From assembly GCF_005155025.1 (NCBI RefSeq), contig NZ_CP039731.1, positions 124,001 through 188,000 on the forward strand: DNA of 64,000 nt. Reading direction: 5' to 3'. Below, piece by piece: positions 1 to 64,000 of the stretch. The notes beneath the pieces were generated by a model. That model was not told where the DNA came from, made no database searches, and saw only the letters and a program-made list of their open reading frames with translations. Each line of letters opens with the position of its first letter. The first letter of the stretch is position 1. Source of the DNA: Aquitalea aquatilis. Lineage in GTDB: Bacteria; Pseudomonadota; Gammaproteobacteria; Burkholderiales; Chromobacteriaceae. Both the position numbers and the translations under genes were made by a program.

Positions 1-1
1 G

Positions 2-727
2 GAATTGATGCAACAACATCGCAGTGTCCGCAGCTATCAGGACAAGCCCATCCCTGCTGCAGTGCTGGATGCGGTACTGGATGCCGCCTGGAAAGGCCCC
101 ACCTCCATCAACGGCCAGCAGGTGTCGCTGGTGGTGGTGCAGGACGCCACACGCCGCCAGCAGATTGCCGAGATTGCCGGTGGCCAGCCGTGGATTGCCC
201 AGGCCCCGGTATTTGTCACCCTGGTGGTGGATTTCCACAAAACCCGGCTGGGCGTGGAAGCCGCCGGTGCCGAGCAGGTGATTCAGGACAGTGTGGAAGG
301 CTTTGCCGTGGGTGCGGTGGATGCCGGCATTGCCCTGGGCAACCTGATGACCGCCGCCCACGCCGCCGGCCTTGGCGTGGTACCGATTGGCGGCATCCGC
401 CGCAATCCGCAAGCCATGATCGATCTGCTGCAATTGCCGGAATACACCTTCCCCATTGCCGGCGTGGTCATCGGCTATACCGATCAGGACAGCAGCATCA
501 AGCCGCGCCTGCCGCGTGCCAGCTTTGTCCATCACGAGCACTACCAGGCTGCGCAGCTGCCGGAACAGATCCGCCAGTACGACCAGACGCTGGCCAGCTA
601 CTGGCAGCAAATCGGCCGTGCCGACGGCCTGCCGTGGAGCGCCAATACCGCCCAGTACTACCAGAATGTCTATTTCCCTGAAGTCGCCCCGGTTGCCCGC
701 AAGCAGGGCTTTGGTTTTGATCGTTAA
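2..727 (+). CDS. NfsA-type NADPH nitroreductase (5' end outside window)
   Basis: FMN-dependent nitroreductase of the NfsA/FRP branch, which reduces nitroaromatics and quinones with NADPH. The visible protein opens with HRSVRSY, the usual FMN-phosphate-binding start of the family, which normally lies about ten residues inside the protein. The reading frame is open to the window edge, so the true start lies upstream. The C-terminal half has the PIGGIRRNP and KPRLPR stretches typical of NfsA homologues. It is followed 31 bases later by an Old Yellow Enzyme gene on the same strand, so the two probably form a redox/detoxification operon. Confidence 0.85.
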   Translation, partial: ELMQQHRSVRSYQDKPIPAAVLDAVLDAAWKGPTSINGQQVSLVVVQDATRRQQIAEIAGGQPWIAQAPVFVTLVVDFHKTRLGVEAAGAEQVIQDSVEGFAVGAVDAGIALGNLMTAAHAAGLGVVPIGGIRRNPQAMIDLLQLPEYTFPIAGVVIGYTDQDSSIKPRLPRASFVHHEHYQAAQLPEQIRQYDQTLASYWQQIGRADGLPWSANTAQYYQNVYFPEVAPVARKQGFGFDR

Positions 728-758
728 TCATTTCATCTGCACAGGAAAGGTCTGATTC

Positions 759-1859
759 ATGAGCCTGGATAAACTGTTTACCCCGCTGCAAGTTGGCACC
801 GTTACCCTGAACAACCGCGTGGCCATGGCCCCGCTCACCCGCCTGCGCAATACCGAGCCGGGCGACGTCCCCACCGAGCTGTCGGTGCAGTACTACACCC
901 AGCGCGCCAGCGCCGGCCTGATCATTGCCGAAGGCACCCATATCTCGCGCACCGCCAAGGGCTATGCCGGTGCACCGGGCATCTATAGCGAAGAACAGGT
1001 GGCCGCCTGGGGCAAGGTGAATGCCTCGGTACACGCCGCTGGCGGCAAGACCGCGCTGCAGCTGTGGCATACCGGCCGTATCTCGCACCGCTCCTTGCAG
1101 CCGGATGGCGAGGCCCCGGTAGCCCCGTCGGCCATTCGCGCCGACAGCAATACTAATATCCGCCAGCCGGATGGCAGCCTGGCCCGCGTACCGTGCGACG
1201 AGCCGCGTGCACTGGAAGTGTCCGAGCTGGCCGACATTCTGGAAGACTACCGCCGCGCCACCGACAACGCCCGCCGCGCCGGCTTTGACCTGGTGGAAAT
1301 CCACGGCGCGCATGGCTATCTGCTGGACCAGTTCCTGTCACCCGAGGCCAATGTGCGTACCGATGCCTACGGCGGCAGCGTGGAAAACCGCGCCCGCTTC
1401 CTGCTGGAAGTGGTAGATGCCGTGGTCGCCGAATGGGATGCCGCCCACGTGGGCATCCGCATTTCGCCGCTGGGCATTTTCAATGGCGTATCCAATGTCG
1501 AGCAGCAAGACATCGCCCTCTACGTGATCGAAGAGCTGGCCAAGCGCAAACTGGCTTTCCTGCATATTTCCGAACCGGACTGGGCCGGCGGCCCGGCGCT
1601 GAGCGAAGCCTTCCGTCAGGAAATCCGCAAGCGCTACCCGGGGGTGATCATCGCCGCCGGTGGCTATAGCGCGGAAAAAGCCGAAAAGCTGATTGGCGAA
1701 GGCTATATCGATGCCGTGGCCTTTGGCCGCAGCTATATCGCCAACCCGGATCTGGTGGAACGCCTGCAAGCCGGTGCCGCACTGAATACACCGGATGGCG
1801 CTACCTTCTACGGTGGCGGCGCAGCCGGCTATACCGACTACCCGACGCTGCAGCACTAA
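759..1859 (+). CDS. nemA: Old Yellow Enzyme family ene-reductase (NemA-like)
   Basis: FMN-containing TIM-barrel ene-reductase of 366 residues, the usual length for NemA/xenobiotic reductases that reduce N-ethylmaleimide, nitrate esters and activated alkenes. The N-terminal APLTR motif (residues 24-28) contacts flavin. The substrate-binding His pair and proton-donor Tyr appear in HGAHGY (H182, H185, Y187). The start ATG has an AGGAAAGG ribosome site 9 bases upstream. It lies between a nitroreductase and a DJ-1 family gene, all on the same strand, which suggests an electrophile or quinone stress cluster. No NemR-type repressor is visible in the window. Confidence 0.88.
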
Positions 1860-1926
1860 GCCAAGCAATAAACACTAAAGTCCGGGCCGGCAATACGGCC
1901 CGGCACACACCACACGAGAGCACACC

Positions 1927-2604
1927 ATGAAAAAAGTCCTGTTTGTCCTGACCAGCCATGATGAGTTGGGCAACACCGGCCACAAAACCGGTTTCTGGAT
2001 CGAAGAATTCGCCGCGCCCTACTACGCGCTGGCTGACAAAGGGGTAGCCATCACCCTGGCCTCGCCCAAGGGCGGCCAGCCGCCCATCGACCCCAAGAGC
2101 GCCGACCCATCCTTCAGCACCCCGGCCACCGAACGTTTTAACCAGGACGCCGCCCTGCAAGCCGTGCTGGCCAATACCGTGGCGCTGGACAGCGTTGAGG
2201 CCAGTGACTTTGACGCAGTGTTCTACCCCGGCGGCCACGGCCCGCTGTGGGATCTGGTCGACAACGCCGCCTCCATTGCACTGATTGAAGCTTTTATTGC
2301 CGCCAGCAAGCCGGTAGCGGCCGTGTGCCATGCCTCTGCAGTGCTGGTGAATGCACGTGATACCGCAGGCCAGCCGCTGGTAGCCGGGCGCAAGGTCACC
2401 GGTTTTTCCAATAGCGAAGAAGATGCGGTGCAACTGACTGACATCGTGCCGCTGCTGGTGGAAGACGCCCTGCAAGCCAAGGGTGGCCTCTACGAAAAAG
2501 GCCCGGATTGGGGCGTATTTGCCGTAGAAGACGGCTTGCTGATTACCGGCCAGAACCCGGCCTCGTCAGAACGGGTGGCAGAAAAGCTGCTGGCACGGCT
2601 GTAA
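1927..2604 (+). CDS. DJ-1/PfpI family type 1 glutamine amidotransferase-like protein
   Basis: A 225-residue DJ-1/PfpI superfamily protein of the class often annotated as chaperone or glutathione-independent glyoxalase III. The nucleophile elbow AVCHAS carries Cys134-His135, and Glu26 (in FWIEEF) is the expected partner acid. FYPGGHGPLWDL supplies the oxyanion-hole region. An ACGAGAG ribosome site precedes the ATG. The third gene of a same-strand cluster with nitroreductase and NemA, it probably handles reactive carbonyls such as methylglyoxal. The exact activity (glyoxalase, deglycase or chaperone) cannot be fixed from sequence. Confidence 0.85.
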   Translation: MKKVLFVLTSHDELGNTGHKTGFWIEEFAAPYYALADKGVAITLASPKGGQPPIDPKSADPSFSTPATERFNQDAALQAVLANTVALDSVEASDFDAVFYPGGHGPLWDLVDNAASIALIEAFIAASKPVAAVCHASAVLVNARDTAGQPLVAGRKVTGFSNSEEDAVQLTDIVPLLVEDALQAKGGLYEKGPDWGVFAVEDGLLITGQNPASSERVAEKLLARL

Positions 2605-2634
2605 TACCCCGCCTGCGCAGCGTGCAAGGGCTTG

Positions 2635-2732
2635 GAGCGGCTAACAAAACAGCAGCGCGTCCCTGATACAAGGCGCGCCGACGCAAACAGTACGAGGTGA
2701 CGACGCAGCAGCAGGTTTTTTGTTAGCTGCTG
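2635..2732. repeat. Dispersed inverted-repeat element, copy 1
   Basis: An element of about 98 bases bounded by near-perfect inverted ends: GAGCGGCTAACAAAAC on the left and GTTTTTTGTTAGCTGCTG on the right. The interior contains GCGTCCCTGA, AAGGCGCGCCGAC and ACGCAGCAGCAGG. The same blocks in the same order recur at 55417-55527. It lies exactly between two convergent genes, right against the stop codon of the lipid kinase gene. It encodes nothing obvious. It could fold into a long hairpin and act as a bidirectional terminator, or be a small non-autonomous mobile element. Confidence 0.75.
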
Positions 2733-3671
2733 TTAATGCTCCACACTCTGTGGCCCCAGGGCAGACAGACAGCGCAGGGCCTGCGGCACCACTTCGATAC
2801 GGGCTGGCGCATGGCCGGCCAGTTCGCCATCCACCTCCAGCGGACAGGCCTGGCCCTCTATGCTCAGGCTGCGCACGCTCAGATAGCGCACCCGCTCATC
2901 CAGCACCGGCTGCGCCTTGCGCAAGGTCGGCAGGAAACGGACAAAATCCCAGCTGCCGGCATTGGCGATCATCACCACCTCCAGCAGACCGTCATCCAGC
3001 CGTGCCATCGGCGCAATGCCCAGGCCGCTGCCGAAATAGCGACCGTTGGCCACGCACAGGCTGATGAAATCACCACTGATCACCTCGCCGTTTTCCAGCA
3101 GCAGCCGCATGCGGCGTGGCCGGTAGCGCAACAGGGTCAGCAGGATGGACCAGTAAAAAGCCACACTGGCCGGCAGCCAGCGCGGCAGGCGCTTCACCTG
3201 CTCCACGATGGCCGAACTGATGCCCAGCGAAGCGATATTGCCAAACCACACCACCCGCTCGCCCTCCTGCCCGACCGCTAGCGTCAGCCGGCCCAGATCG
3301 ATACGGCGTACCTGGCCGGCACGGATCAGCCCGTCCAGCTGCTCTACCGAATCACTCACCCCCAGCGAACGGACAAAATCATTGCCCGTGCCAAAGGGCA
3401 GCGCGCCCACCGCCACCCGCTCACGCGCGGCGGCCGGGGCACGCATCACGCCATTGATCACTTCGTGGATGGTGCCATCGCCACCCACGGCTATCAGGAA
3501 ATCACAGCCCTGGCACACCGCCGCCAGGGCCATTTCCTCGGCACTGACGGCCGAGGTGGTAATGTGAATGTCCACCTGGAAGCGTTGGCCAAACTTTTCC
3601 AGCAGACGGTTGGGCAGTGAGCGCGGGCAACGCTGGCCGTGCAGGATGAAAACCAGTCGGGTCTGATCCAT
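2733..3671 (-). CDS. Diacylglycerol kinase family lipid kinase (YegS/DgkB-like)
   Basis: A 312-residue member of the DAGK catalytic-domain family. It carries the nucleotide-binding GGDGT signature at residues 63-67 and a second conserved block GTGND, followed by the beta-sandwich C-terminal half expected for YegS-like kinases. The length equals the family norm. Members phosphorylate diacylglycerol or phosphatidylglycerol; the substrate here is not predictable. It is monocistronic, convergent with the DJ-1 gene and divergent from queC across about 290 bases. Confidence 0.85.
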   Translation of the reverse strand: MDQTRLVFILHGQRCPRSLPNRLLEKFGQRFQVDIHITTSAVSAEEMALAAVCQGCDFLIAVGGDGTIHEVINGVMRAPAAARERVAVGALPFGTGNDFVRSLGVSDSVEQLDGLIRAGQVRRIDLGRLTLAVGQEGERVVWFGNIASLGISSAIVEQVKRLPRWLPASVAFYWSILLTLLRYRPRRMRLLLENGEVISGDFISLCVANGRYFGSGLGIAPMARLDDGLLEVVMIANAGSWDFVRFLPTLRKAQPVLDERVRYLSVRSLSIEGQACPLEVDGELAGHAPARIEVVPQALRCLSALGPQSVEH

Positions 3672-3966
3672 AACATAAAGAGACTTAAGCTGAAGCGCTG
3701 GATTATCAGACAGATGTCATGCTTTTGAAACATTCAGCCGACTCCGACCGGCAAGGCCGACTGGATAGGGACAAAACAGCAAAATCAAGGGCATAAACCC
3801 GGCGCAAACTGGCCGGGCAAGCAGTTTTCTGGTAGATTTGGCGGTTTTGCTGCGCCGTTTAAAGGCTGCCGCCGCCTGCCGGGTGAGACCGATCCCGTGT
3901 GTGCGACGCGACAGCACCGGCCACAGCCAGCAAGGCCACCTCGACTGTTTATCGATGGATCACACT

Positions 3967-4671
3967 ATGAACCCCCATTCCACACCGACTGCGGAAAAAG
4001 CCCTGGTGGTGCTTTCCGGCGGTCAGGACTCCACCACCTGCCTGTATTGGGCGCTGCAAAAATTCGGCGCCGGCAATGTGGAAGCCGTCACCTTTGATTA
4101 TGGCCAGCGCCACCGCGTGGAGCTGGACTGCGCCCGCAAGATCGCCGCCATGGCAGGGGTACGCCAGACCGTGCTGCCCATCGACACCTTTGCCGCCATC
4201 GGTGGCAATGCACTGACCGACGACAGCATCCAGCCGGAAGAAGGCAGCCGCGACGACGACGCCCTGCCCAATACCTTCGTGCCGGGCCGCAACCTGATTT
4301 TCCTGACCTTTGCCGCCGCTTTTGGCTACACCCGTGGCGCACGGCATATCGTTACCGGCGTGGCACAGACCGACTACTCCGGCTACCCGGACTGCCGCGA
4401 AAACACCCTGCAGGCGCTGCAACTGGCGGTGCGACTGGGCATGGACAGCCGGGTGGAACTGCACACCCCGCTGATGTATTTGAGCAAGGCCGAAACCGTC
4501 ACCCTGGCGCAGCAAGTGGGCGCGATGGAAGCGCTGGCCTGGAGCCACACCTGCTATAACGGCGCGGTGCCGCCCTGCGGCCATTGCGCCTCGTGCGAGC
4601 TGCGCGCCAAGGGCTTTGCCGAAGCCGGCGTGGCCGACCCGCTGGTCGAACGCTGCGCCAAGGAGGCCTGA
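3967..4671 (+). CDS. queC: 7-cyano-7-deazaguanine synthase QueC
   Basis: Converts 7-carboxy-7-deazaguanine to preQ0 with ATP and ammonia. The PP-loop SGGQDSTT is at residues 17-24, and the C-terminal zinc cysteines are C196, C204, C207 and C210. From ATG 3967 the protein is 234 residues, close to the E. coli length. An in-frame ATG at 3955 would add four residues; neither start has a strong ribosome site, so the start is uncertain. The open frame upstream to 3838 is not supported by any family homology. First gene of queC-queD-queE: the next start lies right after its stop. Confidence 0.93.
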   Translation: MNPHSTPTAEKALVVLSGGQDSTTCLYWALQKFGAGNVEAVTFDYGQRHRVELDCARKIAAMAGVRQTVLPIDTFAAIGGNALTDDSIQPEEGSRDDDALPNTFVPGRNLIFLTFAAAFGYTRGARHIVTGVAQTDYSGYPDCRENTLQALQLAVRLGMDSRVELHTPLMYLSKAETVTLAQQVGAMEALAWSHTCYNGAVPPCGHCASCELRAKGFAEAGVADPLVERCAKEA

Positions 4672-4672
4672 C

Positions 4673-5704
4673 ATGCATGCATCCTGCCTGCTGGCCGGTG
4701 GCCGTTTCGAAGCAGCCCGCCGCGTCCCCGGAGATGAAGATCGCCTGAACGGCCTGCACGGCCACAGCTTTCGCGCCCTGGCCCGTGCCGATGTCACCCA
4801 CATCGAACAAAACGAACTCCACGCCGCACTGCACCGGGTACTGGCACCGCTCGACTATGCCGACCTCAACCAGCAACTGGCACAGTGCGACGACCTGAGC
4901 CTGGCGCAGCACATCAAGGACGCCCTGCCCTGCCCGGCAGCGCTGCTGCTGCAAAGCACGCCGCAGCGCGGGGTGATGCTGGAAAACGGCACCGCCCTGT
5001 ACTGGATTGCGGCCCGTTTCGAAGCAGCCCACCATCTGCCGCATGTTCCGGCCGGCCACAAATGCGGCCGCCTGCACGGCCACGGCTTTGGCGTACGCAT
5101 CGTGGCCAATGCGCAGCACTGCAGCCAGCGCCAGCTGGAAGCCGCCTGGGCACCGCTGTTTTTGCGGCTGCACCAACGCTATCTGAACGATATTCCGGGG
5201 TTGGAAAACCCCACCAGCGAGGTGATTGCCGCCTGGCTGTATGGCGAACTGCAAGCCGCCGGCCTGCAAGGACTGGCCTGGGTGGAAGTGCGCGAAACCT
5301 ATACCGCCGGCAGCCAGTTTGACGGCAAGCGCTTCCGCATCTGGAAGGAACAGCGTTTTGAAAGCGCCGTGCCATTCGACAGCGATGGCAACTACAGCGG
5401 CCACAGCTATCTGGTGCGGCTGATGCTCACCGGCAGCCTGGACCGCACCATGGGCTGGCTACTGGACTTTGGCGACGTCAAGGACCGCTTCAAACCGCTG
5501 TATCGCCAGCTGGACCACAATCCGCTGGACAAGCTGGCCGGCGTGCGCGACGGCCACAGCCAGTCGGTAGCCGAGTGGATTCACGCCCATCTGTCGCCCC
5601 TGGTGCCGGAGCTGGCGCGCATCGACCTGATGGACGATGAGCACAGCGGTGTGTCGCTGCTGTTCCATGACGATATGCGCTGGCCGCTGCTGCAGGGGGA
5701 ATGA
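4673..5704 (+). CDS. queD: QueD-family protein with three tandem T-fold units
   Basis: 6-carboxy-tetrahydropterin synthase family, but 343 residues instead of about 120. Three QueD-like units follow one another: about 8-100, 112-222 and 226-340. Unit 2 has the classic metal and nucleophile block (His120, Cys131, His135, His137, in CGRLHGH) and LENPTSE, yet the Asp-His dyad of LDH is replaced by LHQ. Unit 3 has GWLLDFGDVK and LDH (Asp281, His282) but no Cys and only one His of HGH. Unit 1 keeps HGH (29-31) and LDY but lacks the Cys. AGGAGG overlaps the queC stop, giving translational coupling. Its queC/queE neighbours support a role in queuosine precursor synthesis. Confidence 0.88.
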   Translation: MHASCLLAGGRFEAARRVPGDEDRLNGLHGHSFRALARADVTHIEQNELHAALHRVLAPLDYADLNQQLAQCDDLSLAQHIKDALPCPAALLLQSTPQRGVMLENGTALYWIAARFEAAHHLPHVPAGHKCGRLHGHGFGVRIVANAQHCSQRQLEAAWAPLFLRLHQRYLNDIPGLENPTSEVIAAWLYGELQAAGLQGLAWVEVRETYTAGSQFDGKRFRIWKEQRFESAVPFDSDGNYSGHSYLVRLMLTGSLDRTMGWLLDFGDVKDRFKPLYRQLDHNPLDKLAGVRDGHSQSVAEWIHAHLSPLVPELARIDLMDDEHSGVSLLFHDDMRWPLLQGE

Positions 5705-6336
5705 GCATGTATACGGTAAAGGAAATCTTCTACACCCTGCAGGGCGAAGGCCGTCAGGCCGGCCGCGCCGCCGTGTTTTGCCGCTTTAGCGGCTGCAATC
5801 TGTGGTCTGGCCGCGAGGAAGACCGCAGCAAGGCAGTCTGCCAGTTCTGCGATACCGATTTTGTCGGCACCGGCCCGGACGGCGGCAAATTCGCCACGGC
5901 AGCCGCGCTGGCTGCGCGCATTGCCAGCCAGTGGCCGGCAGGCAGCGGCGGCACGCCCTATGTGGTGTGCACCGGTGGCGAGCCGCTATTGCAGCTGGAT
6001 ACAGAGCTGATCGCCGCGCTGCATGCCGAGGGCTTTGAAATCGCGGTGGAAACCAATGGCACCATCGCCGCCCCCGCCGGCATCGACTGGATCTGCGTCA
6101 GCCCCAAGGCCGGCGCTCCCTTGCTGCAAACCAGCGGCAACGAACTGAAGCTGGTGTATCCGCAAGCCACCCAGCTGCCGGAAACCGTGGCCCATTTACA
6201 GTTCGATACCTTCTATCTGCAGCCGATGGATGGCCCCGAGCTGGCCGCCAATACCCGCGCCGCCATTGCCTACTGCATGGCACACCCGCGCTGGCGCTTG
6301 TCAGTACAAACCCACAAGGTGGTGAATATCCGCTAA
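5701..6336 (+). CDS. queE: 7-carboxy-7-deazaguanine synthase QueE (radical SAM)
   Basis: Radical-SAM enzyme of 211 residues that contracts the ring of 6-carboxy-tetrahydropterin to 7-carboxy-7-deazaguanine. The cluster cysteines are C32, C47 and C50, a CX14CX2C spacing known for the Burkholderia-type QueE rather than CX3CX2C. YTLQGEG near the N-terminus and CTGGEPL are family signatures. The start codon overlaps the queD stop (ATGA), so the two are translationally coupled. A strong terminator follows, closing the queCDE operon. Confidence 0.93.
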   Translation: MSMYTVKEIFYTLQGEGRQAGRAAVFCRFSGCNLWSGREEDRSKAVCQFCDTDFVGTGPDGGKFATAAALAARIASQWPAGSGGTPYVVCTGGEPLLQLDTELIAALHAEGFEIAVETNGTIAAPAGIDWICVSPKAGAPLLQTSGNELKLVYPQATQLPETVAHLQFDTFYLQPMDGPELAANTRAAIAYCMAHPRWRLSVQTHKVVNIR

Positions 6337-6350
6337 GAGCCGCTCTGAAC

Positions 6351-6380
6351 AATCGGGTGCACAGTCGCCCGATTTTTTTT
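6351..6380 (+). terminator. Rho-independent terminator of queCDE
   Basis: The stem ATCGGG/CCCGAT closes a 10-base loop and is followed by an uninterrupted run of eight T. It begins 15 bases after the queE stop. Confidence 0.85.
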
Positions 6381-6525
6381 GCCTGTCTTTGTAAGAAGCC
6401 ATCCATGTTGCCGACTCATGCTGCAGAGACAGTCACGCAGCAAGTCAGCGAAAAGTATTGAAATATTTACAAAAGCAGCCAATGGCAACCAAATGCAAAT
6501 AATTTCAAAATATTTTCCACTGCGC

Positions 6526-6552
6526 TGTAAGAAAGCCCCGGCCCACGCGACT
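6526..6552 (+). promoter_or_regulatory. Candidate ECF-sigma-type promoter of the bufferin operon
   Basis: TGTAAG at 6526-6531 and CGACT at 6548-6552 are separated by 16 bases, with the first bufA start about 50 bases further on. ECF sigma factors commonly recognise a GTAA-type -35 and a CG-containing -10 at this spacing, and bufferin operons of other bacteria are known to be under ECF control. No ECF sigma gene is present in the window. The match is by eye and could be chance. Confidence 0.4.
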
Positions 6553-6600
6553 GACTCCTGAAACCCGGCACTTGCCGCTTACCCCCGACAGGAGATTGAC

Positions 6601-6867
6601 ATGAACGCTTCCAAGACTTTGCTTGCTTCCGCCCTCGGCGCTGTAGTTAGCCTGGCCGCCCTCACCGCCGCGCCGGCCCAGGCCGCAGAACAGGAAAAAT
6701 GCTATGGCGTGGCCATGGCCGGCATGAACGACTGCGCCTCCGCCACCGGTGCCCATGGCTGTAAAGGCCAGGCCGCCATGGACAAGGACCCGGGTGACTG
6801 GAAGCTGGTGGCCAAAGGTAGCTGCCAACAGATGGGTGGCAATACCATGGCACCAATGAAACAATAA
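6601..6867 (+). CDS. bufA1: DUF2282 protein, BufA1-type bufferin precursor, copy 1
   Basis: Small exported protein of 88 residues. The signal peptide runs to about residue 28 (A-Q-A before A-E-Q-E). The mature part has the four spaced cysteines of DUF2282: C34, C45, C54 and C75, with NDC at 43-45 and KGSC at 72-75. DUF2282 proteins next to DUF692 and DUF2063 genes are bufferins, RiPPs whose cysteines are modified to bind copper in the periplasm. Here the usual HSCAG around the third Cys reads HGCKG. A GACAGGAG site precedes the ATG. A second, more canonical copy follows after 99 bases. Confidence 0.87.
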   Translation: MNASKTLLASALGAVVSLAALTAAPAQAAEQEKCYGVAMAGMNDCASATGAHGCKGQAAMDKDPGDWKLVAKGSCQQMGGNTMAPMKQ

Positions 6868-6888
6868 ACGGTCTATCGTTAACATCAC

Positions 6889-6913
6889 GCCGGCCGGGCT
6901 GCCCGATCCGGCG
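6889..6913 (+). other. GC-rich hairpin between the two bufA genes
   Basis: GCCGGCCGGG and CCCGATCCGGC can pair around CTG with two mismatches. It has no T run, so it is not an ordinary terminator. It could set the ratio of the two precursor transcripts by RNA processing or stability, which is inference only. Confidence 0.35.
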
Positions 6914-6966
6914 CAGATTGCTCACCATCACACCTGCTTGAACCTGCCCCCACAAGGAGAAACACC

Positions 6967-7221
6967 ATGAATGCATCCAAAGCCCTGCTCGCCTCCGCCC
7001 TCGGTGCCGTTGTTGCCATGGGCGCACTCAGCGCCACCCCGGCCGCTGCGGCAGAAAAGGAAAAATGCTTCGGCATCGCCCAGGCCGGCAAGAACGACTG
7101 CGCCGCCGCCAATGGCAGCCACTCCTGCGCCGGTCAGGCCACCAAGGACAAGGACCCGGGCGACTGGAAATACGTCGCCAAGGGCAGCTGTGAAAAAATG
7201 GGCGGCATGCTGGCCAAGTAA
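6967..7221 (+). CDS. bufA1: DUF2282 protein, BufA1-type bufferin precursor, copy 2
   Basis: An 84-residue paralogue of the preceding gene with the same signal-peptide layout and exactly the same cysteine positions (C34, C45, C54, C75). The central block is the family-typical NDC...SHSCAG. Both copies share KDPGDWK and VAKGSC. An AAGGAG site lies 8 bases before the ATG. The near-identical N-termini and the shared spacing indicate tandem duplication, followed by divergence around the second and third Cys. Both are presumably substrates of the DUF692 enzyme encoded next. Confidence 0.88.
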
Positions 7222-7290
7222 TCCGCTCCGGCAGGGTTGCCGGCCACCGCCGGCAGCCACCTCCCCACGTCCCTTCCGGTATCCCTGCTC

Positions 7291-8121
7291 ATGACTCCGT
7301 CTTCCCTTCCCGCTGTCGCCGGCATTGGCCTGCGTGCGCCCCACTATCGTCAGGTACTGGATACCCTGCCGCCGCTAGGCTGGGTGGAAGTCCACAGCGA
7401 AAACTTTTTCGATGGCGGCATGCCACTGGCCATGCTGCAGCGGGTGGCCAGCCACTATCCGCTGTCGCTGCACGGCGTGGGACTGGGCCTGGGTTCGCTG
7501 GTGCGTCCGGACGGAGAACATCTGGCTGCTCTCAAGCGACTGGTGGATGCCATCAACCCGCCAGCGGTATCGGAGCACCTGTCGTTCAACCACAGCGCCC
7601 AGCGCTATGTGAACGACCTGCTGCCCATCCCCTATACCATGGCCGCGCTGGCCGTCATCGCCAGCCATGTGGAGGAAACCCAGCAGGCGCTGGGCCGGCG
7701 CATCCTGCTGGAAAACCTGTCCAGCTATGTGGAGTTTCCCGGCAACGAGATGAACGAAGGCGAGTTTCTGGCCGAACTGGTGGCGCGCACCGGCTGCGGC
7801 CTGCTGCTGGACGTCAACAATCTCTACGTCAACGGCATCAATCTGGGCACGGACGTGCAGGCCGTGCTGGCGGCATTGCCCGCCGCTGCGATTGGCGAAA
7901 TCCATCTGGCCGGCTATAGCGAGGGCGAAGGCATGCTGGTGGATACCCACAGCCAGCCGGTCCATCCCGGCGTGTGGCAGCTATACGCCCAGGTCATCGC
8001 CAGCATTGGCCCACGCCCGACGCTGATCGAATGGGATCTGGACATTCCGCCACTGGACACGCTGCAGGCCGAAGCAGCCAAGGCCGATGCCATCCTGCAA
8101 GGAGCACGCCATGACGCCTGA
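7291..8121 (+). CDS. bufB: DUF692 multinuclear non-heme iron oxidase (BufB/MNIO)
   Basis: A 276-residue TIM-barrel enzyme of the DUF692 family, which uses a two- or three-iron centre to modify cysteines in RiPP precursors. Conserved candidate ligands appear along the barrel: HSEN (35-38), His61, SEH (94-96), Glu141, LDVNN (173-177), EIH (203-205), DTH (218-220) and EWD (247-249). ATG 7291 was chosen because GIGLRAP then sits at its usual position close to the N-terminus; the upstream in-frame TTG has no such support. It follows two DUF2282 genes and overlaps the DUF2063 gene by 11 bases, so it should act on those precursors together with BufC. Confidence 0.92.
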   Translation: MTPSSLPAVAGIGLRAPHYRQVLDTLPPLGWVEVHSENFFDGGMPLAMLQRVASHYPLSLHGVGLGLGSLVRPDGEHLAALKRLVDAINPPAVSEHLSFNHSAQRYVNDLLPIPYTMAALAVIASHVEETQQALGRRILLENLSSYVEFPGNEMNEGEFLAELVARTGCGLLLDVNNLYVNGINLGTDVQAVLAALPAAAIGEIHLAGYSEGEGMLVDTHSQPVHPGVWQLYAQVIASIGPRPTLIEWDLDIPPLDTLQAEAAKADAILQGARHDA

Positions 8122-8860
8122 AGCACGCTGGCAGGCAGAGCTGCTGGAGCTGATTGCCGATACCGAGCAGCAGCCGCATGCCGCACTGGGCCTGAGCCCG
8201 GCCGGACTGGCGGTCTACCGCAACAACTACCGCGTCGGCCTGATCGAAACCCTGAATCTGATCTACCCGGTAACCCGGCAGATCGTCGGGGAAGAATTCA
8301 TGACCGGACTGGCGCGTGAATACAGCAAGCGCTATGCCTCGCACTCGGGCAATCTGCACCGCTATGGCGGCAGCTTTGGTGATTTCCTGCAAGACTTCCC
8401 ACCGGCGCAGGCGCTGCCTTACCTGGCCGATGTCGCCCGGCTGGAATGGGCGGTACACCGCAGCTATTACGCTATCGACCAGACCCCGCTGGTGGCATCG
8501 GCACTGAGCGGCATCAACCCGGAACAATTCGGCCAGCTGCGCTTTGGCGTGAGCGACAGCAGCCGGGCGCTGTCGTCCCCCTGGCCGGTGGTCTCCATCT
8601 GGCAGGGACACCAGACTGGCCAGCAACTGAATGTTGACATGGCATCCGGCGGCGAGCAGGCACTGGTCAGCCGCCACGCCGGCAAGGTCAGCGTACAGGC
8701 GCAAACAGCCGGCATGGCGGCCTTGCTACTGACCCTGCAGGATGGACAGTCACTGGGCGAGGCTGCCGGGCAGGCCTTGTCGGCACAGGATGATTTCGAC
8801 CTGCAAGCCGGCTTGGCGCAGTTATTCGCCGACGGCCTGCTCAGCCACTACCAACTCTAA
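8111..8860 (+). CDS. bufC: DUF2063 protein, bufferin maturation partner BufC
   Basis: A 249-residue protein with the N-terminal DUF2063 domain. Its signature GLAVYRNNYRVGLIETL is followed by YPVTRQIVGEEF and a region of LPYLADVARLEWA type. Members are always found with DUF692 enzymes and are thought to bind or present the precursor to the oxidase. Translation starts inside the end of bufB (ATG 8111, 11-base overlap), with GGAG upstream. The older label 'putative DNA-binding domain' for this family is not supported by the operon context. Confidence 0.9.
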   Translation: MTPEARWQAELLELIADTEQQPHAALGLSPAGLAVYRNNYRVGLIETLNLIYPVTRQIVGEEFMTGLAREYSKRYASHSGNLHRYGGSFGDFLQDFPPAQALPYLADVARLEWAVHRSYYAIDQTPLVASALSGINPEQFGQLRFGVSDSSRALSSPWPVVSIWQGHQTGQQLNVDMASGGEQALVSRHAGKVSVQAQTAGMAALLLTLQDGQSLGEAAGQALSAQDDFDLQAGLAQLFADGLLSHYQL

Positions 8861-8930
8861 GACCAGGCTTGTCCACCATCCGCCACCACGGCGGAGGGGC
8901 GCGGCTTGCCCACTTCACGGGAGACCGACC

Positions 8931-9398
8931 ATGCAAGTTCTCAGACAAAAACTGCTGCCGCTGCAGCGGCTGTTCGACCAGGCCAGTCACTCTGCCCGCC
9001 CGCTGGTGCTGCTGCTGTTCCGGCTGTGGGTGGCAAATGTATTTTTCAAGTCCGGCCTCACCAAGCTGGACGACTGGGACACCACGGTCTTGCTGTTTAC
9101 CGAGGAATACCACGTCCCGCTACTGCCGCCGGTACTGGCGGCGCTGATGGGCACTTTTGGCGAAACGGTGTTCTCCAGCCTGCTGGTCGCCGGCCTGTTT
9201 GGCCGCTTTGCCGCCGCCGGGCTATTCGTGGTCAACCTGATGGCCGTCATCAGCTACCCCGGTCTCACCGACATCACCCGCCAGTTCCACTACTACTGGG
9301 GCATGTTGCTGCTGGCACTGTTCGCCTTCGGCCCCGGCTGCCTGTCGCTGGATGCGGCCTGGCGAAGCTGGCGCGGCAAGGGTCGCCAATTGGGCTGA
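8931..9398 (+). CDS. DoxX family membrane protein
   Basis: A 155-residue inner-membrane protein with four predicted helices in the DoxX arrangement. It has the family-typical ANVFFKSGLTKL stretch, and FGETVFSSLLVAGLFGRFAA forms a helix pair. DoxX genes are regular last members of bufferin operons, where their role is unknown; they may handle redox equivalents for the modified peptides. It lies 70 bases after bufC on the same strand. ATG 8931 is preceded by GGGAG, and the long upstream open frame overlapping bufC is a reading-frame artefact. Confidence 0.85.
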   Translation: MQVLRQKLLPLQRLFDQASHSARPLVLLLFRLWVANVFFKSGLTKLDDWDTTVLLFTEEYHVPLLPPVLAALMGTFGETVFSSLLVAGLFGRFAAAGLFVVNLMAVISYPGLTDITRQFHYYWGMLLLALFAFGPGCLSLDAAWRSWRGKGRQLG

Positions 9399-9536
9399 AA
9401 ACTGACGGCCTGAAAACTGACGACATTGGCGACGCTGTGCAGACAGCGCCCCGGCCGGCTCGGGCGCACGGACATTCCGACAGACTGCCCGGCAGTGGCA
9501 TAATGGCGTATTGCCCAACTCCACATCCGCCCGCCC

Positions 9537-10379
9537 ATGTCTCTTACCCTCGTCATCCAGTCCCCCCGTCTCGACAGCAAGGAACTGCAGGAACTGGCCG
9601 CACTGGCCGGTGCCAGCAGCGTCAGCCAGCCCACGCTGGAATCTGCCCGGATGGAACAGGCCGACCCGGCCAGCCGTGACGCCATCAGCGCCTGCTGCCA
9701 GGCACTGGGCTACGACTTCGCCTTTGTCGACGGCAAGCTGCAACTGGCTGACTTTGGCCTGTTGGTGTCCGATATGGACTCCACCCTGATCACCATCGAG
9801 TGCATCGACGAAATCGCCGACATGCAGGGCATCAAGCCACAGGTGGCAGCCATTACCGAGCGCTCGATGCGCGGCGAGCTGGACTTCTCCGCCTCGCTGC
9901 GCGAACGGGTGAGCCTGCTGGCAGGCCTGCCGGAAAGCGCGCTGGAAAAGGTCTATCAAGAACGCCTGCAACTGAGCCCCGGCGCCGAGCAGCTGCTGGC
10001 CAGCTGCAAGCAGCATGGCATCCGCTTCATGCTGGTTTCCGGCGGTTTCACCTTCTTTACCGAAAGACTCAAGCAGCAACTGGGGCTGGACTATGCCTAT
10101 GCCAACCAGCTGGAAGTGGTGGATGGCAAGCTGACCGGCCGCGTGGTGGGCGAGATTGTCGATGCCGCCGCCAAGCAGCGCCTGCTGATCGAAAAACGCG
10201 AACAACTGGGCTTGCGCCCGGACCAGGTCATCGCCATGGGCGATGGTGCCAACGACCTGCTGATGCTGGGTGAAGCCGGCGTCGGCATTGCCTACCGTGC
10301 CAAACCGGTGGTACAGGCCCAGGCCAATGTCGCCATCAATGTCATGGGGCTGGACGGCGTCAGCAGACTGTTCGCCTGA
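9537..10379 (+). CDS. serB: Phosphoserine phosphatase SerB
   Basis: HAD-superfamily phosphatase for the last step of serine synthesis, 280 residues. The nucleophile loop SDMDST contains Asp79 and Asp81. The later HAD motifs are VSGGFTFF and GDGANDL. The N-terminal 70 residues form the shorter ACT-like regulatory part seen in beta-proteobacterial SerB. A PilZ-like gene starts 23 bases downstream, probably in the same transcript. The 138 bases upstream hold a tandem direct repeat of TGAAAACTGACG at 9396-9423 and a small hairpin without a T run. Confidence 0.94.
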   Translation: MSLTLVIQSPRLDSKELQELAALAGASSVSQPTLESARMEQADPASRDAISACCQALGYDFAFVDGKLQLADFGLLVSDMDSTLITIECIDEIADMQGIKPQVAAITERSMRGELDFSASLRERVSLLAGLPESALEKVYQERLQLSPGAEQLLASCKQHGIRFMLVSGGFTFFTERLKQQLGLDYAYANQLEVVDGKLTGRVVGEIVDAAAKQRLLIEKREQLGLRPDQVIAMGDGANDLLMLGEAGVGIAYRAKPVVQAQANVAINVMGLDGVSRLFA

Positions 10380-10402
10380 TTGCCCATTCCGAGGAGAGCG
10401 TC

Positions 10403-10915
10403 ATGAGCCCGCTGCCACAGCTGGACAGTGCCAGTTTCGATGCCATGTTGCCGCTGAGCGTGCACTTGCTCAGCGAAGAGCAGTGCTCGCCGGCGCGCCA
10501 GCGCGAAACCCGGCTGGCGCTGCGGGTGCTGGCCGCCCCCAGCGAAACACCGGAAGAACCCGATCCGATGCTGGTACGGCTGGAAGCCAAGCTGGATCTG
10601 GCGCTGGAAATCTCGCTGCTTGGGCATCACCCGGACCGCCCGCCGCTGACCCGCTGCCGGCTGGGGCTGGACAGCATTGCCTGGCTATCCGACCACCCGT
10701 GGCGGGTGGGCGACACGGTGCAGATTGCGCTGTCGCCCAATGCGGATTCGGCGCTGATGCTGTTCATGGCCGCGCGTATCGAAGCCCAGTGCCCGACGCC
10801 GGACGAGGCCTATGCCATTACCGCCCGCCTGCAACCACCGCCGGACGAGCAAACCGGCCCGCTGTGGGAGCGCTGGGTTTTCCGCCGCCACCGCCGCGCC
10901 ATCCTGGAGCGCTGA
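10403..10915 (+). CDS. Atypical PilZ-like domain protein
   Basis: A 170-residue soluble protein resembling the atypical PilZ-type proteins of beta- and gamma-proteobacteria. The central stretch MLVRLEAKLDLALEISLLG and a C-terminal beta-rich region with W-x-R-W-V-F-R-R-H-R-R fit that group. The canonical c-di-GMP motifs RxxxR and DxSxxG are not evident, so nucleotide binding is doubtful. An AGGAGAG site lies before the ATG, close behind serB. The next gene encodes a PAS protein with a ruined GGDEF site, which makes a signalling theme plausible but unproven. Confidence 0.6.
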   Translation: MSPLPQLDSASFDAMLPLSVHLLSEEQCSPARQRETRLALRVLAAPSETPEEPDPMLVRLEAKLDLALEISLLGHHPDRPPLTRCRLGLDSIAWLSDHPWRVGDTVQIALSPNADSALMLFMAARIEAQCPTPDEAYAITARLQPPPDEQTGPLWERWVFRRHRRAILER

Positions 10916-11018
10916 TACCCGGCCGGCCCCGGCTGCCGTCTTCAGGTGAAATCCTCCGCCCGCTGGCTTAGACTGAAAACATCAGGCATTCAACTGCCTT
11001 TCAGCCCAGGTATGCCCC

Positions 11019-11954
11019 ATGGCCAGCTTCCCCTCTTTCCAGTCGCTGATCGACACCGTGCAAGGTGCCCTGCTGTTGGCACAGCCTGCCAGCGGCCGCA
11101 TCATCAGCGCCAATCAGCTGGCGGCCATCCTGCTGGCCACCCCGCATGACGAGTTACTGGGCCGCGATTTCGTCCAGTATCTGCAACACCCGGCCGATGC
11201 CGCCGAGCTCAAGTCCCTGCTGGCCAGCAACAGCATGGTCTATAACCGGCGACTGCAAATGAAAACCGCCACCGGCCGGCATTTCGAGGTGCAGCTATCG
11301 CTGCGTGAAGTGATGCTGGATGACAGCGCCACGCTGGTGATCAGCTTCAGTGACCGTACCGAAAGTCAGCTGATGAGCCAATTGCTCAATTTCGAACACC
11401 AACTGGTGGAACGCTCGCTCAATCTGGTGAAAAGCATGAAGCACGAACAGCAAACCAGCCACGATGACGACCAGCTCACCGGCGTGGTGGGCATGCCGCA
11501 ACTGCTTAGCGGAGCGCATGCCGAAACCGGGCGCATCCGCCGCTATGGCGGCGACCTGTCAGGTATGGCCGTGCAGCTGATCAATATCCCACAGCTGATT
11601 CCGCAGCAGGACAATGGCTCGGCACGCCGTCATCTGCTGCGGCTGGCCGGCAGCCTGTGCGTACAGAGCACGCGCGACAGCGATCTGGTGGCACGCCAGG
11701 AAGATGATGTTTTTCTGGTACTGATGCCCAATACCAGTCTGGAAGGCGCCCACGAGCTGGGCCGCCGGCTGCTGCACTCGCTGGGGCAGCTCACCTATAT
11801 TCATCTGGGACAGGAAGAAAAGGCCCAGGCCTGCATCGGCATCAGTGCGTTGCGGCTGGAAGAAAACTCGCCCAATGCCATGCTGGATCGTCTGCAGGGC
11901 GCGCTGAGCCTGGCGCGGATCGCCGGAGCCAACCAGATCCATCGCCAGGCCTGA
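11019..11954 (+). CDS. PAS domain protein with degenerate GGDEF domain
   Basis: A 311-residue cytoplasmic protein. Residues 1-115 form a PAS domain (ASGRIISANQ, then a LLGRDF stretch). A helical linker spans about 115-145, and residues 150-311 have the layout of a diguanylate cyclase domain starting with DQLTGV. Where GGDEF should stand the protein has QEDDV (227-231), so cyclase activity is very unlikely. It could serve as a sensor or binding partner. No transmembrane segment is visible. It is monocistronic, 103 bases after the PilZ-like gene. Confidence 0.75.
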   Translation: MASFPSFQSLIDTVQGALLLAQPASGRIISANQLAAILLATPHDELLGRDFVQYLQHPADAAELKSLLASNSMVYNRRLQMKTATGRHFEVQLSLREVMLDDSATLVISFSDRTESQLMSQLLNFEHQLVERSLNLVKSMKHEQQTSHDDDQLTGVVGMPQLLSGAHAETGRIRRYGGDLSGMAVQLINIPQLIPQQDNGSARRHLLRLAGSLCVQSTRDSDLVARQEDDVFLVLMPNTSLEGAHELGRRLLHSLGQLTYIHLGQEEKAQACIGISALRLEENSPNAMLDRLQGALSLARIAGANQIHRQA

Positions 11955-11960
11955 ACAGGC

Positions 11961-12593
11961 TCAGCTACGACCCTGGCGGGCCAGATGCACGGCCATCACC
12001 GCCAGCACGCCGCCCATCAGCCAGCGCTGCAAGCGCAAAAACAGCGGGCGACCGCCAAGAAAGCGCGCCATGCCGCCGGCCAGCAACACCAGCACCGCAT
12101 TGACCAGCAGGCTGATGGCAATCTGGGTAAAGCCCAGCCACAGCGACTGCCCCAGCACGCTACCCTGCGCGGTATCGATGAACTGCGGCAGCAGCGACAG
12201 ATACATCACCGCCACCTTGGGGTTCAGCAGATTGGTCAGCATGCCCATGGCAAACAGCTTGCGCGGGCTGTCTGCAGCCAGCTGGCGTACTTCGAAAGGC
12301 GAGCGGCCACCCGGCCGGAGCGCCTGCCAGGCCAGATACAGCAGATAGCCCGCCCCGGCCAGCCGCAGCGCATCGTAAGCCAGCGGTACCGCCAGCAACA
12401 GCGCGCTGATGCCCAAAGCGGCGCACAGCATGTAGCAGAGAAAACCCGCAGCGACACCCGCCAGCGAAATCAGGCCGGCGCGCCGCCCCTGACAGATGGA
12501 GCGCGACAACAGATAGGCCATATTAGGGCCTGGTGTCAGCACCATACCCAGCGCCAGCAGGGCAAAGGTCAACCAGTGTAGGGACTGTGGCAT
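11961..12593 (-). CDS. LysE/RhtB family amino acid exporter
   Basis: A 210-residue inner-membrane transporter with about six hydrophobic segments. The N-terminal TPGPNMAYLLSRS motif defines the LysE/RhtB family, and LTNLLNPKVAVMYLSLLPQF is the second family hallmark. Family members export amino acids such as homoserine, threonine or lysine, or related compounds; the substrate here is open. It begins 27 bases downstream of mpl on the same strand, so it is probably co-transcribed. Confidence 0.85.
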   Translation of the reverse strand: MPQSLHWLTFALLALGMVLTPGPNMAYLLSRSICQGRRAGLISLAGVAAGFLCYMLCAALGISALLLAVPLAYDALRLAGAGYLLYLAWQALRPGGRSPFEVRQLAADSPRKLFAMGMLTNLLNPKVAVMYLSLLPQFIDTAQGSVLGQSLWLGFTQIAISLLVNAVLVLLAGGMARFLGGRPLFLRLQRWLMGGVLAVMAVHLARQGRS

Positions 12594-12620
12594 GGCGGGC
12601 TTTCCTGAGTGAACGGACTT

Positions 12621-14006
12621 TCAGTCTGCCTGAGCAGCAGCCAACCCATCCAGCAGTTTCTGATGAATGCCACCGAAACCGCCATTACTCATCACCAGAA
12701 TATGGTCACCCGCGCGGGCTTCCTGCAGGATGGCGGCAATCAGCCCATCCATTTGATCGAAAGTAACGGCCTTGTCGCCCATGCCCTGTAGCGCCTCGGC
12801 CGGGCTCCAGTTCAGGCCCGCCGCCGAGCAGAACACCCGGTCGGCCAGTGCCAGCGAGCCGGGCAAGGCGTCTTTCATCGTGCCCAGCTTCATGGTGTTG
12901 GAACGTGGTTCCAGTACCGCCAGAATGCGTGCGCTGCCCACATGGCGGCGCAAGCCCTCCAGCGTGGTGGCGATGGCGGTGGGATGGTGGGCAAAGTCGT
13001 CATACACGGTGACGCCGGCCACCTTGCCGCGCACTTCCATGCGCCGTTTTACATTGTCAAAGCGCGCCAGGGCAGCGATGGCATCGCGCACCGCCACACC
13101 GGCATGGCGAGCGGCGGCAATGGCGGCCACGGCATTGAGCCGGTTGTGCTCGCCCATCAGCGCCCACTCCACCCGACCCTGCGACTGGCCATTCAGCAGG
13201 ACATCGAAATGACCGGCCGCATCCGGCTCGCCGGCCTGCCAGCCACTGGCGACGCCAAACGGCTCCACCGGGGTCCAGCAGCCACGCTCCAGCACCCGCG
13301 TGAGACTGGCTTCGCGGCCATTGCTGACAATCAGCCCCTGCGCCGGAATGGTGCGCACCAAGTGGTGGAACTGGGTTTCGATGGCCGCCAGATCAGGGAA
13401 AATATCGGCGTGGTCGTATTCCAGATTGTTCAGGATGGCGGTACGCGGGCGGTAATGGACGAACTTGGAACGCTTGTCGAAGAATGCCGTGTCGTATTCA
13501 TCGGCCTCGATCACGAAGAAGGGGCTGATGCTGGCGGCGTCCTGCACCGGCCGGCCTGGCAGGCGGGCAGATACGCCAAAGTTCTGCGGAATGCCGCCAA
13601 TCAGGAAACCCGGCGCCAGGCCGGCGTCTTCCAGAATCCACGCCAGCATGGAGCTGGTGGTGGTCTTGCCATGGGTGCCAGCCACTGCCAGCACCCACTT
13701 GTCCTGCAATACATTCTCGGCCAGCCACTGCGGCCCGGAAATATAAGGCAGGCCGCGATTGAGGATGGCCTCCATCAATTCTTTGCCACGCGTCACCACA
13801 TTGCCTATCACATACACATCGGCCCCCAGCTCCAGCTGCTCGGCACCAAAACCCTGGGTCAGGGTAATGCCCATGGCCTCCAGCTGGGTGCTCATCGGGG
13901 GATAGACGTTGGCATCACAACCGGTAACGGTGTGACCGGCCTGCTTGGCAATGGCAGCAATGCCGCCCATGAAGGTGCCGCAAATGCCCAGGATATGAAT
14001 GTGCAT
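12621..14006 (-). CDS. mpl: UDP-N-acetylmuramate:L-Ala-gamma-D-Glu-meso-DAP ligase Mpl
   Basis: Murein-recycling ligase that joins the recovered tripeptide to UDP-MurNAc, 461 residues. It begins MHIHILGICGTFMGG, a standard Mpl start, and contains the Mur-ligase ATP loop GTHGKTTTSSM and the later ARILAVLEPRSNTMKLG block. ATG 14006 replaces a longer open frame that adds 19 residues without homology. It lies divergent from the esterase gene across 145 bases and leads into the LysE-type gene. Confidence 0.94.
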   Translation of the reverse strand: MHIHILGICGTFMGGIAAIAKQAGHTVTGCDANVYPPMSTQLEAMGITLTQGFGAEQLELGADVYVIGNVVTRGKELMEAILNRGLPYISGPQWLAENVLQDKWVLAVAGTHGKTTTSSMLAWILEDAGLAPGFLIGGIPQNFGVSARLPGRPVQDAASISPFFVIEADEYDTAFFDKRSKFVHYRPRTAILNNLEYDHADIFPDLAAIETQFHHLVRTIPAQGLIVSNGREASLTRVLERGCWTPVEPFGVASGWQAGEPDAAGHFDVLLNGQSQGRVEWALMGEHNRLNAVAAIAAARHAGVAVRDAIAALARFDNVKRRMEVRGKVAGVTVYDDFAHHPTAIATTLEGLRRHVGSARILAVLEPRSNTMKLGTMKDALPGSLALADRVFCSAAGLNWSPAEALQGMGDKAVTFDQMDGLIAAILQEARAGDHILVMSNGGFGGIHQKLLDGLAAAQAD

Positions 14007-14151
14007 GACAGTAAATGCTGTGTTGACCGCGAGGGGGCTATTATAACGCCGCCTTGGCCGCATAATTCACTTGTTCGCACGCGGCAGACACCGCGGCACA
14101 CTGCACTCAATCACCGTGAGCAGCTAGCGCTGCCCCATCAGGAGAATCACC

Positions 14152-14838
14152 ATGACCCACGATATCGTCATCCAGCGCCCCGACCAGCCACAGCAACTGA
14201 TGCTGTTGTTTCATGGCGTGGGGGCAACGCCGGACAGCATGCAGCAAGTGGGCCAGTATCTGGCCAAGGGCTTTCCGCAGGCGCTGATTGTCAGCGTGGC
14301 CGGCAGCCACGCCAGTGATCTGGGCCAGGGTTTTCAGTGGTTTTCGGTACAGGGCATCACCGAAGAAAATCGCCTGGAACGGGTAGCCGCAGCCCTGCCC
14401 GACTTTTTCGCTGCGGTAACACGCTGGCAACAGGACAGCGGCCTGGGCCATGCAGCCACCGCACTGGTGGGTTTCAGCCAGGGTGCCATCATGGCGCTGG
14501 AAGCCGCAGCAGCCAAGCCGGAACTGGCCGGCCGCGTGCTGGCTTTCAGCGGGCGCTTTGCCAGCCTGCCGACGGCACCCCTGGCACAAACCACGGTGCA
14601 CCTGTTCCACGGCAAGGCCGATCCGGTGATTCCCTACCAGCACAGTATTCAGGCGGCCGAGCATCTGATCGCGCTGGGCAGCGATGTCACCGCCGAGATC
14701 GAACCCTTTGTCGGCCACCACATCCATGAAGACTTGCTGGAGAAGGCGCTGGAATATCTGCAATCACATATTCCCCGCCATGTCTGGGACGAGGCCATGA
14801 GCGCCAGCCCGGAGCAGGCGGCCATCAAGCCCAAGTAA
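14152..14838 (+). CDS. ypfH: Alpha/beta-hydrolase YpfH-like esterase
   Basis: A 228-residue alpha/beta hydrolase close to E. coli YpfH, a carboxylesterase of the phospholipase/carboxylesterase family. The nucleophile elbow is GFSQG. The acid and His follow in HGKADPVIPY and VGHHIHEDLL. LFHGVGATPDSM is the oxyanion-side motif. An AGGAG site is present. It is single-gene, ends at a strong terminator and converges on the antiporter gene. Confidence 0.88.
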   Translation: MTHDIVIQRPDQPQQLMLLFHGVGATPDSMQQVGQYLAKGFPQALIVSVAGSHASDLGQGFQWFSVQGITEENRLERVAAALPDFFAAVTRWQQDSGLGHAATALVGFSQGAIMALEAAAAKPELAGRVLAFSGRFASLPTAPLAQTTVHLFHGKADPVIPYQHSIQAAEHLIALGSDVTAEIEPFVGHHIHEDLLEKALEYLQSHIPRHVWDEAMSASPEQAAIKPK

Positions 14839-14867
14839 GCAAGCAAACCCACGCAATATGACAGCAG

Positions 14868-14901
14868 CGGCGCGCCCCCGGAACGGAGGCGCGCCGTTTT
14901 T
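14868..14901 (+). terminator. Rho-independent terminator after ypfH
   Basis: A nine-base perfect stem CGGCGCGCC/GGCGCGCCG with an 11-base loop and five T follows the stop by 29 bases. Confidence 0.88.
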
Positions 14902-14904
14902 GCA

Positions 14905-16308
14905 TCAGAAGAACACCCAGGTCAGCAAAGCAAACAGGGGCAGCAGCACACTGATGGACCACAGCATATAGGCAAAGAAACTGGGCATGGCCACGCCACG
15001 CTGCTCGGCAATGGCCTTCACCATGAAGTTGGGGGCATTACCGATATAGGTATTGGCACCCATGAATACCGCACCCATGGAAATAGCCAACAGCGTCTGC
15101 GCCAACGGCCCCATCAGCGTGCTGGCATCGCCATCGGCCAGATTGAAAAACACCAGATAGGTTGGCGCATTGTCCAGAAAACTGGACAGCAGGCCGGTCA
15201 TCCAGAAATACATGGCATTCACCGGCTGGCCATCGGCACCCGATACCGTATGCACCAGTGCGGCCAGTTGGCCTGCGGTGCCCGCACGCAAGATGGCAAT
15301 GGCCGGCGCGATGGTGACAAAGATGCCGGCAAACAGCTTGCCCACTTCCAGAATCGGGCCCCAGTTGAATTCATTGCCCGCCCGCACCTGCTTGGGCGTG
15401 ATCCACAGGGAGACGATGGTCAGTAGCAGCAACAGGCCGTCGCGCACCAGATTCTGCAATTCGGCGTGTACGCCAGCCAGCTCGAAATGCACAGCGGGCT
15501 GCCAGAAACCGGACAACAATACCGCGCCCACCACACCGGCCAGCAGCAGGAAATTGACCTTGCCGAACAAGCGCAGGGGCTGATCGCGATGCGGCTTCAA
15601 TTCCTCGTCCTCACGGCGGTAGAAATAGCTGTCCACCACATAGAACACCAGCAGCAACAAGGCTGCCAGCAGCGCCACCGGCAGCAGCATGTGCTGGAAG
15701 GTCCAGCCGAAGGTCACCCCTTTGAGAAAGCCCAGAAACAGCGGCGGGTCGCCCAGCGGCGTCAGGCCACCGCCGACATTGGCCACCAGAAAGATGAAGA
15801 ACACCACCACATGCACCCGGTGCTGGCGGTTGTCGTTGGCCTTGAGCAAGGGCCGGATCAGCAGCATGGCCGCCCCGGTGGTGCCCATGATGGAGGCCAG
15901 CGCCGTGCCGATGGCCAGAATACTGGTATTGACCTTGGGTGAGCCATGCAGGCTGCCCTCCACCAGAATGCCGCCAGACACGGTATACAGCGCCAGCAGC
16001 AGCATGATGAAGGGGATGTATTCGGTAATCAGCGCGTGCACGATCAGGCTGAGCGTGCTGCCGGCCCCGAAGCTGAAGGTAAACGGCAGCAGGAACAGCA
16101 CCGTCCACAGCGCGGTGATCTTGCCGAAATGATGATGCCAGAATGCCGGTGCAAAAATCGGAAACAAGGCAATGGACAGCAGGATGCCGGCAAAGGGAAT
16201 GATCCAGGCCAGGCTCAGGCTTGCTCCGTCCAGGTCGGCCGCCTGTGCCAGCGCAGGCAGGAACAGACAGCCGAGCATGGCCGCCAGCTTGCACAGTGTG
16301 GTGCGCAT
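14905..16308 (-). CDS. Sodium:proton antiporter of the NhaD/ArsB superfamily
   Basis: A 467-residue polytopic membrane protein that starts with a cleavable-looking hydrophobic segment ending A-Q-A. Conserved patches include GGGLTPLGDPPLFLGF (around residue 190) and FLDNAPTYLVFFNLA (around 380), the paired membrane-re-entrant motifs of ion-transporter superfamily antiporters. The probable role is Na+/H+ exchange for pH and salt homeostasis. It is monocistronic: the terminator of the upstream glyoxalase gene separates the two. Confidence 0.82.
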   Translation of the reverse strand: MRTTLCKLAAMLGCLFLPALAQAADLDGASLSLAWIIPFAGILLSIALFPIFAPAFWHHHFGKITALWTVLFLLPFTFSFGAGSTLSLIVHALITEYIPFIMLLLALYTVSGGILVEGSLHGSPKVNTSILAIGTALASIMGTTGAAMLLIRPLLKANDNRQHRVHVVVFFIFLVANVGGGLTPLGDPPLFLGFLKGVTFGWTFQHMLLPVALLAALLLLVFYVVDSYFYRREDEELKPHRDQPLRLFGKVNFLLLAGVVGAVLLSGFWQPAVHFELAGVHAELQNLVRDGLLLLLTIVSLWITPKQVRAGNEFNWGPILEVGKLFAGIFVTIAPAIAILRAGTAGQLAALVHTVSGADGQPVNAMYFWMTGLLSSFLDNAPTYLVFFNLADGDASTLMGPLAQTLLAISMGAVFMGANTYIGNAPNFMVKAIAEQRGVAMPSFFAYMLWSISVLLPLFALLTWVFF

Positions 16309-16352
16309 TGATTCTCCTGGTAAGGCGTCAGCCTGATGGCGACGCCGGCATG

Positions 16353-16381
16353 AAAAAAGGCTGGCAGTCTGGCTGCCAGCC
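16353..16381 (-). terminator. Rho-independent terminator after gloA
   Basis: Read on the minus strand, GGCTGGCAG and CTGCCAGCC pair perfectly over nine bases around a five-base loop, and six T follow. It lies between the gloA stop and the antiporter start. Confidence 0.88.
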
Positions 16382-16429
16382 TCTGCAGTGTTGCACCGCC
16401 GCTTGCTGAGGGCCGGTGCGCGGGCTCGC

Positions 16430-16819
16430 TTACAGGCTGCCCTTCTGAATGAACTCGATCTTATAGCCGTCCGGGTCTTCCACGAAAGCGATCACGGTAG
16501 TGCCATGTTTCATCGGACCAGCCTCGCGTACCACCTTGCCACCCTTGGCACGTACGGCATCACAAGCCTGATAGGCATCGGCCACACCAATGGCGATATG
16601 GCCATAGGCATTGCCCAGTTCGTAACTTTCGGTATCCCAGTTGTGCGTCAGCTCCAGCACGGTATGGTCGGCTTCATCACCGTAGCCGACAAAAGCCAGG
16701 GTAAAACGGCCTTCCGGATAATCCTGGCGGCGCAGCAGGCGCATGCCCAGTACTTCCTGATAAAAGGCCAGCGAACGTTCCAGATTGCCGACGCGCAGCA
16801 TGGTGTGCAGAAATTGCAT
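16430..16819 (-). CDS. gloA: Lactoylglutathione lyase (glyoxalase I)
   Basis: Converts the methylglyoxal-glutathione hemithioacetal to S-lactoylglutathione. The 129-residue VOC-fold protein has all four metal ligands at the E. coli positions: His5, Glu56, His74 and Glu122. That makes it the short nickel/cobalt-type enzyme. An AGGAGT site precedes the ATG. It is a single gene bounded downstream by a terminator. Confidence 0.95.
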
Positions 16820-16871
16820 GGTATGACTCCTGTATCGGGTAAACCGCCTGCGCTCAAAAGCGGGCAGGCGA

Positions 16872-17582
16872 CTAGCCGAAACGAAACAGGCTACTCCCCT
16901 GTTGTTTCAACCAGTGTCGGGCATTTTTCCAGTCGGGAAACAGCCGGGCGGTTTCCGCCCAGAAGGCGGAAGAATGGTTCATGTGCAGCAAATGGGCCAG
17001 CTCGTGGGCCAGCACATAATCGATGATGGGCAGCGGCGCCTGTATCAGCCGCCAGTTGAGGCGGATATCGCCCCGGGCGGTACAGCTGCCCCAGCGGGTG
17101 CGGGCCGATGACAGCGCCAGCTTGCCCGGCTGACGCGGGCAATGCGCGGCAAACCGGCCCAGCCGCTGGGCAAAGCATAACTGGGCCTGACGCTTGAGCC
17201 AGGCAGTCACCACAGCCTGCAGGCCAGCCGTGTCACCCGCAGCGATACCGCACACCTGCAGCACATCGCCCTCCAGCCGCGCCGTGCGGCGCAGGCCACC
17301 CGCCAGCTGGATGGGCAGCTCGCGTCCCAGATAGGACAAAACCGTCAGATCGGCCAGTTGCTGCTTTTGTTCCCGCTGCGACACCACATGACGGGCAATC
17401 CAGTCCTGCCGCGCCAGCAACACCTCGCGCAAACGGGCCTGGCTGATGCGTGGATGGGCAATCAGCTCCACCCTGCCATCGGCAATGCGGATGCCTATGC
17501 TTTTGCGCACCCGCCGTACCAGGTGCACCTCTACCGCGCCCTCAGGCAGCGGCAGGATGGTCCAGGCGGCGGCGCTTGTCAT
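16872..17582 (-). CDS. YgjP-like (DUF45/M48-type) zinc metallopeptidase domain protein
   Basis: A 236-residue protein of the YgjP family. From ATG 17582 the zinc motif HELAH occupies 193-197, followed by a third ligand in MNHS (His203). The preceding [10 protein letters not shown] stretch is diagnostic of the family. The N-terminal half has [11 protein letters not shown], also typical. An upstream in-frame TTG at 17603 is possible but less likely. The gene starts inside the end of plsC (41-base overlap), so the two are coupled. Substrates of this family are not established. Confidence 0.85.
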
Positions 17583-18312
17583 CAGGATGGGCAAAGGGGC
17601 CAACGCCGCCGATCTCGCGCTGGCGCGCCTCGATCCACTGCTGTGCCTGCTGGGTCATGGCCTCCGGGCCAACCCCGTCCTGCGGCCGGATGGCCGGGCC
17701 GATCACCACGGTAATCTCGCCCGGATATTTCAGAAAGGCATTGCGCGGCCAGAATTCGCCGGCATTGTGGGCCACCGGCACCAGCGGCATGTCCAGCTGC
17801 CGCGCCATGCGCGCCGCGCCATGCTTGTACTTGCCAGCCACGCCCGGCTTGGTGCGGGTACCTTCGGGAAACACGGTAATCCAGAAGCCGTGTTTCTTGC
17901 GCTCCAGCCCCTGCTGCAACATGCGGTCATTGGCACGGGAGCGGTCGGAACGGTTGATGGCAATGGGGTTCATCAAGGCCAGGCCCCAGCCAAAGAAGGG
18001 CAGCCACAGCAGTTCGCGCTTGGCGACATAAATCTGTGAAGGAAAGATTTTCTGCAAGGCCAGGGTTTCCCAGCCGGACTGGTGCTTGGAACAGATAATG
18101 GACGGTTCGTCCGGGATGTTTTCCGCCCCGATCACCCGGTATTTCAGCCCGACCACATGCACCAGCAGCCACAGCATGATCTTGGCCCAGCTCTCGCCAA
18201 ACACATGGCGGGTACGACGTGGCAGCGGCGCGGCAATGAACAGGCCCAGAAAGCACAGCGGCGTGACGATCAGCAGCAACAGCCAGTAAATCAGATTACG
18301 AATCCAGATCAT
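17542..18312 (-). CDS. plsC: 1-acyl-sn-glycerol-3-phosphate acyltransferase
   Basis: Adds the second acyl chain in phosphatidic acid synthesis. The 256-residue protein has an N-terminal membrane anchor (residues 1-30). Acyltransferase motif I reads KHQSGWE (His77...Glu82), an HX4E variant of the usual HX4D, and motif III is FPEGTRT at 148-154. GmhB lies 29 bases upstream on the same strand, so gmhB-plsC-ygjP form a compact operon linking lipid A core precursor and phospholipid supply. The Glu for Asp change is conservative and is not taken as inactivation. Confidence 0.9.
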   Translation of the reverse strand: MIWIRNLIYWLLLLIVTPLCFLGLFIAAPLPRRTRHVFGESWAKIMLWLLVHVVGLKYRVIGAENIPDEPSIICSKHQSGWETLALQKIFPSQIYVAKRELLWLPFFGWGLALMNPIAINRSDRSRANDRMLQQGLERKKHGFWITVFPEGTRTKPGVAGKYKHGAARMARQLDMPLVPVAHNAGEFWPRNAFLKYPGEITVVIGPAIRPQDGVGPEAMTQQAQQWIEARQREIGGVGPFAHPDDKRRRLDHPAAA

Positions 18313-18341
18313 GGGTTATATCAGCCTTGGGCTTAGCCAGT

Positions 18342-18878
18342 TCACAGATTGATCAAGTGCTCGGCGGCGTCGAACAGGTCGTCGAACACCAGCGTGCCTT
18401 CGGGCAGGCCGCCCTTTTCCAGGGTTTTCAGCCCCTTGCCAGTACGCACCAGAATGGGCTGGCCACCCACGGCGGCCACCGATTCCAGATCGCGCAGGCT
18501 GTCGCCGATCAAGGGCAGGCCCTGCAGCTTGACATTGAAGCGCTCGGCCAGCTCCAGCACCATGCCCGGCAGCGGCTTGCGGCATTCGCAGCCATGATCC
18601 GGCCCGTGCGGACAGTAGGCGATGGCATCAATGCGTCCACCAGCCTGCCCTGCCAGCCGGTGCATCTTTTCATGCATGGCATTGAGCGCGTGCACATCAA
18701 ACAGGCCGCGCGCTAGGCCGGACTGATTGGTAGCCACCACCACATGCCAGCCGGCCTGGGTCAGGTTGGCGATGGCCTCCAGACTGTGCGGCAGCGGCAC
18801 CCACTCCATGGTGTTCTTGACGAAATCATCGCGGTCTTCGTTGATGACGCCGTCGCGATCCAGGATGACGAGTTTCAT
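18342..18878 (-). CDS. gmhB: D-glycero-beta-D-manno-heptose-1,7-bisphosphate 7-phosphatase
   Basis: HAD phosphatase in ADP-heptose synthesis for the LPS core, 178 residues. The nucleophile motif LDRDGVIN has Asp7 and Asp9. The zinc-binding loop of the GmhB subgroup is complete (Cys89, His91, Cys97, Cys99), and ATNQSGLARG is the second HAD motif. It lies downstream of glyS on the same strand, after a 107-base low-complexity spacer. Confidence 0.93.
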   Translation of the reverse strand: MKLVILDRDGVINEDRDDFVKNTMEWVPLPHSLEAIANLTQAGWHVVVATNQSGLARGLFDVHALNAMHEKMHRLAGQAGGRIDAIAYCPHGPDHGCECRKPLPGMVLELAERFNVKLQGLPLIGDSLRDLESVAAVGGQPILVRTGKGLKTLEKGGLPEGTLVFDDLFDAAEHLINL

Positions 18879-18897
18879 GTTGAGAGAGCACTTCCTG

Positions 18898-18985
18898 AGT
18901 AGGGTTCGGGGAGTGGTGAGTGGTGAGTAGTGGAGCCCGGCTTGTTGCCCACTCCTGACTCCCCTCTCTCCACTCCCCTCCCGGG
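18898..18985. repeat. Low-complexity imperfect inverted repeat in the glyS-gmhB spacer
   Basis: The left part is built of GAGTGGTGAGTGGTGAGTAGTGG units. The right part is the complementary type CACTCCTGACTCCCCTCTCTCCACTCCCC. The two can pair imperfectly around GAGCCCGGCTTGTTG. It has no coding potential; it may be a slippage-prone repeat or a weak terminator. Confidence 0.5.
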
Positions 18986-21046
18986 TTAATCTGCCAGCAG
19001 CGAGATATCCGCCACACGGTTGAACAGGGCAGCCAGACGGGCCAGCAAGGCAATGCGGTTGGCACGCACGGCCAGATCATCGGCCATCACCATCACGCCA
19101 TCAAAGAAGGCATCCACCGGTGCCTTCAGGCTGGACAGCTGGGCCAGTGCGCCGGCAAAGTCGTGCGCGGCAAACTTGGCATCCACCTGCGGGGCCAGTT
19201 CGGTCACCGCGGCGTACAGCGCCTGCTCGGCGGCTTCGCTCAGCAGGGCCGGATTGACCTCGCCCACTTCGCCTTCGGTTTTCTTCAGGATGTTCTTCAC
19301 CCGCTTGTTGGCGGCGGCCAGGGTGGTGGCTTCCGGCAGCGCCTTGAAGGCAGCCACGGCAGCCAGCACCGCCGGCACTTCGTTCAGGACCGAAGGTGCC
19401 AGTGCCAGCACGGCATCGACTTCGTCGCCCTGATAGTCTGCTGCCAGATAGTTTTTCAGGCGGTCCATCATGAAGGCAAACACTTCGTCTGCGGTAGTGG
19501 CGGACAGCTTGCCGGCCGGGAAGGCGGCAGCCACCAGCGCCAGCAGGGCCTTCAGGTCCAGCTTGGCTTCCAGCACCATGCGCAGCACGCCGAGGGCGGC
19601 GCGGCGCAGTGCGTACGGGTCTTTGTCGCCAGTGGGGATCAGGCCGATGCCCCAGATACCGACAATGGCTTCCAGCTTATCGGCCAGCGCCACGGCCGTG
19701 GCGATGTCACCCTGCGGCAGGCTGTCACCGGCAAAGCGCGGGTGGTAATGGCCTTCGATGGCGGCGGCAACCACGTCGCTTTCGCCGTCGTGCTGGGCGT
19801 AGTACATGCCCATCACGCCTTGCAGCTCGGGGAATTCACCCACCATGTCGGTGACCAGGTCAGCCTTGGCCAGGAAGGCTGCGCGCTCGGCCACGGCCTG
19901 GTCGGCCCCCAGCTGCGCGGCGATCTGGCCGGCGATGGACTGCAGGCGCGCTACCCGCTCCAGCTGGCTGCCGATCTTGTTGTGGTAAACCACCTCGGCC
20001 AGCTTGGCCAGACGGGTATCCAGCCGGGCTTTCTGGTCTTGCTCGAAGAAGAACTTGGCATCGGACAGACGGGCGCGCAGCACGCGCTCATTACCCTGGA
20101 TGATGTGGCTGGGGTCGGCGGTTTCCAGGTTGGAGACCAGCAGGAAGCGGTTCATCAGCTTGCCCTTGCCATCCAGCAGCGGGAAGTATTTCTGGTTCTG
20201 CTGCATGGTGAGAATCAGGCATTCCTGCGGCACCTTGAGGAATTCGGCCTCAAAGCCGGCTTCCAGCACCACCGGCCATTCCACCAGCGCGCTCACTTCG
20301 TCCAGCAGGGCCTCGTCGGCAGCGATGGTCGCGCCATGCACGGCGGCGGCATCAGCCAGGCGCTTGCGGATCAGCTCGCGGCGGGCATTGAAGCTGGCCA
20401 GCACCTTGCCTTGCTCGAACAGCACGCGAGCGTAGTCATCGGCCTTTTCCACCATGATATCGCCCGAGGACAGGAAGCGGTGACCACGGGTGGCATTGCG
20501 GCTGGTCAGACCCAGCACGCCACCTTCGATCACGGTTTCGCCCCACAGCATGATCAGGCCATGCACCGGACGCACAAACTGGTAGTCCAGATCGCCCCAA
20601 TGCATCAGCTTGGGAATGGGCAATTTTTTCAGCGCCAGCGCCACGATATCGGTGAGCACGGCGGCCAGCGCTTCGCCAGTCTTGGTGCTCTCGTAGGCAA
20701 ACACGTCCTGCTTGCCATCGCTCATGGTGCTGAGGGCGGAGACTTCCACGCCGCAGGAACGGGCAAAACCAGCCAGCGCCGGAGTGGGCTGGCCATCTTT
20801 CATGCCGGCAGCGACGGCCGGGCCCTTGCGCACGATTTTCTGATCGGGCTGCACGGCCAGCACGGCCGGCACCTGCACCGCCAGACGGCGCGGCGAAGCG
20901 AAGGCAATGGCCTCGACATCGGCAGCGACGAATTGCAGTTTCTTCAGTTCTTCGGAAATGGTCTGGGCAAAGCTGAGCGACAGCTTTTCCAGCGCCTTGG
21001 GCGGCAGCTCTTCGGTGAGCAACTCGATAAGCAGGGTGGCGTTCAT
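18986..21046 (-). CDS. glyS: Glycine--tRNA ligase beta subunit
   Basis: Beta chain of the bacterial alpha2-beta2 glycyl-tRNA synthetase, 686 residues, the normal length. It starts NATLLIELLTEELPPKAL, the standard beginning of GlyS, and contains HIIQGNERVLRARLSDAKFF and DPYALRRAALG, both conserved family blocks. GlyQ, a small secreted protein and glyS follow each other with almost no gaps on the minus strand. Confidence 0.96.
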   Translation of the reverse strand: MNATLLIELLTEELPPKALEKLSLSFAQTISEELKKLQFVAADVEAIAFASPRRLAVQVPAVLAVQPDQKIVRKGPAVAAGMKDGQPTPALAGFARSCGVEVSALSTMSDGKQDVFAYESTKTGEALAAVLTDIVALALKKLPIPKLMHWGDLDYQFVRPVHGLIMLWGETVIEGGVLGLTSRNATRGHRFLSSGDIMVEKADDYARVLFEQGKVLASFNARRELIRKRLADAAAVHGATIAADEALLDEVSALVEWPVVLEAGFEAEFLKVPQECLILTMQQNQKYFPLLDGKGKLMNRFLLVSNLETADPSHIIQGNERVLRARLSDAKFFFEQDQKARLDTRLAKLAEVVYHNKIGSQLERVARLQSIAGQIAAQLGADQAVAERAAFLAKADLVTDMVGEFPELQGVMGMYYAQHDGESDVVAAAIEGHYHPRFAGDSLPQGDIATAVALADKLEAIVGIWGIGLIPTGDKDPYALRRAALGVLRMVLEAKLDLKALLALVAAAFPAGKLSATTADEVFAFMMDRLKNYLAADYQGDEVDAVLALAPSVLNEVPAVLAAVAAFKALPEATTLAAANKRVKNILKKTEGEVGEVNPALLSEAAEQALYAAVTELAPQVDAKFAAHDFAGALAQLSSLKAPVDAFFDGVMVMADDLAVRANRIALLARLAALFNRVADISLLAD

Positions 21047-21049
21047 GGT

Positions 21050-21484
21050 TTATTCAGATTTCTTGTGCGGAGCGGTTTTGGCGAGATAGCACACGACTTG
21101 CAGCATGGTGTCGGCCACCGAGTTCTGGTACACCGGCTGCCAGTTCCAGGCAAAGCGCTGCACCGGGAACATGCTGGAATACAGATGGCGATTGTTCTTG
21201 CCAGCGTATTCCAGCCCGATCAGCGCGTATTGCTGTTTGGCGCAATTGGCATAGCCCGTGGTGCGCCGAATGTAATACTGGATGTCGGTGGCCTTGTCGT
21301 ACTGGCGCTCGCTGAACCGTTCCTGATTCACAAAATGGACCAGCCCGTCTTTCTCCACCCAGATGGAATTGCGGTCCATGGCCAGTTCCAGGGCAGAGCC
21401 CTGCTGGTAGACGCCCCAATCGGCGGTTTCGGCCAGCGCCGGCGCGGCGGCCAGGGCAAGCAACAGGCTGATCCAGAGTTTCAT
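21050..21484 (-). CDS. Small secreted protein, surface-adhesin-E-like domain
   Basis: A 144-residue exported protein with a signal peptide ending at about residue 18 (A-L-A before E-T-A-D-W). The mature part has the W-x-x-Y...D-x-x-S-I-W-V pattern, a central YANCAKQ and a late VVCYLA, two cysteines that could form a disulfide. This resembles the surface-adhesin protein E-like family of beta-proteobacteria, but the assignment is by pattern only. ATG 21484 starts 7 bases inside the gap after glyQ. Its position between glyQ and glyS appears incidental to glycyl-tRNA synthesis. Confidence 0.6.
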   Translation of the reverse strand: MKLWISLLLALAAAPALAETADWGVYQQGSALELAMDRNSIWVEKDGLVHFVNQERFSERQYDKATDIQYYIRRTTGYANCAKQQYALIGLEYAGKNNRHLYSSMFPVQRFAWNWQPVYQNSVADTMLQVVCYLAKTAPHKKSE

Positions 21485-21490
21485 TGGCAA

Positions 21491-22381
21491 TCAGGCCTTG
21501 GGACACATGGGAAAGCCCAGCGCCTCACGCGAGGCGTAATAGGCTTGCGCCACGCCACGCGACAAGGTGCGTACCCGGCCGATATAGGTGGCACGCTCGG
21601 TCACCGAGATGGCACCGCGCGCATCCAGCAGGTTGAAGCTGTGGCCAGCCTTGAGCACCATTTCATAGGCCGGCAGCGCCAGCGGAATTTCCAGCAGGCG
21701 TTTGGCTTCGGATTCGTAGTAGCTGAACAGTTCGAACAGCTTGGGCACATTGGCGTGTTCGAAGTTGTAGGTGGACTGTTCCACTTCGTTCTGGTGGTAC
21801 ACATCGCCGTAGGTGACGCGCTGGCCGTTGGGGTAGACGGTCCACAGCAGGTCGTAGACGTTTTCCACACCTTGCAGATACATGGCCAGACGCTCGATGC
21901 CGTAGGTGATTTCACCCAGCACCGGCTTGCAGTCCAGGCCGCCCACTTGCTGGAAGTAGGTAAACTGGGTCACTTCCATGCCGTTCAGCCACACTTCCCA
22001 GCCCAGCCCCCAGGCACCCAGTGTCGGGTTTTCCCAGTCATCTTCCACAAAACGGATGTCGTGCACGGTGGGGTCGATGCCCAGCACCTTGAGCGAACCC
22101 AGGTACAGTTCCTGAATATTGGCCGGCGACGGCTTCAGGGCTACCTGGAACTGGTAGTAATGCTGCAGGCGGTTCGGGTTTTCACCGTAGCGGCCGTCCT
22201 TGGGACGACGCGAGGGCTGCACATAGGCTGCATTCCACGGCTCCGGGCCGATGGCACGCAGACAGGTGGCCGGATGCGAGGTACCGGCGCCCACCTCCAT
22301 GTCGAAGGGTTGCATGATGACGCACCCTTGCTCGTTCCAATAATTCTGGAGGGTAAGGATGATTTCCTGGAAGGTAAGCAT
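21491..22381 (-). CDS. glyQ: Glycine--tRNA ligase alpha subunit
   Basis: Class II catalytic alpha chain, 296 residues. It begins [14 protein letters not shown] and includes [21 protein letters not shown] around residue 30, [17 protein letters not shown] and the C-terminal EREALGFP-type end ([11 protein letters not shown]), all characteristic of GlyQ. It is first in the glyQ-orf-glyS operon, 126 bases downstream of hemG. That leader shows no recognisable riboswitch. Confidence 0.96.
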
Positions 22382-22507
22382 AGACGTGGGGTAGCTAGTG
22401 AAAAGTCAAAGGACGATTCTACCGCCTAGCGCCCCCGGCGAAAAGCAAGGCGACGACCAGAACGCACGCCGCGTTGTGCATTGCACGAAAGAATGGCCGT
22501 TTCCGCC

Positions 22508-23824
22508 CTAGCGTTCGCCCTGTTCCGCCAGTTGGCACGCCAGCCGCCGTCCCTTGGCCAGACAATCCGGCAGCGATACGCCATCCAGCCAGTTGGCACA
22601 GACATGCAGCCCCTGCCCCTGCAGCCGCTGCATGGCCTGGCGGGCCGGCTCGATGGCTGCCGTGCCCTGCGGCAGGGCTTGCGGCCAGCGGATGATGGTT
22701 TGTTGCAAGGGGGCCGATTCCAGGCCAAACAACTGCTGTAGTTCCCGGTTCAAGCCCTGCAGCAAGGGCGCATCGGCCAGGGCGGCCTGCTGCTGGTAAT
22801 GGCGGCCCCCGACAAAGCTGGTGATCAGCAATTGGCCGGGCGCACAGCGCTGCGGGTACAGCAGGCTGCTCATCAAATGGCCGGCAGCAAAAGCCTGCTC
22901 GCCGGGCGCATGCAGCCCGCCAAAGCCATGCAATGGCCGGCGCACTGTAGCAGCATCCAACACGCTGGCCACCACCGTCATCGGCGCATGCACAATCTGC
23001 CGCAAGGCCTGCGCCGCCATTGCATCGTAGTCTTGCAGCAGGCTGGCCGCCTGCGCTGCCGGCAAGGCCAGCACCAGCTGCCGCGCCATGCAGGGGCCGC
23101 TGGCGGTTTCCAGCAACCAGCCATCACCCTGACGCCGAATGGCCTGCACCGGGCAATTGAGCCTGACCTCGACATCCTGCGCCAGCCGCTGCGGCAGGCT
23201 GGCCAGGCCCCCTTCCAGCGAGACTGCCTGCTTGCGTGCCACCTTGCCGCGCAGTAGCTGCGACAGCACACCACGGCTGATCGAGCCCGCGGCAGCCTCC
23301 AGCCGGGCCAGTTGCGGCAGGGTCTCGCACATCAGCAATTCTTCGGGATCGCCAGCAAACACCCCAGCAATAAATGGTGCCACGGCCTTGGCCAGCACTT
23401 CCTCGCCCAGACAGCGGCGGAAAAAATCTGCCACGGTTTCGCCGGCAGCTACTGGCTGGCCACGTCGCCACACATCGCCCAGCAAGCGCCATTTGGCCTG
23501 CCGGCTAAAGAAATCGCCGCACAACAAATCCAGCGGACCCGCCGGCAACGGGTGATAACGGCCCTGCCACAGCACATGGCGCTGGCGACCGATTGCCGCC
23601 GGCAACAGCGGCGTCAGACCCAGTTGCCGCAGCCAGTCCAGCAAGGCGGCATCGGCATACAGGGTATTGGGGCCGCCCTCGATCTGAGCCAGCCCGGTGT
23701 GCCGGCTGCACACCTTGCCGCCCACCCGCTCACCCGCCTCGAAGACCCGTACCGCCATACCCTGCTCACGCAGCCACCAGGCGCAGGACAAGCCGGATAC
23801 GCCGGCACCGATGACGGCGATCAT
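22508..23824 (-). CDS. hemG: Protoporphyrinogen oxidase, HemY type
   Basis: FAD-dependent oxidase forming protoporphyrin IX, 438 residues from ATG 23824. The Rossmann motif VIGAGVSGLSCAWWL opens the protein, followed by GGKVCSRHTG and EGGPNTLYAD, as in the oxygen-dependent PPO family. The C-terminal LHVCANWLDGVSLPDCLAKG is the second FAD-contact block. A GTG three codons upstream is an alternative start. It is single and downstream of the kbl-tdh terminator. HemB also lies in this window, about 15 kb away. Confidence 0.9.
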   Translation of the reverse strand: MIAVIGAGVSGLSCAWWLREQGMAVRVFEAGERVGGKVCSRHTGLAQIEGGPNTLYADAALLDWLRQLGLTPLLPAAIGRQRHVLWQGRYHPLPAGPLDLLCGDFFSRQAKWRLLGDVWRRGQPVAAGETVADFFRRCLGEEVLAKAVAPFIAGVFAGDPEELLMCETLPQLARLEAAAGSISRGVLSQLLRGKVARKQAVSLEGGLASLPQRLAQDVEVRLNCPVQAIRRQGDGWLLETASGPCMARQLVLALPAAQAASLLQDYDAMAAQALRQIVHAPMTVVASVLDAATVRRPLHGFGGLHAPGEQAFAAGHLMSSLLYPQRCAPGQLLITSFVGGRHYQQQAALADAPLLQGLNRELQQLFGLESAPLQQTIIRWPQALPQGTAAIEPARQAMQRLQGQGLHVCANWLDGVSLPDCLAKGRRLACQLAEQGER

Positions 23825-23913
23825 CACAAGCACGCCACGAAATTTTTCATGGCCACAGTGTGCCGCAGCCAGCGCCGCTGAGGCTTGACCCCCATCAACG
23901 GCAGTGCCAAAGC

Positions 23914-23937
23914 AAAACCCGGCTTGCGCCGGGTTTT
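23914..23937 (-). terminator. Rho-independent terminator after kbl-tdh
   Basis: A ten-base perfect stem AAAACCCGGC/GCCGGGTTTT with loop TTGC. The symmetrical A and T ends let it work in either direction. It lies 70 bases past the tdh stop. Confidence 0.8.
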
Positions 23938-24000
23938 GAGCTACTAACTAAAGGATCTGCTGCGGCGTTGCGTCCTGGCCGTAGCCTTGCGCGGAGGGAC
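23938..24000. repeat. Degenerate copy 3 of the dispersed inverted-repeat element
   Basis: GAGCTACTAACTAAAGGATC, then TGCTGCGGCGTTGCG, TCCTGGCCGTA and CCTTGCG align with the reverse complement of the copy at 55417-55527, in the same order and spacing. The other end is missing or too changed to recognise. It lies directly against the tdh stop codon, as the other copies lie against stops. Confidence 0.5.
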
Positions 24001-24008
24001 GTGGGCTA

Positions 24009-25034
24009 TCAGCTCCAGTCCAGAATCACCTTGCCGCTCTGGCCGGACAGCATGGTGGCAAAACCCTGCTCGAAATCATCCACCTTGAAGTGGTGGGTAA
24101 TGATGGGGCGGATGTCCAGACCAGACTGGATCAGCGCCACCATCTTGTACCAGGTTTCAAACATTTCCCGGCCATAGATGCCCTTGATTTCCAGGCCCTT
24201 GAAGATGACCTGGTTCCAGTCGATGGCGGTATTGGAGGGCGGAATACCCAGCAGCGCCACCTTGCCACCATGGTTCATGGTTTCCAGCATCTGGCGGAAA
24301 GCCTGCGGGTTGCCGGACATTTCCAGCCCCACGTCGAAGCCTTCACACATGTGCAGCTCGCTCATCACCTGCTTCAGGTCTTCGCGGGCCACGTTGACGG
24401 CGCGGCTGGCACCCATCTGGCGCGCCAGATCCAAGCGGTAGTCGTTGACATCGGTAATGACGATATGGCGCGCGCCCACGTGCTTGGCGATGGCCACCGC
24501 CATGATGCCGATGGGGCCGGCACCGGTGATCAGCACGTCTTCGCCCACCAGATTGAAGGACAAGGCGGTATGCACGGCATTGCCGAAGGGGTCGAAAATG
24601 GCGGCCAGATCATCGGAGATGTCGTCCGGAATCGGGAAGGCATTGAAAGCCGGAATCACCAGATATTCGGCAAATGCACCTTCACGGTTGACGCCCACGC
24701 CCACAGTGTTGCGGCACAGGTGGCGACGGCCGGCACGACAGTTGCGGCAGTGGCCGCAAGTGATGTGGCCTTCGCCGGACACGCGCTGGCCGATTTCAAA
24801 GCCACGCACTTCGGAGCCCATGGCAGCGACCACACCAACGTATTCATGGCCCACATGCATCGGCACAGGAATGGTTTTCTGCGCCCATTCATCCCAGTTC
24901 CAGATATGGATGTCGGTGCCGCAGATGGCGGTTTTGCTGATCTTGATCAGCAGGTCGTTATGGCCGATTTCCGGCTGGGCCACATCGTTCATCCACAAAC
25001 CGGGTGCGGACTTGAGTTTGGATAATGCTTTCAT
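24009..25034 (-). CDS. tdh: L-threonine 3-dehydrogenase
   Basis: Zinc alcohol-dehydrogenase family enzyme oxidising threonine to 2-amino-3-ketobutyrate, 341 residues as in E. coli. Catalytic-zinc residues lie in [15 protein letters not shown] and GHEYVG. The structural-zinc cysteines are in [15 protein letters not shown]. The NAD-binding [11 protein letters not shown] follows. ATG 25034 fits the family start MKALSKL; a longer frame of 16 codons has no homology. It lies 69 bases after kbl in a two-gene operon. Confidence 0.96.
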
Positions 25035-25103
25035 GCTGTTTGCCTGCCTGTAAGTTGCGCGCCCGTCGGCCACCTGGCCCACGGGCAGAAGTCTGGATGC
25101 CGC

Positions 25104-26303
<1,200 letters not shown>

Positions 26304-26417
26304 GGCAGGGATGTCCTTATAGGCCAATCGTGGGGCGCCGGGGTTCGAGCAGCTGCGGGATCACCGCGCGCCTGGAAACTGTCATCCATTCTAGCCCAGC
26401 GTATCCGGCTTTATCAG

Positions 26418-26484
26418 TGACAGTTGTCAAGGATTTCGCACGGCAGCTGTCACCACCAATGATCAAGCAGTGACATGACTGTCA
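26418..26484 (-). promoter_or_regulatory. Cluster of TGACA/TGTCA palindromes upstream of kbl
   Basis: TGACAGTTGTCA at 26418-26429, a half-type site CAGCTGTCACC at 26444-26454 and GTGACATGACTGTCAC at 26470-26485 share the arms TGACA and TGTCA. They lie 115-180 bases upstream of kbl and run into the 3' end of the broken LysR gene. They may be operator sites for the threonine operon; the binding protein is unknown. Confidence 0.35.
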
Positions 26485-27402
26485 CCATTCATTTCACCTT
26501 GCCTCCACTGCAAAAAAGCCTGAGCCACCGGCGACAGCTTGTCCCTGCGGTAAACGGCATACAGATCAGCAGACAAGGGGCTGGCCAGCTCAACAAAGCA
26601 GACGCCCGGCCAAGCAATACGGGCATAACACGCAGGTAACAGGCTGACACCATAAGCCTGTGCCACCACGGCCAGTATCGACTGTGGTTCGGCCAATTGC
26701 AGCCGTAAACGCGGCACAAAACCATGACGACAACAGGCTGCATAGAGATATGCGTCCCAGGCCACCATCCACCTGTGTCAGCAAGACAAAATCCTCGGCG
26801 GCCAGTTCTGCCCATTCGACAGCCTGCCGGGCCGCCAGCGCATGCTTATCCGGCACCGCCAGCACGATGTTTTCATGTTCAAACAAGCTGTAATGCAAAC
26901 CCGGCAAGGGATGGGCGGGTGCTTCGCGCCAGAAGGCCAGATCGATGCGTTGCTGCTGCAGTGCCAGTTGCTGCGCGGCGGGTGCCAGCTCCAGCATGCC
27001 CCACGTCACTGCCGGACACACAGCGGCATAACGCGACAGCGCATCCAGCAGCCCACCCCATAGTGCGGTGCCGACCACCCCCAGTTGCAGCTGCCCGGCC
27101 TGCCCTCTGCCCATTTGCTGAATCTGCTGCACAGTCGACAGCAACTGCCCTTCCATGGCTCGCACTTCGGCCAGTAGCTCATGGCCGGCCGCCGTCAGTT
27201 GCACAGAGCGAGTGGAGCGTTGCAGCAGGCGGATGCCCAGGCGATCTTCCAGTTCCTTGATATGCAGACTGAGCGGTGGCTGTGACATATGCAGCCGTTG
27301 CGCCGCCTTGCTAAAGCTCAATTCCTCGGCAACAGCCAGGAAATAATGCAGCAGGCGGCAATGCAACAGACCCAACTGGGCCACGCGCTGAACAGATGTC
27401 AT
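26463..27402 (-). pseudogene. LysR-family regulator with frameshift (xapR-like position)
   Basis: The N-terminal part (27402 down to about 26770) is a normal LysR protein with helix-turn-helix LSFSKAAQRLHMSQPPLSLH and a substrate-binding domain through EDFVLLTQVDGG. The C-terminal part continues in another frame (26768-26463) with WDAYLYAACCRHGFVPRLRL and ends normally at SHVTA. The break is within GGTGGATGGTGGCCTGGG near 26755-26770. Joined, the two would give a full-length regulator of about 310 residues. Either the gene is dead or there is a one-base sequence error. It is divergent from a purine phosphorylase and MFS gene pair, the arrangement of xapR with xapA and xapB. Confidence 0.8.
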
Positions 27403-27461
27403 CAGACGACTCCCCCGCAGAGACAGAGCACCATTTATACACAGCCGCTATCAATCGCAAT

Positions 27462-27478
27462 GTCCAACAGTATTGGAC
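27462..27478 (+). promoter_or_regulatory. Candidate LysR operator before the purine phosphorylase gene
   Basis: A perfect inverted repeat GTCCAA-N5-TTGGAC lies in the divergent spacer, 53 bases before the phosphorylase start. Size and position suit a LysR-type binding site. Confidence 0.4.
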
Positions 27479-27531
27479 CCTGTCGGGTGGCTCGGACAGC
27501 ATGGACCCACACCCCAAAACAGGACATTGCC

Positions 27532-28377
27532 ATGACCGACTCCGACCTCCACGCCAAGCCTGCTGTCAGCGCCCGACTGATACGCCAGCGCTGTCCGGAT
27601 TTTCAGCCCAGAGCCGCCCTGATACTGGGCTCCGGGCTGGGTGGGCTGGCAGATGCCATCACTAATGGCCAGTGTTTTTCCTACGCCGAGCTACCTGGTT
27701 TTCCCGTCAGCAGCGTATCCGGACATGCCGGTGAATTGATTGCCGGTTGGCTGGATGGCTTGCCAGTGCTCTGTCTGAAAGGACGGGGACACTTCTATGA
27801 GGGACAGGGCATGGAGGTGATGCGCGACGCCGTCCGCTGCTGTCGCTTGCTGGGCTGTGAACTGCTGCTGGTCACCAATGCCGCCGGCTCCATGCGACGC
27901 GAGGTAGGGCCGGGACAATTGGTCGCCTTGAGCGACCATATCAACTTCATGCCGCAATCACCCTTGGTTGGCCGTAATGACGAAGCCTTTGGCCCGCGTT
28001 TTTTCAGTCTGGCCAATGCTTACGATCAGGATTTGCGCCAACGGCTGCAACAAATCGCTGCACGCTGCGAGATTCCGTTGGCCGAAGGTGTGTTTGCCGC
28101 GTATACCGGCCCCAACTTCGAGACACCGGCCGAAATCCGCATGATGCAGCTGCTGGGCTGCGATGTAGTGGGCATGTCGGTGGTGCCTGAAGTGATCGCC
28201 GCCCGCCACTGCGGTTTGAAGGTGCTGGCAGTGTCCGCCATCACCAATCATGCAGAAGGCTTGTCCGACACGCCGCTGTCACACGAGCAAACACTGCGTT
28301 GCGCGGCGCAGGCTTCACGCGACTTCATCCGCCTGTTACACGCCTTCTGTGCCGATCTGGCTGGCGATGCGACCTGA
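27532..28377 (+). CDS. Purine nucleoside phosphorylase (PNP-II/XapA-like)
   Basis: A 281-residue trimeric-type purine nucleoside phosphorylase that cleaves inosine, guanosine or xanthosine with phosphate. Conserved blocks are LILGSGLGGLAD (phosphate loop), GRGHFYEG, TNAAGSM, GPNFETPAEIRM and SAITNHAEG. ATG 27532 has AGGA upstream; the long upstream frame crosses the regulatory region and is rejected. An MFS transporter follows after 25 bases and a broken LysR gene is divergent, matching the xapABR pattern for nucleoside salvage. Confidence 0.9.
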   Translation: MTDSDLHAKPAVSARLIRQRCPDFQPRAALILGSGLGGLADAITNGQCFSYAELPGFPVSSVSGHAGELIAGWLDGLPVLCLKGRGHFYEGQGMEVMRDAVRCCRLLGCELLLVTNAAGSMRREVGPGQLVALSDHINFMPQSPLVGRNDEAFGPRFFSLANAYDQDLRQRLQQIAARCEIPLAEGVFAAYTGPNFETPAEIRMMQLLGCDVVGMSVVPEVIAARHCGLKVLAVSAITNHAEGLSDTPLSHEQTLRCAAQASRDFIRLLHAFCADLAGDAT

Positions 28378-28402
28378 CACTTTTTGCGCCAAGGAGTCTG
28401 CA

Positions 28403-29632
28403 ATGGAAAAAAACACCAAGCGTTTGCGTATGAATATGGTGGCCTGGCTCAGTTATTTCTTTACCGGTGCCCTGGTGTCCACCCTGGGGCTGGTCATTGG
28501 TCCGGTGTCGACGGCATTTGGCAAGGACCCAGGCTTTATCGGCCAGATTTTTACCCTGATGAATCTGGGGCTGTTTCTGCCCATTCTGCTCAGTGGCATA
28601 CTGATGCGCCGTTTTGGGCTGGGCCGACTGCTCATTGCCGGCTCCATCATCACCTTGCTCACCTGTGCCGCCCTCTTTCTGCAACCGACACTGCTGATGT
28701 TCAGCATTGGCGTCACCATGATCGGCGCCACCGCCGGCATCATGATGGCCATCGGCAGCTATCTGGTCGTGCGTATCAACGAAGACCCCAAGCTACGCTC
28801 GGCCAACCTCATTTTTACCGACCTGTTCTTCGCCCTGGCTGGCGTCACGCTGTCAGTGGTACTGGGCTATCTGTTCCGCCTGGGCGCCAACTGGCTGACC
28901 ATGTACGCCATCATGGGCATGCTGGCCATGCTGATGATTCTGCTCTGCCTGGGGCAGCCCTTTCCCAGCATGCCCAAGCAGGACGCACCGCTAGCAAGCA
29001 CCGCAGAAAATCCGCGCTGGGGCGCTGCAGCATGGCTGCTCTGCTGTGCGCTGTTCGCCTTTTTATTGGCCGAGCCCATTTTCACCATGTGGCTGCCCAG
29101 TTGGCTCAAGCAGCAGTTTGCCCTGGGTGAATTGAACGCAGCGTATTACATCACCACCTACTGGACGGTGAAATCCATTGGCCTGTTCATTAACCAGTTC
29201 ACCGTACGCTTTGTGCAATTGCGTACTTATCTGCTGCTCTCGACCTTGGGTGGCATGATCAGCCTGGGCATCGCCTGCAATAGCCAGAGCCCTGGGCTGA
29301 TTCTGCTGTGTGCCGGCCTGTTCGGCTTCTGCAATTCAGGCTTGTTCTCCGGCCTGATGAGCTATGGCAGCCTGCAAGTCAAGAACTCGCCGCCCACCCT
29401 GACCTCGGCCTTGCTGACCATAGGCACGATGGGAACCCTGCGGTTCTCCTCCGTGTCATCTTTTGCTTACAGTCGCTTCGGCCTGTACTGGGCGCTGAAC
29501 AGTTCCACCCTGGCCTATGGACTGCTGCTAGTGCTGCTGATGCTGGCCAGCCTACTCAGCCGTGCAGAACGGTTGCATCTGGTGCCACGACAAGAGGACA
29601 TGCCTGCCACACCACGCAGCAGCCACTCCTAA
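28403..29632 (+). CDS. MFS transporter, TsgA-like
   Basis: A 409-residue major facilitator with twelve predicted helices, most like the TsgA group. The first cytoplasmic loop has LMRRFGLGRLL in the MFS-signature position. An AAGGAG site precedes the ATG. It follows the purine phosphorylase gene in the same operon, so import of nucleosides or purines is a reasonable guess, though TsgA substrates are not established. Confidence 0.8.
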   Translation: MEKNTKRLRMNMVAWLSYFFTGALVSTLGLVIGPVSTAFGKDPGFIGQIFTLMNLGLFLPILLSGILMRRFGLGRLLIAGSIITLLTCAALFLQPTLLMFSIGVTMIGATAGIMMAIGSYLVVRINEDPKLRSANLIFTDLFFALAGVTLSVVLGYLFRLGANWLTMYAIMGMLAMLMILLCLGQPFPSMPKQDAPLASTAENPRWGAAAWLLCCALFAFLLAEPIFTMWLPSWLKQQFALGELNAAYYITTYWTVKSIGLFINQFTVRFVQLRTYLLLSTLGGMISLGIACNSQSPGLILLCAGLFGFCNSGLFSGLMSYGSLQVKNSPPTLTSALLTIGTMGTLRFSSVSSFAYSRFGLYWALNSSTLAYGLLLVLLMLASLLSRAERLHLVPRQEDMPATPRSSHS

Positions 29633-29675
29633 GTGGCGCAGGCCAGATGGCGGACTGCATCTGGCCTGACTGGCA

Positions 29676-30641
29676 TCACAAATCCAGCACAATGCGCTCG
29701 CCGCGGGCGCGCGATACACAGATCAGCAGGCTTTGCTGGGCGGCCTTTTCTTCTTCACTCAGGTATTGGTCGCGGTGCTCGGCCTCACCTTGCACAATGG
29801 CCACTTCACAGGTGCCGCACACGCCCTCGCGGCACAGGCAATCCACGGCGGCCGAACCATCCTGCTCAATGGCTTGCAGAATGGTTTGCGCTGCCTCCAC
29901 CCGGATTTCCCGCCCGGAGCGGGCCAGCACCACGGTAAATGCCTCTCCGCTTTGCGTACTGGCGGCAAACTGCTCCCAATGCAGGCGAGCTGGCGCTATG
30001 CCCTGCGCTGCTCCTGCCGCCTTCACGGCCTCAATCAGCGATACCGGTCCGCAGACATAGATATGATCCTGCTCGGCCAGTTGTGCCAGCAAGCTGGCGA
30101 CATTGCACTGCTCGCCTCGGGCAGCATCATGGAAATGACAGTGAGCGCCGTAACGCGCCGCCAGTTCATCGACAAAGGCCGCTTGCTCGCGACTACGAAA
30201 AGCGTAATGCAGTTCAAATGCAGCGCCGCTGGTCTGCAGTTCCTCCATCTGCGACATGAAGGGCGTAATGCCGATGCCGCCGGCAATCAGGATGTGACGC
30301 CCCGATATGGCATGCAGCGGGAATAAATTGTTGGGCGGAGATATCTGCAAGATGTCCCCCACCGCCACATGCTCGTGCATGAAAGCCGAGCCGCCACGCG
30401 AGGCCTCTTCCCGCCGCACGGCAATCTGGTACTGCTGCAGCTGAAAAGGCGAGCTGAGCAGCGAATAGGCATTATGGATAAGGCCGCTGGCGGTGGGCAT
30501 TCGTACAATGATGTGGCTGCCACCACTAAAGGACGGCAGTTGACCGCCATCCTGCGCCTGCAAGGTGAAGCGTTTGATCAAGGGGCTGGCTTGCTCGATC
30601 CGCACCACGCGGACGGCAATATTCGGGGTCTGTAGGCTCAT
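29676..30641 (-). CDS. cntB: Carnitine monooxygenase reductase CntB (YeaX-like)
   Basis: Electron-transfer partner of CntA, 321 residues with three domains: FMN/ferredoxin-reductase barrel (about 8-105; NAYSLLSSP), NAD-binding domain (115-225; IAGGIGITPFMS, CGP) and a C-terminal plant-type [2Fe-2S] ferredoxin domain with Cys270, Cys275, Cys278 and Cys308. This order defines the phthalate-dioxygenase-reductase/YeaX type. It is last in the minus-strand carnitine operon, 44 bases after the aldehyde dehydrogenase gene; its ribosome site is weak. Confidence 0.92.
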   Translation of the reverse strand: MSLQTPNIAVRVVRIEQASPLIKRFTLQAQDGGQLPSFSGGSHIIVRMPTASGLIHNAYSLLSSPFQLQQYQIAVRREEASRGGSAFMHEHVAVGDILQISPPNNLFPLHAISGRHILIAGGIGITPFMSQMEELQTSGAAFELHYAFRSREQAAFVDELAARYGAHCHFHDAARGEQCNVASLLAQLAEQDHIYVCGPVSLIEAVKAAGAAQGIAPARLHWEQFAASTQSGEAFTVVLARSGREIRVEAAQTILQAIEQDGSAAVDCLCREGVCGTCEVAIVQGEAEHRDQYLSEEEKAAQQSLLICVSRARGERIVLDL

Positions 30642-30685
30642 GTCGCTTCATGCTCGAGGTTGACTGGAGAAACAGGCAGCGGCGC

Positions 30686-32134
30686 TCAGCACGCCATGCA
30701 CAGATATTTGGACTCAAGATAGTCATCAATGCCGTAGCGGGAGCCCTCACGCCCCAGGCCGGACTGTTTGATGCCGCCAAAGGGGGCCACCTCATTGGAC
30801 ACCATGCCGGTATTGATGCCGACAATGCCGTACTCCAGCTGCCGCGCCACGCGCCACACCCTGGCAATATCCCGGCTGTAGAAGTAGGCGGCCAGGCCAT
30901 AGATGGTGGCATTGGCCAGCGCGACGACCTCCTCGTCGCTAGCAAACGGCATGACCGGTGCCAGCGGACCGAAAATTTCCTCCTCGAGCAGACGCATGCC
31001 CGGCTTTACATCGGCAATGACGGTAGGAGGAAAATACTGCGGACCGGCAGCCAGGCTGCGCCCGCCGGTCAGCAAGCGGGCTCCACCCTGTAGCGCGTCG
31101 TCCAGCAGGGATTGCACCTTGCTGACGGCTCGGGCAGAAATCAATGGGCCGACCTCGGTTGCCTCGGCAAAACCATTCCCTACCCGTAACTCGGCGACGC
31201 GGGCGCAGAAGCGCTCCAGAAAGCTGGCATACACGGACTGGTGAACATAAAAGCGGTTGACGCAGACACAGGTCTGGCCTGCGTTGCGGTATTTGGCCTG
31301 GATGGCCCCTTCCACCGCAGCATCCAGATCGGCATCGTCAAACACGATGAACGGCGCATTGCCACCCAGCTCCAGCGAGACTTTCTTGATGGTGCCGGCA
31401 CACTGCTCCATCAGCAGCCTGCCTATCGGCGTGGAGCCGGTGAAACTGAGCTTGCGCACCAGCGGGTGAGTGCTGAGTTGCCAGCCGATGGCCTGGGCAT
31501 CCCCGGTAACGATATTGAACACACCGGGCGGAATACCGGCGCGGTCGGCCAGTTCCGCCAGCGCCAGTGCCGACAACGGGGTTTCATTGGCCGGTTTGAT
31601 GACGATGGTACAGCCGGCAGCCAAGGCTGGCGCCGCCTTGCGGGTAATCATGGCGGCGGGGAAATTCCACGGTGTGATGGCAGCGCATACGCCGATCGGC
31701 TCGCGCATCACCAGTAGTTCCTGGTCCTTGCGGGGCGAGGGAATCACGTCGCCATACAAGCGCTTGGCTTCTTCGGCAAACCATTCGACAAATGAAGCGG
31801 CGTAGCGGATTTCACCCCGCGACTCCGCCAACGGTTTGCCCTGCTCCCAGGTCATCAGCCGGGCCAGGTCTTCCTCGTGCTGCTCCAGCAGGAAAAACCA
31901 CTGGCGCAGCAGCCGGGCACGTTCTTTTGCGGTCAGGTCGCGCCAGGCCGGCAGGGCCGCATTGGCAGCCTCAATGGCACGGATGGTTTCCTGCTCGGCC
32001 ATCAGCGGCACCGTGGCGATGGCAATATTGCTTGCGGGGTCGAGCACAGTCAGCGTGGCGGCAGAGTCCGCCCTGCACCACTGGCCATTGATATACGCTT
32101 GCTGTCGGAACAGCAGGGGGTCTTGCAATTTCAT
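30686..32134 (-). CDS. NAD(P)-dependent aldehyde dehydrogenase, probable malic semialdehyde dehydrogenase
   Basis: A 482-residue aldehyde dehydrogenase closest to the succinate-semialdehyde dehydrogenase (GabD) group. The catalytic Glu lies in LELGGNAPF and the nucleophile Cys in NAGQTCVCVNRFYV. TPWNFPAAMITRK and FTGSTPIGRLL bind the cofactor. It lies between cntA and cntB, and the aldehyde released by CntA from carnitine is malic semialdehyde, a hydroxylated analogue of succinic semialdehyde. The specific substrate is therefore inferred from context. A GGAG site is present, and no gabT is adjacent. Confidence 0.88.
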   Translation of the reverse strand: MKLQDPLLFRQQAYINGQWCRADSAATLTVLDPASNIAIATVPLMAEQETIRAIEAANAALPAWRDLTAKERARLLRQWFFLLEQHEEDLARLMTWEQGKPLAESRGEIRYAASFVEWFAEEAKRLYGDVIPSPRKDQELLVMREPIGVCAAITPWNFPAAMITRKAAPALAAGCTIVIKPANETPLSALALAELADRAGIPPGVFNIVTGDAQAIGWQLSTHPLVRKLSFTGSTPIGRLLMEQCAGTIKKVSLELGGNAPFIVFDDADLDAAVEGAIQAKYRNAGQTCVCVNRFYVHQSVYASFLERFCARVAELRVGNGFAEATEVGPLISARAVSKVQSLLDDALQGGARLLTGGRSLAAGPQYFPPTVIADVKPGMRLLEEEIFGPLAPVMPFASDEEVVALANATIYGLAAYFYSRDIARVWRVARQLEYGIVGINTGMVSNEVAPFGGIKQSGLGREGSRYGIDDYLESKYLCMAC

Positions 32135-32188
32135 CGGATACTCCGCAAAAGCGGCAGCTACCGGTAACCGGCAGCGCCGCAGGTGGAA

Positions 32189-33307
32189 TCAGTCCTGGTG
32201 CTGGCGTGCCACCAACTGGTGGAAATGGGCAATGCCGTGCTCACTGATGCCGCTGCGCTGGCGGTCTGTCATGATGCGGCCCTGACCACGGTAACCACGG
32301 GACTTCAGTCCGCACTGCACGCTTTCCACCAGCCGCAGGTCTTCCGGCCGGAACACGGTGCGATACCACTCCACCAGTGCCTGCTGCTCAGCAGTCAGTT
32401 CCTTGTTGCGGAAATAGATGTCGTAGTGCTGCAAGGTGGTCTCGGCATCCACCGGGTATTCATAGATAACCGTCATGAAGTCGGCACCGGGCGGTACGTT
32501 GAACATGGTGCAAGGCCAGGCCCAGTAGCCGCTGAAGCTGGGGTCCTTGACCGAGGGGTCGATCTTGAAAGATTTTTCGGAGGATCTGGCAAGACCAAAC
32601 TGCAGTGTCCAGTTGCCCTGCAGGGTATGCGTGTATTTGTCTACCTGTACCGAGTCGGCAAAGCCCGGGTGGGCTGGCGCACAGTGGTAACACTCCAGAT
32701 AGTTGTCGACGATGATTTTCCAGTTGGCTGGCGTGGCAGTCACAAAGCGTGCAGCCAGATGCAGCTGGTCGATCACCGGACATGCCGCGCGCAAGCTCTC
32801 GGCCAGACCGGGTAGTTGCGCCTCCACCGGGCCGGCAGCCAGATTCATATTGATGAACACAAAGCCGGCATACTCCTCCACCTTGAGCGCCGACAGGCTT
32901 GCCTTGTCCGGGTCGAAATCGACCACGTTTTCACAATTGCGGGCATGCCCCAGCTGGCCGTCCAGCTTGAAGGTCCAGGCATGGTAGGGACAGGTAATCA
33001 CGTTCTTGGCGCGACCACTGCCTTGCAGCAGCTGGTGACCACGATGGGGGCAGACATTGTAAAAGCTGCGCAATACGCCATCCCGGCCACGCACCACAAT
33101 GATGCTTTCACCGGCAACATCACGCGTGATGTAGTCGTTGGATTCGGCCAGTTCACTGCCATGCGCTACGCAAATCCAGCTATGGGCGAAAATCTTCTCC
33201 TTCTCAAACTGATAGACCCTATCCGAGGTGTAATACTCGGCCGGCAAGGTCCAGGCACGCTCGTGATCGGCACAGAAATCCGGGCTCAATCTGGTGTAGT
33301 CATTCAT
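32189..33307 (-). CDS. cntA: Carnitine monooxygenase oxygenase subunit CntA (YeaW)
   Basis: Rieske oxygenase that splits L-carnitine into trimethylamine and malic semialdehyde. The 372-residue protein has the Rieske ligands Cys86, His88, Cys106 and His109 and the mononuclear-iron histidines His208 and His213. Crucially Glu205 stands in DNYLECYHC: this Glu, instead of the bridging Asp of most Rieske oxygenases, is the hallmark of CntA. The C-terminus QRSGISEHGIAHFH also matches CntA. AGAGGAG lies 6 bases before the ATG. Its neighbours provide transport, reductase and aldehyde oxidation. Confidence 0.96.
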   Translation of the reverse strand: MNDYTRLSPDFCADHERAWTLPAEYYTSDRVYQFEKEKIFAHSWICVAHGSELAESNDYITRDVAGESIIVVRGRDGVLRSFYNVCPHRGHQLLQGSGRAKNVITCPYHAWTFKLDGQLGHARNCENVVDFDPDKASLSALKVEEYAGFVFINMNLAAGPVEAQLPGLAESLRAACPVIDQLHLAARFVTATPANWKIIVDNYLECYHCAPAHPGFADSVQVDKYTHTLQGNWTLQFGLARSSEKSFKIDPSVKDPSFSGYWAWPCTMFNVPPGADFMTVIYEYPVDAETTLQHYDIYFRNKELTAEQQALVEWYRTVFRPEDLRLVESVQCGLKSRGYRGQGRIMTDRQRSGISEHGIAHFHQLVARQHQD

Positions 33308-33446
33308 GGGGTTCTCCTCTGCTTGGGGTCGTCACAGGGCTGCGAATGCCTGCCCTTTTCTTGTTCGGTCATGCCTGACGAATAAGGATGGCAAGGCCGG
33401 GGGAAAATCGCGCAGCGCCACATACCATGCCGGTGCGCAACAGATG

Positions 33447-34412
33447 TCATGTCTGGCCAGCCAACATGCGACAAATGGCCGCGACCAGCGCACGGTACAT
33501 GCGGGCTGTCTCCATGCCCTGCGGCCAAAAGCGCAGGCATCCATGCAGCAACCCACGACCGACATGGCATTCAGCTGCAACGCCATTCGCCTGCAGGCGC
33601 TGGGCATAGCACAGGCCATCGTCACGAAGCGGGTCGTACTCCGCCACTGCGACAAAGGCCGGCGGCAAACCTTGCAGATTGGCCGCCACCAACGGTGCCA
33701 GGCGCTCATCGGCATGCATGGCCGGATCCGGCGCGTACTGCGCAAGGTAATAGGCCATGTCCTTGCGACTGAGCAGCGGGGCATCGGCATGTTCGCTGGC
33801 CGCTGGCTCTGTCGGTACTGCCGCCAGTGCGGGGTAGATCAGCGCCTGCCCGCACAAAGGTGGGCCTGGCTTGCCACGTGCAGCCAGGCAGAGTGCGGCA
33901 GCCAGATTGCCACCCGCGCTGTCACCGGCGACCACGACACGGGCGGGGTTGATACCCAGTGTCAGGCCAGCCATGCGCAGCATGTCCCACACCGCCAGGC
34001 AATCCTCGAAAGCGGCAGGAAAGACATGCTCCGGAGCCAGGCGGTAATCGACCACCAGTACGGCTGCAGCACATTCCTGCGCCAGCGGTGCCGCGATAAA
34101 GGCATGTGAATCCAGACCACCCAGCATCCAGCCGCCACCATGCAAATACAGTACACAGGGCCAACCGGCTGGCGGCATGGCCGCAGCTGGGCGGTACAAG
34201 CGCAGCGGGATATGTCGTCCGGCCACCGGCAGAACATGGTCCTCAAGCTGCAGCCCATCCGGCAGCGGCGGGGTGAAGTAACGACACAGGGCATCGTAGG
34301 CCACACGCATTTCGGACAGGCTGTCATCAGCGGGTAGAAACAAGGCGCTCTGATTGACAAAAGACTGCATTTCCGCAGAAAGCTGATAAGCACTCGCCAT
34401 GGCCGAACTCAT
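33447..34412 (-). CDS. HSL-family alpha/beta-hydrolase, possible acylcarnitine esterase
   Basis: A 321-residue esterase of the hormone-sensitive-lipase family. The oxyanion motif is HGGG (91-94), the nucleophile Ser165 lies in GDSAGG, and the triad is completed by Asp260 ([10 protein letters not shown]) and His290 (LLHGCL). Its ATG overlaps the BCCT transporter stop (ATGA), so both are translated together, and cntA follows after 139 bases. E. coli yeaUVWX has no such gene. In this setting hydrolysis of O-acylcarnitines to carnitine is the most economical role, but this is inference. Confidence 0.85.
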
Positions 34413-35983
34413 GAGCTGGACTGGTTGCTGGTCACCACCGCGGGCGGCTGCTCGCCAACCTGATGTGCAGGAACATCGCCATAATCTTCACGCAGCCACT
34501 TGAGCAGGCCGTACACCATGACCAGGGTGATCAGGGCAAAGGGAATGGCCGTCACAATCACCGTGGTCTTCATGGTATTGAGTGGTGCCTTGGCAAAAAT
34601 CATCGCCAGCGGCACCAGCGTCAGCATCACGCACCAGAACAGGCGATCGGCAGGAGAGGGGTCTTCACCTTCGGCCAGATTGCGGGTGCAGGTAGCCGAT
34701 ACCGCATAGCCCACGGCATCCATGTGAGCGGCCAGAAATATCGCCATGACCGCCAGGAAAAATGCGATGACCCAACGCCCGGCCGGCAGCAAATCCAGCA
34801 ACTGGCCAATCGCCACCTCACCGCCCTGCTCGCTCAGCACTTGCGGCACATTGATCAGACCGCTGATAAAACTGTGCACGCTGTAGCTTTCCAGTACGCC
34901 GTAGACACACCAGATGCCGGCACAGCCTCCTACCACCATGGCCACCAGCACTTCACGGATGGTGCGGCCACGCGAAATACGGGTGACAAACAGTGCCACC
35001 CCTGGGGCATAGGAAATCCACCATAGCCAGTAGAACACCGTCCATTCGCGAGTGAACTTGCCATCGCCCATCGGATCGGTGAACAGACTCATGTCGACAA
35101 AGCTGCTCAACATCAGTCCCAGGCTGGATAGCGCATTGCTGGTAATAAACTGCGTGGGGCCCAGCAAATAGATGTAGCCAGCCAGCACCACCACACCCCA
35201 GCACACCATCTGGCTCAGACGCTTCATGCCGCCATCCATGCCCACCCAGGAAGACAAGGTAAACAGCACGGATACCGCCAGAATGATGATCAGCTGCGTG
35301 GTGAAGCTATCGGGAATGCCTGTCAGGATCGACAGCAATCGGGCAAAGGTAATGGCCGTAAGCACCAGCGAGATAGTCAGTGCCCCGAACATGCACAGCA
35401 TGAACAGCAGATCCACCAATCGCCCCAAGGCTCCATCAGGCTTGCGGCCGGTGATGGCACCGATAATCGCCGCCAGACTCAGACCCTTGTTCTTGCGTAC
35501 GTGAAAGTGATAGCACATGGCCACCGCCCCCAGCGCATACATGGCCCAGGCGCTCAGGCCGGAATGAAAGAACGAGTAGGCCACACTGTATTTCAGTGCC
35601 TGCGGCGAGGATGGCGGCAAATTGAGACCTGGCGTCTGGTAGTAATACGCCCAGTCCAGAAAACCCCAATACAGCGTGGACGAGCCCAGCCCGGACATGA
35701 TGAACATGAAAATCCATGTTGACGTTGAGTAGTCCGGCCCGCCCTCCCCCAGCCGAATCTGACCGTACTTGCTCAGGCCCAGCCAGATGACAAACAACAC
35801 GGCAAAAAAGGCAAACAACAAAATGGGCGAGGCAAATACTGTGGTACACCAGTACATCAGCTGGTTGGCCATCGCGACCGATGCCTTGGGCATCGCGATC
35901 ATGACAAAGACCAGCGCAAACACAATCAACAGGCTGACCACTGCCAGCGGAATATCACGCCGGCCTTGCTTGGAGGTTTGCAT
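34409..35983 (-). CDS. BCCT family transporter (YeaV/CaiT-like), probable carnitine importer
   Basis: A 524-residue betaine/choline/carnitine transporter with twelve helices. The substrate-site region [15 protein letters not shown], followed by [13 protein letters not shown], is the BCCT Trp-box. The helix-3 motif is [12 protein letters not shown], lacking the GMGIG of sodium-coupled BetP and closer to the CaiT/YeaV type. A GGAGAAAAC site precedes the ATG. It lies between dmlA and the esterase gene, matching E. coli yeaV between yeaU and yeaW. The substrate is therefore probably carnitine or a close relative. Confidence 0.92.
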
Positions 35984-36077
35984 GTTTTCTCCTTGTATCC
36001 TTGGCCCAGCAGCTGCCGGGGAATAGCTGCTGGCAGCCGCCGCAATGTAGCGGACCGGTCTGCCAGCAGTCTCTGGA

Positions 36078-37181
36078 CTAAGCCGTCACCGCCAACGGCG
36101 CATGTGCGACCACCGCCGCAATGGCTTGGCCCAGCTCGGTGGTCGTGGCCTTGCCGCCAAGATCGGCGGTCAGCGGCCCGGTAAGCAGTACAGACTCGAT
36201 GGCCTGCATGATGGCATCGTGCGCAGCGCGACAAGGCCCCTGGCTGTGGCCAAGAAAATCCAGCATCAGTGCGCCAGACCAGATCATGGCAATGGGGTTG
36301 GCGATGTTTTTGCCGAAAATGTCCGGGGCGGAACCATGCACCGGTTCAAACAGGGAGGGGAAACGACGCTCGGGGTTGAGATTGGCCGACGCCGCCAGGC
36401 CAATGGTGCCGGTGCAAGCCGGGCCCAGGTCGGAAAGGATGTCGCCAAACAGATTGGACGCCACCACCACATCGAAACGGTCCGGCTGCAATACAAAGCG
36501 TGCCGCCAGAATATCCACATGCTGCCGTTCCCATTGCACGTCCGGGTAGTGCTGTGCCACCGCGGCCACGCGCTCATCCCAATACGGCATGCTCACGGCG
36601 ATTCCATTGGACTTGGTCGCAGCAGTCAGCTTTTTGCGTGGCCGGCTTTGTGCCAGGGTAAAAGCGTGATGCAGGATGCGATCGACACCATGGCGGGTAA
36701 AGATCGATTGCTGCAGCACCAGCTCGCGCTCTGTCCCTTCGAACATGCGGCCACCAACAGCCGAGTACTCACCCTCGGTATTCTCCCGCACCACCAGAAA
36801 ATCGATATCACCCGGCTGGCGATTGGCCAGCGGGCAGGAAACGCCAGGCAGCAAACGCACGGGCCGCAGATTGACGTATTGGTCGAACTCGCGGCGGAAC
36901 TTCAACAGCGAGCCCCACAGCGACACATGATCGGCCACTTTGTCCGGCATGCCGACAGCCCCGAAATAGATGGCATCAAAACCCTGCAGGGTGTCGAACC
37001 AGTTGTCCGGCATCATCTGGCCGTGCTGCAGGTAGTAGTCACAGCTGGCCCAGTCAAACCGGGTAACCGACAAATCGATATCAAAGCGCCTGGCAGCCGC
37101 CTCCAGCACCCGCAAGCCTTCCGGTAGCACTTCCTGCCCGATGCCATCGCCCGCGATGGCCGCAATCCTGTAAGCCCGCAT
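36078..37181 (-). CDS. dmlA: D-malate dehydrogenase (decarboxylating), DmlA/tartrate dehydrogenase family
   Basis: Oxidises D-malate to pyruvate and CO2 with NAD. The 367-residue beta-decarboxylating dehydrogenase has AGDGIGQEV at the N-terminus, [13 protein letters not shown], the metal-binding [11 protein letters not shown] and [18 protein letters not shown], as in DmlA and tartrate dehydrogenase. ATG 37181 has GGAGGG upstream; a longer frame to 37385 crosses the divergent promoter and is rejected. First gene of the carnitine operon. L-carnitine cleavage and aldehyde oxidation would give D-malate, its substrate. Confidence 0.92.
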
Positions 37182-37247
37182 CCTGCCCTCCTCTGTTCTT
37201 TCGTCATAATGACCTTGTACTTCGAGGCCTAGCATGGCGGAAAACAA

Positions 37248-37264
37248 AGCCCGGATAATGGGCT
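37248..37264 (+). promoter_or_regulatory. Possible operator in the dmlA/lysR divergent spacer
   Basis: AGCCC-N7-GGGCT is an inverted repeat in the 110-base spacer, 28 bases before the LysR start. LysR regulators usually bind such sites between themselves and their target. The match is short and could be chance. Confidence 0.25.
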
Positions 37265-37291
37265 GGTCCGTGCATACAGAAGACACGAAAC

Positions 37292-38197
37292 ATGAAGGAT
37301 CTGCTGCAGCTCGAAGATTTGCGGGTATTTTGCCTGGTCGTCCGCAAGGGAGGATTTGCCGTGGCCGCCGAAGCCATGGCGGCATCCCCGGCCTATGTCA
37401 GCAAACGTATTCGTGTACTGGAGCAATACCTGGGCTGTCGCCTGCTGGACCGCACCACCCGGCGCATTGCCATGACCGAGCGCGGAGAGCGCATCTACGC
37501 CTGGGCAGGAAAAATACTGCAGGATGTGGAACAAATGAGCGTGGAGATCGGTACCGCACGCGAACAAGCACGCGGCATCATCCGCATCAGCAGCAGCTTT
37601 GGCTTTGGCAGGGTGCATCTGGCACCGGTACTGGGCAAACTGGCACAGCATTACCCGGAACTGAGCATCCGCTTCGAGGTAGCCGACTGTCTGGTTGACC
37701 TGGCACAAGAGGGAATCGACCTGGATATCCGGGTGGGAAACGAGATTGCCCCACAGCTGCTGGCGCGCAAGCTGGCAGATAACCGGCGCATCCTGTGCGC
37801 CTCACCGGCCTATCTGGCACAACATGGTTCTCCTGCCACGCTCAATGCCCTCAGCCAGCACAATTGCCTGGTCATCAAGGAAAGAGATCACCCTTTCGGG
37901 GTGTGGCGTCTGGCCGGCCCCCAGGGAGAGTGCAGCATCCGGGTGCAGGGGGCGCTGGCCGCCAACCATGGCGAGGTGGTGCACCAGTGGGCCTTGCAGG
38001 GCCATGGCATCATGCTGCGTTCGCTATGGGATGTGGCGCGCGAACTGGAGAAAGGGGAACTGGTACAGGTTCTGCCAGACTACTACCTGCCGGCAGATAT
38101 CTGGGCGGTGTATCCGGAAAAGCTGGCCAATTCGGCCAAACTGCGTGTCTGTGTGGAATTCATCCAGCAATATTTCCGGCACGGCGGGCTGGCGTAA
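37292..38197 (+). CDS. LysR-family regulator in the DmlR position
   Basis: A 301-residue LysR regulator. The helix-turn-helix lies at about residues 18-45 (GGFAVAAEAMAASPAYVSKR), and the effector domain follows to the C-terminus. It is divergent from dmlA, exactly as E. coli yeaT (dmlR) is from yeaU (dmlA). It is therefore the probable activator of the whole carnitine operon, with D-malate or a carnitine intermediate as inducer (inference). Confidence 0.88.
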   Translation: MKDLLQLEDLRVFCLVVRKGGFAVAAEAMAASPAYVSKRIRVLEQYLGCRLLDRTTRRIAMTERGERIYAWAGKILQDVEQMSVEIGTAREQARGIIRISSSFGFGRVHLAPVLGKLAQHYPELSIRFEVADCLVDLAQEGIDLDIRVGNEIAPQLLARKLADNRRILCASPAYLAQHGSPATLNALSQHNCLVIKERDHPFGVWRLAGPQGECSIRVQGALAANHGEVVHQWALQGHGIMLRSLWDVARELEKGELVQVLPDYYLPADIWAVYPEKLANSAKLRVCVEFIQQYFRHGGLA

Positions 38198-38234
38198 TGC
38201 TCGCCAGCACCGCCATCGCAAAGCATGAAACAAC

Positions 38235-38450
38235 TTATTTTGGCTTGCGCAAACTGGCCGGGGTATGGCCGGCCGGGCTGTCTGGCCCATCTTCGTCGTC
38301 ATCATCATCAGCCGCATAGGGCTGCGGCTTGACGCCGGGCAGGTCGACTGGTGGCGGGGCCTTGGACAGTCTGGCCAGCGAACCGATGGTGGACATCACC
38401 AGCGCGACGATGACAAACAGCCAGAACCAGGTGGAGTGCAGAAAATCCAT
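38235..38450 (-). CDS. Small single-span membrane protein
   Basis: A 71-residue protein with one transmembrane helix at about residues 8-26 (WFWLFVIVALVMSTIGSL). A cytoplasmic or periplasmic tail rich in Pro follows, with an acidic run of Asp/Glu (residues 48-53). AGAGGAG six bases before the ATG shows that it is translated. It begins 62 bases after hemB on the same strand. No function is recognised. Confidence 0.7.
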   Translation of the reverse strand: MDFLHSTWFWLFVIVALVMSTIGSLARLSKAPPPVDLPGVKPQPYAADDDDDEDGPDSPAGHTPASLRKPK

Positions 38451-38512
38451 GGCCTACTCCTCTTTCAGGACAATGCGCCGCCCAGGATTGCAAGGCGGCG
38501 CAGTGCGGGTCA

Positions 38513-40117
<1,605 letters not shown>

Positions 40118-41224
40118 ATGAAAAAACTCGTACTCGTTGCTGCCATCGCAGCAGCCATGCCGGTGCTGGCCCAAGCCGACGTCACCATCTACGGCTCCAT
40201 CCGTGCTGGCCTCGACAGCATGAAAAGCAGCGACACCAACTTCAAATCGAACACCGGTGTTGACGACTTTGCCAGCCGTATCGGCTTCAAGGGTAGCGAA
40301 GATCTGGGCAATGGCCTGAAAGCCATCTGGCAAGTGGAAACCGGTATGAACGTGGATGGCGTAACCACCAGCGGCACCGGTGCAGGCACCTTCGCCAACC
40401 GTACCAGCTTTGTCGGCGTAGAAGGCAACTTCGGTAAGGTTCGTCTGGGTTACCTCGATGATGTACTGGGCGAAACCGAGTCCACCGACAACCTGTATGG
40501 CCCGCGTCGCGACAACACTGGCATGGCATTCCCGCTGTATGAAGGCAGCGACGTATTTGGTGCCTACGGCGATAGCCGCGTCAAGAATGGCGTACGCTAC
40601 GACAGCCCGGACCTGAACGGCTTCAATGCCATGGTTCACCTGGGTTCCGGTGAAGCACAGGCTGCTGGCGGCAAGAAAACCGGCAACACCCTGGGTACCC
40701 GTCTGGCCTACTCCAACGCCGGCTTCTTCGGTGCCTACGCCTACATGGCCAAGTACAATACCGTCGCCGATCACAACAGCGGTGTACATCGTGTTGAATT
40801 CGGTTACGACGCCAACAACCTCTACCTGGCTGCCACCTTGCAGAAAGCCACCCTGTGGGGCGATGCCTGGGCCAAGAACACCGATGGCAGCTATGCCGTT
40901 TCCGGTATTGCTGGCACTACCGTTGCCAATACTGGCGCCAACAAGCTGAGCAGCCGCTCCTGGGCCATCAATGCTGCCTACACCATTGGCGCATTCAAGC
41001 CGTCCATCGTCTACTCCAAGCGCAGCAGCGTGAAGGTTGACGGTCAGTCGCAAGACTGGGGTGCCACGCAATGGGCCGCCGCAGTGGACTACAGCCTGAG
41101 CAAGCGCACCATGCTGCAAGCCGGCTACGGCCAAGTGAAGGAAGACAAGGGTGCACAGGCTGCACTGGGTTGGGCACAGGACAAGGCATCCATTACCTGG
41201 GTGATGCTGAAGCACAACTTCTAA
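40118..41224 (+). CDS. Trimeric general porin
   Basis: Outer-membrane porin of the Gram-negative porin family (Neisseria/Burkholderia type), 368 residues. The signal peptide ends at about residue 20 (MPVLAQA before DVTIYG). The mature part starts with the typical DVTIYGSIRAGLD and has FKGSEDLGNGLKAIWQVE, FVGVEGNFGKVRLG and a C-terminal Phe after VMLKHN for barrel assembly. GAGGA precedes the ATG. Codon use is strongly biased, as for highly expressed genes. A terminator follows 37 bases after the stop. Confidence 0.95.
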   Translation: MKKLVLVAAIAAAMPVLAQADVTIYGSIRAGLDSMKSSDTNFKSNTGVDDFASRIGFKGSEDLGNGLKAIWQVETGMNVDGVTTSGTGAGTFANRTSFVGVEGNFGKVRLGYLDDVLGETESTDNLYGPRRDNTGMAFPLYEGSDVFGAYGDSRVKNGVRYDSPDLNGFNAMVHLGSGEAQAAGGKKTGNTLGTRLAYSNAGFFGAYAYMAKYNTVADHNSGVHRVEFGYDANNLYLAATLQKATLWGDAWAKNTDGSYAVSGIAGTTVANTGANKLSSRSWAINAAYTIGAFKPSIVYSKRSSVKVDGQSQDWGATQWAAAVDYSLSKRTMLQAGYGQVKEDKGAQAALGWAQDKASITWVMLKHNF

Positions 41225-41261
41225 GCCGGCTGCCTGGCTGGTTCCTTTGAAAAAGTCATTT

Positions 41262-41289
41262 GCCACCGCCTTGCCGCGGTGGCTTTTTT
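41262..41289 (+). terminator. Rho-independent terminator after the porin
   Basis: An eight-base stem GCCACCGC/GCGGTGGC with a six-base loop and six T. Confidence 0.88.
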
Positions 41290-41312
41290 CATTCTGCCGC
41301 CATCAACACGCG

Positions 41313-41344
41313 TGAAAAACAAAACCCCCGGCGGACCGGGGGTT
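41313..41344 (-). terminator. Rho-independent terminator after dnaJ
   Basis: A nine-base stem AACCCCCGG/CCGGGGGTT with a four-base loop. On the minus strand it is followed by TTGTTTTTC. It closes the grpE-dnaK-dnaJ operon, 41 bases past the dnaJ stop. Confidence 0.85.
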
Positions 41345-41385
41345 GATCGACGACCTGCAAGCAGGCACAAGCCCTGTATTGCGGC

Positions 41386-42516
41386 TTATTCGAAGAAATC
41401 GCGCAGCTTGTCCATGAAGGACTTGGAACGCGGATTATGCATGGCAACGTCGCCCTGGCTGATGGCTTCGAATTCACGCAGCAGCTCGCGCTGACGCTCG
41501 GTCAGCTTGACCGGAGTTTCCACCACTACATGACAATGCAGATCGCCATAGTCGGTGCCGCGCACTGCCTTCACGCCCTTGCCGCGCAGGCGATACACCC
41601 GGCCGCTCTGGGTTTCTGCGGCGATCTTCACCTTGGCCATGCCGTCCAGCGTGGGAATTTCCACCTCGCCGCCCAGCGCAGCCGTGGCAAAGGAAATCGG
41701 CATTTCGCAATGCAGGTCCATGCCGTCACGCTGGAACACCGCGTGCTGCTTGATATGGGTCACCACATACAGGTCGCCGGATGGGCCGCCATTCTGCCCT
41801 GGCTCACCTTCGCCGGACAGGCGGATGCGGTCGCCCTCGTCCACCCCGGCCGGAATCTTCACGTTCAGCGTCTTGTTGGTCTTTTTCTGACCGGCACCAT
41901 GGCAGCTGGTGCAAGGATCGCTGATCTGCTTGCCGGTACCGTGGCAGGTCGGGCAGGTTTGCTGGATGGAGAAGAAGCCCTGGCTCATGCGCACCTGACC
42001 ATGGCCACCGCAGGTGGAGCAGGTCTTGGGCTGGGTGCCTGGCTTGGCACCGGTGCCATGGCAGACATCGCAATCTTCATGCGAGGGAATGCGAATCTGC
42101 TTTTCGCAGCCACGCGCCGCTTCTTCCAGTGCAATATCCAGGTTGTAGCGCAGGTCGGCACCGCGATAGACATTGGAACGACCACCACCGCCAGCACCGC
42201 CCCGGCCACCGCCGAAGATGTCGCTGAAGATGTCGGCGAAATCGCCAAAGCCACCAAAACCGGCACCACCGCCGCCGCCACCGGCTTGCGGGTCTACCCC
42301 GGCATGGCCGAACTGGTCGTAGGCACTGCGCTTCTGGCTGTCAGAGAGGATTTCATAGGCCTCTTTGACTTCCTTGAATTTTTCTTCGGCTTCCTTGCTG
42401 TCCGGATTACGGTCCGGGTGATATTTCATCGCCAGCTTGCGGTATGCCTTTTTGATGTCGTCCTCGGAAGCATCGCGATTGATGCCGAGCACATCATAAA
42501 AATCTCTTTTGGACAT
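41386..42516 (-). CDS. dnaJ: Chaperone DnaJ
   Basis: Hsp40 co-chaperone that stimulates DnaK ATPase, 376 residues. The J-domain (1-70) has the HPD triad in [11 protein letters not shown] Gly/Phe-rich linker follows, then four zinc CxxCxGxG repeats ([32 protein letters not shown]) and the C-terminal substrate domains. It lies 129 bases after dnaK on the same strand. Confidence 0.98.
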
Positions 42517-42579
42517 GGTGTTTCACTCTCTGGCCGCGACCAGCCGGTCCGGCAGGCAATGATCTTCTTGATACGGCAA

Positions 42580-42623
42580 AGGCACAGAGGCCGGTGGAGA
42601 GCCCTCCGCCATTCCCTGTGCCT
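42580..42623 (-). other. Hairpin in the dnaK-dnaJ spacer
   Basis: AGGCACAG and CTGTGCCT pair perfectly across a 28-base GC-rich loop that can fold further. It has only a very short T run on the minus strand, so it may be a partial terminator or processing site lowering dnaJ relative to dnaK. Confidence 0.4.
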
Positions 42624-42645
42624 CGTTCAGTCAGCAAGCGGATGC

Positions 42646-44565
42646 TTACTTCTTGTCTTTCACTTCTTCGAACTCGGCATCCACCACATCGCCTTCGTCC
42701 TTGGCCTTGCCGGCATCGGCCGCACCCTGACCTGCTTCAGCCTGCTGCGCCTGGGCATACATGATTTCGCCCAGCTTCTGGCTGGCCTTGGCCAATTCTT
42801 CGGTCTTGGCTTCGATGACCGCCTTGTCTTCGCTCTTCACCACTTCTTCAGCGGCCTTGACGGCGTCTTCGATCTTGGCCTTTTCGGCGGCATCGATCTT
42901 GTCGCCATGCTCAGCCAGCGACTTCTTCACGCTGTGGATCAGACCTTCGGCCTGGTTACGGGCAGTCACCAGCTCGTGCAGCTTCTTGTCTTCCTCGGCA
43001 TTGGCTTCGGCATCCTTCACCATGCGCTGGATTTCATCTTCCGACAGACCGGAAGACGCCTGGATGGTGATGTTGGCCTGCTTGCCGCTGGCCTTGTCCT
43101 TGGCGGACACATGCAGGATACCGTTGGCATCGATGTTGAATTCCACTTCGATCTGCGGAATGCCACGCGGTGCAGGCGGAATATCACCCAGATTGAACTG
43201 ACCCAGGCTCTTGTTGGCGGCCGCCTTTTCACGCTCGCCTTGCAGTACGTGGATGGTCACCGCAGTCTGGTTGTCATCAGCCGTCGAGAAGGTTTGCGAA
43301 GCCTTGGTCGGGATGGTGGTGTTCTTCTGGATCAGCTTGGTCATCACACCGCCCAGGGTTTCGATACCCAGCGACAGCGGGGTTACGTCCAGCAGCAGCA
43401 CGTCTTTACGCTCGCCGGACAGTACCGAACCCTGAATCGCAGCACCTACAGCCACGGCTTCGTCCGGGTTCACGTCCTTGCGCGGTTCCTTGCCGAAGAA
43501 TTCCTTCACCGCTTCCTGTACCTTGGGCATGCGGGACTGACCGCCGACCAGGATCACGTCGGTGATGTCGGACAGCGATACACCGGCGTCCTTCAGGGCA
43601 ACACGGCACGGCTCGATGGAACGGGTGATCAGGTCGTCAACCAGGCTTTCGAACTTGGCGCGGGTAATCTTCATCGCCAGGTGCTTCGGACCGGTAGCAT
43701 CCATGGTGATGTACGGCAGGTTCACTTCGGTCTGGGTAGCGCTGGACAACTCGATCTTGGCCTTTTCAGCAGCTTCCTTCAGACGTTGCAGGGCCATTAC
43801 GTCGTTCTTCAGGTTCACGCCCTGTTCGCGCTGGAACTCGGTCACGATGTAATCGATGATGCGCTGGTCGAAGTCTTCACCGCCCAGGAAGGTGTCACCG
43901 TTGGTGGACAGCACTTCGAACTGGTGCTCGCCGTCTACGTCGGCGATTTCAATGATGGAGACGTCGAAAGTACCACCACCCAGGTCATAAACGGCAATCT
44001 TGCGGTCGCCTTCCTGCTTGGCCAGGCCAAACGCCAGGGCGGCAGCTGTCGGTTCATTGATGATGCGCTTCACTTCCAGACCAGCAATGCGGCCGGCATC
44101 CTTGGTAGCCTGACGCTGGCTGTCGTTAAAGTAGGCCGGAACGGTAATCACCGCTTCGGTCACTTCTTCGCCCAGGTAGTCTTCGGCAGCCTTTTTCATC
44201 TTGCGCAGCACTTCTGCGGAGATTTGCGGCGGAGCCAGTTCCTGGTCGCGTACCTTGACCCAGGCATCGCCATTGGGAGCCTTCATGATCTGGAAAGGCA
44301 TCAGGTCGATGTCTTTTTGTACTTCCTTGTCTTCGAAGCGGCGGCCAATCAGGCGCTTGGCTGCGTAGAGGGTGTTTTTCGGGTTGGTCACAGCCTGACG
44401 CTTGGCCGGTGCGCCAACCAGGATTTCGCCATCTTCCATATAAGCAATGATGGACGGGGTGGTGCGTGCGCCTTCGGCGTTTTCAATCACCTTGGGGTTA
44501 CCACCCTCAACGACGGCTACGCAGGAGTTAGTGGTGCCCAGGTCGATACCAATGATTTTGCCCAT
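42646..44565 (-). CDS. dnaK: Chaperone DnaK (Hsp70)
   Basis: ATP-dependent Hsp70, 639 residues. It has the three actin-like ATPase motifs: [13 protein letters not shown] near the N-terminus, [12 protein letters not shown], and [11 protein letters not shown]. The substrate domain and C-terminal helical lid end with EFEEVKDKK. The gene order is grpE-dnaK-dnaJ, as in many beta-proteobacteria. Codon bias is strong. Confidence 0.98.
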
Positions 44566-44697
44566 ATTCAGTATTCCTTTATCTCAATTCGTTGCGACTG
44601 CGGCCGAAAGCTGATAGCCGTGGCCTGTTGTCTTCATAGGTATTGGCTATGCTGTCTTTTTCAAGTGGCTGCCAAGAACCTTTTTATGATTTTCGGG

Positions 44698-45243
44698 TCA
44701 GGCACGCGCCTTGGCCACGATCACCATGGCCGGACGCAGCGTGCGCTCAGCCAGCTGATAACCTTTCTGTAGCACCCGTAACACCGTATTGGCTTCGGCA
44801 TCGGACTCTTCCGCGCTCATGGCCTGATGCTGGTGCGGGTCAAGCTTGTCGCCCACAGCCGGGGAAATTTCCTTGATCTGCGCCTTGTCAAAGGCGGCCA
44901 CCAGTTGTTTCAGCGTCATGTCCACACCCATTTTCAGGGTGTCGATCTGACCGCTCTTGTCCAGCAGGGCCATTTCCAGGTAGTCCTTTACCGGTACCAG
45001 CTCCTGGGCAAACTTGTTGATGGCGTACTTCTGGGTGTTAAGCAGCTCTTCAGCATTGCGACGACGCTGGTTTTCCTGATCTGCACGACTGCGCAGCAAC
45101 TGATCCTGCAGTTCGGCAACCTGTGCCTCCAGTGCGGCGATGCGCTGTTCGGCGGTTTGCTCGACAGTCTGTTCGCTGGCTGCAGCGTTGATGGTTTCGT
45201 CGACCGCGGCTTCGTTGGTCGCGTTGTTCTGGTTTTCCTGCAT
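44698..45243 (-). CDS. grpE: Nucleotide exchange factor GrpE
   Basis: Releases ADP from DnaK, 181 residues. A low-complexity N-terminal region (1-35) leads into a long coiled coil (about 36-95), then the DYLEMAL and GVDMTLKQL helices and the C-terminal beta wing with LDPHQHQAMS and VLQKGYQLAERTLRPAMVIVAK, all family signatures. It is the first gene of the heat-shock operon, preceded by a sigma-32-like promoter. Confidence 0.97.
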   Translation of the reverse strand: MQENQNNATNEAAVDETINAAASEQTVEQTAEQRIAALEAQVAELQDQLLRSRADQENQRRRNAEELLNTQKYAINKFAQELVPVKDYLEMALLDKSGQIDTLKMGVDMTLKQLVAAFDKAQIKEISPAVGDKLDPHQHQAMSAEESDAEANTVLRVLQKGYQLAERTLRPAMVIVAKARA

Positions 45244-45696
45244 GGCAAGACCTCAAGTGAATCAGCTTTTAACGATGTCCTGATGCCAGATAAGGTCTCT
45301 CTACGGGAATTCAAGTCCCAGGTCTTGCCAAGGGTTCACAACCGCTGTGACCAGCGCTCACCTCGCGGTGCGTTTTCTGACTTTTCTTTTCGCAACTGCA
45401 ACAAAAACTGGGCGATCAATTATTCATTTTTCGCCACAATTGTTACCTTCTGAACATCGTGGTTTTTTCGGTGTTGCACCGCACACAAGCTATTTTTTTT
45501 GTGCTTATAATGGGCCACACACGCTGAATGACCCACCAAGCAAAGCCGTTATCCGCGGGCTTTTGGTGGTCAGAACGGGCAACAGGCAAAAACCGTTGTC
45601 AACAAAATCACTCCGGAAAAACCGGAATGTCATTTGGCCAGAGGATTGCCGGAATTCACCGGTCTGCAGAGAAAACTATTCGAGAAGGGTTTGAAC
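45244..45696. other. Divergent regulatory region grpE / aceA
   Basis: A 453-base spacer between divergently transcribed grpE and aceA. It holds the heat-shock promoter described separately, a ten-base inverted repeat GGCAAGACCT (45244-45253) with AGGTCTTGCC (45320-45329), and a good -10 hexamer TATAAT at 45506-45511 facing aceA without a clear -35. It also holds a small CCGG-closed hairpin at about 45612-45626. No gene is evident; the open frames here have no homology. Confidence 0.55.
45288..45315 (-). promoter_or_regulatory. Sigma-32-like heat-shock promoter of grpE-dnaK-dnaJ
   Basis: On the minus strand CTTGAA is followed after 14 bases by CCTTATCT. The sigma-32 consensus is CTTGAA with CCCCATNT about 13-15 bases on, so the -35 is perfect and the -10 differs at two positions. 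It lies about 45 bases before the grpE start. Confidence 0.65.
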
Positions 45697-46995
45697 ATGA
45701 CTACTCGCGAACAACGTATCGCCGCCATTCAACATGACTGGGACACCAACCCGCGCTGGAAGGGTATCAAGCGTGGTTACACCGCCGCCGACGTAGAGCG
45801 TCTGCGTGGTTCGGTGCAAGTGGAACACACCCTGGCCCGCCAAGGCGCCGAGAAACTGTGGAACCTGGTCAACAACGAACCCTACATCAACTGTCTGGGC
45901 GCACTGACCGGTGGTCAGGCCATGCAGCAGGTCAAGGCTGGCATCAAGGCCATCTATCTGTCGGGCTGGCAGGTCGCTGCTGACAACAACGAATACTCCG
46001 CCATGTACCCGGACCAGTCCTTGTATCCGGTGGACTCGGTGCCGAAGGTGGTAGAGCGCATCAACAACGCGTTCAGCCGCGCCGACGAAATCCAGCACTC
46101 CAAGGGTGTTGAAAAGGGTGCCGCCGGTTTTGTTGACTACTACGCTCCCATCGTGGCCGACGCCGAAGCCGGTTTCGGTGGCGTACTGAACGCCTACGAA
46201 CTGATGAAGGCCATGATCCGCGCTGGCGCGGGTGGCGTTCACTTTGAAGACCAACTGGCCTCGGTGAAGAAATGTGGCCACATGGGCGGCAAGGTACTGG
46301 TACCGACCCAGGAAGCCATCCAGAAGCTGATCGCTGCCCGTATGGCTGCCGACGTTTACGGCGTGCCCACCCTGGTGATTGCCCGTACCGATGCTGAAGC
46401 TGCTGATCTGATCACCAGCGACTACGATGCCAACGACAAGCCCTTCCTGACCGGCGAGCGCACTGCCGAAGGCTTCTACAAGACCAAGAAGGGTCTGGAA
46501 CAAGCCATCAGCCGCGCCGTCGCCTACGCTGACTACGCCGACCTGGTATGGTGCGAAACCGGCACGCCGGATCTGGAATTTGCGCGCAAGTTTGCCGAAG
46601 CGGTACACGCCAAGCATCCGGGCAAGCTGCTGGCCTACAACTGCTCGCCGTCCTTCAACTGGAAAAAGAACCTGGACGATGCCACCATCGCCAAGTTCCA
46701 GCGCGAACTGGGTGCCATGGGCTACAAATACCAGTTCATCACTTTGGCTGGTATCCACAGCATGTGGTACAACATGTACGACCTGGCACAAGACTATGTT
46801 GCACGCGGCATGTCGGCCTACGTCGAGAAGGTACAAGAGCCGGAATTCGCAGCACGCGACCGTGGCTACACCTTCGTATCGCACCAGCAGGAAGTGGGCA
46901 CCGGCTACTTCGACGATGTCACCACTGTGATCCAGGGCGGCCAGTCCAGCGTGACCGCGCTGACCGGCTCCACCGAAGAAGAGCAGTTCCACTAA
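45697..46995 (+). CDS. aceA: Isocitrate lyase
   Basis: Glyoxylate-shunt enzyme splitting isocitrate to glyoxylate and succinate, 432 residues. The catalytic signature KKCGHMGGK is intact, as are [10 protein letters not shown] near the N-terminus and the [10 protein letters not shown] block. ATG 45697 gives the family N-terminus [14 protein letters not shown], with GAGAAGG upstream. Malate synthase lies 3.8 kb further on the same strand, with a flavodoxin-fold protein, a permease and a LysR gene between. Confidence 0.97.
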
Positions 46996-47031
46996 GCGCC
47001 AACGAGGGCTGCCTGTCAGCCCTTGTTAGCA

Positions 47032-47063
47032 CGCCCGCCGGCACCCTGCCTGCGGGCGTTTTG
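47032..47063 (+). terminator. Rho-independent terminator after aceA
   Basis: The stem CGCCCGC/GCGGGCG encloses 13 bases and ends in TTTT. A smaller hairpin AGGGCTG/CAGCCCT lies just before it. Confidence 0.7.
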
Positions 47064-47220
47064 CATTTTGGCCGCTGTTTATTAAATCTGGCTAAACAAT
47101 CAATTCATCCAGAATGACTGGTCCTGACACGAACAATCACTATACTGGACGCTGCTATTGCTTTCGGCGCGCCATTCACGGCACGCCCTTCCCGATTCAT
47201 CTCCAGCAAAGGTATTCCCC

Positions 47221-47775
47221 ATGACCAAGGTTGTCGTTGTCTATCACTCCGGCTACGGCCATACCCAACGTGTTGCCCAGCAAGTGGCAGCAGGTGCCAA
47301 TGCAGAACTCATCGCCATTGATGCCGAAGGCAATGTGCCGGATAGCGCCTGGGATACCCTGGCGGCGGCTGACGCCATCATCTTTGGCTCCCCCACCTAT
47401 ATGGGCAGCCCGAGCTGGCAGTTCAAGAAATTTGCCGATGCCAGCTCCAAGGCCTGGTTTACCCGTGCCTGGCAGGACAAGGTGTTTGGCGGCTTCACCA
47501 ATAGCGCCAGCCTGAACGGCGACAAGCAGGTTGCGCTGATCAACCTGCAAACCCTGGCCTCGCAACACGGTGGCATCTGGGTCAGCCTGGGCCTGCTGCC
47601 GAGCAACAGCAAGGCAGCCGCCCGTACCGATGTCAACAATCTGGGCGGCTCGGTCGGCCTGCTGGTGCAGTCCCCGTCGGATGCCAGCGTGGATGAAATC
47701 CCGCAAGGCGATCTGGACACCGCCAAACAATACGGTGAACGCGTAGCCGCCATCGCCGCCAAGCTACGCGGCTGA
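47221..47775 (+). CDS. Flavodoxin-family NAD(P)H-quinone reductase-like protein (WrbA-type)
   Basis: A 184-residue FMN-binding flavodoxin-fold protein. The phosphate loop is YHSGYGHTQRVA at residues 8-19, and FGSPTYMGSPSWQFKKF contacts the isoalloxazine ring, as in WrbA. Family members reduce quinones by two electrons with NAD(P)H. It is monocistronic, flanked by the aceA terminator and a bidirectional terminator. An AAAGG site lies before ATG 47221. Confidence 0.85.
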   Translation: MTKVVVVYHSGYGHTQRVAQQVAAGANAELIAIDAEGNVPDSAWDTLAAADAIIFGSPTYMGSPSWQFKKFADASSKAWFTRAWQDKVFGGFTNSASLNGDKQVALINLQTLASQHGGIWVSLGLLPSNSKAAARTDVNNLGGSVGLLVQSPSDASVDEIPQGDLDTAKQYGERVAAIAAKLRG

Positions 47776-47794
47776 TTCAGCTCGCTGCAGATGC

Positions 47795-47825
47795 AAAAAA
47801 AGCCACCTTGCAAGGTGGCTTTTCT
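47795..47825. terminator. Bidirectional terminator between the flavodoxin and permease genes
   Basis: A nine-base stem AGCCACCTT/AAGGTGGCT has six A before it and TTTCTTT after it, so it serves both convergent genes. Confidence 0.85.
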
Positions 47826-47839
47826 TTGGCAAGCGCCGG

Positions 47840-49237
47840 TCAGGCTTGCTTGTGCAGGTGTGAATTCTTGCGCGAATAACCGAAGTACACCACCAGACCA
47901 ATCACCAGCCATACCACGAAACACAGCCAGGTGAGTGCGGACAGCTGGGTCATCAGGAAGACACAGAAGATCACCGCCAGCGCCGGCACATAGGGCACGC
48001 CCGGGCACAGGAACTTGCGCGGCAGGTTGGGTTCGGTCTTGCGCAGCTTGATGATGGCAATGGCAATCAGCGAGAAGGCAGCCAGGGTACCGATGTTCAC
48101 CAGCTCGGCCAGAGTGTGCAGCGGGATGAAGCCGGCAATCAGCGCGATGATGGTGCCGATCAGCCAGGTGGCCTTGTACGGCGTGCCGTATTTCGGGTTC
48201 ACCTCGGAGAAAATCTTCGGCAGCAGGCCGTCGCGGCTCATGGCGAACAGGATGCGGGTCTGACCATAGGTCATCACCAGAATCACCGTCAGCATGCCCA
48301 GAATGGCACCCAGATCGACAAAGCCGGCAAACCAGTCCAGCTTGGCCACTTGCAACGCCAGCGATACCGGATGATCGATACCGGCAAATTGGGCATAAGG
48401 CACGATGCCGGTCATGATGGCCGACACGATGACGTACAGGATGGAACAGATGGCCAGCGACCAGATCACGCCCTTGGGAATGTCACGCGCCGGGTCTTTC
48501 ACTTCTTCGGCCGCACAGGTCACTGCGTCAAAACCCAGGAAGCTGAAGAACACGATGGCCGCGCCGTGGAACACGCCGTTCATGCCATAAGGCAGGGCCG
48601 GGCTCCAGTTGACCGGCTTGACGTGCCAGATGCCAATGGCGATGAACACCAGTACCACGGCCACCTTGATCAGTACCACGATATTGTTGACGCGCTTGGA
48701 CTCCTTGATGCCAAAGGCCAGCAAGGCAGTAATCAGCATGGCGATGGTAAAGGCCGGCAGATTGAACAGCGTCTCCTTGCCCGGCACCGCTCCGGCAGCA
48801 GCCGTCAGCGCCACCGGCAGATGAATGCCGAAACCGCCCAGCAGGCTCTGGAAGTAACCGGACCAGCCGACGGATACCGCCGAGGAGGCCAACAGGTATT
48901 CCAGCATCAGATCCCAGCCGATGATCCAGGCGACCAGTTCACCCAGCGTGGCATAGGCATACGTGTAGGTGGAGCCGGAAATCGGCAGCATGGCGGCAAA
49001 TTCGGCATAGCACAGCGCGGCAAAACCGCAGGCCATGGCACCGATGATGAAGGACAAGACCAGACCCGGGCCGGCGACGGTGGCGCCGGTACCGGTCAGC
49101 ACGAAAATACCGGTGCCGATGATGGCGCCGATCCCCAGCATGGTCAGGTCGAAAGCCGTCAGCTCCTTGCGAAGCCCTTTGGCGGTCTGGGCAAATTCCA
49201 GCATGCCCTGAACGCTCTTCTTGCGCATCAAACTCAT
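47840..49237 (-). CDS. APC family amino acid permease (cationic amino acid transporter-like)
   Basis: A 465-residue permease with twelve predicted helices. LGIGAIIGTGIFVLTG near the N-terminus is the substrate-binding glycine motif of the amino acid-polyamine-organocation superfamily. FFSFLGFDAVTCAAEEVKDPARDIP marks the YfnA/cationic-amino-acid-transporter branch. The substrate is uncertain. The gene stands alone behind a 526-base non-coding gap. Confidence 0.88.
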   Translation of the reverse strand: MSLMRKKSVQGMLEFAQTAKGLRKELTAFDLTMLGIGAIIGTGIFVLTGTGATVAGPGLVLSFIIGAMACGFAALCYAEFAAMLPISGSTYTYAYATLGELVAWIIGWDLMLEYLLASSAVSVGWSGYFQSLLGGFGIHLPVALTAAAGAVPGKETLFNLPAFTIAMLITALLAFGIKESKRVNNIVVLIKVAVVLVFIAIGIWHVKPVNWSPALPYGMNGVFHGAAIVFFSFLGFDAVTCAAEEVKDPARDIPKGVIWSLAICSILYVIVSAIMTGIVPYAQFAGIDHPVSLALQVAKLDWFAGFVDLGAILGMLTVILVMTYGQTRILFAMSRDGLLPKIFSEVNPKYGTPYKATWLIGTIIALIAGFIPLHTLAELVNIGTLAAFSLIAIAIIKLRKTEPNLPRKFLCPGVPYVPALAVIFCVFLMTQLSALTWLCFVVWLVIGLVVYFGYSRKNSHLHKQA

Positions 49238-49763
49238 GTTCAGACTATCCTGTGTGCACCGCTTCCCCTTGCCATGTTTGGGCGACGGGGTAGCCAGCGT
49301 TGATGATCATACTCAGCCCTTCCGCGGCTGCCCCGTCTGTTGCCGGTTCGTGACCGACACCTCCACGCAGGGCACTGCAGCGGAAAACGCGCGATCTTAC
49401 AGGAAGGGGGGAACAGTTCAAGCCATAAAATCGGACAAAGTGTATCCATTATCCATTCCACGGCCGTTCTGGCAGCAGGATTTGCCTCAAAGCCGTCATA
49501 AGCCTGCAAGACCAGGCAGTTAATAGCGCTAGACAGCCAACAATCCGGTAGAAATTGCCATAAAAACGCAATGCCATGCCTATTTGACAGCAGTTTGCCC
49601 GACTGCAAGCCTGGCTCTCCCTGATTCAACAAAATGCGACAAGGCACCATGACATCGGTCTGAATGACCGGCAGGTCGGGACTATCGCCATGGCCGAGCA
49701 AGCGCGACCATTACCGGCGAAACAAGGGCGATTGCACACCGTGGGCAGCGTCGCGCTGGCTCA
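49238..49763. other. 526-base gap without a recognised gene
   Basis: It lies between the LysR stop and the permease start, both on the minus strand. Base composition is more mixed than in the genes. No open frame here shows a domain, ribosome site or codon bias. No known riboswitch core was recognised on either strand. It probably holds the permease promoter and a long 5' leader. Confidence 0.5.
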
Positions 49764-50660
49764 TTAATCCCAATAGCCCGGTGCGGTGTAAATCTGCCGC
49801 AAATGCTCGATGAAATGCCGTACTCGCGCCGGCAGAAAGCGCCGCTGCGGCACCACGGCATACACCGGATAGTCTGGTGCGGCAAACTGGTCGAGCACCG
49901 TGACCAGCCGCCCTTCCGACACATCGTCCTTCACCTCCCACAACGAGCGCCAGGCCAGGCCCAGACCCTGCAAGGCCCAGTCATGCAGCACTGCGCCGTC
50001 ATTGCACTCCTGGCGCCCGGCTACGCGCAGATTGATCAGCTCGCCATCGCGCTCGAAACTCCAGCCGCGGCTCTGGCTTTCGCCCAAGGACAAACAGTTG
50101 TGGCTGGCCAGCTCTTCCAGCGTACGCGGAATGCCATGGCGCGACAGATAGGCGGGCGAGGCCACCACCACACGGCGGTTTTCTGCCAGCCGCATCGCCA
50201 CCAGCGAGGAGTCGGCCAGATCGGAAATACGGATGGCGCAGTCGATGCGTTCGCGCTGCAAATCGATCAGGCGGTCGGACAAATCCAGCGTGACCCGGAT
50301 ATCCGGCTGCGCCAGCTGGAAGGCCGCAATATGCGGCGCCACATGACGCCGGCCAAAACCGGCCGGAGCGGACACCCGCAAATGGCCGCGCGCCCGGCCA
50401 CTGCCAGAGGCAACCGCCGCCTCGGCCTCGGACAGCTCGGACAGAATGCGCAAACAATCTTCAAAAAACGCCGCGCCCTCCTGCGTGAGGGTTACGCTGC
50501 GAGTGGTGCGCACCAGCAATTTCACCCCCAGCCGCTCCTCCAGCGCATCCAGCCTGCGCCCGATCATGGCCGGCACCACACCCTGCTGGCGTGCAGCTGC
50601 CGACAGGCTGCCATGATTCACCACCGCAACAAAGGTTTCCAGCTGCTTGAATTCACTCAT
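49764..50660 (-). CDS. LysR-family regulator divergent from aceB
   Basis: A 298-residue LysR regulator with helix-turn-helix in GSLSAAARQQGVVPAMIGRR and effector domain from about residue 90 (GHLRVSAPAGFGRRHVAPH). The CrgA-like subgroup is suggested by FVAVVNHGSLSAAA. It is divergent from malate synthase over 149 bases, which makes control of aceB likely, though not proven. Confidence 0.88.
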   Translation of the reverse strand: MSEFKQLETFVAVVNHGSLSAAARQQGVVPAMIGRRLDALEERLGVKLLVRTTRSVTLTQEGAAFFEDCLRILSELSEAEAAVASGSGRARGHLRVSAPAGFGRRHVAPHIAAFQLAQPDIRVTLDLSDRLIDLQRERIDCAIRISDLADSSLVAMRLAENRRVVVASPAYLSRHGIPRTLEELASHNCLSLGESQSRGWSFERDGELINLRVAGRQECNDGAVLHDWALQGLGLAWRSLWEVKDDVSEGRLVTVLDQFAAPDYPVYAVVPQRRFLPARVRHFIEHLRQIYTAPGYWD

Positions 50661-50809
50661 TACATACTTAAAAGTAAAAGATGTTATGCCTATTTATGCA
50701 TTTTTTTTTACTGTTTGGCTAGATACACTGACTGTCATCGCAATGCAGCATTTTGATCAATCAGGACGGCAAGTTCGCCGCCCACGGCAATTCAATCAGG
50801 AGCAAGCAC

Positions 50810-52405
50810 ATGGCTATCACCCTTCCGCAAGGCGTGGAAATCCTCGCCCCGCTGACCCCGGCGTTTGAAGAAATCCTCACCACCGAGGCGCTGGCCTTTG
50901 TCGCCAAACTGCACCGCCAGTTTGAAGCGCGCCGCCGCGAACTGATCGCCGCCCGCGTGGTACGCCAGGCCGAACTGGATGCCGGCAAGCTGCCTGACTT
51001 CCTGCCGGAAACCGCCGCCATCCGCGCCGGCGACTGGAAAATTGCCCCGCTGCCGCAGGATCTGCTGGACCGCCGCGTGGAAATCACCGGGCCGGTTGAC
51101 CGCAAGATGATGATCAACGCGCTGAACTCCGGCGCCAAGAGCTTCATGGCCGACTTCGAGGACTCCAACTGTCCGAGCTGGGAAAACCAGATCAGCGGCC
51201 AGATCAATGTGCGCGATGCCTATCGCAAGACCATTTCCTTTGCCAATCCGGACGGCAAGCAATACCGCCTGAACGACAGCGTGGCCACGCTGATCCTGCG
51301 TCCGCGCGGCTGGCACCTGATGGAAAAGCACGTCACCGTAGATGGCGAGATTGTCTCGGGCTCACTGTTCGACTTTGCCCTGTCCTTCTTCCACAACATC
51401 GCCTATCTGCAAAGCGTGGGCAGTGCTACCTACTACTACCTGCCCAAGATGGAAGGCCATCTGGAAGCACGGCTGTGGAACGATGTATTCGTGTTTGCGC
51501 AAACGGAACTGGGCATCGCACAAGGCAGCATCAAGGCCACCGTGCTGATCGAAACCATTCTCGCGGCTTTCGAAATGGACGAAATCCTCTACGAACTGCG
51601 CGAACACAGCTCCGGCCTGAATGCCGGCCGCTGGGACTACATCTTCAGCTGCATCAAGAAGTTCAAGCAGAATCGCGACTTCTGCCTGGCCAACCGCGCA
51701 CAGATCACCATGACTGTCCCCTTCATGCGTGCCTATGCCCTGCTGCTGCTCAAGACCTGCCACCAGCGCAACGCCCCGGCTATCGGCGGCATGGCGGCAC
51801 TGATTCCGATCAAGAATGATCCGGTGGCCAATGAAAAAGCACTGGGCGGTGTGAAGGCCGACAAGGACCGCGATGCCACCGACGGCTACGATGGCGGCTG
51901 GGTGGCTCACCCGGGCCTGGTACCGATTGCCAACGAAGCCTTCACCCGTGTACTGGGCGATGCGCCCAACCAGATTGCCAAGCAGCGCCCGGATGTGAAT
52001 GTGAGCGCGGCCGATCTGCTGAACTTCCAGCCGGAAGCGCCGATCACCGAGGCCGGCCTGTCGATGAACATCAATGTGGGCATCCAGTACCTGGGTTCCT
52101 GGATTTCCGGCAACGGCTGCGTGCCGATCCACAATCTGATGGAAGATGCCGCCACCGCAGAAATCTCCCGCTCGCAGATCTGGCAGTGGATTCGCAGCCC
52201 CAAAGGGGTGCTGGATGATGGCCGCAAGGTCACGGTAGAACTGTTCCGCGAACTGCAAGCGGCTGAAGTCGCCAAGCTGAAGGCCGAATATGGCAGCCGC
52301 TGGAGCAAGCAATACGAAGACGCGGCCGGCATGTTCGACCTGCTGACCACCTCGGACGACTTTGTCGAGTTCCTGACCCTGCCAGGCTACGACTACATCG
52401 ATTAA
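50810..52405 (+). CDS. aceB: Malate synthase A
   Basis: Condenses glyoxylate and acetyl-CoA to malate, 531 residues as for E. coli AceB. Signatures are [25 protein letters not shown], the [16 protein letters not shown] block and [16 protein letters not shown] 50810 has CAGGAG upstream; a frame starting at 50753 is rejected. With aceA it completes the glyoxylate shunt needed for growth on acetate or fatty acids. Confidence 0.97.
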
Positions 52406-52447
52406 ACGATCGACCCTATAGCTGGCAATTTGCCAGCTTACACTCAT

Positions 52448-52475
52448 GCGGCCCGTGATCCGGGCCGCTTTTTTT
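52448..52475 (+). terminator. Rho-independent terminator after aceB
   Basis: An eight-base stem GCGGCCCG/CGGGCCGC with loop TGATC and seven T. A first hairpin GCTGGCAA/TTGCCAGC precedes it. Confidence 0.88.
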
Positions 52476-52630
52476 ATGCCTGCCACCCGAATGGGCAACT
52501 TCCTGTCTCCAATATCCAATTTCAGCCATTTTATTGCGCATCGCAACAAGAAAAATCTTTGGCATTGGAATAAAATTGCGCGAAATAAACATTTTCCAAA
52601 AAAATCTATCCTGACTCACAAGGAATCGCC

Positions 52631-53590
52631 ATGTCCCTACGCCATCGCCAACTGCTGGCTGCTGCCGCCGCCGTGCTGTCCCTGTCTGCCGCCGCTGCAG
52701 AAATGCAATCGGTCGCCATTACCGCCATCGTCGATCACCCGGCACTGGATGCCGCACGCAAGGGTGTGACCGATGAACTGAAAGCCGCCGGCTACGGTGA
52801 GGACAAGGTCAAGGTGCAGTACCAGAGCGCCCAGGGCAACCCGGCCACCGCCGGCCAGATCGCCCGCAAATTCGTGGGTGACAAGCCGACTGTCGCGGTA
52901 GCCATCGCCACCCCGTCGGCCCAGGCGCTGGTCGCTGCCAGCAAGACCCTGCCCATCGTGTTCACCGCCGTGACCGACCCGGTTGCCGCCAAGCTGGTCA
53001 GCAACTGGAAAGCCAGCGGCACCAATGTAACCGGCGTCTCCGACATGCTGCCGCTGGGTCCGCAGGTTGATCTGATCCTGAAAGTGAAACCGACTGCCAA
53101 GCGTATCGGCATGGTCTACAGCCCGGGTGAAGTGAACTCCACCATCGTGGCCAAAGAGCTGAAAGCCGAGCTGGCCAAGCGTGGCATGACCCTGGTGGAA
53201 GCACCGGCCGCGCGTACCGTAGACGTGGCCCCGGCAGCCAAAAGCCTGATCGGCAAGGTTGATGCCATCTATACCAGCACCGACAACAATGTGGTGTCCA
53301 CTTACGAATCGCTGGTTGCCGTGGCCAACCAGGCCAAGCTGCCGCTGATCGCCTCGGATACCGATTCAGTCAAGCGCGGTGCCATCGCTGCGTTGGGCAT
53401 GAACTACTACGATATGGGCCGCCAGACCGGCAAGATCGTGGTGCGCCTGCTCAAGGGTGAAAAAGCCGGCACCATCGCGCCGGAAGTGGGCAGCAAGCTG
53501 AGCCTGACCGTTAACCCGGCCGCTGCCATCAAGCAAGGTGCCCCGCTGTCGGCCACCCTGCTCAAGGAAGCCCAGAACACCGTCAAGTAA
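52631..53590 (+). CDS. ABC importer substrate-binding protein (PF04392 type)
   Basis: A 319-residue periplasmic binding protein with a signal peptide of about 23 residues (ending A-A-A-A before EMQSVAI). It has the type I binding-protein motifs VFTAVTDPVAAKLV, NVTGVSDMLP and DAIYTSTDNNVVS of the PF04392 family. Related systems bind tryptophan, tyrosine or other small ligands; the ligand here is unknown. First of three genes (binding protein, permease, ATPase). A CACAAGGA site precedes the ATG. Confidence 0.9.
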   Translation: MSLRHRQLLAAAAAVLSLSAAAAEMQSVAITAIVDHPALDAARKGVTDELKAAGYGEDKVKVQYQSAQGNPATAGQIARKFVGDKPTVAVAIATPSAQALVAASKTLPIVFTAVTDPVAAKLVSNWKASGTNVTGVSDMLPLGPQVDLILKVKPTAKRIGMVYSPGEVNSTIVAKELKAELAKRGMTLVEAPAARTVDVAPAAKSLIGKVDAIYTSTDNNVVSTYESLVAVANQAKLPLIASDTDSVKRGAIAALGMNYYDMGRQTGKIVVRLLKGEKAGTIAPEVGSKLSLTVNPAAAIKQGAPLSATLLKEAQNTVK

Positions 53591-53722
53591 GCAATACCTG
53601 CGCAGCGCTGCCCTGATGGCCTCGCGGCCGTCGGGGCTTTGTCCGTCACCATCGCCCTGCCTGCCAAGGCAGGGTCTGCCGGCTCCTCCTATCCGGGCGG
53701 CCGGTTTGTCGTAGAGGTTTTC

Positions 53723-54625
53723 ATGTCTCTGATTTCACTGATGGGCGCGCTGGAAATCGGCCTGATCTTTGCGCTGGTCGCACTGGGTGTGCTGATTTCC
53801 TTTCGCCTGCTCAACTTCCCCGATCTGACCGCCGACGGCAGTTTCCCGCTGGGCGGCGCGGTCGCCGCCGTATTGATTGCTGGTGGTCATGATCCCTGGC
53901 TGGCCTGTGGCCTGGCGGCCATCGCCGGTGCCGCAGCTGGCTGGCTGACCGCCTGGCTGAACGTGCGCCTGGGCATCCTGCAATTGCTGGCCAGCATTCT
54001 GGTGATGATTGCGCTGTACTCGATCAACCTGCGCATCATGGGCGCGCCCAATATTGCCCTGATCGGCCTGCCCACCGTATTCACCCCCTTCATCAGCACC
54101 GTCAATGACAATGCCTGGCTGATCCAGCCTGCCGTACTGGCCGTCATCGTGGTGCTGGCCAAGCTGCTACTGGATGCCTTTTTTGCCTCCGAAGCCGGGC
54201 TGGCGCTACGCGCCACCGGAGCCAATCCGCGCATGGCTCGCGCCCAAGGCATCTCCACCGACCGCATGACGCTGGCCGGCATGGCGCTGTCCAATGCGCT
54301 GATTGCCCTGGCTGGCGCACTTTATGTGCAAACCCAGGGTGGAGCAGACATTTCCATGGGTATCGGCACCATCGTTGTGGGCTTGGCTGCCGTGATCATT
54401 GGCGAAACCCTGCTGCCACCGCGCAGCCTGTGGCTGGTGACGCTGGCCACCGTGCTGGGAGCCCTGCTGTATCGCCTGCTGATTGCACTGGCGCTTAACG
54501 CCGACTTCATCGGCCTGCAAGCGCAGGACCTGAACCTCATTACCGCCGTATTGGTGGGCCTGGCCCTGGTACTACCCAAGATCAAGGCCAAACTGCGCAA
54601 CAAGCAAGGAGGACGCACCGCATGA
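53723..54625 (+). CDS. ABC importer permease
   Basis: A 300-residue branched-chain-type permease with eight or more helices. NFPDLTADGSFPLGGAVAA and ALRATGANPRMARAQGI are the conserved permease motifs of the partner family to PF04392. ATG 53723, after AGAGG, was preferred to an upstream frame that covers the intergenic hairpin. It overlaps the ATPase start by four bases (ATGA). Confidence 0.9.
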   Translation: MSLISLMGALEIGLIFALVALGVLISFRLLNFPDLTADGSFPLGGAVAAVLIAGGHDPWLACGLAAIAGAAAGWLTAWLNVRLGILQLLASILVMIALYSINLRIMGAPNIALIGLPTVFTPFISTVNDNAWLIQPAVLAVIVVLAKLLLDAFFASEAGLALRATGANPRMARAQGISTDRMTLAGMALSNALIALAGALYVQTQGGADISMGIGTIVVGLAAVIIGETLLPPRSLWLVTLATVLGALLYRLLIALALNADFIGLQAQDLNLITAVLVGLALVLPKIKAKLRNKQGGRTA

Positions 54626-55416
54626 TGCGCGCCGACAATCTGTTCAAGACCTTCAACCCCGGTACGCCGCTGGAAAACCCGGTGCTGCGCGGCCTGTCGC
54701 TCACCATCGAATCCGGCCAGTTTGTCACCGTGATCGGCAGCAACGGGGCCGGCAAATCCACCTTTCTGAATGCCATCAGCGGCGACATCAGCCCGGATAG
54801 CGGCAGCCTCAGCATTGATGGCCAAGATGTGACACGCCAGACAGCCTGGCAACGCGCCGGACTGGTCGCTCGCGTATTCCAGGACCCGCTGGCCGGCACC
54901 TGCGAAGGCCTGTCCATCGAGGAAAACCTGGCGCTGGCCATGCAGCGTGGCCAGGGCCGTGGCCTGTCGCGGGCAGTCAAAGCCAGCTATCGCGAGCAAT
55001 TCCGCGCCAAGCTGGCCACCCTGCAACTCGGGTTGGAAAACCGGCTGGGTGACCGCATGGGCTTGCTGTCCGGTGGCCAGCGCCAGGCCGTGAGCCTGCT
55101 GATGGCGTCCTTGCAGCCTTCACGCCTGTTGCTGCTGGACGAGCACACCGCCGCGCTCGACCCCAAAACTGCCGCCTTCGTGCTGGAACTGACCGACCGC
55201 ATCGTCAGCGAAAACAAGCTGACCGCGCTGATGGTGACCCACTCGATGCGCCAGGCACTGGACCATGGCCACCGCACCGTCATGCTGCACCAAGGCCGCG
55301 TGGTACTGGATGTCAGCGGCGACGAACGCAGCCGCATGGATGTGCCTGACCTGCTCGCCATGTTCGAGCGCACACGTGGCGAAAAGCTGGACGACGACGC
55401 CCTGCTGCTGGGCTAA
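54622..55416 (+). CDS. ABC importer ATP-binding protein
   Basis: A 264-residue ATPase. Walker A is GSNGAGKST, the signature motif is LSGGQRQAVSL, Walker B is RLLLLDEHTAALD and the switch His lies in VTHSMRQAL. Translation is coupled to the permease. It ends directly at copy 2 of the dispersed repeat element. Confidence 0.95.
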   Translation: MMRADNLFKTFNPGTPLENPVLRGLSLTIESGQFVTVIGSNGAGKSTFLNAISGDISPDSGSLSIDGQDVTRQTAWQRAGLVARVFQDPLAGTCEGLSIEENLALAMQRGQGRGLSRAVKASYREQFRAKLATLQLGLENRLGDRMGLLSGGQRQAVSLLMASLQPSRLLLLDEHTAALDPKTAAFVLELTDRIVSENKLTALMVTHSMRQALDHGHRTVMLHQGRVVLDVSGDERSRMDVPDLLAMFERTRGEKLDDDALLLG

Positions 55417-55527
55417 GAGCAGCTAACAAAATAGCATCGCGTCCCTGACGCAAGGCGCGCCGACACAGACAGTACAAGGGTACGGCCAGGAGGCGCAACG
55501 CAGCAGCAGGGGTTTTGTTAACGGCTC
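55417..55527. repeat. Dispersed inverted-repeat element, copy 2
   Basis: An element of about 111 bases with ends GAGCAGCTAACAAAAT and GGTTTTGTTAACGGCTC, starting on the base after the ABC ATPase stop codon. The interior GCGTCCCTGA, AAGGCGCGCCGAC, CAGACAGTAC and CGCAGCAGCAGG blocks match copy 1 at 2635-2732. It carries an extra GGTACGGCCAGGAGGC segment that is shared with the degenerate copy at 23938-24000. Confidence 0.75.
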
Positions 55528-55697
55528 TAAAGCAAACAGTAGCTGCGCCACCTGACCGGCCGCCATCAAGCGTGGCAGCCGGTCAGACGCCATACTCCCC
55601 GCGACCATGCTCGCTGCCATTTCTCCATTTTGTATGCGAACCTTCTGCCTCGTTCATGTTCAAAAGTTTGTTTGAAAAACATACGCAGGGAGATTGC

Positions 55698-56393
55698 ATG
55701 GAAAATATTCGGATTCCCGTCCTGGTTTGGGCTGGTTTGTTAAGCGTTTCCACCTTTGCCGTGGCAGCTGACGGCATCGAACTGCGGCTGTCCGGCTCTG
55801 CCCAGCAAGAAGTGGCCAATGACCAGATTCAGGCCACGCTCTACCTGCAGGACAAGAGTGATCAGCCTGCCGTGCTGGCAGACCGCCTCAACAAAGGCAT
55901 CTCCCGTGGCATGGCAAACGGCAAGTCCTACCCGCAGGTAGAGCTGAGCAGCGGCAGCTACAATAGCTGGCCCAGCTATGACAAGAGCGGCAAGATCATC
56001 GGCTGGCAAGGCCGGGCGGAAATCCGTCTGAAAAGCCGCAACATGACGCAGGCGGCTGAACTGGTGGCCCAACTGCAGAAAACCATGCTGCTGGAGGGTG
56101 TACAGTTCAGTGTTTCCGACAGCGCACGCCGCGCAGCAGAAAAAGCCATGATTCCGGTCGCGCTGGCAGAGATGCAGGAACAAGCGGACATCACCGCCAA
56201 AACACTGGGAAAAAGCCGCTTCACCATCAAGGAGCTGGAATTCGGCAATGCCGCCCCCTCCTATCGCCCTCCCATGATGATGCGCGCTGCAGCGGCCCCC
56301 ATGGCCAAGGAGATGGACGTCGCCCAGCCAGACTGGCAGCCGGGACAAAGCCAGCTGCAACTGCAGATTACCGGCAAGATCGAACTCAACTAG
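55698..56393 (+). CDS. SIMPL (DUF541) domain periplasmic protein
   Basis: A 231-residue exported protein with a signal peptide ending at about residue 23 (FAVAA before DGIEL). The mature part is a SIMPL/DUF541 domain, with ELRLSGSAQQEVANDQIQ, a WQGRAEIRL strand and a C-terminal LQLQITGKIELN strand. Family members occur in the periplasm or outer membrane and form oligomers; the function is unsettled. GCAGGGAGA lies before the ATG; an alternative upstream ATG at 55656 would spoil the signal peptide. Confidence 0.8.
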   Translation: MENIRIPVLVWAGLLSVSTFAVAADGIELRLSGSAQQEVANDQIQATLYLQDKSDQPAVLADRLNKGISRGMANGKSYPQVELSSGSYNSWPSYDKSGKIIGWQGRAEIRLKSRNMTQAAELVAQLQKTMLLEGVQFSVSDSARRAAEKAMIPVALAEMQEQADITAKTLGKSRFTIKELEFGNAAPSYRPPMMMRAAAAPMAKEMDVAQPDWQPGQSQLQLQITGKIELN

Positions 56394-56435
56394 GGCTTTA
56401 TGCATGGGCAGCCATGCGCTAAAGTAAGCACATAA

Positions 56436-56461
56436 CGGGCTGAGTTCATCAGCCCGCTTTT
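56436..56461 (+). terminator. Rho-independent terminator after the SIMPL gene
   Basis: The stem CGGGCTG/CAGCCCG with a seven-base loop and a CTTTT tail, 42 bases past the stop. Confidence 0.75.
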
Positions 56462-56486
56462 ATGACCCGCCGAGCACCCTACCACC

Positions 56487-57098
56487 ATGAAACTGATTGC
56501 CTCCCTCACCAGCCCGTATGCCCGCAAGGTACGCATTGTGCTGGCCGACAAGAAGATTGATTGCCCGCTGGAAGAGGACATGCCATGGAATCCGGACAGC
56601 CAGGTCCCGCACTACAATCCGCTGGGCAAGGTCCCTGTACTGGAATTGGATGACGGCAGCACCCTGTTCGACTCGCGGGTCATCGTGGAATACCTGGACA
56701 ATATCTCGCCGGTAGCTCGCCTGCTGCCACAGGAAAACCGCCGCCTGATCAATACCCGCCGCTGGGAAGCACTGGCCGATGGCATCACCGATGCTGCCGT
56801 GGCCATCGTGCTGGAACAGCGCCGCCCGGCGGACAAGCAGATGCCGGAATGGATCGCCCGCCAGCAGGAGAAAGTGGACCGCGGTCTGGCCGCCCTGTCG
56901 GCCGATCTGGGAGAGCGCCAGTGGTGCAATGGCGAGAGCTACAGCCTGGCGGATATCGCTGTCGGCTGCTGCCTGGCCTATCTGAGCTTCCGCTTCCCCA
57001 ACATCGACTGGCGCACAGACTACCCCAACCTCGCCACCCTGCTGGAGCGCTTGTCTACCCGCCAATCCTTCATTGATACCCAGCCACCAGCAGGCTGA
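56487..57098 (+). CDS. Glutathione S-transferase family protein (YibF-like)
   Basis: A 203-residue GST with an N-terminal thioredoxin-like domain (1-78: LIASLTSPYARKVRIVLADK, then GKVPVLELDDGSTLFDSRVIVEYL) and an all-helical C-terminal domain with the SLADIAVGCCLAYL folding motif. Ser8/Ser-type active-site chemistry is suggested by TSPYARKV. The substrate is unknown. It is single, closed by a terminator shared with ynfA. Confidence 0.88.
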   Translation: MKLIASLTSPYARKVRIVLADKKIDCPLEEDMPWNPDSQVPHYNPLGKVPVLELDDGSTLFDSRVIVEYLDNISPVARLLPQENRRLINTRRWEALADGITDAAVAIVLEQRRPADKQMPEWIARQQEKVDRGLAALSADLGERQWCNGESYSLADIAVGCCLAYLSFRFPNIDWRTDYPNLATLLERLSTRQSFIDTQPPAG

Positions 57099-57110
57099 GC
57101 AAAGCACATA

Positions 57111-57137
57111 AAAAAACCGGGCCCGTCCCGGTTTTTT
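57111..57137. terminator. Bidirectional terminator between GST and ynfA
   Basis: The stem AAAAAACCGGG/CCCGGTTTTTT with loop CCCGT gives a T run on either strand. Confidence 0.85.
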
Positions 57138-57156
57138 GTTTCAGTCCGCACCACGC

Positions 57157-57489
57157 TCATGACTGCCGCGGTGCCAGCATGATGACGCCCATCCCCAGCA
57201 GCGCCAGCAAGGCCCCGAGCAAGTCCCACATACCCGGCCTTACACCATCGACCAGCCATAACCACAGCAAGGCCACCACCACGTAAACACCGCCATAAGC
57301 GGCATAGACACGCCCCGCGGCTGCCGGATGCAGGGTCAGCAACCAGACAAACAGCAGTAGCGAAAAGGCAGCCGGTAGCAGCAGCCAGATAGAGCCCTGC
57401 TGCTTCAGCCACAACCAGGGTAGATAGCAGCCGGTAATCTCTGCCAGCGCTGTCAGGCCAAACAAAAGCAATAACTTAAACAATGCCAC
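57157..57489 (-). CDS. YnfA family (UPF0060) small membrane protein
   Basis: A 110-residue inner-membrane protein with four predicted helices. The opening stretch [14 protein letters not shown] and the middle [11 protein letters not shown] motif are typical of YnfA. The family is related to small multidrug-resistance-type transporters; the physiological substrate is uncertain. It converges on the GST gene and is followed upstream by a LysR gene on the same strand. Confidence 0.9.
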
Positions 57490-57533
57490 CGCGGTTTCCC
57501 TTTAAATCCGTTTAGCTGCAATGCGTGGCAATA

Positions 57534-58433
57534 TCAGCCGGCAGCCTGCGCCAATTCCTGCTGATACGCTGCGACCTCTTCGGCCATCCAGCCGGCAAAG
57601 TCACGCTGTTTGCGCTGCGAGCTTTCACGTGCTGGCCACACCAGCCAGTGCGGGTAGGGATAAGGCACCACAATATTACTCACCTGCACCAGCGTGCCGG
57701 CCTGCAAGGCCGCCTGTACCAGGCTGCGCCGCTCCAGCGCCACCCCCAGCCCCTGCTGCACCGCCTGCAATACCAGATTGGAATCATTGATCCACAAACC
57801 GGCCTGGGCCGGTTCGGCCACACCGGCAGCCTGACACCAGCCCATCCAGCTCTCCACCGTGCGTACCACCGGCCCTGCCACAATCTCGGCAGGCGTGCGC
57901 GGCAACTGTCCTTGACGGAAGGTCGGCGCAGCGACCACCACCAGTTCGTCGTCAAACAGATGCTGCTGTTGCAGCCCCTCCCAATCGCCCTGTCCCATGC
58001 GGATACCAATGTCGACCAGACCCTGACGCAAATCCTGGATATCCAGGCTGGCACGCAGACTGATACGGTATTGCGGAAAGCGGGCCTGAAAGCGTGGCAG
58101 GCGCGGCAGCAGCCAGTGCGCGCCAAACGATGGCAATACCGCCAGCACCAGCTCGCCGTCACGCGGCCGCGCCTGTACCAATCGTGTAGCTTCGGTTAAT
58201 TCTGCCAGGCCTATTCTCACCTGCAGCGCATACAGCCGGCCATCTTCAGTCAGCCGTAAACCCCGTCCTTCACGCAGGAACAGCACCACGCCCAGCAGCT
58301 CTTCCAGCAGCTTGATTTGCTGACTGATGGCGGAATGGGTCACATGCAGTTCGCTGGCGGCCTGGGTCACGCTGCCCAGGCGGGCCAGTGCTTCAAAACT
58401 GCGCAGGGCAGATAGCGGTGGCAAAGGTCTCAT
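57534..58433 (-). CDS. LysR-family regulator, GcvA-like
   Basis: A 299-residue LysR regulator. It starts RPLPPLSALRSFEALARLGS with helix-turn-helix SVTQAASELHVTHSAISQQI, the pattern of the GcvA/AmpR branch, followed by the effector domain. It is divergent from a DUF2917 gene and a GST gene. In many proteobacteria a GcvA-type regulator stands divergent from a DUF2917 gene, so it probably controls that pair. Confidence 0.9.
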   Translation of the reverse strand: MRPLPPLSALRSFEALARLGSVTQAASELHVTHSAISQQIKLLEELLGVVLFLREGRGLRLTEDGRLYALQVRIGLAELTEATRLVQARPRDGELVLAVLPSFGAHWLLPRLPRFQARFPQYRISLRASLDIQDLRQGLVDIGIRMGQGDWEGLQQQHLFDDELVVVAAPTFRQGQLPRTPAEIVAGPVVRTVESWMGWCQAAGVAEPAQAGLWINDSNLVLQAVQQGLGVALERRSLVQAALQAGTLVQVSNIVVPYPYPHWLVWPARESSQRKQRDFAGWMAEEVAAYQQELAQAAG

Positions 58434-58470
58434 GTAAGTAAAACTAACATTAATCCCGAATAAATATCAA

Positions 58471-58499
58471 TTTTCAGCAGCCAGGCTGCCGCTTATAGT
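58471..58499 (+). promoter_or_regulatory. Possible promoter of the DUF2917-GST pair
   Basis: TTTTCA at 58471-58476 and TATAGT at 58494-58499 are 17 bases apart, ahead of the DUF2917 start. TAAGTAAAACTAA nearby at about 58434-58446 has the T-N11-A layout of a LysR site. Confidence 0.35.
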
Positions 58500-58527
58500 G
58501 AAGTCACCCCCACGAAAGGAGATGACC

Positions 58528-58797
58528 ATGCCCCATTCATTAAGGCTGGAACTGGCAGATGGCGAGCTACTGGTGATACAGCTTTCCCGGCGCTGCCAGC
58601 TGTTTGCCCGCAGCGGTTCGCACTGGCTGACGATTGATGGCCGGGACATTTGCCTGCGCGATGGAGAATCTGCCGATCTGCCCGCTGGCAAGTTATTGCT
58701 GGAAGGCCGTGGCCAACTGGAAGTACGGCTCTGCGCCAACCAGGCCGAAACGCAACATGCCTGGTTCAGGCTGGGCAGCCACTACCAAACCGTTTGA
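58528..58797 (+). CDS. DUF2917 domain protein
   Basis: An 89-residue protein of the DUF2917 family, recognised by SHWLTIDGRDICLRDGE followed by a DLPAGKLLLEG strand in a small beta-fold. AAGGAG stands six bases before ATG 58528; another ATG at 58522 touches the ribosome site and is less likely. No function is established. It is 16 bases before a GST gene. Confidence 0.82.
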   Translation: MPHSLRLELADGELLVIQLSRRCQLFARSGSHWLTIDGRDICLRDGESADLPAGKLLLEGRGQLEVRLCANQAETQHAWFRLGSHYQTV

Positions 58798-58813
58798 TCA
58801 GCAAAGGACAATC

Positions 58814-59419
58814 ATGCAACTGATAGGCATGCTGGACTCTCCTTATGTACGCCGTGTCGCCATCAGCCTGCGACTGATGGACATTCCCTTCAGTCACCGC
58901 GCGGTATCGGTATTCCGCCATCTGGCCGAGTTTCAGGCTATCAATCCGGTGGTGAAGGCGCCAACCCTGATTCTGGACGATGGCAGCACGCTGATGGATT
59001 CCACCCTGATCCTGGACTATCTGGATGCCTGCCAGCCACAACGCAGCCTGATGCCGCAAGCCCTGCCACAACGCCAGCGTGCGCTGCGCTTGCTGGGACT
59101 GGCGCTGGCTGCCATGGAAAAAAGCGTGCAGCTGATTTACGAACTGCAACTCCGTCCGGAAGACCGGCGTCACCAGCCATGGCAAGAGCGGGTGTCTGCC
59201 CAACTGCTAGCGGCCTACACCCTGCTGGAGCAGGAATTGACCCGGCAAGCGCTGGACATCACAGCACTGGATCAGGCTGGTATCAGCATCGCGGTCGCCT
59301 GGCGCTTCAGCCGTGAGCTACTGCCACAGCAACTGAACTGGGTGGACTTCCCGCAACTACAGCTATGGAGCACGCAAGCCGAAGCCCTGCCCGCCTTTGT
59401 AGCCACACCCTTTGAGTAG
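58814..59419 (+). CDS. Glutathione S-transferase family protein
   Basis: A 201-residue GST: N-terminal thioredoxin-like part with MLDSPYVRRVAISLRLMDIP and PTLILDDGSTLMDSTLILDYL, then a helical domain. It is only distantly similar to the GST at 56487-57098. AAAGGA lies before ATG 58814; the long upstream frame overlaps the DUF2917 gene and is rejected. It is probably co-transcribed with the DUF2917 gene under the divergent LysR. Confidence 0.88.
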   Translation: MQLIGMLDSPYVRRVAISLRLMDIPFSHRAVSVFRHLAEFQAINPVVKAPTLILDDGSTLMDSTLILDYLDACQPQRSLMPQALPQRQRALRLLGLALAAMEKSVQLIYELQLRPEDRRHQPWQERVSAQLLAAYTLLEQELTRQALDITALDQAGISIAVAWRFSRELLPQQLNWVDFPQLQLWSTQAEALPAFVATPFE

Positions 59420-59420
59420 G

Positions 59421-59653
59421 CTATTCTCCGGGCGGCTCTTGCTGTTCCAGTTGCAATAGCAGCGACAGCCGCTGCTCACGCGCCACCTGTTGCCACGGCT
59501 GGTCATCCAGCGCGCCTTGCAGCGCCCACAACAAGTTGAGGCTTGCCTGGGGATAGTGTTGTTTCACCAAACGGTAGCAGGCGACCGCACCGTACTGGGC
59601 CAGCTGTGCGAACGTGACAATGCCGGCCCCAGGTTGCGCCAAGGTTTACTCAT
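59421..59653 (-). pseudogene. TfoX C-terminal-domain gene remnant with internal deletion/frameshift
   Basis: An AAAGGAG ribosome site and ATG 59653 start a frame reading MSKPWRNLGP, the normal beginning of a TfoX C-terminal domain. The rest of the domain, GIVTFAQLAQYGAVACYRLV through SLNLLWALQGALDDQPWQ, is in another frame and starts within the same bases. About nine residues between the two, present in family members, are missing. The downstream frame has no start of its own except a TTG without a ribosome site. TfoX-domain proteins are linked to competence control. It lies 100 bases after htpG. Confidence 0.65.
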
Positions 59654-59752
59654 GGCCACTCCTTTGCCACGGGATAAATGAAAATCGCCCCAGACACGCG
59701 GCAAGCCGGTGATCTGAGGCGGTTTCGGTGTACTACTAGAGCAGTGGCAGGC

Positions 59753-61654
59753 TTAGGCCGACAGCTCCAGCAGCAGCTTGTTGATGCGCTTGACGAAGGT
59801 GGCCGGGTCTTCCAGCTTGCCGCCTTCTGCCAGCAAGGCCTGGTCGTACAGCACCTGGGCCAGATCAGCCGCACGGCCGGCATCGGACTCTTCAGCCAGA
59901 CGCTTCACCAGTACATGCTCCGGATTGATTTCCAGCGTAGGCTTGCTGACTTCCACCTTCTGGCCGGCTGCTTTCAGCATACGTTCCAGATGCGCACTCA
60001 TATCGTGCTCACCGGCAACCAGGCAGGCCGGGCTATCGGTCAGGCGCACGGTAGCGCGCACTTCCTTCACCTTGTCACCCAGCGCGCTCTGCACTTTTTC
60101 CACCAGCGGCTTGGCAGCTTCTTCAGCCTGCTTTTGTGCTTGTTTGTCGGCTTCGTCTTCCAGCGCGCCCAAATCCAGAGTGCCCTTGGCCACCGACTGC
60201 AGCGACTTGCCATCAAACTCGAACAGCGAACCCACCACCCACTCATCCACGCGGTCGGTCAGCAACAACACTTCCACACCCTTCTTCTTGAACACTTCCA
60301 GGTGCGGGCTATTGCGGGCAGCGGCCAGGGTATCGGCGGTAATGAAGTAGATCTTGTCCTGACCTTCCTTCATGCGGCCGATATAGTCGCTCAGGCTGAC
60401 TGTCGGTTCGTCTCCGTCCACTGCGGTGGAGGCAAAGCGCAGCAGCTTGGCAATGCGTTCCTTGTTGGCGTGGTCTTCGCCCACGCCCTCTTTCAGCACC
60501 TGGCCAAACTCTTTCCAGAAGGCGGCATATTTTTCGGTCTGGTTGGCTGCGAGGTCTTCCAGCAAACCGAGCACCTTCTTCACGCAACCGGCGCGAATGG
60601 CATCGATATCCTTGCTTTGCTGCAGGATTTCCCGCGATACGTTCAGCGGCAGATCGTTGCTGTCGATCACCCCGCGCACAAAACGCAGGTATTGCGGCAT
60701 CAGCTTGTCGCTGTCTTCCATGATGAACACGCGACGCACATACAGCTTGATGCCCTGCTTGCGTTCGCGGTCCCACATGTCAAACGGCGCACGCGCCGGG
60801 ATGTACAGCAGCTCGGTGTATTCCTGACGGCCTTCGACACGGGCATGGCTCCAGGCCAGCGGGTCGGTGAAGTCATGCGCCACGTGCTTGTAGAATTCGG
60901 TGTACTGCTCGTCGCTGATCTCGTTCTTGCTACGAGTCCACAGCGCAGAGGCCGCATTGACGGCTTCCAGCTCGTCGCTTTCAATCACCTCGCCGTTTTC
61001 GCCGTAGCTGCTGCCCTTCTTCATCAGAATGGGGATGGAGATATGGTCGGAATAGGTACGTACGATGCGCTTGAGCGCCCAGTCGGCCAGCAGTTCGTCT
61101 TCGCCTTCCTTCAGGTGCAGCACGATGTCGGTACCTCGACCGGCTTTTTCCACCTGTTCCAGCGTGTATTCACCCTCGCCTTGCGATTCCCAGCGGATGC
61201 CTTCAGCCGTATTGCTGCCGGCACGACGGGTGGTGAGGCTGACCTTGTCAGCCACGATAAAGGCCGAGTAAAAACCAACGCCGAACTGGCCGATCAGGTT
61301 GGCATCTTTCTTGGAGTCACCGGACAGCTGCTCGAAGAAGGCCTTGGTACCGGATTTGGCAATAGTGCCGATATTGGCGATCACCTCGTCACGGCTCATG
61401 CCGATGCCGTTGTCGGAGATGGTGATGGTGCGGGCTTCCTTGTCGAAGCTGACCGTGATTTTCAGCTCGGCATCATTCTCGAACAACTCGGGCTTGGCCA
61501 GACCTTCAAAACGCAATTTGTCGGCAGCATCCGATGCATTGGAGATGAGTTCTCGCAGGAAGATCTCCTTGTTGGAATACAAGGAGTGGATCATCAGGTG
61601 AAGGAGTTGCTTGACTTCGGTCTGAAAGCCCAGGGTTTCTTTCTGTGCGCTCAT
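59753..61654 (-). CDS. htpG: Chaperone HtpG (Hsp90)
   Basis: ATP-dependent Hsp90 homologue, 633 residues. The N-terminal GHKL ATPase has [27 protein letters not shown] and [11 protein letters not shown]. The middle domain includes [21 protein letters not shown], and the C-terminal dimerisation domain follows. It appears monocistronic. No sigma-32 promoter was confidently recognised upstream. A third stress-chaperone unit in the window besides grpE-dnaK-dnaJ. Confidence 0.97.
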
Positions 61655-61726
61655 GGTCTCTATTCATCAGTAGTTGGGTAATGGTGAGCTGACAGATAGG
61701 GGCAGTGCTGACCGATTTCAATACCC

Positions 61727-62689
61727 TTACCCAGAATGCGGTCGCGGCGGGGCACTGCCGGGCAGCTGCAGCAGTTGTGCCACCACGGCAATGGCGACAG
61801 CCGCAGGTTGGCGGCTGTCGATACCGGCGATACCAAGTGGACAGCGTATCGAAGCAATCTGCCCCAGTGGCGAACTGCCCATCAGGCGCAGATTAAAGCT
61901 GGCCAGCTTGCTGTGGCTGCCCAGCAAACCGACAAAGCGCGCGTCACCACGCTGCAGTATCTGTTCGACCCAGCAAAAATCCAGCACATCGCTGTGCGTC
62001 ATCACCAGCCAGCAGGCATCTGCCGGCAAGCGGCTGATCAGTTCCACGCCGCCCTGCAGTGTCGTGATATGGTCCGGGCAATCCGCAGGAAACATAGCCG
62101 GCCGGCTATCCAGCCAGAGCAGCCGGACGGGCAGCTCGCCCAGCAGGCGGCTCACCGCGCGTCCGACATGGCCGGCACCGCACAGCACCACGGTCAACTC
62201 GGGAGCAGCCAGATCGTCCTGCAACAGCATCGGCTCGGCCAGCCAGCGCACGCCTTCACCTTTACCGGCAGGCCAACTGCAACTGATGGGCAAAGCAGAA
62301 TTCAGCCGCAGCGTGCGCCGCAATACCCGGCCCTGGCTTCTGGCCTGCCAGGCTAGCTCCAGCCAGCCCTCATCCTGCTTGCCCAGTTTTTCAAACAACA
62401 GCCACACCTGACCGGCGCAACAATAATCACCAGCCGGCCCCAGGTGAAAACACTCGCAATGCCGTACCGCTTGTGGCTCAGCCAGCAGTCGACGGGCATG
62501 CATGCAGGCCTGCTGTTCCAGCCAGCCCCCGCCCAGCGAGTCGGCCTGCCAGTCGTCAGCCAGCGCCAGCCGGGCACCGGTTTCACGCGGCACCTGCCCC
62601 TGGCTACGCACCACAGTCACCAACATGGCCTGGCCTTGTTGCGGCAGTTGCCGCCGTAATACGGTCAGCCAATCGCCATCGAGCAGCAT
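61727..62689 (-). CDS. xdhC: XdhC family protein (xanthine dehydrogenase accessory)
   Basis: A 320-residue XdhC/CoxI-family protein. Members bind and sulfurate molybdenum cofactor for xanthine dehydrogenase. The N-terminal domain has RSQGQVPRETGARL, GGGWLEQQ and the CCAGQV motif (usually CCGG). The C-terminal Rossmann domain begins VVLCGAGHVGRAV and ends with GLLGSHSKLASF. ATG 62689 follows GGAAGGGG. The next gene upstream is a xanthine/uric-acid-type permease, so the pair fits purine catabolism. No xdhA/xdhB is in view. Confidence 0.88.
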   Translation of the reverse strand: MLLDGDWLTVLRRQLPQQGQAMLVTVVRSQGQVPRETGARLALADDWQADSLGGGWLEQQACMHARRLLAEPQAVRHCECFHLGPAGDYCCAGQVWLLFEKLGKQDEGWLELAWQARSQGRVLRRTLRLNSALPISCSWPAGKGEGVRWLAEPMLLQDDLAAPELTVVLCGAGHVGRAVSRLLGELPVRLLWLDSRPAMFPADCPDHITTLQGGVELISRLPADACWLVMTHSDVLDFCWVEQILQRGDARFVGLLGSHSKLASFNLRLMGSSPLGQIASIRCPLGIAGIDSRQPAAVAIAVVAQLLQLPGSAPPRPHSG

Positions 62690-62772
62690 CGCCCCTTCCT
62701 TTTCATGGCGGCCCGTCAAGCAGGTAATGGACCCGCTGGCAGGCGGGTCGGTTGGTTCAGTATCCCGACGGC

Positions 62773-64000
62773 TCAGTGTCCCGGCATCGACATCACTTCG
62801 GTTGCACTCGCCTCGGACAGATCCTCCTTACCCAAACCATTGAAAAAAGCATTCAGCACCACCGCAGTCAGACTGGCTAGCAGAATGCCGCTGTGCAATA
62901 GCGGTGCCATGCCCGCCGGCATCTGGCCAAAAAAGTCTTTGGCGACGGTGGGAATCATGCCCATGCCCAGGCTGATGGCGACGATGTACAAATTGTAGCG
63001 GTTATGGAAATCCACCCGCGACAACACCTTGATACCGGTGGCTAGCACCATGCCGAACATCACGATACCGGCCCCGCCCAGCACGAAGGGGGGAATGGAG
63101 GCCACCACGATGGACATCTTGGGTACCAGGCCGAAGGCGATCAGGATAAAGCCTGCCATCACGCACACCCAGCGGCTGCTGACCCCGGTAATGCTGACCA
63201 GGCCAATGTTTTGCGAGAATGAGGTATGCGGGAAGGTATTGAACATGCCGCCCACCATCGTCCCCAGCGCATCCACTCGTAGGCCGCGGACCAGATCATC
63301 CCGCTTGACCGGACGATCGATGATTTCACCCAGCGCCAGGAACATGCCCATCGACTCGATGAACACGATCAGCATCACCACGGTGAGGGTAACGATGGAC
63401 CACAGCTCGAAACGCGGCGCACCAAACTTGAAGGGGGTAATCAGGGCAAACCAGCTGGCATCCTGCAAACCGTTGAAATCCACTTTCCCCAACAGCAGTG
63501 CAATGCAGAAACCCAGCACCAGCCCCAGCAAGATGGAGATATTGGCCAGGAAACCACGGGCAAAACGGATGATCAGCAAAATGAAGATCAACACGCTGAG
63601 CGAGATGCCCAGATAGAGCGGGCTGCCATAATCAGGCGAGCCCAGCCCGCCAGCAGACCAATTGATACCGACACCGATGATGGACAAGCCGATGGAGGTA
63701 ATCACCACCCCCGTAACCAGCGGTGGAAAAAAGCGGATCAGCCGGCCGATCAGCGGCACCAGCAGCAATGACAGCAGCCCGGAGGCCATGGTGGCACCAA
63801 AGATGCCGGGTAGGCCCAGAGCCGGATTCTGGCCGATGGCGATCATCGGCCCCACCGTGGCAAAAGTCACCGCCATGATGACCGGCATGCGGATACCAAA
63901 ACCCTTGCAGCCCAGGCATTGCAACAGCGTGACCAGACCGCAGCAGAACAGGTCGGCACTGACCAGAAAGGCGATTTGCTCCTTGGGCAAGCCAACCGCA
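62773..64000 (-). CDS. NCS2 family xanthine/urate permease (5' end outside window)
   Basis: Nucleobase:cation symporter-2 family transporter, proton-coupled importer of xanthine or uric acid. The frame remains open to the window edge, so the N-terminus is missing. Visible features are LVSADLFCCGLVTLLQ, the helix-8 ESMGMFLALGE motif, the NTFPHTSFSQNIGL motif and GGAGIVMFGMVLATGI, all hallmarks of the XanP/UacT group. It is followed on the same strand by xdhC after 83 bases. Confidence 0.9.
   Translation of the reverse strand, partial: AVGLPKEQIAFLVSADLFCCGLVTLLQCLGCKGFGIRMPVIMAVTFATVGPMIAIGQNPALGLPGIFGATMASGLLSLLLVPLIGRLIRFFPPLVTGVVITSIGLSIIGVGINWSAGGLGSPDYGSPLYLGISLSVLIFILLIIRFARGFLANISILLGLVLGFCIALLLGKVDFNGLQDASWFALITPFKFGAPRFELWSIVTLTVVMLIVFIESMGMFLALGEIIDRPVKRDDLVRGLRVDALGTMVGGMFNTFPHTSFSQNIGLVSITGVSSRWVCVMAGFILIAFGLVPKMSIVVASIPPFVLGGAGIVMFGMVLATGIKVLSRVDFHNRYNLYIVAISLGMGMIPTVAKDFFGQMPAGMAPLLHSGILLASLTAVVLNAFFNGLGKEDLSEASATEVMSMPGH

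Follow-up and report, generated by a model that had tools for sequence, protein, structure and literature searches.

Whether one maturation system can serve several substrates is an acknowledged open question for bufferin clusters (PMC12452194). An operon of Aquitalea aquatilis, found in the 64,000-nucleotide stretch of DNA analyzed here (the window), offers a clean natural test of it, with a single MNIO gene in the genome and two diverged precursors, both under selection. The precursors differ in how many methionines they carry and in the residue that follows one of the core cysteines. The locus could show whether a BufB accepts a Cys-Lys pair without the Asp of BufB2, and whether the diversity of metal ligands in bufferins extends past cysteine.

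A predicted Buf1-type operon with two precursor genes

Judged by its domains, the region 6601-9398 of the window is a Buf1-type (DUF2282) bufferin/captophorin operon of an Aquitalea genome, in which bufA-1 (copy 1), bufA-2 (copy 2), the MNIO gene, the gene for its DUF2063 partner and a DoxX gene follow one another on one strand. The features of the locus are as follows.

6351..6374, + strand: terminator-like hairpin after queE (9-bp stem, T-tract), marking the upstream boundary
6391..6416, + strand: distal ECF-sigma-type promoter motif, GTAAGAA-N14-CGACT (chance expectation in the window, 0.00)
6527..6552, + strand: proximal ECF-sigma-type promoter motif, GTAAGAA-N14-CGACT (motif scan)
6601..6867, + strand: bufA-1, DUF2282 precursor (88 aa; 76.1 bits; rich in Met, with its second core Cys in a CKG motif)
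6967..7221, + strand: bufA-2, DUF2282 precursor (84 aa; canonical NDC...HSCAG; 84.9 bits)
7222..7290, + strand: bufA-2/bufB spacer, containing a stable RNA hairpin
7291..8121, + strand: bufB, MNIO (DUF692) bufferin maturase (276 aa; PF05114, 343.3 bits)
8111..8860, + strand: bufC, DUF2063 MNIO partner, putative PME-type 1 (249 aa; 73.6 bits)
8931..9398, + strand: DoxX family membrane protein (155 aa; 56.5 bits)

All five proteins score above their Pfam gathering cut-offs (22.4 bits for DUF2282, 25 for PF05114, 27.2 for DUF2063 and 23.6 for DoxX), and the MNIO exceeds the cut-off of the curated NCBIfam BufB model NF050167 (355.4 versus 310 bits), which bears out the bufferin-type assignment of an earlier, sequence-only reading. 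That reading began the operon at 6526, where no gene starts; the position coincides with the proximal ECF-type motif. BufC matched the HvfC model over residues 8-239 at 50.5 bits, under the cut-off of 142, and had no match in a PDB sequence search at E 0.01; the DoxX protein matched HvfX at 48.3 bits, under the cut-off of 80. A DoxX gene is frequent, albeit not universal, in Buf1 clusters, and is present here. The upstream neighbor is queE (NCBIfam TIGR04508, 364 bits against a cut-off of 240), and seven terminator-like sites lie within 6200-9600, versus 2.6 expected from shuffles.

A GGAG precedes the start codons of both bufA-1 and bufA-2, and no ribosome site is obvious for bufB. The bufA-2/bufB spacer folds with a z of -2.03 (7/200 shuffles fold as well) and is poorly conserved in sequence across Aquitalea. 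Together, the hairpin and the lack of an obvious ribosome site hint, weakly, that less enzyme than precursor may be made. Between bufA-1 and bufA-2, RNA structure was no better than in shuffles (z 0.23).

The Buf1 operon of Caulobacter vibrioides/crescentus (CC3254-CC3257), regulated by sigma-F, resembles the Aquitalea operon in its DUF2282-MNIO-DUF2063-DoxX order, four cysteines, leader and ECF-type promoter (PMC12452194, PMC3511200). The promoter sequences differ (GTAACC-N16-CGAA versus a duplicated GTAAGAA-N14-CGACT), and the A. aquatilis genome has two precursors for its one MNIO and no NrsF match. The gig operon of Cupriavidus metallidurans (gigPABT, divergent from rpoQ-rsqA) holds the same four gene families in identical order; it is induced by copper and gold and adjoins the genes of an ECF sigma factor and a putative anti-sigma factor (PMC10304878, PMC5413113). 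It has a single precursor, whereas Aquitalea has two, with a candidate ECF about 2.3 Mb away. Bufferin clusters with tandem precursors, several per MNIO-PME1 pair, have already been reported, and it has been suggested that a single MNIO complex could act on more than one of them; the introduction, results and discussion of that article describe no Met-rich or CKG copy (PMC12452194). The paired-precursor architecture is known, and the Met-rich copy 1 is an unusual variant.

Cysteines, leaders and core motifs of the precursors

Comparison loci were obtained by MNIO patterns (best 80 of 129), a family search across 399 genomes from the order, and protein searches with copy 1 (369 genomes from the class, 398 from the phylum); up to the 30 best loci per search were read, together with 140 hand-chosen regions, a sampling that the copy 1 queries bias toward copy 1-like sequences. 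Identical cores were counted once.

The two Aquitalea aquatilis precursors have their cysteines at the same positions (34, 45, 54 and 75), as had been noted, and all four are invariant across a 66-sequence alignment. Both copies carry a hydrophobic leader of 28 residues ending in Ala-X-Ala, as judged by inspection, and this length recurs in both copies in 9/9 Aquitalea lineages. Within one genome, the leaders of the two copies share a mean identity of 73%; gene conversion of the leader is at most hinted at, in a single genome (L116).

The contrast between HGCKG and AGMNDC in copy 1 and HSCAG and AGKNDC in copy 2 had been correctly read, and both copy 1 motifs had been called unusual. This holds for HGCKG: Lys follows the second core Cys in 12/306 unique cores (a count excluding the ten loci L223-L232), eight of them Aquitalea copy 1 sequences. 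It does not hold for AGMNDC, as Met occupies the third position ahead of the first core Cys in 31/223 unique cores (19 single-copy, eight Aquitalea copy 1). In 227/232 single-copy unique cores, the residue next after the second core Cys is small (Ala, Ser or Gly); among tandem members, seven residue types occur there. We dropped the idea that Lys at this position is confined to tandem copies when 0/155 single-copy cores became 2/232 with wider sampling. These two precursors (L258 and L271, from one genus outside the class) are MNIO linked; therefore, CKG need not mean a different modification.

We also considered copy 1 as a BufA2 hybrid and did not adopt this view: the matches to the BufA2 model all lie below its cut-off and are not confined to upstream copies. 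Copy 1 scores 27.3 bits against a cut-off of 60 and has 4 Cys, versus 6 or 12 in BufA2, placing it outside BufA2/Buf2, and copy 2 has no match. In Aquitalea and one Chromobacterium, only the upstream copy is matched, whereas in AP218F the canonical copy, and in L139 both copies, also match below the cut-off (10 proteins tested). Copy 1 shares with the BufA2/Cys-Lys captophorins the Cys-Lys motif at one of its core cysteines (PMC12668002); unlike BufA2, it belongs to DUF2282 and has 4 Cys, and its MNIO has Leu at the position equated with the BufB2 Asp. A fold search with a copy 1 model found no PDB match at E 0.001, and a PDB sequence search at E 1 gave one chance-level match. Among plasmids, 60 records matched DUF2282, none reaching 80% query coverage.

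Methionine enrichment of copy 1

Mature copy 1 contains 4 to 9 methionines (mean, 6.25; 8 unique Aquitalea sequences), mostly beyond the range of single-copy relatives, whose mature regions average 1.26 (242 unique sequences, one with at least 6); mature copy 2 has 1 or 2. Some of these residues are paired as M-x-x-M, both ahead of the first core Cys and at the C terminus, and 7/8 copy 1 sequences have two or more M-X(1-2)-M motifs, versus 1/242 single-copy ones. A Met-rich copy 1 is present in every Aquitalea genome examined, with CKG and TMAPM kept in 9/9 lineages and MxGM in 8/9. The upstream copies of Chromobacterium, with 2 or 3 Met, are not Met rich; hence, the precursor pair itself does not require enrichment, which, being confined to one genus, may reflect one evolutionary event. 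On sequence grounds, Met enrichment is a better clue to a different modification or metal preference than CKG or AGMNDC. It had gone unmentioned in the sequence-only reading and is a stronger difference between the copies than HGCKG.

Distribution and selection of the pairs

Precursor pairs occur in 9/9 Aquitalea lineages and in 11/11 Chromobacterium loci fetched. In Photobacterium, 14/21 loci fetched hold pairs whose two cores match fully (four loci) or almost fully. Purifying selection acts on both Aquitalea copies (pooled pN/pS of about 0.15; median dN/dS over 36 pairs each, 0.097 for copy 1 and 0.081 for copy 2), with copy 1 reaching a dS of up to 1.16 from the window sequence. The HGCKG copies form their own clade, as the earlier reading had raised (9 rows, 100/98, in a tree of 87 columns). 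A tree uniting Aquitalea copy 1 with eight upstream copies (seven Chromobacterium and AP218F) outscored the free tree by 3.26 log units (p-AU 0.594), and one with an Aquitalea-only duplication was 4.36 worse (p-AU 0.413) and also not rejected; on 87 columns, the AU test rejects neither one nor several duplications for Aquitalea and Chromobacterium.

The maturation enzymes and substrate tolerance

The genome contains one MNIO match and two DUF2282 genes, so a single maturation system acting on both substrates, as proposed earlier, is the sole option in this genome if both are modified. In BufB2, an Asp is thought to contact the substrate Lys; the window MNIO has Leu at the equated position. Across 266 loci, grouped by the residue after the second core Cys of the precursor, the MNIO site after the catalytic Asp is nonpolar (A, V, L, I, M or F) in 14/14 Lys/Val/Tyr-type, 93/248 small-residue and 0/4 Gln/His loci, a count that leaves out nine duplicate loci and loci lacking an MNIO frame of at least 200 aa with the motif, that uses a residue grouping chosen after the data were seen, and in which one fetch pattern, IEWDLDIP, favors Leu at this site. 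It reduces to 4 to 6 independent pairs, none contrary, and is not significant (median p 0.25). We equate the site with FonB-Phe250 by the motif and an alignment with 3BWW, which has Asp-Phe there, FonB itself lying outside the alignment. The covariation points to an MNIO that may tolerate Lys.

A model for the two peptides

The copper role and the thiooxazole chemistry are taken from relatives (PMC12452194, PMC12668002). Gene content, the single MNIO, conservation, selection, the promoter motif and the Met/Lys enrichment are directly observed; modification, disulfide formation, export, regulation and metal preference we infer as follows. The operon would probably be under an ECF sigma factor, and the MNIO/DUF2063 complex would oxidize the two central cysteines of each leader-bearing precursor to 5-thiooxazoles; preliminary results in other work make the signal peptide part of the sequence recognized by BufB-BufC (PMC12452194). 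The peptides would be exported, their outer cysteines forming a disulfide, and would sequester copper in the periplasm. BufA-2 would be the canonical peptide and BufA-1 a conserved, specialized paralog that kept the four cysteines and leader and gained Lys and methionines, the latter most likely serving as further thioether ligands, which would broaden the range of copper bound (Cu(I), or a higher loading). That one MNIO complex matures both peptides, with copy 1 adding thioether ligands, is the most likely reading; for the whole model, with BufA-1 specialized in this way, we see an even chance. Against the model stand the failure of FonBC on charged residues (below), the Leu at the position equated with the BufB2 Asp, the restriction of Met enrichment to a single genus, and the Chromobacterium upstream copies that lack it.

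A second copy might simply supply more bufferin, the changes in copy 1 being tolerated drift without functional effect. The Photobacterium pairs show that duplicates can persist while diverging little, flanking residues vary (as in the seven types seen in tandem members), and there is little conservation around Cys in DUF2282 (PMC12668002). However, the copy 1 differences are held at a low dN/dS despite the large dS, CKG and TMAPM persist in all nine Aquitalea lineages, and the Met count falls mostly outside the single-copy range, so that we regard a pure dosage effect as somewhat unlikely. Alternatively, Lys could block the second thiooxazole, giving a mixed-ligand peptide in which methionines accompany a single heterocycle and a free thiol. 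FonBC, a Lys-Cys-type enzyme, failed on motifs in which Cys precedes a charged residue (QCEKA, HNDCK and NACKG; PMC12668002), and nearly all single-copy cores have a small residue after the second core Cys. Yet CKG occurs in single-copy MNIO-linked precursors, the Cys-Lys group includes BufA2 (PMC12668002), and the MNIO site is nonpolar in every Lys/Val/Tyr locus, as if the residue were accommodated (the nonsignificant trend above); partial modification thus appears unlikely. That copy 1 is no substrate at all, and binds copper as an unmodified methionine/cysteine peptide, seems very improbable: unmodified extra precursors have been raised as an alternative (PMC12452194), but copy 1 retains its four cysteines, NDC core and leader and is the first gene of an operon holding the MNIO.

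Extending the preferred model of two matured peptides, copy 1 could represent a new functional bufferin type, a mixed-ligand metallophore that joins thiooxazole(s) to M-x-x-M thioether sites and works with a canonical partner. One maturase would then yield two peptides differing in copper oxidation-state or affinity range, and which residue is allowed after the modified Cys would be set by the one that follows the catalytic Asp in the MNIO. We offer this extension as a doubtful, tentative proposal.

Promoter motifs and a candidate regulator

The proximal motif is exact in 9/9 Aquitalea lineages and the distal one in 6/9, its last base being altered in the other three; in Chromobacterium, 11/11 loci have one exact upstream site. 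A candidate ECF sigma gene with its anti-sigma gene lies at the above distance along the contig and is close kin of ECFs encoded beside DUF2282 operons in related bacteria, suggesting that it may control the bufferin operon. Two observations count against this regulator. In C. metallidurans, an RpoQ-dependent gig start was not demonstrated, and rpoQ deletion raised gig expression (PMC10304878). A looser form of the motif had 3 matches genome-wide, versus 8 for a reversed control, and we claim no regulon for it. It was present in 75/222 other loci (a redundant set, scanned without a shuffled control), none of them from Photobacterium or Vibrio. The third genome-wide match lies near a thioredoxin-disulfide reductase gene.

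A bufferin operon with two unlike precursors

Judged from its genes, the window operon is a genuine bufferin operon that looks functional; both its kind and its tandem architecture are known. What is new, as far as the literature searched (without supplements) shows, is a pairing present in every Aquitalea lineage examined: one maturase is accompanied by a canonical DUF2282 peptide and by a paralogue that is rich in methionine and has the Cys-Lys motif. The operon sits between queE (TIGR04508) and serB (TIGR00338), both above NCBIfam cut-offs, and comprises five genes:

6601-6867, bufA-1, DUF2282 precursor (copy 1)
6967-7221, bufA-2, DUF2282 precursor (copy 2)
7291-8121, bufB, the DUF692 maturase (MNIO)
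8111-8860, bufC, the DUF2063 partner, overlapping bufB
8931-9398, DoxX gene

All five exceed their Pfam cut-offs and the MNIO also exceeds the curated BufB cut-off, bearing out the bufferin-type operon proposed in the sequence-only reading; the identical cysteine positions that it described (34, 45, 54, and 75 in each precursor) were likewise found. Two DUF692 proteins of solved structure, 3BWW and 8HCI, align with the MNIO, whose nearest named records are from Aquitalea (98% identity to A. aquatica and 97% to A. magnusonii and A. palustris). A search of the whole host genome (4.36 Mb, one contig) returned two DUF2282 genes and one MNIO. Therefore, the idea of one maturation system for two substrates holds if both precursors are modified by their own genome's enzyme.

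Methionine content is the strongest outlier of copy 1. Its mature part contains 4 to 9 methionines (mean, 6.25; 8 unique sequences), that of copy 2 contains 1 or 2 (7 unique sequences), and single-copy mature regions average 1.26 (n = 242; five with at least 5). At least two M-X(1-2)-M motifs occur in 7/8 copy 1 sequences, 1/242 single-copy sequences, and 0/72 other tandem sequences; one or more are present in 8/8, 12/242, and 2/72, respectively, and in 3/7 copy 2 sequences. In other periplasmic proteins, M-x-x-M pairs bind Cu(I). AlphaFold2, given a 66-sequence alignment, models the mature part of copy 1 with confidence (block means of pLDDT, 84 to 95), and a fold search with this model matched no solved fold at an E value of 0.001.

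Residues beside the core cysteines and the maturase

The core survey covered 310 loci with 371 DUF2282 domains, yielding 306 unique cores (74 tandem and 232 single). The residue after the second core cysteine is Ala, Ser, or Gly in 227/232 single and 60/74 tandem cores, and thus conserved in our sample, in contrast to the little-conserved cysteine flanks described for DUF2282 in PMC12668002. HGCKG, singled out earlier as unusual, is indeed so: Lys follows the second core cysteine in 10/74 tandem cores (8 from Aquitalea, one from AP218F, and one from G553, a genome of the same class) and 2/232 single cores (from two MNIO-encoding genomes, which belong to a single genus of a different class). 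In tandem loci with this Lys in one copy, the partner copy always has Ala. After the first core cysteine, Lys or Gln is commoner (30/232 single cores). The methionine of AGMNDC, also thought unusual, proved ordinary (31/223 unique cores). The single-copy CKG precursors, at loci L258 and L271, read TTCKG and accompany an MNIO with Ala at the selectivity site, the residue after the catalytic Asp.

We equated this site with the presumed contact site for the substrate Lys, which in Cys-Lys-type enzymes such as BufB2 is an Asp (PMC12668002); the window MNIO differs in having Leu there. According to the same source, a charged residue following Cys is not accepted by FonBC, which belongs to another subgroup. 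Across 266 loci, the site is nonpolar in 14/14 with a Lys/Val/Tyr-type residue after the second core cysteine, 93/248 with a small residue, and 0/4 with Gln or His, a covariation of consistent direction that is not significant, with only 4 to 6 phylogenetically independent pairs. Since two single-copy CKG precursors exist, we argue that Lys at this position would be compatible with being a substrate.

Distribution and constraint of the pair

Two adjacent DUF2282 genes occur in 9/9 Aquitalea lineages (the window, seven named loci, and one further genome), in all 11 Chromobacterium loci fetched, and in a record titled Xenophilus sp. AP218F; overall, 58/310 loci of the redundant set are tandem. 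A single gene is present in Gulbenkiania, in Paludibacterium, in one further genus, and at five loci of yet another genus of the family; in G367, a genome of that last genus, a family search found no DUF2282. The same-strand queE upstream and serB downstream recur in 11/11 Chromobacterium loci and in Gulbenkiania. In the tree, Aquitalea copy 1 sequences group together (support, 100/98), so that the HGCKG copy of this genus forms its own clade there; upstream copies from seven Chromobacterium loci and AP218F form a separate one (100/99). Both clades may stem from one duplication or from separate ones. In the other four Chromobacterium loci (L044 to L047: two of C. haemolyticum and one each of C. 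aquaticum and C. alkanivorans), the divergent copy is the downstream one (HYCAGE). The AP218F record (L050, NJIE01000033.1) clusters with Chromobacterium at this locus and may carry the wrong name; in its copy 1, both core cysteines are followed by Lys.

Purifying selection acts on each of the two Aquitalea copies, with pooled pN/pS values of 0.155 and 0.143 and median dN/dS values of 0.097 and 0.081 (36 pairs each) for copies 1 and 2, respectively.

Maturation and regulation

In studied relatives, an MNIO and its DUF2063 partner together convert Cys to 5-thiooxazole with a loss of 4 Da each; Buf1 bears thiooxazoles on its two central cysteines and a disulfide between the outer two, and the peptides are copper-binding and protective when copper is in excess (PMC12452194, PMC12668002). 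By homology, the same chemistry would be expected here. The gig operon of C. metallidurans, which is copper-induced, comprises the same DUF2282/DUF692/DUF2063/DoxX families (PMC10304878), and the Legionella promoter of this operon responds to copper in a condition-dependent way, decrease included (PMC5413113). Paired leaders within Aquitalea genomes are of equal length and on average 73% identical, a likeness that fits one recognition complex for both precursors. GGAG precedes the start codon of each precursor gene; ahead of bufB there is a stable hairpin, and no ribosome site is evident, an arrangement that would favor precursor over enzyme; this idea is weakened because the bufA-2/bufB spacer is poorly conserved across Aquitalea.

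Two exact GTAAGAA-N14-CGACT sites, a motif of the ECF-sigma promoter type, lie upstream of bufA-1 (6391-6416 and 6527-6552; 0.00 expected by chance in the window). The exact site recurs in 9/9 Aquitalea lineages and 11/11 Chromobacterium loci, and it or a looser TGTAA...CGA(C/A) form in 75/222 DUF2282 loci scanned (a redundant set, the looser form without a shuffled control), none of them from Photobacterium or Vibrio. The motif is duplicated in Aquitalea, and most other loci scanned have one or none. It is similar to GTAACC-N16-CGAA, the sigma-F promoter mapped by experiment at DUF2282 operons of Caulobacter (PMC3511200). The genome has six matches to sigma-70 region 2, among them:

L232:1471-2198 (fetched locus; about 2.47 Mb in its own genome), candidate cognate ECF sigma factor (TIGR02943), after radA and followed by a small anti-sigma factor

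This ECF is the best candidate regulator of the operon, because it is closer kin to the ECFs encoded beside DUF2282 genes at other loci (E values down to 2e-53) than is the genome's RpoE (at best 9e-14); we infer the assignment from this kinship only. Its gene lies ~2.3 Mb from the buf operon, and the sole motif match at its locus is a loose one within the ECF gene. A genome-wide motif scan found no regulon, and the genome has no match to the NrsF anti-sigma factor. In C. metallidurans, rpoQ adjoins gig, whose expression rose on rpoQ deletion; the authors nonetheless assume RpoQ control, RpoQ-dependent initiation not having been demonstrated (PMC10304878).

The Burkholderia glumae plasmid NZ_CP066793.1 (L320) carries an annotated DUF2282-DUF692-DUF2063-like-DoxX operon. 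DUF2282 genes also stand in tandem at 14/21 Photobacterium loci (L055 to L076); the cores of these pairs match exactly or almost exactly, and they offer a natural case of dosage alone with which to compare the diverged pair of Aquitalea.
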